Shown here piece by piece: positions 1 to 38,128 of a stretch of 38,128 nucleotides of DNA. The DNA comes from Albidovulum sp. Its GTDB lineage: Bacteria > Pseudomonadota > Alphaproteobacteria > Rhodobacterales > Rhodobacteraceae. Position 1 is the first letter of the stretch. Each line of letters opens with the position of its first letter. The stretch covers positions 1 to 38,128 of the forward strand of contig WFPA01000256.1 in assembly GCA_015487815.1 (NCBI GenBank). Reading direction: 5' to 3'. A program made the position numbers and the translations under genes. Under the pieces are notes generated by a model. It was not told where the DNA came from. It made no database searches and worked only from the letters and a program-made list of their open reading frames with translations.

Positions 1-126
1 GCCGGCATATACGAGCGCACCGGAGAGCCCAACCGGGCGCTGACGGCCAACACCAACGGCGTGATCCTCGAAGCGCTCCATTTCCGTGTCTTCGGGCCGC
101 TCCTCTCGGCTGCGGCGGTGGAGTGA
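1..126 (+). CDS. C-terminal fragment of a DUF3131-like protein (truncated by window start)
   Basis: Frame 1 reads AGIYERTGEPNRALTANTNGVILEALHFRVFGPLLSAAAVE*; the 'TANTNGVILEAL' segment resembles DUF3131 C-termini from memory. Confidence 0.6.
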   Translation, partial: AGIYERTGEPNRALTANTNGVILEALHFRVFGPLLSAAAVE

Positions 127-375
127 GCGGTCGCGCCGCCTCTCGGCGATCCCTGCCCGGAGCGGCCGTGCCGGTTCGCGGATCCAGCGGTGCGAGCGAC
201 GGTGCGGCGCATCCATCTCGAGTCCGAGAAACGGGAACCAGACCGGCTCTTCCGTCCGAAGGTGCACTTCCTGCCGGTTCGAGAGCGCTGCCCTCTTGCC
301 AGCCGGCCGGGGTGGTGAGAGAAGGCATGAGACAACCCGGCGCACCGGCGTTCAGGCATTCAGGGGAGCACCGAG

Positions 376-1029
376 ATGAAATTCTTCGTCGATACTGCCG
401 ATGTCGACATGATCCGGGAACTGGCCGAGCTCGGCATGGTCGATGGGGTGACGACCAATCCGTCGCTCATCCGCAAGTCGGGGCGGGACATCAAGACCGT
501 CACCCGCGAGATCTGCGACATGATCGATGGGCCGGTTTCGGCCGAGGTGGTGGCGACTGATGCCGACGGCATGATCGCCGAAGGGCGGCATCTGGCCGAA
601 ATCGCCCCGAACATCGCCATCAAGGTGCCGCTCACATGGGCCGGTCTCAAGGCCTGCCGCGTGCTGACGGCGGAAGGAAAGATGGTGAACGTGACTCTGT
701 GTTTTTCCGCGGCGCAGGCACTCCTGGCAGCCAAGGCCGGTGCAACCTTCGTTTCGCCCTTCATCGGCCGGCTTGACGACATCAATCTCGACGGGATGGA
801 ACTCATCGCCGAGATTCGCGAGATCTACGACAATTACGACTTCCCGACCGAGATCCTCGCCGCCTCCATCCGGTCGGTGAACCATGTGGTGACGGCTGCT
901 CGCATCGGCGCCGACATTGCCACGATCCCGCCCCAGGTTCTGCGGAAACTGGCCGACCATCCATTGACCGACAAGGGGCTCGCCGCCTTCCTCGCCGACT
1001 GGCGCGAGACGGGGCAGAGCATTCTCTGA
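376..1029 (+). CDS. fsa: Transaldolase / fructose-6-phosphate aldolase family (small TalB/Fsa type)
   Basis: 217 aa, [40 protein letters not shown] and ILAASIRS catalytic motifs. Confidence 0.92.
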
Positions 1030-1577
1030 AGCGGGAAGTGCTCCGACTGGAAAGCGCTGTGGCTGGGCGCTGACCGCCCGCCCGCCGGGCGAGAGCAGCG
1101 TTCCGGGCTGGTTCCCCGGGGCAACTCCGTCATGGTTGCACGGCCGCGGCTGGCCGAAAACGGCCCGCCTTTTCCCTCAAGAGCCGTCTTCCTGATGCTC
1201 AATGCTCATGTGAGGCGCGGGATCGGCGGAGGTGTGCCGGCCGCCGCGAGGGCGATCCCTGCACGCTCCGCTGAGCGATCCCCCGCCTTCACGCTTGCGC
1301 ACGAGATACCGCCCGCTTGTCCGGGCAGGGGCGTTCATTCTGCGCAACGGAACAGGGACTTCTCACCCTCGCATCGCGCGCCGTATCCTCCCGCCTCGCC
1401 AAGGCGGGCCTGCAGGCGCTCGAGTGGCAAGGCGGCACCGCTCCGGCCTCGGGCATCCGCGCCGTCATGGAAGGCCGTGACTTGGCCGCATTGTCTTCGG
1501 CGCAGGGGGAGGATAGCTTCGATCTGCCCTTCCGACAGGGGATGAAGACGGGCGGCGGGATGCCGGGGAGAAACAGG

Positions 1578-3362
1578 ATGGTGACGAAACGGCTCAAGGC
1601 GGCATGTGCAGGAGCGGTCGTGGTGCTGGCGGTGGCATTTGCCCCCTCCGTCCGCGCGGAGCAATTTCCTGCCGGTGCCTATCTTGCGGCGCGGGCTGCC
1701 CTCGATGCAGGCGATTTCGCCAAGGCGGCATCGCTCTTTTCCGAAACCATCGCGGCCGATCCCGACAATGCCGACCTTGTTCGCAACGGGCTGATCTCTG
1801 CCGTGGGGGCCGGCAACATGGCCATGGCGCGCGCGCTGGCGCTCAGGCTCGAAGCCCTCGACCCGGCCAATCCGGTCGCCTCACTCGTGATCGTCACAGA
1901 TCAGGTGAAAAGGGGGCGCTTCGCCAAGGCCCTTGCCACGCTTCGCAAGCTCGAGGGTGAGAGACGTGGCTTCGAAAGGCTGGTCGAAGGCTGGCTTCTT
2001 GTCGGCGAAGGGCGCATGCGCGAAGGGCTCGAGGTCTTTGCCGGCGAGTCGAAGGAACTCGGGGCACTGGCCGATTATCAGCGGGCGCTGGCCCTTGCCC
2101 TTGCGGGTGATTTCGAAGCGGCTGCCAGGGTCTTCGATGAATCGAAGGCACTGCGATCGGGAGGCAGCTGGTTCCTGCCCGCGCGCATCGAGATTCTCGC
2201 CGCCGCCGGACGCGAGGAGGAAGCGCTGAAGCTGGCGCGAGATGCGCAGGCCGATGCGCCGTCTCCCCGGATTGCTGCGCTCGTCGACGCCCTTTCCTCC
2301 CGGAAGGATCTGTCCTTCGACATCATCGCCTCGGCGAAGGACGGGCTGGCCGAGGCCCAGCTGCTCCTGGCCCGCCTGCTCGAGAACCGGAGCGGCAATG
2401 AGCGCGCTGCCCTGCTCTATGCCCGACTTGCCGAATATCTGCGACCCGAAGATGCCCGCACCCATCTCGCCGTGGCGCGGATCCTGTCGAACATCGGACA
2501 GGCGAGACTGGCCCTCGCCGCCCTCGGCAAGGTGCCGGAAGATGCGGCCGAATACGAAGAGGCGATGCGCCTCAAGGCATCGATCCTGAGCGATGCGGGG
2601 CAGGTGGATGAAGCGGTTGCCACGCTCGATACCCTTCTCGAGAAGATGCCCGACGATCTTCCCGGCTGGTGGAGCAAGGGGGACGTTCTGCGTCGGGCCG
2701 AGCGTTTCGAAGAGGCACGGCGCGCCTATGACAGGGCGATCGCCCTCATTGCGAAACCCGAGCCGCGGCACTGGACGCTTTTCTATGCCCGTGGCATCAC
2801 CGAGGAGCGCACCGGCGCCTGGAAGAAGGCCGAGGCCGATTTCAGGCAGGCCCTTGCCCTCAACCCGGACCAGCCCGCCGTGCTCAACTATTATGGCTAT
2901 TCCCTGCTGGATCGGCAGGAGAAGGCCCGGTATGCCGAAGCCCTCGACATGATCCGCCGGGCGGCGAAGAAGCGGCCGAATGACGGCTACATCGCCGACT
3001 CCCTTGGTTGGGGGCTCTATCTCACCGGCCGGCTCGATGAGGCGGTGAAGCAGATGGAGCGGGCCATTCAGCTCGTGCCCTTCGATCCGGTGATTTCGGA
3101 CCATCTGGGGGATGTCTACTGGGATGCGGGTCGGCGCTGGGAAGCGCGGGTGCAGTGGCGCCGGGCATTGTCGCTCGAGCCCGAACCCGAGGCAGCCGCG
3201 CGGATCCGCCTCAAGATCGATAAGGGGCTCGATGCCGTCCGGGCCATGAGCCCCGCCGAAATCGAGGCCGCCATCCGCAAGGCGGAAAGGAGTGCGGCCG
3301 GGCAGGGGAGTGATGCCAGACATGCCACCGGCAGAAAAGGGGAACGGAATTCCGGTGGCTGA
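1578..3362 (+). CDS. Exported tetratricopeptide-repeat protein
   Basis: The ORF is open from 1317, but ATG 1578 gives a signal peptide (MVTKRLKAACAGAVVVLAVAFAPSVRAEQ) followed by many TPR-like helices (ALNPDQPAVLNYYGYSLLDR, YIADSLGWGLYLTGRLDEAVKQMERA). Confidence 0.85.
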   Translation: MVTKRLKAACAGAVVVLAVAFAPSVRAEQFPAGAYLAARAALDAGDFAKAASLFSETIAADPDNADLVRNGLISAVGAGNMAMARALALRLEALDPANPVASLVIVTDQVKRGRFAKALATLRKLEGERRGFERLVEGWLLVGEGRMREGLEVFAGESKELGALADYQRALALALAGDFEAAARVFDESKALRSGGSWFLPARIEILAAAGREEEALKLARDAQADAPSPRIAALVDALSSRKDLSFDIIASAKDGLAEAQLLLARLLENRSGNERAALLYARLAEYLRPEDARTHLAVARILSNIGQARLALAALGKVPEDAAEYEEAMRLKASILSDAGQVDEAVATLDTLLEKMPDDLPGWWSKGDVLRRAERFEEARRAYDRAIALIAKPEPRHWTLFYARGITEERTGAWKKAEADFRQALALNPDQPAVLNYYGYSLLDRQEKARYAEALDMIRRAAKKRPNDGYIADSLGWGLYLTGRLDEAVKQMERAIQLVPFDPVISDHLGDVYWDAGRRWEARVQWRRALSLEPEPEAAARIRLKIDKGLDAVRAMSPAEIEAAIRKAERSAAGQGSDARHATGRKGERNSGG

Positions 3363-4206
3363 AGGCGGGCACGTGGTCGAGCAGGCGCCGGCGAAGATCA
3401 ACCTCGCGCTTCATGTCACCGCCCGGCGGGAGAACGGTTATCACGAGCTCGACAGCCTCGTGGCACCGGCCGCAGTGGCCGATCTGATCGAGGTGAGGGC
3501 GGCGGAAGCATTTTCCCTCGTGGTCACACCCGAAGGAGCGGTGCCGGCGGGGAGGGACAATATCGCCCTCCGGGCCGCGATGCATTACGGGCGCCTTGTC
3601 GGACGCAAGGGAGCGCGTATCCGCCTCGAGAAGCGCCTGCCGGTCGCGGCCGGGATCGGCGGCGGATCGAGCGATGCCGCCGCCGTCATCCGCGCCCTCT
3701 CCCGCCTCTGGAACACGCCGTTGCCTCCGGCCGAGGCGCTTCTGCCGCTCGGGGCCGATGTGCCCGTCTGCCTGACGCCGCGCCCCTGGCGGATGAGGGG
3801 GGTGGGCGAGAGGCTGACGCCGGCGCCATTGCCGCGGTTCGATCTCGTCCTCGTCAATCCGCGTCGCCCGGTGCCGACAGGGGCGGTCTTCCGCCGTCTC
3901 GCGCGGGCCGACAACCCGCCGCTGCCGCCGCTGCCGCAGGAGCCGCGACGTGAGATCTGGTTCGACTGGCTCTCCCGCACCCGAAACGACCTCGAACCCG
4001 CTGCCAGGGCGGCCTTCCCCGAAATCGGGGCCGTGGCCGCCGCGCTCGAGGGCTGCGGCGCGCCGCTTCTGGTGCGGATGTCCGGGTCGGGAGGGACGGT
4101 CTTCGCCATCCATGCCGACGCCCGGGCCGCACAGAGAGCCGCCGAGATGATCCGGGCCGCCTGTCCCGGCTGGTGGGTGGTGGCAACGCACACACTGGAA
4201 GGCTGA
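3292..4206 (+). CDS. ispE: 4-diphosphocytidyl-2-C-methyl-D-erythritol kinase
   Basis: APAKINLALHVTARRENGYHELDSL; GHMP motif LPVAAGIGGGSSDAAAVIRAL. The true start may be GTG 3355, overlapping the TPR stop codon. Confidence 0.92.
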   Translation: MRPGRGVMPDMPPAEKGNGIPVAEGGHVVEQAPAKINLALHVTARRENGYHELDSLVAPAAVADLIEVRAAEAFSLVVTPEGAVPAGRDNIALRAAMHYGRLVGRKGARIRLEKRLPVAAGIGGGSSDAAAVIRALSRLWNTPLPPAEALLPLGADVPVCLTPRPWRMRGVGERLTPAPLPRFDLVLVNPRRPVPTGAVFRRLARADNPPLPPLPQEPRREIWFDWLSRTRNDLEPAARAAFPEIGAVAAALEGCGAPLLVRMSGSGGTVFAIHADARAAQRAAEMIRAACPGWWVVATHTLEG

Positions 4207-4231
4207 AGGAAGCGCGGCACCAACGCGCCGG

Positions 4232-5233
4232 TCAGCTCACCCGGGCGACGACGAAATCGGCGACTCCCGCCAGATGATCCCGGATCGGATGGGGCGGCAG
4301 GGCGGCAAGGGCGTCGCGCGCCCGGGTGCTCCAGTCGAGAGCGGCCGCGCGCGTGGCTTCGAGGGCGCCGTGACGGTTCAGGAGTGCGAGGGCCTCCTCG
4401 AGGTCGCCCTCCTCCTGCCGTCCCTTCTCGATCGTTCGCTGCCAGAAGCCGCGTTCGGTTTCGTCGGCGGCGGCTAGGGCCTTGATCAGCGGCAAGGTGA
4501 TCTTGCGTTCGCGGAAATCGTCGCCGACATTCTTGCCGAGGGTGCCGGACGCGCCGCCATAATCAAGCAGGTCATCGACGATCTGGAAAGCGATGCCGAG
4601 GGCGTCACCATAGGCCCGGAGAGCGGCAATCTCTTGTTCGGGCCGTCCGGCGATCACGCCGCCGACCTCGGTGGCGGCGGCAAAGAGCGCCGCCGTCTTG
4701 CCGCGGATGACCTGAAGATAGGTGTTCTCGTCGGTCGCGAGATTCCGCGCGACGGTGAGCTGCAGCACTTCGCCCTCGGCGATGGTCGCGGCGGCATCGG
4801 CGAGGATGTCGAGCACGCGCAGCGAGCCGGTCTCGACCATCAGCTGGAAGGAGCGGGCGAAGAGATAGTCCCCCACCAGCACCGACGACTTGTTGTCCCA
4901 CAGGAGATTGGCGGTGGGTCGGCCACGGCGCCGGTCGCTCTCGTCCACAACGTCGTCATGCAGGAGCGTGGCCGTGTGGATGAATTCGACGGTTGCGGCA
5001 AGCCGGATATGGTTCTCGCCCTCATAGCCGCACATGCGGGCGGCGGCGAGAGTGAGCAGCGGCCTGAGCCGCTTGCCGCCTGCCTCGATCAGATGCGCCG
5101 AGATCTCCGGGATCCGCGGTGCGTGCTCCGACGACATGCGGGCGCGGATCAGCCGGTTGACCGCCTCCATGTCCTCGGAAAGGAGATTACGCAGGGCATC
5201 GACCGGCGAGGTCACCAAGTCTTGACGGTTCAC
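4232..5233 (-). CDS. ispB: Polyprenyl (octaprenyl-type) diphosphate synthase
   Basis: LLHDDVVDESDRRRG (first DDxxD-type motif) and QIVDDLLDYGG (second). GTG start at 5233 inferred from homology; the ORF track extends to 5380. Confidence 0.9.
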   Translation of the reverse strand: MNRQDLVTSPVDALRNLLSEDMEAVNRLIRARMSSEHAPRIPEISAHLIEAGGKRLRPLLTLAAARMCGYEGENHIRLAATVEFIHTATLLHDDVVDESDRRRGRPTANLLWDNKSSVLVGDYLFARSFQLMVETGSLRVLDILADAAATIAEGEVLQLTVARNLATDENTYLQVIRGKTAALFAAATEVGGVIAGRPEQEIAALRAYGDALGIAFQIVDDLLDYGGASGTLGKNVGDDFRERKITLPLIKALAAADETERGFWQRTIEKGRQEEGDLEEALALLNRHGALEATRAAALDWSTRARDALAALPPHPIRDHLAGVADFVVARVS

Positions 5234-5281
5234 TGGCGCTCTCCTCTCGACAAGGTGGACGCGGCCGCCCATGGATAGGGC

Positions 5282-5506
5282 ATGAAGATCGTGATGCAGA
5301 CGAACGATCCGGCCGCGCTGGCCTTTGCCCAGGCTCTGCTTGATGGCGAGGGTATAGCCTTCTTCGTGCTCGACGTCCACATGAGCAGCCTCGAAGGATC
5401 GATCGGCATCCTGCCGCGTCGGCTGGCCGTGCCCGACCGGGATGCGGCGCGGGCGCGGGAAATACTGACCGAAAACGGTCTCGAGACCGTGGAGGGCGCC
5501 GGATGA
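5282..5506 (+). CDS. DUF2007 family protein
   Basis: 74 aa MKIVMQTNDPAALAFAQALLDGEGIAFFVLDVHMSS...; conserved neighbourhood with polyprenyl synthase and the methyltransferase. Confidence 0.8.
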   Translation: MKIVMQTNDPAALAFAQALLDGEGIAFFVLDVHMSSLEGSIGILPRRLAVPDRDAARAREILTENGLETVEGAG

Positions 5507-6270
5507 GCAGGCCCGCGCGCAGTGAGGAGGGGTTGACGCGGGACTGTCTTCTCGGCGGACGGGTGACGCTGCTGCAGCCGCGGAGGGGCTATCGGGCGAC
5601 CACGGATCCGCTCCTTCTTGCCGCCGCCGTGCCGGCGCGGCCGGGGGACAGCGTGCTCGAGCTCGGATGTGGCGTCGGCACGGCGGCGCTGTGTCTCATG
5701 CGGCGGGTGCCGGGGGCGCGGGTGACCGGTGTCGAGCTGCAACCGGACTATGCGGCGCTGGCGCGGCGAAACGCGGCGCTCAACGATCTGCCGCTCGAGG
5801 TGGTCGAAGGAGATGTGGCCGATCTGCCCGAGAGTGTGAGGCAGCGCCAGTTCGATCATGTGATGGCGAACCCGCCCTGGTTCCCCGCAGGAGGGGGGGC
5901 GCCGGCGGTGCGGGACGACAGGGAGCTGGGGCGGCGCGAGGCGACGCCGCTTGCGGTGTGGATCGATACCATGCTTCGGCGCCTGCGCTCCGGCGGGCAC
6001 CTGGTACTCATCCAGCGCACCGAACGGCTGCCCGATGTGCTGGCGGCGCTCGGCACGCGGCTCGGCGCGGTGCGGGTGCTGCCGCTGGTCGGGCGGGCCG
6101 GTCGGCCGGCGGAGCGTTTCATCCTTCTCGGCCGCAAGGATCTGCGCACCCCCTTCCGCCTTCTGCCGCCCTTCATTCTCCATGAAGGGGCGCGACATGT
6201 CGCCGATCGCGACGACTTCACCGCCGAAGCCCGGGCGATCCTGCGCGGGGGCGGAGCGCTCGATATCTGA
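5503..6270 (+). CDS. tRNA1(Val) (adenine(37)-N6)-methyltransferase-like SAM methyltransferase
   Basis: SAM motif VLELGCGVGTAALCL and NPPW catalytic motif (VMANPPWF); 4-nt overlap with the upstream gene. Confidence 0.85.
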   Translation: MSRPARSEEGLTRDCLLGGRVTLLQPRRGYRATTDPLLLAAAVPARPGDSVLELGCGVGTAALCLMRRVPGARVTGVELQPDYAALARRNAALNDLPLEVVEGDVADLPESVRQRQFDHVMANPPWFPAGGGAPAVRDDRELGRREATPLAVWIDTMLRRLRSGGHLVLIQRTERLPDVLAALGTRLGAVRVLPLVGRAGRPAERFILLGRKDLRTPFRLLPPFILHEGARHVADRDDFTAEARAILRGGGALDI

Positions 6271-6285
6271 AGTCGTCCTCCGCCC

Positions 6286-7086
6286 TCAGCCTCCGGTCTC
6301 GTCCGTGCGGGCTAGGGCAGAGCGTTTCGAGAAGATCGAGGTGGTGATGACGCCGATCGTCACCAGGGTGATGAGGATGGTCGAAAGGGCGTTGATTTCG
6401 GGGCTCACGCCGAGGCGGATCTGCGAGAATACCCGCATCGGCAGGGTGGTCGCCGCCGGCCCCGACACGAAGGAGGCGATCACCAGATCGTCGAGCGACA
6501 GGGTGAAGGAGAGCAGCCAGCCCGACACCACCGCCGGAGCGATCACCGGCAAGGTGACGAGGGAAAAGGCCTGAAAGGGCGTGGCGCCAAGGTCGAGCGC
6601 TGCTTCCTCGAGCGCCCGGTCGAAGGTGATGAGACGCGAGGAAACCACTACCGCCACATAGCACATCGAGAAGGTGGCATGGGCAATGATGATCGTCGTC
6701 ACGCCCCGGTCGACATTCATGGCAATGAAGAGGAGAAGCAGCGACAGGCCGAGGATGACGTCGGGGATCACGAGGGGGGCGAAGATCATCCCCGAGAACA
6801 GCGTCCGCCCCGGAAAGCGGCTGATGTGCACCAGCACCCAGGCCGCCATCGTGCCGAGCACGGTTGCGATGCTGGCCGATGCGAGCGCGACCTTGAGGGT
6901 GACGAGAGCCGCCTGAAGGAAGGCCTCGTCATGGAACAGCTTGACATACCAGCGGGTCGAGAAGCCGGCCCAGACCGTCACCAGCTTCGAGGCGTTGAAG
7001 GAATAGATCACCAGCACCAGGATCGGCAGGTAGAGGAAGGCGAAGCCGAGAGTGAGCGAGACGATGTTGAAACGCGAGAGCTTCAT
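6286..7086 (-). CDS. potC: Polyamine (spermidine/putrescine) ABC transporter permease, PotC/PotI-like
   Basis: MKLSRFNIVSLTLGFAFLYLPILVLVIYSFNASK; EEAALDLGATPFQAFSLVTLPVIAPA EAA loop. Start taken at 7086, 4-nt overlap with the upstream permease. Confidence 0.88.
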   Translation of the reverse strand: MKLSRFNIVSLTLGFAFLYLPILVLVIYSFNASKLVTVWAGFSTRWYVKLFHDEAFLQAALVTLKVALASASIATVLGTMAAWVLVHISRFPGRTLFSGMIFAPLVIPDVILGLSLLLLFIAMNVDRGVTTIIIAHATFSMCYVAVVVSSRLITFDRALEEAALDLGATPFQAFSLVTLPVIAPAVVSGWLLSFTLSLDDLVIASFVSGPAATTLPMRVFSQIRLGVSPEINALSTILITLVTIGVITTSIFSKRSALARTDETGG

Positions 7087-8021
7087 TCGTCGGCCCTCCG
7101 TTGCTGGCGCTCGGCATGGCGCTGGAAGAGGAGGATCGGCAGCACCAGGATCAGGAGCAGCACCACCGCCACGGCGGAAGCCAGCGGCCAGTCGCGATTG
7201 GCGAAGAACTCGTCCCACAGCACCTTGCCGATCATCAGTGTGCGCGAGCCGCCGAGGAGCGAGGGGATGACGAACTCGCCTACCGCCGGAATGAACACGA
7301 GAAGGCAACCGGCGATGATGCCGGGGCGCGAGAGCGGCCAGGTAACCAGCCAGAAGGCCTGAAGGCGCGAGCATCCCAGATCGAGCGCCGCCTCGATCAG
7401 CGAACGGTCGAGCCGGTCGAGGCTGGAGAAGATCGGCAGCACCATGAAGGGCAGATAGGCATAGACGATGCCGATATAGACCGCGACGGGCGTGCCGAGG
7501 ATCACCAGCGGCGAATCGATCAGCCCGAGCCCCATCAGCAGCTGGTTGAGAAAGCCGTTCTGGCCGAGGATCCCCATCCATGCATAGACGCGGATCAGGA
7601 AGGAGGTCCAGAAAGGCAGGATCACCAGCATCAGGAGGATCGGTCGCCAGCGCTCGGGCGCCCTGCTCATCGCATAGGCGATCGGATAGCCTGCAAGCAG
7701 GGTCAGAAGGGTGGAGAGTGCGGCGATCTGGAGCGAGGAGAGATAGGCCCGCCAGTAGAGATCGTCCTCGGTCAGCCAGACATAGTTCTCGAGATCGAAG
7801 GCGCGGAACATCGCCACGACGCCCTCCCAGCCGCGGGAAAGGTCGAGCGTGGGCGTGTAGGGCGGGATGGCGAGAACGCTGTCGGAGAGCGAGATCTTGA
7901 GGACGATGACGAAGGGGGCGAGGAAGAAGAGCCCGAGCCAGAGATAGGGCACGGCGATGAGCAGGGCGCGCCGGAGCCGCTCTCCTGGATTGCCCGTTCT
8001 GCCGCTTGCCGTGTCGCTCAT
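7083..8021 (-). CDS. potB: Polyamine ABC transporter permease, PotB/PotH-like
   Basis: MSDTASGRTGNPGERLRRALLIAVPYLWLGLFFLAPFVIVLKISLS; IEAALDLGCSRLQAFWLVTWPLSRPGI EAA loop. ATGA overlap with the ATPase gene. Confidence 0.88.
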   Translation of the reverse strand: MSDTASGRTGNPGERLRRALLIAVPYLWLGLFFLAPFVIVLKISLSDSVLAIPPYTPTLDLSRGWEGVVAMFRAFDLENYVWLTEDDLYWRAYLSSLQIAALSTLLTLLAGYPIAYAMSRAPERWRPILLMLVILPFWTSFLIRVYAWMGILGQNGFLNQLLMGLGLIDSPLVILGTPVAVYIGIVYAYLPFMVLPIFSSLDRLDRSLIEAALDLGCSRLQAFWLVTWPLSRPGIIAGCLLVFIPAVGEFVIPSLLGGSRTLMIGKVLWDEFFANRDWPLASAVAVVLLLILVLPILLFQRHAERQQRRADE

Positions 8022-9178
8022 CGGGTCAGCACCAGGCCGGCGGTTTCGTCGAAAGCGAACCAGACCCGGTCTTCCCAGCTGAATTCGCGCCGGGCGATAC
8101 GGCGACGATTGGGACTCTGGACCTTGAAGCGCATCCCGGCCGGTCCGGTGATGTGATAGGTCGAGAGATTGCCGAGATAGCCGATATCCTCGATCCGGCC
8201 CTGCCAGGCATTGACCAGGCCTTCGGGTCTCTCGGCGCTGACCGCGATCTTCTCGGGCCGGATGGCGAAGGTCACCCGCGTGCCGACCGGGGCATCCACG
8301 TCGGAGCGGGTCAGGATGGGCGCGGCGCCCTCGGCCCATTCGATGGTGAGGCGCCCCCTCTCGGCAGAGGTCACAACGCCTTCGATCAGGTTCACCTCGC
8401 CGATGAAATCGGCGACGTAGCGCGAATTGGGTTGTTCATAGATCTCCTCGGGCGTGCCAACCTGCACCAGCCGCCCGTGGTCCATAACCGCGATGCGGGT
8501 GGCCATGGTCATCGCCTCCTCCTGATCATGGGTGACGATGATGAAGGTCGTGCCGAGCCGCTCCTGGATGTCCACGAGCTCGAACTGGGTCGCGGCTCTG
8601 AGCTTGCGGTCGAGGGCGGCGAGGGGCTCGTCGAGCAGCAGGATGCGCGGCCGGCGGGCAAGCGCCCGCGCAAGCGCCACGCGCTGGCGCTGACCGCCCG
8701 AGATCTCGTGCGGGCGGCGGTGCGCGAACTTCTCGAGCTGCACCAGCCGCAGCATCTCGGCCACGCGATCGGCGATCTCGGCCTTGGGCAGCCCGGCGCG
8801 CCTGAGGCCGAAGGCAATGTTGTCGGCCACGGTCAGGTGGGGAAACAGGGCATAGGACTGGAACATCATGTTGACCGGTCGCCGGTTGGGCGGGATCGGG
8901 ACGAGATCCTCGCCGCCGAGGAGGATTCGCCCGGCGCTCGGCGTCTCGAAGCCGGCGATCATTCGCATGAGCGTTGTCTTGCCGCAACCCGAGGGGCCGA
9001 GAAGGGCGAAGAACTCTCCCTCGTGGATGTCGAGCGAGAGATCGGCGATGGCGGTGAAGTCGCCGAAGCGCTTGGTGACGTTCTCTAGCCGGATCAGCGG
9101 CTCTGCCGCCGGGTCCTGCCAAGGAGGCAGGGCTGCCGTCTCGCCGCTGGCTGATGCTTGAGCCTTGGCCGTGTCCAT
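8018..9178 (-). CDS. potA: Polyamine ABC transporter ATP-binding protein, PotA/PotG-like
   Basis: Walker A GPSGCGKTT, signature SGGQRQRVALARAL, Walker B ILLLDEPL, C-terminal TOBE-like domain. Confidence 0.92.
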   Translation of the reverse strand: MDTAKAQASASGETAALPPWQDPAAEPLIRLENVTKRFGDFTAIADLSLDIHEGEFFALLGPSGCGKTTLMRMIAGFETPSAGRILLGGEDLVPIPPNRRPVNMMFQSYALFPHLTVADNIAFGLRRAGLPKAEIADRVAEMLRLVQLEKFAHRRPHEISGGQRQRVALARALARRPRILLLDEPLAALDRKLRAATQFELVDIQERLGTTFIIVTHDQEEAMTMATRIAVMDHGRLVQVGTPEEIYEQPNSRYVADFIGEVNLIEGVVTSAERGRLTIEWAEGAAPILTRSDVDAPVGTRVTFAIRPEKIAVSAERPEGLVNAWQGRIEDIGYLGNLSTYHITGPAGMRFKVQSPNRRRIARREFSWEDRVWFAFDETAGLVLTR

Positions 9179-9249
9179 GAGACATCGTCCCCGACAAGAG
9201 GCCCGCGCAGGGGCGATGAAGGGAGCGGCGCCGGGCCGCTCCCGGAGGG

Positions 9250-10356
9250 TCAGTGCCCGGTCTTGATCCGGGTCCAGATGCGGGTCACCAGCCGCTGGGT
9301 CTTCAGGTCATAGGGTGTGGTGACGTAGAGCTTCTTCAGCGTCGCCTCGTCGGGATAGACCGCGGTATCGTTCAGGATCTCCGGGTCGATGTATTTCTGG
9401 CTTTCCTTCACGCCGTTGGCATACCAGACGTAGTTGGTGTTGTCGGCGGCGATCTTCGGGTCGAGCATGAAGTTGATGAAGGCATGCGCCCCTTCGGGGT
9501 TTGGCGCGTCGGCCGGGATCGCCATCTGGTCGAACCACATCACCGCCCCTTCCTTCGGGATCGAATAGGCGATGTGAACGCCGTTGTCGGCCTCGTCGGC
9601 CCGATCCCTCGCCTGCAGCACGTCACCCGACCAGCCGATGGCCACGCAGATGTCGCCATTCGCGAGGGCGTTGATGTACTCGGACGAATGGAACTTGCGG
9701 ACATAGGGACGCACCGCCATCAGCACCGGCTCGGCCTTCCTGATGACGGCCGGGTCGTGGCTGTCGGGATCCTCGCCGATGTAGTTGAGCGCGGCCGGGA
9801 TCATCTCCGTGGGCGCGTCGAGGAAGTGCACGCCGCATTCGGCGAGCTTCTTCATGTATTTCGGGTCGAAGACCAGCGCCCAGCTGTCCACAGGCGCATC
9901 ATCGCCCAGCACCTCCTTGACCTTGTCGATGTTGTAACCGATGCCGGTGGTGCCCCACATGTAGTTGACCGAATACTGGTTGCCCGGATCGTAGGCCGCA
10001 ACGCGCTGGGCGATCTCGGGCCAGACATACTTCAGGTTGGGCAGCTTCGACTTGTCGAGCTTTTGGAACACCCCGGCCTGGATCTGCCGGGCAAGGAAGG
10101 TCGCCGAGGGCACGACGACATCGTAGCCGGTATGGCCGGTCAGCAGCTTGGTCTCGAGGATCTCGTTCGAATCGAATGTGTCATAGATCACCTTGTAGCC
10201 CGTGGCCTTCTCGAACTTCTCGAGCACCCCTTCGCCGATATAGTCCGACCAGTTGTAGACATGGACTTCGCTCTTCTCTCCGCCGGCGAGGGCTGCGGTG
10301 CCAAGGGCGGCGCTTGCGGCGAGCGCGGCCGCGAATGCGATAGCCGTCTTCTTCAT
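9250..10356 (-). CDS. potF: Putrescine-type periplasmic substrate-binding protein, PotF-like
   Basis: Signal peptide MKKTAIAFAAALAASAALGTAALA then VHVYNWSDYIGEGVLEKFEKATGYKVIYDTFDSNE. Confidence 0.9.
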   Translation of the reverse strand: MKKTAIAFAAALAASAALGTAALAGGEKSEVHVYNWSDYIGEGVLEKFEKATGYKVIYDTFDSNEILETKLLTGHTGYDVVVPSATFLARQIQAGVFQKLDKSKLPNLKYVWPEIAQRVAAYDPGNQYSVNYMWGTTGIGYNIDKVKEVLGDDAPVDSWALVFDPKYMKKLAECGVHFLDAPTEMIPAALNYIGEDPDSHDPAVIRKAEPVLMAVRPYVRKFHSSEYINALANGDICVAIGWSGDVLQARDRADEADNGVHIAYSIPKEGAVMWFDQMAIPADAPNPEGAHAFINFMLDPKIAADNTNYVWYANGVKESQKYIDPEILNDTAVYPDEATLKKLYVTTPYDLKTQRLVTRIWTRIKTGH

Positions 10357-10410
10357 CGTGCTTTCTCCATCCTCCGAATTCAGCGGGCCTTCTGGTGAGG
10401 CATCATTTCC

Positions 10411-10424
10411 AAGTTGATCAAAGT
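10411..10424. promoter_or_regulatory. Candidate operator site 1 for the adjacent GntR regulator
   Basis: AAGTTGATCAAAGT (reverse complement ACTTTGATCAACTT) with a perfect TTGATCAA core; matches site 2 at 12 of 14 positions. Lies between divergent potF and gntR. Confidence 0.6.
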
Positions 10425-10479
10425 CGGCGGTGCTGGCAAGTGTTTTTTGGAGAGAACGCTAAGCGGGCGAGGCAATGCG

Positions 10480-11169
10480 ATGATCCAGGACAGGGGCCCG
10501 GAGGCGGATGAAGGCGCGGCCCGCCCGTCCCTGCCGCGGCACGAGGCCGTCTGGCGCGCCTTGCGGGAGATGATCGTGACGGGGGCTTTCGCGCCGGGCG
10601 AGGCCGTTACCATCCAGGCTCTGGCCACGCGCTTTTCCGTCTCGATGACGCCGGTGCGCGAGGCGTTGCGGCGCCTCGTGGCAGAAGGGGCGCTCGAGAT
10701 GCTCGGCAACCGGCGGGTGCGCCTGCCCGAGATCGACCGGGCACGGATGGTCGAGCTGGCCATCGCCCGCCGCGCTCTGGAGCCGCATCTGGCAGAAATG
10801 GCCGCCGCGCGGGCCGATGAGGCGCTGATCGCGCGGCTCGAGGCGCTGGATGATGCCGTCGATGCCGCGATCGAGAAAGGCGATGTGCCGGCCTACATGC
10901 GTGCCAACCACGCCTTCCATTTCACCATCTACCGCGCAGCGCACTCCACCGTTCTCTTGCCGATCGTCGATGGGCTGTGGCTGCGGTTCGCCCCGCTTTA
11001 CCGGATCGTCGCCGGCAAGCAGGGCACCGACCGGCTGGTCGATCAGCACGAGGCCGCAATCCGCGCGCTGCGGGCCGGCGACGCGCCGGCGGCGCGACGG
11101 GCGGTCGCTGCCGATATCGACCAGGGAATTCAGCTCGTCTGCTCCGCCCATGGCTGGGGCGGGATCTGA
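10480..11169 (+). CDS. GntR family transcriptional regulator, FadR/FCD subfamily
   Basis: N-terminal wHTH (GAFAPGEAVTIQALATRFSVSMTPVREALRRLVAEGALEM) and FCD-like C-terminal domain (MRANHAFHFTIYRAAHS). Start chosen at ATG 10480. Confidence 0.9.
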   Translation: MIQDRGPEADEGAARPSLPRHEAVWRALREMIVTGAFAPGEAVTIQALATRFSVSMTPVREALRRLVAEGALEMLGNRRVRLPEIDRARMVELAIARRALEPHLAEMAAARADEALIARLEALDDAVDAAIEKGDVPAYMRANHAFHFTIYRAAHSTVLLPIVDGLWLRFAPLYRIVAGKQGTDRLVDQHEAAIRALRAGDAPAARRAVAADIDQGIQLVCSAHGWGGI

Positions 11170-11198
11170 CGCCCTGCGGGGAGCGAAGTCGGGCTTGC

Positions 11199-11212
11199 AA
11201 TTTGATCAAATT
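11199..11212. promoter_or_regulatory. Candidate operator site 2 for the adjacent GntR regulator
   Basis: Perfect 14-bp palindrome AATTTGATCAAATT, about 40 bp upstream of the aminotransferase start codon. Confidence 0.62.
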
Positions 11213-11251
11213 TCCGACAGGCAGGGGCGAGGATCAGCAAGGGAGCCTTCG

Positions 11252-12649
11252 ATGACAGGAGCGCGCAATCATCCGCCCACCGGGAGCATGCAGGCAGCCG
11301 ATGCCGCACATCATCTGCACCCCTTCACTCATCATCGTGAGCTTGCCGGAAAGGGCGTGCGGGTGATCACGCGGGCCGAAGGGGCGTGGATCTTCGACTC
11401 GGAGGGCAACCGCATTCTCGACGCCATGGCCGGGCTGTGGTGCGTCAATATCGGCTACGGGCGTCACGAACTGGCCGATGCGGCGGCGCGTCAGATGCGC
11501 GAGCTCCCTTATTACAACACCTTCTTCCAGTCGGCCCATCCGCCGGTGATCGCCCTTGCCGAAAAACTCGCGCAGCGCGCGCCCGATGGGCTTGATCACG
11601 TGTTCTTCGCCACGGGTGGTTCCGATGCGAACGATACCAACATCCGCCTCGTGCGACATTACTGGGCGCGCAAGGGAGAGCCGCAGCGGCGCATCATCAT
11701 CTCGCGTCACAACGCCTATCATGGCTCGACCATGGGGGCCGCCTCGCTCGGAGGCATGGCGCCGATGCACGGGCAGGGCGGGTTGCCGATCGCCGACATC
11801 GTCCACATCATGCAGCCCCACTGGTGGGCCGAGGCCGAGGAGGGAGAGGGGCGCGAGGAATTCGGTCTGCGGGCCGCGAGGGCACTCGAGGCCGAGATCG
11901 AACGTCTCGGGCCGGAAAACGTCGCCGCCTTCATAGGTGAGCCGGTCCAGGGAGCCGGAGCGGTGATCGTGCCGCCCGAAAGCTACTGGCCCGAGATCCA
12001 GCGCATCTGCCGCAGATATGGCATTCTCCTGATCGCCGACGAGGTCATCACCGGCTTCGGCCGCACGGGGCGCTGGTGGGGGTCCGAGAGCTTCGGCATC
12101 GCTCCCGACATCATGACCATCGCCAAGGGGCTGAGCTCGGGCTATGCGCCGATCGGCGGGTCGATCGTCTCGCGCGAGATCGCAGAAACCATCGCCGACG
12201 AGGAATTCTTTCACGGCTATACCTATTCGGGGCATCCGGTGAGTGCCGCCGTGGCGCTCGAAAATCTGCGCATTCTCGAGGAGGAGGGCATCATCGACCG
12301 GGTGCGGGAGGAAACCGGCCCCTATCTGGCCGAACGCTGGCGGGAACTCATGGATCATCCGCTTGTCGGCGAGGTGCGGATCCGCGGCTTCATGGCGGCG
12401 GTGCAGCTCACCCCCGACAAGGCTCGCCGTGCGTCCTTCGCCGCGCCCACAGGCACTGTCGGGCTGATCGGTCGCGAGAAGGCGATCGCAAACGGCATCG
12501 TCATGCGCCATATCGGCGACAGTCTCGTGATCTCGCCGCCGCTCATCCTCTCGCGCGAGGAGATCGACCTCATGATCGCCCTTGCCCGCCGGACACTCGA
12601 CGACACGCTCGCCGAGGTCCGCGCTCAGGGGCTGATGGAGGCGGGCTGA
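11252..12649 (+). CDS. Class-III (PLP) aminotransferase, putrescine--pyruvate / omega-amino acid:pyruvate type
   Basis: LLIADEVITGFGRTGRWWGSE and MTIAKGLSSGYAPIGG (PLP lysine) motifs; start at ATG 11252, ORF open further upstream. Confidence 0.88.
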   Translation: MTGARNHPPTGSMQAADAAHHLHPFTHHRELAGKGVRVITRAEGAWIFDSEGNRILDAMAGLWCVNIGYGRHELADAAARQMRELPYYNTFFQSAHPPVIALAEKLAQRAPDGLDHVFFATGGSDANDTNIRLVRHYWARKGEPQRRIIISRHNAYHGSTMGAASLGGMAPMHGQGGLPIADIVHIMQPHWWAEAEEGEGREEFGLRAARALEAEIERLGPENVAAFIGEPVQGAGAVIVPPESYWPEIQRICRRYGILLIADEVITGFGRTGRWWGSESFGIAPDIMTIAKGLSSGYAPIGGSIVSREIAETIADEEFFHGYTYSGHPVSAAVALENLRILEEEGIIDRVREETGPYLAERWRELMDHPLVGEVRIRGFMAAVQLTPDKARRASFAAPTGTVGLIGREKAIANGIVMRHIGDSLVISPPLILSREEIDLMIALARRTLDDTLAEVRAQGLMEAG

Positions 12650-12892
12650 GTGCCTGTCGGAGGTGTGCGCTTCCCGTCTGGGACGTTGGCGGTAATGTGT
12701 CCCGCCGGCCGATCCTGACCGTGGTTCCGGTCGTGTTCTTTCCGCTTCGACGCCCGACCAGACGAGAAGGGGCTGGCTTGCCGGCTGCGGCAGCTCCCTA
12801 TCCCCGGGAAAGACAAGAGAGCTGCACATATTCCCGCACCGCCCATCCCGGGCGTGAAAAGGTTGCCCTTTCATCGGGCGTCCGGGGTGGCG

Positions 12893-13264
12893 TCAGTGCA
12901 TCACCACGCCGAGGGCCTTCCGCCCGTCGCGCACCAGCACATGGGGTCGGCCGAACCGGTTTCGCAGCTCGGCGAAGTCGTGGCCGAGGAAGCGGAAGGA
13001 GCACAGGACGACGCCGGATCCTTCGGCGATCAGGCTCAGCCTGCCGTCGATGAAACCGACAAGAAAGCCCTTGCGGGCCAGCCGCTCGGAAAGCTCCTCC
13101 CAGCTTTCGGCTGCTTCGATGTCCGGTGCCAGCCAGGCGCGCAGCATGGCGGCGGTTTCCACATCGAGCCCGCCGCACGGCTCTGCCTGCCGGGCATTCC
13201 ATGTCGCCGCCACGGGGCCGGCCACATGTGCTTCTCTTCCAGTGTCTGCCTGTATCAGCCTCAT
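12893..13264 (-). CDS. Hypothetical protein (123 aa)
   Basis: Coherent ORF MRLIQADTGREAHVAGPVAATWNARQ...RFGRPHVLVRDGRKALGVVMH. I do not recognise the family with confidence. Confidence 0.6.
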   Translation of the reverse strand: MRLIQADTGREAHVAGPVAATWNARQAEPCGGLDVETAAMLRAWLAPDIEAAESWEELSERLARKGFLVGFIDGRLSLIAEGSGVVLCSFRFLGHDFAELRNRFGRPHVLVRDGRKALGVVMH

Positions 13265-13509
13265 CGCACTTTCCCTCTCCTTTGCCGCGCCTCTCCCTGT
13301 GCCGGCGCGGCTTCGGTTTCAGGGCCCGGGCTTGCCGGATCTGGAATGCCTCTTGTGCCCATCACCGAGACTGATTCGTGAATCGCGCCATAATCGGCAT
13401 CTCTTCGGGGCAAGATCATGGCAATTGCCCTTGAAGAGACCGTTAACGGTGCGAATTTGATCGATTTCCATCGGCTGCCCTCAGCTCGGGCTGCTTGCAG
13501 GTCCGGGTG

Positions 13510-13690
13510 CTTCTCCCTATCTTCGCACGAGGCGGGCTCTGCCCGGTGCGTGAGAGGCCCAATTCCAGTGGCCACAAATCATCTCGAGGGAGCTGGCTCT
13601 GCCGGAACCGTGGTTCCGGTATCCCGGCGCCCACCTGGGTAACCAGGCTCTCGGGAATTCGACGCCTCCACGGCCGGTGCGGACCCGTCG
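13510..13690 (+). ncRNA. ssrS: Candidate 6S RNA (boundaries approximate)
   Basis: Immediately upstream of 5-formyl-THF cyclo-ligase, the classic 6S neighbour. Manual folding gives TTCGCAC(13522-13528)/GTGCGGA and GAGGCG/CGCCTC closing helices, a GGGCTCTGCCC element, hairpins CCGGAACC-GT-GGTTCCGG (13602-13619) and CCTGG-GTAA-CCAGG, and no convincing coding signal. Not checked with a covariance model. Confidence 0.6.
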
Positions 13691-13738
13691 TCCATTCGTC
13701 GGCTTCCGACGCGCGATTGCCCACAGGGAGCGGCTGCC

Positions 13739-14383
13739 ATGGCCGAGACCGCAGGCGCAGATGAGGGTGGCATTGCCGCCGCCAAGGCGCGGCTGAGGCG
13801 CGAAGCCCTCGCCCGGCGTCGGGTGTTGCGGACAGCGGAAGATGCAGCGGCACGCGAAGCCCGGTTCAATCACCATCTTTTCGCATTGTTTGAACGTCTT
13901 GCCCGGCCGGGCACGGCGCCGATTTCGACCTATCTGCCGATCGGCACGGAAATCTCGCCATTGCCGGCCATGAGGCGGCATGTGGCGCGTGGTGGGCGGA
14001 TCTGCCTGCCGGTGATGCAGGGAGCGGACCGGCCGCTGGCCTTTCGCCCCTGGGAGCCGGATGCGCCTCTGGCCAGGGGAGCTTTCGGCGTGATGGAACC
14101 GGTCGAAGGGCCATGGCTGACGCCGGCGGCGCTTCTTCTCCCCCTTCTTGCCTTCGACCGGCAGGGACGGCGCCTCGGCTATGGCGGCGGCTATTACGAC
14201 CGCACCCTTGCCGCGCTGCGCGCCAAGGCTGCACCTCTTGCCATCGGTCTGGCCTGGGCCGGGCAGGAGGTCGCGGCCGTGCCCGCCGAAACCACCGACG
14301 CCCCGCTCGACGGCGTTCTGACCGAGGAAGGCTTCCTGCCGCTCACGCCGGCCGCGATTGCGCTCGGGGAAGGGATCGCCTAA
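13739..14383 (+). CDS. 5-formyltetrahydrofolate cyclo-ligase
   Basis: 214 aa; GYGGGYYDRTLA motif and the 5-FCL N-terminal fold (ARLRREALARRR). Confidence 0.92.
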   Translation: MAETAGADEGGIAAAKARLRREALARRRVLRTAEDAAAREARFNHHLFALFERLARPGTAPISTYLPIGTEISPLPAMRRHVARGGRICLPVMQGADRPLAFRPWEPDAPLARGAFGVMEPVEGPWLTPAALLLPLLAFDRQGRRLGYGGGYYDRTLAALRAKAAPLAIGLAWAGQEVAAVPAETTDAPLDGVLTEEGFLPLTPAAIALGEGIA

Positions 14384-14392
14384 AGCGCCGTC

Positions 14393-15217
14393 ATGCGTAT
14401 TCTCTTTCTTGGTGACGTGATGGGCCGGGCCGGGCGGCAGGCCGTGATCGACAATCTCGCGCGCTTGCGGGCCGAATGGCGGCTCGATTTCGTCATCGTC
14501 AATGCGGAGAACGCCTCCGCCGGCCGCGGCATCACCGGCAAGCATGCCGCGCAGCTGCTCGAAGCCGGCGCCGACATGCTCACCCTCGGCGATCATGCCT
14601 TCGATCAGAAGGACATGCTTTCCTTCATCGAGAGCGAGCCGCGGGTGCTGCGCCCCCTAAACTATGCCCGCGAAGCACCGGGAAGCGGAGCGCGGGTCTT
14701 CACCACGGTCGGCGGACGGAAGGTGCTCGTCCTTCAGGCTCTTGGACAGGTCTTCATGAGCCGCTGCTATGACAACCCCTTCCCGATCGTCGATCAGGTG
14801 CTGAAGGCCCATCCGCTCGGCGCGGCGGTCGATGCGATCGTGCTCGACATCCATGCCGAGGCCACCTCCGAGAAGATGGGAATGGGGCACTGGTGCGACG
14901 GGCGCGCAAGCCTCGTTGTCGGCACCCACACCCATGTGCCGACCGCCGACACGATGATCTTCCCGAAGGGCACGGCCTATCAGAGCGATGCCGGCATGTG
15001 CGGAGACTACAACTCCGTCATCGGCATGACACCGCTCGAGCCGGTGCGCCGGTTCGTCACCGGCATGGTCCATGGCCGCTTCGAGCCGGCGCGGGAGGAG
15101 GCGACGCTGAGCGGCGTGCTGGTCGAGACGGAGGATGCCACCGGTCTGGCGCGGGCGGTGCATCCGGTGCGCCTTGGAGGATGCCTGTCGGAAGCGCTGC
15201 CCCCGCTGAAGGATTGA
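14393..15217 (+). CDS. YmdB-like metallophosphoesterase (TIGR00282 family)
   Basis: MRILFLGDVMGRAGRQAV, VNAENASAGRGIT, GTHTHVPTAD motifs. Confidence 0.92.
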   Translation: MRILFLGDVMGRAGRQAVIDNLARLRAEWRLDFVIVNAENASAGRGITGKHAAQLLEAGADMLTLGDHAFDQKDMLSFIESEPRVLRPLNYAREAPGSGARVFTTVGGRKVLVLQALGQVFMSRCYDNPFPIVDQVLKAHPLGAAVDAIVLDIHAEATSEKMGMGHWCDGRASLVVGTHTHVPTADTMIFPKGTAYQSDAGMCGDYNSVIGMTPLEPVRRFVTGMVHGRFEPAREEATLSGVLVETEDATGLARAVHPVRLGGCLSEALPPLKD

Positions 15218-15237
15218 CGGGCGGGGCCGTCCGCCCG
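15218..15237 (+). terminator. Hairpin just after the phosphoesterase stop; possible terminator without a clear U-tract
   Basis: CGGGCGG-GGCCGT-CCGCCCG, perfect 7-bp stem. Confidence 0.4.
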
Positions 15238-15338
15238 ATGCCCACGAAATCCCTTGCCTCTTCCGGTCCGGGACCGAAGAATGCCCCGGCTGCTCGTGCA
15301 GAGTCGGCGCCGCTGTCACAGCCAGGGATCGACCCGAG

Positions 15339-17141
15339 ATGTCGAACTTCGTTCCCATAGCCGCCCTTCTGCCGCCGCACGTGACGGCGGGGCTCGGGCT
15401 CGTGATCGTGGCGGTGATGTTCATGCTCTTCATGCGCGATCTCTGGTCCCCCGAGGTGGTGGCGCTGGGCGGGGCGGCGGCGATGCTGCTTCTTGGCTTC
15501 CTGCCCTACGAGAAGGCCCTTGCCGTCTTCTCCAACCCCGCTCCCTGGACCATCGCGGCCATGTTCATCCTCATGGGGGCGCTGGTGCGGACCGGGGCGC
15601 TCGACTGGCTGCTCTCGCGCATCATCAGCCATGCCGAGGAGCGGCCGCGGCGCACCCTTGCCTTGCTGATCGGCTTCGTGGTGGTGGCCTCGGCCTTCAT
15701 CAACAACACGCCGGTGGTGGTGGTGATGATCCCGGTCTTCATGCGGCTGGCACGCCTTCTCGGAGTTGCCCCATCCAAGCTGCTGATCCCGCTCTCATAT
15801 GCGGCCATCCTCGGTGGCACGCTGACACTGATCGGCACCTCGACCAATCTGCTGGTCGATGGCGTGGCCCGGACCCACGGCCTCGCCCCCTTCGGCATCT
15901 TCGAGATCACGCCTCTCGGGCTGGTGCTGGTGGCCTGGGGCATGGTCTATCTTCATTTCATCGGCCGTCATCTGCTGCCTGAGCGTGATTCTCTCGCCAA
16001 TCTGGTCTCGGACCGGTCGCGGATGAAGTATTTTACCGAGGTGGCCATTCCCGAAGGTTCGGCGCTCATCGGGGAAAAGGTGCTTGATGTCGATCTCTTC
16101 AAGCGCCGCGGCGTGCGGGTGATCGACGTGATCCGCGGCGACGAGTCGCTCCGGCGCGACCTTGGCGCCGTCACCCTCGAGGCCGGGGACCGGGTGGTGC
16201 TCAGAACCGACATGAGCGAGCTTCTGAGTCTGCACGAGAATCCCGAGCTCAGGGCGGTGGACAAGCTGTCCTCGGTCGAGACCACGACGGTCGAGGCGCT
16301 GATCACCCCCGGCTGCCGGCTCGTCGGCCGCCGGCTCGGCGATCTGCGGCTCAGGCGCCGCTACGGCGTCTATCCCCTCGCGGTGCACCGGCGGAACCAG
16401 AACCTCAGCTCCAGGCTCGACGACGTGATCGTGCGCGTGGGCGACACGCTGCTTCTCGAAGGGGCCCCGGCCGACATCCGTCGCCTCGCCCAGGACATGG
16501 AGCTCGTCAACATCACCGCGCCGACGGCCCGGGCCTACCGGCGGGCCCATGTGCCGCTGGTCCTGGCGGCGATGGCGATGGTGGTGATCCTCTCGGCGCT
16601 CGGTGTCGCCCCGATCTTTCCGCTGGCGGTGGTGGCGGTGGCCTTCGTGCTCCTGACACGATGTATCGACGCCGACGAGGCCTTCTCCTTCGTCGAGGGC
16701 CGCCTCCTGGTGCTGATTCTTGCCATGCTCGCCGTAGGCGCCGGGCTCGATGAGGCAGGTTCGGTGCATCTGGTGGTCGAGGGGATGAAGCCGCTCCTGG
16801 CCGCCGCGCCGCCTCTGCTCGTGCTCTGGGCGGTCTACCTTCTGACCTCGCTGATGACCGAGCTCGTCTCCAACAATGCCGTTGCCGTCATCCTGACGCC
16901 GGTGGCGATCGAGCTGGGCCGCTCCCTCGGGCTCGATCCGCGCCCGCTGGTGGTGGCGGTGATGGTGGCGGCCTCGGCCAGCTTCGCCACACCGATCGGT
17001 TATCAGACCAATACGCTGGTCTTCGGGCCCGGCGGCTATCGCTTTTCCGATTTTCTCAAGGTCGGCCTGCCGCTCAATCTCTCGCTCGGTATCGTGGCCG
17101 TGCTGGTGATCCCGCTGCTCTGGCCCCTGACCGGCGACTGA
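15339..17141 (+). CDS. SLC13/DASS-type permease with two cytoplasmic RCK_C (TrkA-C) domains
   Basis: 600 aa; TM segments with FINNTPVVVVMIPVF and ELVSNNAVAVILTPVAI; two central RCK_C-like repeats (EGSALIGEKVLDVDLFKRRGVRVIDVIRGDE; PGCRLVGRRLGDLRLRRRYGVYPLAVHRRNQ). Confidence 0.9.
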   Translation: MSNFVPIAALLPPHVTAGLGLVIVAVMFMLFMRDLWSPEVVALGGAAAMLLLGFLPYEKALAVFSNPAPWTIAAMFILMGALVRTGALDWLLSRIISHAEERPRRTLALLIGFVVVASAFINNTPVVVVMIPVFMRLARLLGVAPSKLLIPLSYAAILGGTLTLIGTSTNLLVDGVARTHGLAPFGIFEITPLGLVLVAWGMVYLHFIGRHLLPERDSLANLVSDRSRMKYFTEVAIPEGSALIGEKVLDVDLFKRRGVRVIDVIRGDESLRRDLGAVTLEAGDRVVLRTDMSELLSLHENPELRAVDKLSSVETTTVEALITPGCRLVGRRLGDLRLRRRYGVYPLAVHRRNQNLSSRLDDVIVRVGDTLLLEGAPADIRRLAQDMELVNITAPTARAYRRAHVPLVLAAMAMVVILSALGVAPIFPLAVVAVAFVLLTRCIDADEAFSFVEGRLLVLILAMLAVGAGLDEAGSVHLVVEGMKPLLAAAPPLLVLWAVYLLTSLMTELVSNNAVAVILTPVAIELGRSLGLDPRPLVVAVMVAASASFATPIGYQTNTLVFGPGGYRFSDFLKVGLPLNLSLGIVAVLVIPLLWPLTGD

Positions 17142-17236
17142 GAGAGGCCGCGCATCGGCGGCCCCATGAGGGGGCACACAGCCCCGACCCACGAGGCCAC
17201 CGCTGCCGCGGATGCGCGCTCCGGCCGTGGTGCGGC

Positions 17237-18325
17237 TCACCCCCGGCCCGGTGGCACGATGCGGGTGTAATGCCCCATCTTGCGCCCTGGCCGGATCTCG
17301 GCCTTGCCGTAGAGATGGAGCCGCAACCACGGCTCGCGCGCAAGGCGCGGCGCTTCCAGCACCTCTTCGCCGAGAAGGTTGACCATCTCGGCATCGGCGA
17401 TGCGCTCGCCCCGGCCGAGCGGCCAGCCGGCGATGGCGCGGATGTGCTGCTCGAACTGGTCGATGGGGCAGACGGCTTCGGTCCAGTGCCCCGAATTGTG
17501 CACCCGTGGTGCGACCTCGTTGACGACAAGCCCGCCCTGGGTGACGAACATTTCGACCGCCAGCACGCCGACATGGTCGAGCGTTTCGGCTACCCGGGCG
17601 GCCATCGCCCGTGCGCGATCGGCAAGAGCGGGAGGGATGGTCGCCGGAACCTTCGACAGTTTGAGAATACCGTCTTCATGGAGATTCTCGGCCGGGTCGA
17701 AGGCCGCCATCGCGCCGTCGCCGCCGCGGGCGATGACGACGGAGATTTCCTTCTCGAAGGGCACCACCGCCTCGAGGACCGCCGGCGCCCGGCCGATGGT
17801 CTCCCAGGCCCCGGCCAGATCGTCCTGTCGCACGATCCGCACCTGCCCCTTGCCGTCATAGCCGAGTTCGCGGGTCTTGAGGATTGCCGGCAGTCCGATG
17901 CGGCGCACCGCCTCCTCGAGTGCCGCCATGTCATCGACCGGGGCATGGGGGGCGACGGCAAGACCGCTTTCCACGAGGAAGGTCTTTTCCTTCAGCCGGT
18001 CGCGGGTGGTGACAAGGGAGCGGCGGGAAGGGCGGATCGGCGCTCGGCTTTCGATCACGTCGAGCGCGGCCGGCGGAATGTTCTCGAACTCGTAGGTGAC
18101 GACATCCACCGCCTCGGCGAAGCGGGCGAGTGCCGCCGCGTCGTCATAGGGCGCGGCGGTGTGTTGCAGTGCCGTCTCGCGGGCGGGCGCGGCCGGGTCG
18201 GGATCATAGACATGGGCGTGGAAGCCGAGCCGAGCCGCGGCCATGGCCAGCATCCGGCCGAGTTGCCCGCCGCCCAGGATGCCGATGGTGCTGCCGGGGA
18301 CAAGCGGCTCTGCGGGCTCAGTCAT
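17237..18325 (-). CDS. purK: 5-(carboxyamino)imidazole ribonucleotide synthase
   Basis: [52 protein letters not shown]-grasp motif. Start at 18325 rather than the ORF maximum 18436. Confidence 0.95.
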
Positions 18326-18818
18326 CCTGCGGCACCTCCGGCACGGATGCGGCAAGCGCCGCCCGCCAGGCATCGAGCCGCGCGGCAAGATCGGGGTCGG
18401 TCGTGGCGAGGATCGCGGCGGCGTAGAGCCCGGCATTCACCGCGCCGGCCGGGCCGATGGCCATGGTGCCGACGGGAAAGCCCCGCGGCATCTGCACGAT
18501 CGAGTAGAGCGAATCGAGCCCCTTGAGCGCCCGGCTCTCGACTGGCACGCCGATCACCGGCAGCGAGGTCTTCGAGGCCATCATGCCCGGCAGATGGGCC
18601 GCGCCGCCCGCCCCGGCGACGATGACCCTGAGGCCCCGTTCGCGGGCCGTGCGCCCATACTCCCACAGCCGGTCCGGGGTGCGATGGGCCGAGACGATCC
18701 GTGTCTCGAAGGGGATGCCGAGTTCCTCGAGCACTTCGGCCGCGCCCTTCATTGTCGGCCAGTCGGACTGGCTGCCCATGATGATGCCCACAAGGGGCCG
18801 GGAGGCGGTGGACGGCAT
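18318..18818 (-). CDS. purE: 5-(carboxyamino)imidazole ribonucleotide mutase
   Basis: [37 protein letters not shown] motifs. Confidence 0.95.
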
Positions 18819-18854
18819 GGCAATCTCCTTTGCCCGGGGAAAGGCGACGGGAAC

Positions 18855-19070
18855 TCAGGCGATGATGTCGGGAGTCAGCTGATCCTCGATGCGCGCAATG
18901 AGATCCTTCAACATCAGCTTCTTCTTCTTGAGCCGTTTGATGGTGAACGGGTCGCCACGGCCGGACTGCTCGAGCGCCGTGATGGCGGCGTCGAGATCGC
19001 GATGTTCGCAGCGCAGCGCTTCAAGGCGCACGCGCAGCATTTCCTCCGCGTCGATGGTCCTTGCGGTCAT
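18855..19070 (-). CDS. DUF465 (YdcH-like) small coiled-coil protein
   Basis: MTARTIDAEEMLRVRLEALRCEHRDLDAAITAL...IKRLKKKKLMLKDLIARIEDQL; start inferred at 19070. Confidence 0.82.
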   Translation of the reverse strand: MTARTIDAEEMLRVRLEALRCEHRDLDAAITALEQSGRGDPFTIKRLKKKKLMLKDLIARIEDQLTPDIIA

Positions 19071-19199
19071 GACCTGTCCCCAAGCTTGCCCCCGTTTTAG
19101 GCGAAACGGCGCGAAACCGGAAGGCTTGGAGCGCATCCGGGGAGCGGCGCTCTGTCGCTTCACCGAAGCGCCGATCACCCTGCGTCTTCCCGGCAACGT

Positions 19200-19228
19200 C
19201 TTGATATGACGGGGGAAGACCCCCATAT
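19200..19228 (+). promoter_or_regulatory. Heat-shock sigma32 (RpoH) promoter of hsp20
   Basis: CTTGATA-N14-CCCCATAT, compared with the E. coli consensus CTTGAAA-N(11-16)-CCCCATNT; about 65 bp upstream of the hsp20 ATG. Confidence 0.82.
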
Positions 19229-19293
19229 CTTCATCGTCGGCTGCCTCGAGGAGGGGCCGATGCCAAGTGTCGCTTCAGGAAAGGACCGAAGAA

Positions 19294-19710
19294 ATGAACA
19301 AGATGTCTCTTGCCCAGCACCCGTTCCTGCTCGGTTTCGAGGAACTCGAGAAGTTTCTCGAGCGCATGTCGAAGAGCGGAAATGACGGCTATCCGCCCTT
19401 CAACATCGAGCAGACCGGGAAGAATTCCTACCGCATCACCCTCGCGGTCGCCGGGTTCTCGGAAGACGATCTCGAGATCGTCGTCGAGGACAACCAGCTG
19501 ATCGTGCGCGGCAGGAAGAAGCCGGAGGATGACGAGGGTCGTGTCTTCCTTCATCGCGGGATCGCCTCGCGCCAGTTCGAGCGTCGCTTCGCGATCGCCG
19601 ACGGGGTCGAGGTCAAGGGGGCCACGCTCGAAAACGGGCTCCTGCATGTCGATCTCGAGAAGGAGGAGCCGGAGCCGGTCGTCCGCAAGGTGGAAATCAG
19701 GAAGAGCTGA
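19294..19710 (+). CDS. Hsp20 / IbpA-type small heat shock protein
   Basis: MNKMSLAQHPFLLGFEELEKFLERM; alpha-crystallin core YRITLAVAGFSEDDLEIVVEDNQLIVRG...GIASRQFERRFAIADGVEVKGA. Confidence 0.93.
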   Translation: MNKMSLAQHPFLLGFEELEKFLERMSKSGNDGYPPFNIEQTGKNSYRITLAVAGFSEDDLEIVVEDNQLIVRGRKKPEDDEGRVFLHRGIASRQFERRFAIADGVEVKGATLENGLLHVDLEKEEPEPVVRKVEIRKS

Positions 19711-19754
19711 ACGCTTGTGCCGTCGCTGACGGTGCGTTCAGGGAAAGGGAGCAG

Positions 19755-19985
19755 ATGAACGAGAAATACGAACTTGATGTCGGCGGCGAAGGCGAACGGA
19801 TCGTCTATGTCCGGCCGGTGAAGGTCGAGGATCTGCCCCCGGAGATCCGCAAGGAGGCGGAAGGGCTCGACACGCTCTACGCCGTCCATGCCCCGGACGG
19901 GCAGCGCCTCGCGCTGGTGCGGGACCGCAATCTCGCCTTCGTGCTTGCGCGCAAGCACGATTTCGCACCGGTCAACGCGCATTGA
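19755..19985 (+). CDS. DUF1150 family protein
   Basis: 76 aa MNEKYELDVGGEGERIVYVRPVKVEDLPPEIRKEAEGLDTLYAVHAPDGQRLALVRDRNLAFVLARKHDF; typical hsp20 neighbour. Confidence 0.82.
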   Translation: MNEKYELDVGGEGERIVYVRPVKVEDLPPEIRKEAEGLDTLYAVHAPDGQRLALVRDRNLAFVLARKHDFAPVNAH

Positions 19986-20056
19986 GGCTGCCGCAGGACC
20001 GCGCCTTCGGGCGGCTGGCCCGCAGGGAGGCTGAACGAAGGGCGCAGATGCGAAAC

Positions 20057-20092
20057 GAAAAGGGGCCCCGCCTGGTGCGGGGCCCCTTTCGC
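20057..20092. terminator. Strong (likely bidirectional) intrinsic terminator between convergent DUF1150 and sat-cysC
   Basis: CGAAAAGGGGCCCCGC-CTGGT-GCGGGGCCCCTTTCG, a long GC stem with A-rich/T-rich flanks. Confidence 0.85.
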
Positions 20093-20112
20093 ATGAGAGG
20101 GTGGCGGATCGT

Positions 20113-21825
<1,713 letters not shown>

Positions 21826-22007
21826 CGCTCACTCCGGCACTGGTCGCCCTGAAGGGCTCTAGGGGCGAATACCGGCGCGCTTTTGCGCTGAAATCGTGAC
21901 CCGATCAAGGCCGCGGGCCGGCGAAAGAGCGGATTTTCGCATGAATGGGCGATTCCGCGACGGCATGGGCACCCCGCGGCAAGCGAGGGCCCCTTCTTGT
22001 CCTTATG

Positions 22008-22036
22008 AAAGGGGGAGGCCGACGCCTCCCCCCTTT
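22008..22036 (-). terminator. Intrinsic terminator downstream of trxB
   Basis: AAAGGGGGAGGC...GCCTCCCCCCTTT inverted repeat 42 bp beyond the trxB stop. Confidence 0.7.
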
Positions 22037-22077
22037 CCTTGTCAGCTGCTTTTCTCGTCAAGCTTCGACGCAAGGTC

Positions 22078-23037
<960 letters not shown>

Positions 23038-23067
23038 TCAGATGAATGACAATGTGCGCCATGATTC

Positions 23068-23083
23068 ATTCGCGGGTGCGAAT
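23068..23083. promoter_or_regulatory. Inverted repeat upstream of trxB; possible regulator site
   Basis: ATTCGC-GGGT-GCGAAT in the trxB/Lrp divergent intergenic region. Confidence 0.35.
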
Positions 23084-23302
23084 ATTTCCCAAGACATATA
23101 GGAGCCCCTGCCGTTGCTGGAAAGGGGGGAGGCCCCCGCGTGCTGCCACAGCGCATCGCCTGACGGAAGACGATGTTTTGTTGCGCAGGAGAGAAAGAAT
23201 ATTGCGCTATCGATTGGCCGAGGGTAAGTTGTCGCAAAGCCGCGCGGTTACGGGGCGCAGGCGCTCTTGCGTCCGTTCGGCCCGTGGCCGGTGCCTATCA
23301 TC

Positions 23303-23821
23303 ATGACGGAGGATGCGATGCCCGGATCGAGGCTCGATGCAATCGACCGAAAGATCCTCGCCGAATTGCAGGCCGACGGGCGGATGACCAATGTCGAGCT
23401 CGCACGGCGGGTGGGGATCTCGGCGCCGCCCTGTCTGCGGCGGGTGCGCAATCTCGAGGAGCAGGGCTATATCCGCGGCTATCACGCCGATGTCGATGCT
23501 CGCAAGCTCGGGTTCGAGGTCCATGTCTTCGCCATGGTCGGGCTGCACAGCCAGGCTGAGGCCGATCTGCGGGCCTTCGAGGAGCAATGCCGGTCCTGGC
23601 CCTTGGTACGCGAGTGTCACATGCTCAACGGCGAGATCGACTTCCTGCTCAAATGCGTCGCTCCCGACCTCTCGACCTTCCACCGGTTCCTGACCGAGGA
23701 GCTGACGGCGGCGCCCAATGTCGCCTCGGTGAAGACCTCGCTCGTCATCCGCGACGCCAAGGATGAACCGGGTATCCCCTTCGAGGTGCTCGAGGAGCGC
23801 GTGGCCGCCGAGGAGGGCTGA
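23303..23821 (+). CDS. Lrp/AsnC family transcriptional regulator
   Basis: LDAIDRKILAELQADGRMTNVELARRVGISAPPCLRRVRNLEEQGYIRGYHA; start 23303 or 23318. Confidence 0.93.
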   Translation: MTEDAMPGSRLDAIDRKILAELQADGRMTNVELARRVGISAPPCLRRVRNLEEQGYIRGYHADVDARKLGFEVHVFAMVGLHSQAEADLRAFEEQCRSWPLVRECHMLNGEIDFLLKCVAPDLSTFHRFLTEELTAAPNVASVKTSLVIRDAKDEPGIPFEVLEERVAAEEG

Positions 23822-23860
23822 GGGGCGAGTGCTCCCGGCAGGGTGCGGGCCGCAGGGGCC

Positions 23861-24025
23861 TCAGGCCGAAAGCCGGGCATGCCGGGCGGCGCGGCGTTCC
23901 TTCTCCGCGGTGGTGCGGCTGCCCTCTTCCGTCCGCAGCCTGACCTGCCGAGACGGCTGGCGCGACATCCGCTCGGCTTCCTCGATCACCCGTTCCAGCC
24001 AGCGATGGCGCATCCTCTTGCCCAT
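23861..24025 (-). CDS. Small basic hypothetical protein
   Basis: MGKRMRHRWLERVIEEAERMSRQPSRQVRLRTEEGSRTTAEKERRAARHARLSA; plausible helical small ORF, coding status uncertain. Confidence 0.4.
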   Translation of the reverse strand: MGKRMRHRWLERVIEEAERMSRQPSRQVRLRTEEGSRTTAEKERRAARHARLSA

Positions 24026-24203
24026 GACATGATACTCCCGCAACATTTCCGGCGGCCCCATTGCCGCCCTTTTCTCGATGGCGACAGAATGAGGCGAGGA
24101 TGGGTCGCCAATCGCAAGATTTCGGGAAAAATGCTGGGCATCGCGCGGCCCGGCTCCCTTTCCCGGCCGGTGGTGGCGCGTCCGGCCCCGATCGGAAGGG
24201 TGC

Positions 24204-24962
24204 TCAGAGGCGGATGGCGGAGATCAGACGGCCGTAATCGGCCTCCCCTTCGTGGCAGGCGCGGCGATAGGAGAAGAAGCGCACCGGGTCGTCATAGGTG
24301 CAATGGCCGGTCCACTCGGCATGACCCACCCCGGCTTCGCGCAGAAGGTGGAGGCCGAGACCGGGCAGATCGAACAGGTAGCGGTCGCCCGTGCCGTTGG
24401 CGAAGAAGCGCGAGAAGGCGGGATCCTCGGTCATGAAGGCGTCGAGGATCTCCGGCCCGACCTCGTAATTGCGCTGGGAGATGGTCGGTCCGATGATGGC
24501 GGCGATCCGCTCGCGCCGGGCGCCAAGCCCCTCCATCGCCGCGACGGATGCCTCGATCACCCCGGCGAGGGCACCGCGCCAGCCGGCATGGACGGCGGCG
24601 ATCACCCCGGCTTCGGCGTCGCCCATCAGGATAGGCTGACAGTCGGCAGTCAGCACCCCGATCGCGAGGCCGGGCGTGGCGGTGACGAGGGCATCGGCCT
24701 CGGGCTCCTTCCCCCGCAACGGCCCGTCCACCCGGATCACCCGCGGCGAATGCACCTGCCGCACGGTGACGAGATTTTCCGGCGCGACGTCCAGCGCCGC
24801 GGCGACGATGGCCCGGTTGCGGGAGACGATCTCGCTCATGTCCTGGGAGCCGATGCCGCAATTGAGGCTTTCATAGACCCCCGAGGACGCCCCGCCCTTG
24901 CGGGTGAAGAACCCGTGTCGGAAGGCCGAAAGCGGCTTGGCGGTGACGATCTCGAGGCTCAT
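24204..24962 (-). CDS. pgeF: Peptidoglycan editing factor / YfiH-type multicopper polyphenol oxidase (laccase) family
   Basis: RHGFFTRKGGASSGVYESLNCG, DCQPILMGD, AAVHAGWRGALAGV, EWTGHCTY motifs. Confidence 0.92.
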   Translation of the reverse strand: MSLEIVTAKPLSAFRHGFFTRKGGASSGVYESLNCGIGSQDMSEIVSRNRAIVAAALDVAPENLVTVRQVHSPRVIRVDGPLRGKEPEADALVTATPGLAIGVLTADCQPILMGDAEAGVIAAVHAGWRGALAGVIEASVAAMEGLGARRERIAAIIGPTISQRNYEVGPEILDAFMTEDPAFSRFFANGTGDRYLFDLPGLGLHLLREAGVGHAEWTGHCTYDDPVRFFSYRRACHEGEADYGRLISAIRL

Positions 24963-24983
24963 CGGCTCTCTTCCGAACTGGCA

Positions 24984-26075
24984 TCACATGGCCGGCGGCA
25001 GCCCCGGCGGCGGGCCGAGGCGGTCATGAACCGCCATGACCTTGAACAGGGTTCCCATTTCCTCGGGCGAGGTCAAGCGGCGGATGGCGGTGCGATGGTT
25101 CTCGAGTGCCGCCCCCTTCAGCCGGCGCGCGAGGGTGGCGGCGCGAGCCCCGATGCCGAGTGCTTCGAGAAAGGCCCCCTGAGGGGTCATCGCCGAATGC
25201 TGCGCCCCCCCTTCCTGCGCGGCGGCTGCAAGCGCGGCGAAATCGACATGGGCGGTGAGATCGGCCATGCCGGGGCGGGCCAGCGGATCGACCGGCGCAT
25301 GGTTCTCGACCGCCTGGAAAGTGTCGCCCAGGGAGCGCCAGCCGCCATAGTCGATGAGGATGGCGACCCCGCCCGTGGCGGCGATCCGGGCGCCGAGGGT
25401 GCGGGCGACGGCACGCGCCGGCAGCGAGATCTCGACGATGTCGCCTTCCCGCGTGTCGGCCAGCCGCTCGGCGAGGAAGGAGGGCGGCATCTCGCCGGAA
25501 AGGCCGAAGGCGAGTCTCCCGGCCCCGTCGAGCCCTATCATCCGCTCGCGCCAGGCGGTTTCGGTACGGACGAACTGGCGGATCGGCAGGGCGTCGAAGA
25601 ATTCGTTGGCGACGAAGATGAGCGGCAGATCGGCATGGCGGGAAAGTGCCTCGTCGACGGTGTCCATCCATTCCGCTTCGTGACCGGAGAGGGTCTTGCG
25701 CTGGCGGGCCTGCATTGCGGGGCTCGCCTCGACGAGCACGAGCCGCATCGCCTCGTGAAAGCCGGGGACAATGCGCGTCGCCCGAAGGATGTCGGCCATC
25801 AGCGTGCCGCGGCCAGGGCCGGCCTCGACAAGAAGAAAAGGGCCGGGTCGGCCGCGGTCGACCCAGCTCTGGGCAAGGGCGAGGCCGACAAGTTCGCCGA
25901 AGACCTGACTGATCTCGGGGGCGGTTATGAAGTCCCCCCGGGCGCCCAGGGCCTGGCGGCGGGTATAGTAGCCATGTTCGGGGTGGAGCAGGCAGATGCG
26001 CATGAAGTCGGCCAGCGTCATCGGCCCTTCGGCACGAATGCGCCGGGCAATGATCTCGGTCAGGGGCGTCGTCAT
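24984..26075 (-). CDS. MidA/NDUFAF7 family SAM-dependent methyltransferase (DUF185)
   Basis: MTTPLTEIIARRIRAEGPMTLADFMRICLLHPEHGYYTRR, GDFITAPEISQVFGELVGL, VEAGPGRGTLMADIL; start at 26075. Confidence 0.9.
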   Translation of the reverse strand: MTTPLTEIIARRIRAEGPMTLADFMRICLLHPEHGYYTRRQALGARGDFITAPEISQVFGELVGLALAQSWVDRGRPGPFLLVEAGPGRGTLMADILRATRIVPGFHEAMRLVLVEASPAMQARQRKTLSGHEAEWMDTVDEALSRHADLPLIFVANEFFDALPIRQFVRTETAWRERMIGLDGAGRLAFGLSGEMPPSFLAERLADTREGDIVEISLPARAVARTLGARIAATGGVAILIDYGGWRSLGDTFQAVENHAPVDPLARPGMADLTAHVDFAALAAAAQEGGAQHSAMTPQGAFLEALGIGARAATLARRLKGAALENHRTAIRRLTSPEEMGTLFKVMAVHDRLGPPPGLPPAM

Positions 26076-26974
26076 GGCCGTGCACGAGCCCGTTTGCGTG
26101 CCCAGAACATGATGGCCAGCCCTGCGAGGATCATCGGCAGCGAAAGGAGCTGCCCCATCGAAAGGCCGGCCCCGCCGAGGCGCACCACATGGCCGAGGGG
26201 GTTGTCGGGAGTGATGAATTGCGGATCGGCTTCGCGGAAGAATTCGACGATGAATCGCGAGAGGCCGTAGCCGGCGAGGAAGAGGCCGATCGAGAAGCCC
26301 GGCGTCCTGAGCGTGCCCTTGCGGAAGGCGAGCCATGCCAGCACCGCCCCGAGCAGCAGGCCCTCGAGCCCCGCTTCATAGAGCTGCGACGGGTGCCGGG
26401 CGCAGAGGCCGGCCCCGTCTTTGGCGCATGGGGCGCCGGGAAACACCATCGCCCAGGGCACATCGGTCAGCCGCCCCCACAGTTCGCCATTGATGAAATT
26501 TGCGATCCGGCCGAGGAACAGGCCGATCGGGGCGGTGACCGCCAGCGCGTCACCGAAGGAAAGCGGGTCGATTCTCCGCTTGCGGGCGAAGAGCCAGGCG
26601 GCCGCAACCACGCCGAGAAAGCCTCCATGGAAGGACATGCCCCCCTTCCACACGGCGAGGATCTCGCCCGGATTGGCGAGAAAGTAGTCGGGCCGGTAGA
26701 AGAGGACATAGCCGAGCCGACCGCCCAGGATGATGCCGACGATCGCCCAGGCGAGGAAGTCCTCGATGTCGCGCTCCGCCATGGCCGGCCTGTCATTCGG
26801 CCAAAGATGCGGCCTACGCAGCATCGCCACGATCATCCGCCATGCAAGGAGAATGCCGGCGATATAGGCCAGTGCATACCAGCGGATGGCGATGCGCACC
26901 GGCCCGATGTCGATGCCGAAGATTTCCGGATCCATGTCGGGATAGGGAATGACAAGGGCGATCTGGCTGAGCAT
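26072..26974 (-). CDS. lgt: Prolipoprotein diacylglyceryl transferase
   Basis: IRWYALAYIAGI, GGRLGYVLFYRPDYF, SFHGGFLGV, RIANFINGELWGRLTD, HPSQLYEAGLEG. Confidence 0.95.
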   Translation of the reverse strand: MLSQIALVIPYPDMDPEIFGIDIGPVRIAIRWYALAYIAGILLAWRMIVAMLRRPHLWPNDRPAMAERDIEDFLAWAIVGIILGGRLGYVLFYRPDYFLANPGEILAVWKGGMSFHGGFLGVVAAAWLFARKRRIDPLSFGDALAVTAPIGLFLGRIANFINGELWGRLTDVPWAMVFPGAPCAKDGAGLCARHPSQLYEAGLEGLLLGAVLAWLAFRKGTLRTPGFSIGLFLAGYGLSRFIVEFFREADPQFITPDNPLGHVVRLGGAGLSMGQLLSLPMILAGLAIMFWARKRARARP

Positions 26975-27137
26975 GGGGCCTCCTCGGTTGCCCCAGCCAT
27001 TTCAGCGGCTCCTTCCCCTGTCAAGCAGCCGGAGATGGCGATTGCGTGAGATTCGCCAATGCCGGTGCTTCAGCTGCCCCTCTCTTGGCATTCGGGCGAG
27101 GGGATTGCATAGAAGGGGCAGCAAGAAGGAGTGTGCC

Positions 27138-27539
27138 ATGCAGGGCCGCGGCAGGATTTTTGACGATCTCGCCCAGATCATCAACAATGCGATGGGTGTC
27201 GCCCAGGGGGCGAAGGCGGAAGCCGAAACTGCGCTCAGGAGCTGGTTCGAACGCTGGCTGGCCGATCGCGATCTCGTCACCCGCGAGGAGTTCGAGGCGG
27301 TGCGCCGCATGGCCGAGAAGGCCCGCGAGGAGAATGACGCGCTCTCGGCTCGGCTCGACGCGCTCGAAAAGGAAGTGGAGATGCTCCAGGCGCTCGTTGC
27401 CGGGAAGGATGCCGGCAAGGCGAAGGGGGGGCGGACGCGAAGCACCACGAAGGCCGCCGGCGGCAGGAGCCCGAAAACACGTCGCAAGGCGGCATCCGGG
27501 GTGGATGCGGACAAGGGCGGGGCGAAGGACGACGGCTGA
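27138..27539 (+). CDS. ubiK: UbiK/BMFP family accessory factor
   Basis: MQGRGRIFDDLAQIINNAMGVAQGAKAEAETALRSWFERWLADRDLVTREEFEAVRRMAEKAREEN plus coiled coil and basic C-tail; divergent from lgt. Confidence 0.82.
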   Translation: MQGRGRIFDDLAQIINNAMGVAQGAKAEAETALRSWFERWLADRDLVTREEFEAVRRMAEKAREENDALSARLDALEKEVEMLQALVAGKDAGKAKGGRTRSTTKAAGGRSPKTRRKAASGVDADKGGAKDDG

Positions 27540-27708
27540 AGTGCCGTTCGCGGAAAGCCCGCGCTGTGTCATCGACGGGACCGGCCGCGTCTGAAGGGCG
27601 AGGGTCGCTCTTGACGCTGTTTTTCCAAGAACCCCACCGCCCTGCTGCGATGCAGGGAGCGGTGAGCCGCTCTGCCTGACCGCCGCTTGTCCGGGTCCGT
27701 GGCGAGGA

Positions 27709-28239
27709 TCAGTCCTCGGGGCGGGCCTTGCGCCGCTCCTCGAGCATGAGGGCGATCACGTCGGCCATTTCGCGGGCCATGCGGCTGGGCGTCGTGCCGC
27801 CGATGCCGAGCCGGCGGCCGAAGCGCCACCAGAGCCCGGGCGCCCAGGCGAAATCCCCCTTCTCCTTCAGGATCAGCACGAAGCCATTGGCCGGGCGGAT
27901 GGCGAAGAAGCCGCGCTCGACCCTTTCGATCTCGTCGATCCGGGCGAGAAGGCGGCCTTCGGTGTCTTCGATCCGGTCCTCGTGAAGCACGATGCCGACG
28001 GCGCTTGCCCGCCAGTTGCGCCAGGCGAGCCAGAGCGCGCCGAGCCCGGCGACGAGCAGCACCACCATCCAGACCGGCTCGGCCGGTGGTGCCAGGGCCA
28101 GCACCTCGAGACAGATCACCCCGAAAAGCGCGACGATGGCGGCGGCGATGATGCGCCGCGCGAGGCTCGGCCTCAATATCATCACGAAGGGGCGTGTTGT
28201 CCCGTCCCTTTGTCCGGTTCGATCCGTTGTCCCGTTCAT
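27709..28239 (-). CDS. Hypothetical two-TM membrane protein (PH-like)
   Basis: [50 protein letters not shown]...; two hydrophobic segments then a soluble domain. Start inferred at 28239. Confidence 0.65.
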
Positions 28240-28363
28240 GCCGGTCTCCCCTGTCGCATCTGCTTCTTTCCCATCGCATGTTCGGTCGCCGGATGCGAGG
28301 GTGGCCGAGATGGCAGCTTCGCCTAGCTTGACCGGGGCGGCGATCTCGCCCATACCCCGCCCC

Positions 28364-30163
28364 ATGACCGAGCTTGAGCGCATCCGCAACTTTTCCATCG
28401 TCGCCCATATCGACCACGGCAAGTCCACCCTTGCCGATCGGCTGATGCAGGCCACCGGCGCCGTTTCCGAGCGCGAGCTCAAGGAGCAGATGCTCGATTC
28501 GATGGAGATCGAACGCGAGCGCGGCATCACAATCAAGGCCCAGACCGTGCGGCTTCGCTACAAGGCGAAGGATGGCAACACCTACATCCTCAACCTGATC
28601 GACACGCCCGGCCATGTCGATTTCACCTACGAGGTCAGCCGTTCGATGCGGGCGGTCGAAGGCTCGCTCCTCGTGGTCGATGCCACCCAGGGGGTCGAGG
28701 CGCAGACGCTGGCCAATGTCTGGCAGGCGATCGAGGCCGATCACGAGATCATCCCCGTGCTCAACAAGATCGACCTGCCTGCCGCCGAGCCCGACCGGGT
28801 GGCGGAGGAGATCGAGGAAGTGATCGGGATCGACGCCACCGACGCGATCCACGTCTCGGCCAAGACCGGTTATGGCATCGACGAGCTGCTCGAGGCGATC
28901 GTGGAGCGTCTTCCCGCCCCGAAGGGGGAGCGTGACGCCCCCCTCAAGGCGATGCTGGTGGACAGCTGGTATGATCCCTATCTCGGTGTGGTGGTGCTCT
29001 TCCGGGTGATCGACGGCGTGATCCGCAAGGGCGACCGTATCCTGATGATGCAGACCGGGGCGCGCTATACGGTGGATCGGATCGGTGTCTTCACCCCGAA
29101 GATGGAGAGTGCCGACGAGCTCGGCCCCGGCGAGATCGGCTTTCTCACCGCTTCCATCAAGCAGGTGCGAGACACGCGGGTGGGCGATACCATCACCCAT
29201 GAAAAGCGGCCCACCGCCGAGCCGCTCCCCGGCTTCAAGCCGGCTCAGCCCGTCGTGTTCGCAGGGCTCTTCCCGGTGGACAACGCCGATTTCGAGGATC
29301 TGCGCGAGGCGATCGAGAAGCTTGCCCTCAACGATGCTTCCTTCACCTACGAGATGGAAAGCTCGCCCGCTCTCGGCTTCGGCTTTCGCTGCGGCTTTCT
29401 CGGCCTTCTCCATCTCGAGGTGATCCGCGATCGGCTCGAGCGCGAATTCGGTATCGATCTCATCACCACGGCGCCCTCGGTCGTCTATCATGTCCATCTG
29501 CGCGACGGGAGAATGATCGAGCTGCACAATCCGGCCGACATGCCCGACCCCTCGACCATCGACCGCATCGAGGAGCCGCGCATCAAGGCCACGATCATGG
29601 TCCCCGACCAGTTTCTCGGCGATGTTCTCAAGCTCTGCCAGGACCGCCGCGGCATCCAGCTCGAGCTGACCTATGCCGGCAACCGGGCGATGGTAGTCTA
29701 TGACCTGCCGCTTGCCGAGGTGGTGTTCGACTTCTACGACCGGCTCAAATCCGTCACCAAGGGCTATGCCAGCTTCGATTACCAGATGATCGGCTACCGG
29801 CCGGACAACATCGTCAAGATGACGATCCTCGTGAACGGCGAACCGGTGGACGCCCTGTCGGTGATGGTTCATCGCGACCGGGCCGAGCAGCGCGGCCGTT
29901 CGATGGTCGAGAAGCTCAAGGAGCTGATCCCGCGTCACATGTTCAAGATCCCGATCCAGGCGGCGATCGGCGGGCGCATCATCGCCCGCGAGACCATCCC
30001 GGCCCTGCGCAAGGACGTGACCGCCAAGTGCTATGGTGGCGACATCACGCGCAAGAAGAAGCTCCTGGAGAAGCAGAAGGCCGGTAAGAAGAAGATGCGC
30101 CAGTTCGGCAAGGTTGACATTCCCCAATCGGCCTTCATCAATGCGCTGAAGATGGACGACTGA
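28364..30163 (+). CDS. lepA: Elongation factor 4 (LepA)
   Basis: [58 protein letters not shown]-terminal [28 protein letters not shown]. Confidence 0.97.
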
Positions 30164-30181
30164 CCGGCAGGGAGATTTCGG

Positions 30182-30640
30182 ATGCCGCGAAGCTACGCAC
30201 GGGTGCAGATCTGGCTGCACTGGATCATCGCCGCGCTTGTGGGCCTCGAATATGCCACTTCGGAACTGGTCGAGGAAGGAGGGGCGTTCCTTGCCGGGCT
30301 GCATGTCTGGCCGGGGGTGGCGATCCTCGTGCTCATGCCTGTCCGCCTTGTCCTGAGGCTGGTGCTGGGGGCGCCGGAGCCGCCCGAGAGCGAACACCCG
30401 TTCCTGCGCAAGGTGGCTGTCTGGACTCATTGGGCGTTCTATGTGCTGCTGGTCATCATCCCCGCCGGCGGCCTCGCTGCGATGTATGGCGGCTGGAAGG
30501 GCGGGCAGCTTCTGCATGATGCGGGCGAGCCGGTCTTCTTCGTGCTGTTCTGGCTCCATGCCGGTGCCGCACTGGTTCATCATTTCATCTTCCGCACCGA
30601 CGTGCTGACCCGCATGGTGCCTCTTCTCGCCCGCCGCTGA
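30182..30640 (+). CDS. Cytochrome b561-type membrane protein
   Basis: QIWLHWIIAALVGLEYATSE, KVAVWTHWAFYVLLVIIPAGG, FWLHAGAALVHHFI: four TM-like helices with heme-ligand histidines. Confidence 0.85.
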   Translation: MPRSYARVQIWLHWIIAALVGLEYATSELVEEGGAFLAGLHVWPGVAILVLMPVRLVLRLVLGAPEPPESEHPFLRKVAVWTHWAFYVLLVIIPAGGLAAMYGGWKGGQLLHDAGEPVFFVLFWLHAGAALVHHFIFRTDVLTRMVPLLARR

Positions 30641-30768
30641 TGCAGCTTCCGTGCCCGGGCCGGAGCGGTGCCGACGCGGCTCCGACCGGCTCTCGCGTGC
30701 GGAGCCGTCTGCGGGGTGAAGACGCTTTACACTGGCGGCATCGGTCTGCCGGCAATCGTTGCGCCCCC

Positions 30769-30796
30769 TTGTGCCCTCTTCGCTTGTGACTATAAC
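30769..30796 (+). promoter_or_regulatory. Putative sigma70-type promoter of carB
   Basis: TTGTGC-N16-TATAAC, about 75 bp upstream of the carB ATG. Confidence 0.5.
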
Positions 30797-30870
30797 CACC
30801 GCGAACCGGCCGCGCGCTCCGGCAGCGGGGTGACGGCCTGCGCCATTCACGGACGACCATCGAGGGCTCC

Positions 30871-34116
<3,246 letters not shown>

Positions 34117-34200
34117 TCTGCGGGAGGGCGCGCACCCTCGTGCGTGCATGAACCGGACCGGGCCGGCGGTCCCGGCGGCTGTTTCCTCGCACTTCCGGGC

Positions 34201-35640
34201 TCAGAGCCCCTTCGAGCGGTAGCTCAGGGCAATGCGTTCGATGGCGATGATATAGGCCGCCATGCGCAGATCGGGCACATCGCCGCGCCCGTGCCACAGA
34301 TCGCGCATGGCCTGGTAGGTGCCGCGCATGGTATCGTCGAGTCCCGATCGCACGAGCTCGAGTTCGTCCGCTCCCTTCAGGTAACGGCGGACGAAATCGT
34401 CGGAGAGGCCGGTTGCGAGCCCGGCTTCCGAGATGATCCGCTGCAGTTCGGCGACGAGCAGGGCGTGGCGCGCTTCTTCCTGACGGCGCTGGAGCCGGCC
34501 GAAGCGGATGCGCGAGAGGTTCTTCACCCATTCGAAGTAGGAGACGATCACCCCGCCGGCATTGGCGAAGAGATCGGGGATGATGACCTTGCCGCGGGAG
34601 CGCAGGATCTCGTCGGCGCCGGCGGTGATCGGACCGTTGGCGGCCTCGACGATGAGCGGTGCGCGGATCCGGTCGGCATTGGTCAGGTTGATGACCCCCT
34701 CGATCGCCGCCGGAATGAGGATGTCGCATTCGGCCTCGAGCGTGGCGAGCCCGTCCCTGACGAAGCGGCCGCCGGGGGCGCCCTTCACTCCGCCGGTTTC
34801 CCTCAGATGCGCGGCCACGGCCTCGACGTCGAGCCCTTCCCTTTCGCCTTCGGCGAGGATGGCGCCGTCGCGTTCGATGATGCCGATGATCCGCGCGCCC
34901 CCCTCCTCGGAGAGGAATTTCGCCGCGTGATAGCCGACATTGCCCAGGCCCTGGACGATGATCCGCTTGCCGGCAAGGCCGCCATCGAGCCCGGCCCTGG
35001 CCACGTCCTCGGGATGGCGGAAGAATTCCTGGAGCGCATAGAAGATGCCGCGGCCCGTGGCCTCGGTGCGGCCGTGAATGCCGCCCATGTGCAGCGGCTT
35101 GCCGGTCACGCAGGCCTCGGCGTGGATGTCGGTGGTATGCATGCGGCGATACTGGTCGGCAATCCAGGCCATTTCCCGCTCGGAAGTGCCCATGTCCGGG
35201 GCGGGCACGTTCTGGGACGGGTTGATGAGATCGCGCTTGATGAGCTCGTAGGCGAAGCGGCGGGTGATCTGTTCGAGCTGGTGCTCGGCATATTTCCTCG
35301 GGTCGATCCTGAGTCCGCCCTTCGAGCCGCCGAAGGGCACTTCGACGAGAGCGCACTTGTAACTCATCAGCGCCGCCAGCGCCTCGACCTCGTCCTGATT
35401 GACCGCGAGGGCGTAGCGGATGCCACCCTTCACCGGCTCCATGTGCTCCGAATGGATCGCCCTGTAACCGGTGAAGGTGCAGATCTCGCCGTCGAGCCGC
35501 ACGCCGAAACGCACGGTGTAGGTGGCATTGCAGACGCGGATCTTTTCCTTCAGGCCCGGAGAAAGGTCGATCAGCTGCGCCGCACGGCTGAAGATGAGAT
35601 CGACGGACTGGCGAAAGCTCGGCTCGACAGGAAGGCCCAT
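34201..35640 (-). CDS. Glu/Leu/Phe/Val dehydrogenase family (glutamate dehydrogenase)
   Basis: PVKGGIRYA, MSYKCALVEVPFGGSKGGLRIDP, VQGLGNVGYHAAKFL; 479 aa. Confidence 0.94.
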   Translation of the reverse strand: MGLPVEPSFRQSVDLIFSRAAQLIDLSPGLKEKIRVCNATYTVRFGVRLDGEICTFTGYRAIHSEHMEPVKGGIRYALAVNQDEVEALAALMSYKCALVEVPFGGSKGGLRIDPRKYAEHQLEQITRRFAYELIKRDLINPSQNVPAPDMGTSEREMAWIADQYRRMHTTDIHAEACVTGKPLHMGGIHGRTEATGRGIFYALQEFFRHPEDVARAGLDGGLAGKRIIVQGLGNVGYHAAKFLSEEGGARIIGIIERDGAILAEGEREGLDVEAVAAHLRETGGVKGAPGGRFVRDGLATLEAECDILIPAAIEGVINLTNADRIRAPLIVEAANGPITAGADEILRSRGKVIIPDLFANAGGVIVSYFEWVKNLSRIRFGRLQRRQEEARHALLVAELQRIISEAGLATGLSDDFVRRYLKGADELELVRSGLDDTMRGTYQAMRDLWHGRGDVPDLRMAAYIIAIERIALSYRSKGL

Positions 35641-35676
35641 GACGCGCTCCTTGGACTGGAAAGGGGCAAAACGGAT

Positions 35677-35687
35677 GTTTTCAAAAC
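35677..35687. promoter_or_regulatory. Short inverted repeat upstream of the glutamate dehydrogenase gene
   Basis: GTTTT-C-AAAAC, 37-47 bp upstream of the start codon. Confidence 0.3.
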
Positions 35688-35968
35688 CGATTCGGCGCCT
35701 GCGACGTTTTGTCCCTCATAGCGCATTGTCCGCGCATGTGAAGCCCAAAAGAAGCCGGCCCCGGCAAAGTTCCGCCGGCACGGGGAGAAATCACCAATCC
35801 GGCGTGATGGCGCCACATTCCCGCCCTCATCCGCCCCTCCAATAACGCAGGGCAGAATGCGATTCCCGCAGTCCGCGCCGACCGGCTCTCCGCAGAGGAA
35901 GCCGGTCAGCGAGGCAATGCCATGACCCGGTTCGGGTCTGGCGGCGCTCGATGCAAGCGGAGGGGCAG

Positions 35969-37444
35969 ATGAAAGGGCGTTCCTTGAAGGAAGCGGCCGC
36001 AAGGCGGGGCTGGGCGATCGGGCAGTCCGCCATCCGCCGCCGCCTGGTCCGGCGCCTGCGGGCGCGGCTCGCCGAGGAGGAGGGGTCGGTCCTGTCCTTC
36101 GCCATGATCCTTCTCATCGTCATGCTGATGGTTGGTGGCATGGCGGTGGACGTGATGCGCTACGAGAACACCCGCGCCGAGCTGCAATCCACCCTCGACC
36201 GGGCTGTTCTCGCCGCCGCCTCCCTCGACAACACCCTCGATCCCCGGGATGTGGTCAACAGTTACTTCGCCAAGTCCGGCCTCGAGGGCTACAGGCTGAG
36301 CGTCGATGTCTCCCAGGGCCTCAATTTCAAGACCGTGAAGGCGACGGCTTCGGCCCCGATGCCGTCCATGTTCCTCAACATGCTCGGGATCAACCGGCTG
36401 AAGGTGCAGGCGAAGGGCGGGGCCGAGGAGCGGATCAACAAGGTCGAGATTTCGCTCGTGCTCGACATTTCGGGCTCGATGCAGGGGCGCAAGCTCGAAC
36501 TGCTCAAGGATGCCGCCAAGGATTTCGTCGATTCGCTTCTCACCGAGCAGAGCCGCGACATGATCTCGATCACCATCGTGCCCTATTCGGGCCAGGTGAA
36601 TGCCGGCAAGATGCTCTTCGACGCGTTCAACGTGACGAAGAGCCATGACTATTCCTACTGCATCGAATTCGACAGCGACGAGTTCGGCGATGCCGCGCTC
36701 GACTTCGCCCGCGCACGCAAGCAGGTGCAGCATTTCGAATATTCTTCCTACTCGTATTCGCCGATCCGGAGGCCGGTCTGCCCCGCCGGGGAACAGAGCA
36801 CCGCCGGAGATGGTGCCGGAAACGAGAAATTCGCCATCACCGCCTTCGAGCAGGACAAGGCGACGCTGAAGGACAGGATCGACGAACTCGAGGCCATCAG
36901 CTCCACCGGCACGCAGTATGGCGTGAAATGGGGGCTCGGGCTTCTCGACCCGAGTGCGCGCGACGCGGTCGCGACACTTGTCCGGAACGGCAAGGCCGAT
37001 CCGGCCTTCATCGGCCGGCCGCTGGCCTGGGACGACCCGGAGACGCTCAAGGTGCTGATCGTGATGTCGGACGGCGAGAATACCGACCAGTATCGCATTT
37101 CGGACTGGGCCTATGACAGTTCCGAGGAAATCGAGCTGTGGAACGGCTCCACGCTCTGGCATTACCTCTACTACAATGTCTGGTATCCCTACTGGGGCTA
37201 TTTCTATCACCGGATCGTCCGGGCATCGCAGGCCGATGCCGACATGCTCAAGGCCTGTTCGGCGGCGAAGGAGAAGGGCGCGGTGGTCTTCACCATCGGT
37301 TTCGAGACCACGTCCCATTCGGCCGATGTTCTCGAAGAATGCGCCACCTCGCCGGCCCATTACTACGATGTGGACGGCATCGAGATCTCCGAGGCCTTCA
37401 GCGCCATCGCCGCCACCGTCCAGAAACTGAAACTGATCGAGTGA
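35969..37444 (+). CDS. TadG-like pilus assembly protein with vWA domain
   Basis: N-terminal Tad TM segment EEGSVLSFAMILLIVMLMVGGMAVDVMRYENTRAELQSTLDRAVLAAA; MIDAS DISGSMQG; MSDGENTDQYR. The start could be upstream at 35951. Confidence 0.87.
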   Translation: MKGRSLKEAAARRGWAIGQSAIRRRLVRRLRARLAEEEGSVLSFAMILLIVMLMVGGMAVDVMRYENTRAELQSTLDRAVLAAASLDNTLDPRDVVNSYFAKSGLEGYRLSVDVSQGLNFKTVKATASAPMPSMFLNMLGINRLKVQAKGGAEERINKVEISLVLDISGSMQGRKLELLKDAAKDFVDSLLTEQSRDMISITIVPYSGQVNAGKMLFDAFNVTKSHDYSYCIEFDSDEFGDAALDFARARKQVQHFEYSSYSYSPIRRPVCPAGEQSTAGDGAGNEKFAITAFEQDKATLKDRIDELEAISSTGTQYGVKWGLGLLDPSARDAVATLVRNGKADPAFIGRPLAWDDPETLKVLIVMSDGENTDQYRISDWAYDSSEEIELWNGSTLWHYLYYNVWYPYWGYFYHRIVRASQADADMLKACSAAKEKGAVVFTIGFETTSHSADVLEECATSPAHYYDVDGIEISEAFSAIAATVQKLKLIE

Positions 37445-38019
37445 TGGTCATGGCATGTGAAAGGGACAGGACGGGCAATGAAAGGCGTCGCGGCCTCTTG
37501 CGCCTTCTCGCCTGCCTCGCAGGGGAAAGGGGGGCAGCGACGATCGAATTCGCCATCATCTTCCCGGTTCTGTTCGCGGTCTTCGCCTCGACGCTCGAGC
37601 TCGGTATCTACCTCACGCGGCAGGTAATGCTCGATCGGGCCGTCGATCTCACCGTTCGCGCCATTCGTCTTTCGAGCAATCGCGACGCCATCACCCATGA
37701 TGCGGTGAAGCAGATGATCTGTGACAATATCGGCATCGTCAGCAACTGCACCCGTTCGGTGCGGGTGCGGCTCGATGTGGTCGATCCTGCCACCTGGCAG
37801 TTCCCGGACACGCCGGTGAGCTGCGTCGATCGGACGGCGAAGATCCAGCCGGTTGTCACCCTGACGCCCGGCAAGTCCGGCGACATCATGCTGATGTCGG
37901 TCTGTCTCGTGGTTGATCCGCTCCTGCCCGGCGCGACGCTGGGGTTGAGGCTCAAACAGGATGCCTCCGGCGGCGTGTATATCTACAGCCGCACCGCCTT
38001 CGTGAACGAGCCGGCATGA
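37444..38019 (+). CDS. TadE-like pseudopilin
   Basis: GERGAATIEFAIIFPVLFAVFASTLELGIYLTRQVMLDRAVD; ATG overlaps the stop codon region of the previous gene. Confidence 0.87.
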   Translation: MVMACERDRTGNERRRGLLRLLACLAGERGAATIEFAIIFPVLFAVFASTLELGIYLTRQVMLDRAVDLTVRAIRLSSNRDAITHDAVKQMICDNIGIVSNCTRSVRVRLDVVDPATWQFPDTPVSCVDRTAKIQPVVTLTPGKSGDIMLMSVCLVVDPLLPGATLGLRLKQDASGGVYIYSRTAFVNEPA

Positions 38020-38032
38020 GGAGGGCAGGGAC

Positions 38033-38128
38033 ATGAGACGCATTCTCGCCAGCCTCGCGCGGTTCCGCCAGGATGTGAGCGCGGCCGTGTCGGTCGAGTT
38101 TCTCCTGGTGCTGCCGGTGCTGCTTGCC
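38033..38128 (+). CDS. Second TadE/TadF-like pseudopilin (truncated by window end)
   Basis: MRRILASLARFRQDVSAAVSVEFLLVLPVLLA...: SVEF plus hydrophobic segment typical of TadE. Confidence 0.75.
   Translation, partial: MRRILASLARFRQDVSAAVSVEFLLVLPVLLA

Follow-up and report, generated by a model that had tools for sequence, protein, structure and literature searches.

The window, a 38,128-nucleotide stretch of DNA from Albidovulum sp., carries a gene for an FCD-type GntR regulator placed between a divergent potFGHI-like operon and a gene for a SpuC-like aminotransferase (Table 1). These identities, a GntR protein with an FCD domain, a class-III aminotransferase and a potFGHI-like importer, had been proposed in an initial annotation and are borne out by profile and structure matches. 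The regulator joins a GntR winged helix–turn–helix (58.6 bits, cut-off 27) to an FCD domain (88.1 bits, cut-off 24.3), the composition of the FadR subfamily, and its fold likewise matches FCD structures. Six rather than seven FCD helices characterize the VanR group, and the predicted structure of the regulator has six (residues 87–109, 114–133, 136–153, 159–181, 190–198 and 202–224); the best PDB match of its AlphaFold2 model (pLDDT 90) is McbR/YncC (4p9f).

Table 1 Genes and predicted operators of the cluster, in window coordinates
Feature	Position	Strand	Basis or context
potI-like permease	6286..7086	-	Best NCBIfam match PotI
potH-like permease	7083..8021	-	Best NCBIfam match PotH
potG-like ATPase	8018..9178	-	TIGR01187, 401.9 bits (cut-off 355.6)
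potF-like polyamine-binding protein	9250..10356	-	Profile matches and solved-structure alignment
Operator 1 (predicted), ACTTTGATCAACTT	10411-10424	-	Shared potF/gntR promoter region
gntR, GntR HTH + FCD regulator, 229 aa	10480..11169	+	PF00392, PF07729
Operator 2 (predicted), AATTTGATCAAATT	11199-11212	.	Perfect 14-bp palindrome 5' of aminotransferase gene
SpuC-like class-III aminotransferase, 465 aa	11252..12649	+	NF005682

The aminotransferase falls within the SpuC-like subfamily (NF005682, PRK07480; 730.9 bits, cut-off 510), and enzymes named putrescine aminotransferase and polyamine:pyruvate transaminase are among its nearest relatives of known structure; we read it as a probable class-III member of the polyamine/omega-aminotransferase group. 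On the transport side, the potF-like protein can be aligned from end to end with polyamine-binding proteins of known structure, E. coli PotF included. All four transporter proteins score below the E. coli-based PotFGHI equivalog cut-offs (PotF 459.5 against 636 bits, PotG 450.7 against 613, PotH 393.2 against 489, PotI 322.1 against 476); the score of the ATPase does exceed the cut-off of TIGR01187, a more general polyamine subfamily model. For potH and potI the scanned frames were slightly longer than the listed genes, whose starts were chosen so that the potH ATG overlaps the potG stop and the potI ATG overlaps the potH stop.

Two 14-base sites flank the regulator gene. Site 1 sits between two divergent start codons, the potF ATG (10356, minus strand) at a distance of 54 bp and the gntR ATG (10480) at 55 bp, and its palindromy is confined to the inner TTGATCAA. 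Between the end of site 2 and the ATG of the aminotransferase gene (11252) there are 39 bp. Re-reading of the window upheld both sequences as first annotated, together with their identity at 12 of 14 positions and the perfect palindrome of site 2. Without mismatches, the 14-mer AMTTTGATCAAMTT occurs at these two sites only in the whole 2.81-Mb genome; both of its 'M' positions are nearly uninformative, and the informative core is TTTGATCAAA, of which the window holds two matches with at most one mismatch (0.37 expected) and the rest of the genome a single copy (C150:5666). The motif is thus rare (three places with TTTGATCAAA, two with the 14-mer), where frequent occurrence genome-wide had been named as grounds for dismissing it. 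A homology search with the regulator as query turned up a near ortholog, 91% identical, in a MAG from the same genus (Albidovulum sp.; L046, hereafter the sister genome). Because that genome has one exact palindromic site only, the copy at C150:5666, which stands 5' of an unidentified ORF and 3' of a transporter gene, is probably a chance match. Near matches in contigs C61, C85, C95, C230 and C253, which have no recognised polyamine gene beside them, were set aside.

The same search returned many further gntR orthologs, 42–55% identical and from Rhodobacteraceae where named. With the near ortholog left out, 79 ortholog loci (regulators 45–55% identical) formed the footprint set. A match to TTTGATCAAA with at most one mismatch is present on the upstream side of gntR in 72 of them, on the downstream side, facing the aminotransferase gene, in 78, and on both sides in 71. 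In the gntR flanks sites number 2.58 per kb, ~70 times the 0.037 per kb of the remainder of these loci; within 350-bp flanks, 72 loci have an upstream and 76 a downstream site, compared with averages of 1.6 and 1.25 loci for dinucleotide-shuffled flanks. The consensus drawn from the 73 and 79 best sites is again TTTGATCAAA, with almost invariant core positions. In the sister genome, operator 1 is identical, and a 30-bp block containing site 2 is identical inside an otherwise diverged spacer. Conservation at orthologous operons, the lack of which the initial annotation had named as refuting, is found at 72/79 and 78/79 loci, and this persistence between species is the decisive evidence for the sites. 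The recurrence of the arrangement in some 80 related bacteria makes the switch look real, and both 14-base signals are very probably docking sites of the GntR-type protein encoded between them.

The co-occurrence of the sites with this particular gene bears on whether another transcription factor, such as a global nitrogen or carbon regulator, might bind them with gntR as a mere neighbour. Some unlinked sites in relatives do adjoin genes without obvious polyamine function; against this, the site tracks the gntR clade, flanking the gene on both sides even in loci where potF does not adjoin it (for example L058, L069 and L116), is missing beside paralogs, has pathway-specific targets and is nearly absent elsewhere in the window genome, and we give the idea very little credence. 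That matches to the motif can arise by chance is illustrated by a third, weaker one in the window, AATTTGATCGATTT (13454–13467), which sits upstream of a 6S RNA gene, is not kept in the sister genome and was set aside. As an account of sites 1 and 2, function-less chance palindromes are already refuted by the observed conservation, given its statistics and the rarity of the motif in the genome, and their probability is practically nil. Nor do we favour cooperation of the two sites through a DNA loop across gntR, modelled on the 190-bp loop proposed for tetrameric Atu1419 of the VanR group (PMC7797058): the 788-bp spacing in the window comes to ~75 turns at 10.5 bp, but in a comparison of 72 loci, where the sites are 683 to 1004 bp apart, helical phasing was not significant, and we rejected looping as very improbable.

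In 20 loci (within L046–L125) a second site, TTTGATCATATT, follows AATTTGATCAAATT by exactly 29 bp towards the aminotransferase gene, a spacing that is a non-integer number of helical turns. This second site has been lost from the window, where only GATC is left at about that place (11232–11235).

We consider it highly probable, from these patterns of sequence, that the palindromes are operators of the FCD-GntR protein and that this acts as a dimeric repressor of itself, potFGHI and the aminotransferase gene. In the mechanism that we propose, the dimer would, without inducer, block the divergent potFGHI and gntR promoters from operator 1, making the regulator autoregulatory, and the aminotransferase promoter from operator 2; once a polyamine entered and was metabolised, an effector would free the protein from DNA, so that uptake and first-step catabolism would rise together. 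Here we infer direct binding, repression rather than activation, and the nature of the effector. The same operators and regulator could instead serve an activating or dual-acting protein that, ligand-bound, switches on uptake and catabolism: the sign of regulation is unreadable from sequence, and a search of both spacers recognised no sigma-70-like promoter whose overlap with a site would favour repression. Activation is nonetheless unlikely, since operators 39–55 bp from start codons suit occlusion better and most FCD-GntR catabolic regulators are repressors. Atu1419 is an example of the repressor type (PMC7797058).

As to the effector of the proposed repressor, it could be putrescine or a carboxylate derived from putrescine, the latter being more typical of FCD pockets. 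Usual ligands of FCD domains are small organic acids (PMC4494728), and the residues conserved in the regulator clade (Asn143, His147, His190, Asp212, Arg97 and Arg175) would suit a pocket for metal and carboxylate no less well than one for a diamine. The inducer may thus be a carboxylate downstream of putrescine, such as GABA or a gamma-glutamyl intermediate; the earlier suggestion of putrescine or a catabolite fits the predicted gene content.

How far the regulon extends appears to differ between lineages. The window genome (G000) has a puuD–puuA–puuB group across contigs C57 and C7 (L169, L166), which have 131 identical end bases in common. No TTTGATCAAA-like site with two or fewer mismatches was found near this group in the available sequence, nor any around puuA of the sister genome, and we rejected the group as a regulon member; it is therefore likely to be under other control, and the regulon here seems to go no further than potFGHI, gntR and the aminotransferase gene. 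This matches the compact regulon originally proposed, the predicted sites of the window genome being restricted to the local cluster.

In relatives, by contrast with this local set, six orthologous loci carry a PuuA-type (glutamine-synthetase-like) gene in the interval that separates gntR from the aminotransferase gene, and a DAO-family oxidase gene (PuuB type) lies 3' of the aminotransferase gene in many. Unlinked exact copies of TTTGATCAAA stand shortly 5' of genes for agmatinase (438 bits, cut-off 302) and GabT (759, cut-off 724), and also 5' of genes for a GabD-type dehydrogenase, glutamine-synthetase-like proteins and a class-I glutamine amidotransferase (PuuD type), as well as for aldehyde dehydrogenases, other class-III aminotransferases and putative ABC permeases named by eye. 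The PuuA, PuuB and PuuD labels are putative and were assigned from domain and neighbourhood. In the genomes with unlinked copies the reversed control pattern was rare or absent, and some of the unlinked sites examined (for example L133 and L174–L176) have no obvious polyamine gene beside them; this, like the lack of a site at the puuD–puuA–puuB group of the window genome, speaks against the proposed regulon. As TTTGATCAAA precedes these pathway genes, the regulon in relatives would comprise the catabolism of agmatine and putrescine through GABA to succinate.

Two of the relatives, G014 and G029, have far more TTTGATCAWA sites (~16–32 per strand) than the window genome, an abundance that suggests either a far broader regulon there or the presence of several regulators that are related. 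Operator-like sequences also occur between ClpB-like and PyrF-like genes (named by eye) in two distant genomes, at G000:C85:3859 (L006) and near position 497036 of G004:C1 (L136), probably by chance.

By function, the predicted system resembles those of PauR in Pseudomonas aeruginosa and PuuR in E. coli, whose job, the autoregulated control of genes for polyamine uptake, gamma-glutamylation, GabT and related functions, it would share: predicted operators precede genes for polyamine uptake and catabolism, and gntR itself, both here and in relatives. PauR and PuuR repress polyamine catabolism, PuuR leaving DNA on sensing putrescine and PauR acting as well on its own gene, on GabT2 and on the spu operon for uptake (PMC7901475, PMC9397018). 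They are XRE-cupin proteins, whereas the window regulator has only GntR HTH and FCD domains, with neither XRE nor cupin found, and in the window genome the predicted regulon, unlike theirs, is the local cluster only. The protein types being unrelated, the regulator would be a non-homologous counterpart of PauR and PuuR, not a member of their family; by descent, it is an FCD-GntR protein.

Among solved relatives, E. coli McbR/YncC is closest by both profile and fold (TM-score 0.85), with 26% identity over the structural match, and like the regulator it has no Arg at the position of Atu1419 Arg45 (Ile instead). The regulator scores 93.9 bits against a cut-off of 225 for the McbR equivalog (NF008504). 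The genes controlled by E. coli McbR differ from this cluster. Atu1419 and the VanR group (PDB 6z74, 6za3) share the FCD-GntR fold, a 10-bp palindromic operator and the Asn-x3-His motif (Asn143, His147), and of the VanR metal site of Asn and three His, Asn143, His147 and His190 are conserved and the last His is apparently Asp212, judged by spacing. Atu1419 differs in its operator (ATGTATACAT against TTTGATCAAA here), in having Arg45 where the regulator has Met56, and in its pathway.

FadR-subfamily operators have common TKGT/ACMA boxes (PMC4494728), from which the TTTGATCAAA consensus departs: placed against the version whose spacer is 2 nt, it reads TTTG-AT-CAAA and has TG/CA where GT/AC is expected. 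Members with deviating motifs are also listed in that subfamily (PMC4494728), and a non-canonical operator is for this reason a variant compatible with membership. In Atu1419, Arg45 reads the G of GT (PMC7797058), and the aligned residue in the regulator is Met56. Residue 46 of the regulator corresponds to FadR Arg35 and to HTH position 28, where an Arg selects for G/C and against A/T at the K of TKGT; with Asn in the wing-Gly position the tendency is towards A/T, though not significantly (PMC4494728).

A paralogous clade offers a comparison. It comprises 13 Rhodobacteraceae FCD-GntR proteins (L033–L045), is represented in the window genome by C223:1106–1786, and is ~40% identical to the regulator; no potF or aminotransferase ortholog was found within ±1.5 kb of the paralog. 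The flanks of the paralogs carry a TTTGATCAAA-type site in 0/13 and 1/13 cases and TGTGATCACA in 5/13. Both clades mostly have Met at position 56 (93/97 orthologs, 11/13 paralogs), and their putative operators have an inner TGATCA in common. They differ at residue 46 (Gln in 86/97 orthologs, Arg in all 13 paralogs), in the wing (Asn77-Arg78 in 97/97 orthologs, Ser-Gly in the paralogs) and in the outer operator base, T for the orthologs and G for the paralogs. This co-variation of residue and operator appears to agree with the published rules, as a correlation only and with a wing alignment ambiguous by one residue. Met56 alone was rejected as the cause of the T-versus-G difference, being present in both clades, and so was Val59 versus Ala59 as sole cause, L068 having Ala together with the T motif. 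We hold it somewhat more probable than its negation that a Rhodobacteraceae-wide FCD-GntR clade fills the role of PuuR and PauR, that its non-canonical operator came with the loss of Arg45 (Met56), that the change from Arg to Gln46 and the Asn77-Arg78 wing correspond to the outer G-to-T change relative to TGTGATCACA, and that the regulon contracted in the Albidovulum-like lineage.

Elsewhere in the window genome (G000:C245, L009, ~11640–11690), two copies of ATGTGATCACAT lie ~25 bp apart between genes of XdhC/CoxF type and VWA type (CoxE), named by eye; they are possibly operators of the paralogous FCD-GntR regulator.

Local catabolic regulons under an FCD-GntR protein are a familiar kind. Searches of the open-access literature on TTTGATCAAA, on TTGATCAA in connection with GntR proteins and on polyamine regulators of the GntR type from Rhodobacterales returned nothing relevant, nor did that literature yield a named regulator of polyamine use in Rhodobacteraceae, and within it the operator and the pathway assignment appear to be new. 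If correct, the proposal would supply a concrete regulator, operator and gene list, a counterpart of PauR and PuuR that is alike in function but unrelated as a protein, and two natural regulator clades in which to study how FCD-GntR proteins change their DNA specificity.

Two further elements adjoin the sites discussed here. A short stem rich in G+C, with a T run behind it (window 10423–10447, + strand), directly adjoins operator 1 in the gntR leader and is identical in the sister genome; it might be a terminator or attenuator. A 6S RNA gene (RF00013, 55.9 bits) lies at 13533–13689 on the + strand, just 5' of an ORF at 13739 that resembles, by eye, 5-formyltetrahydrofolate cyclo-ligase, the gene for which is the usual neighbour of 6S RNA.
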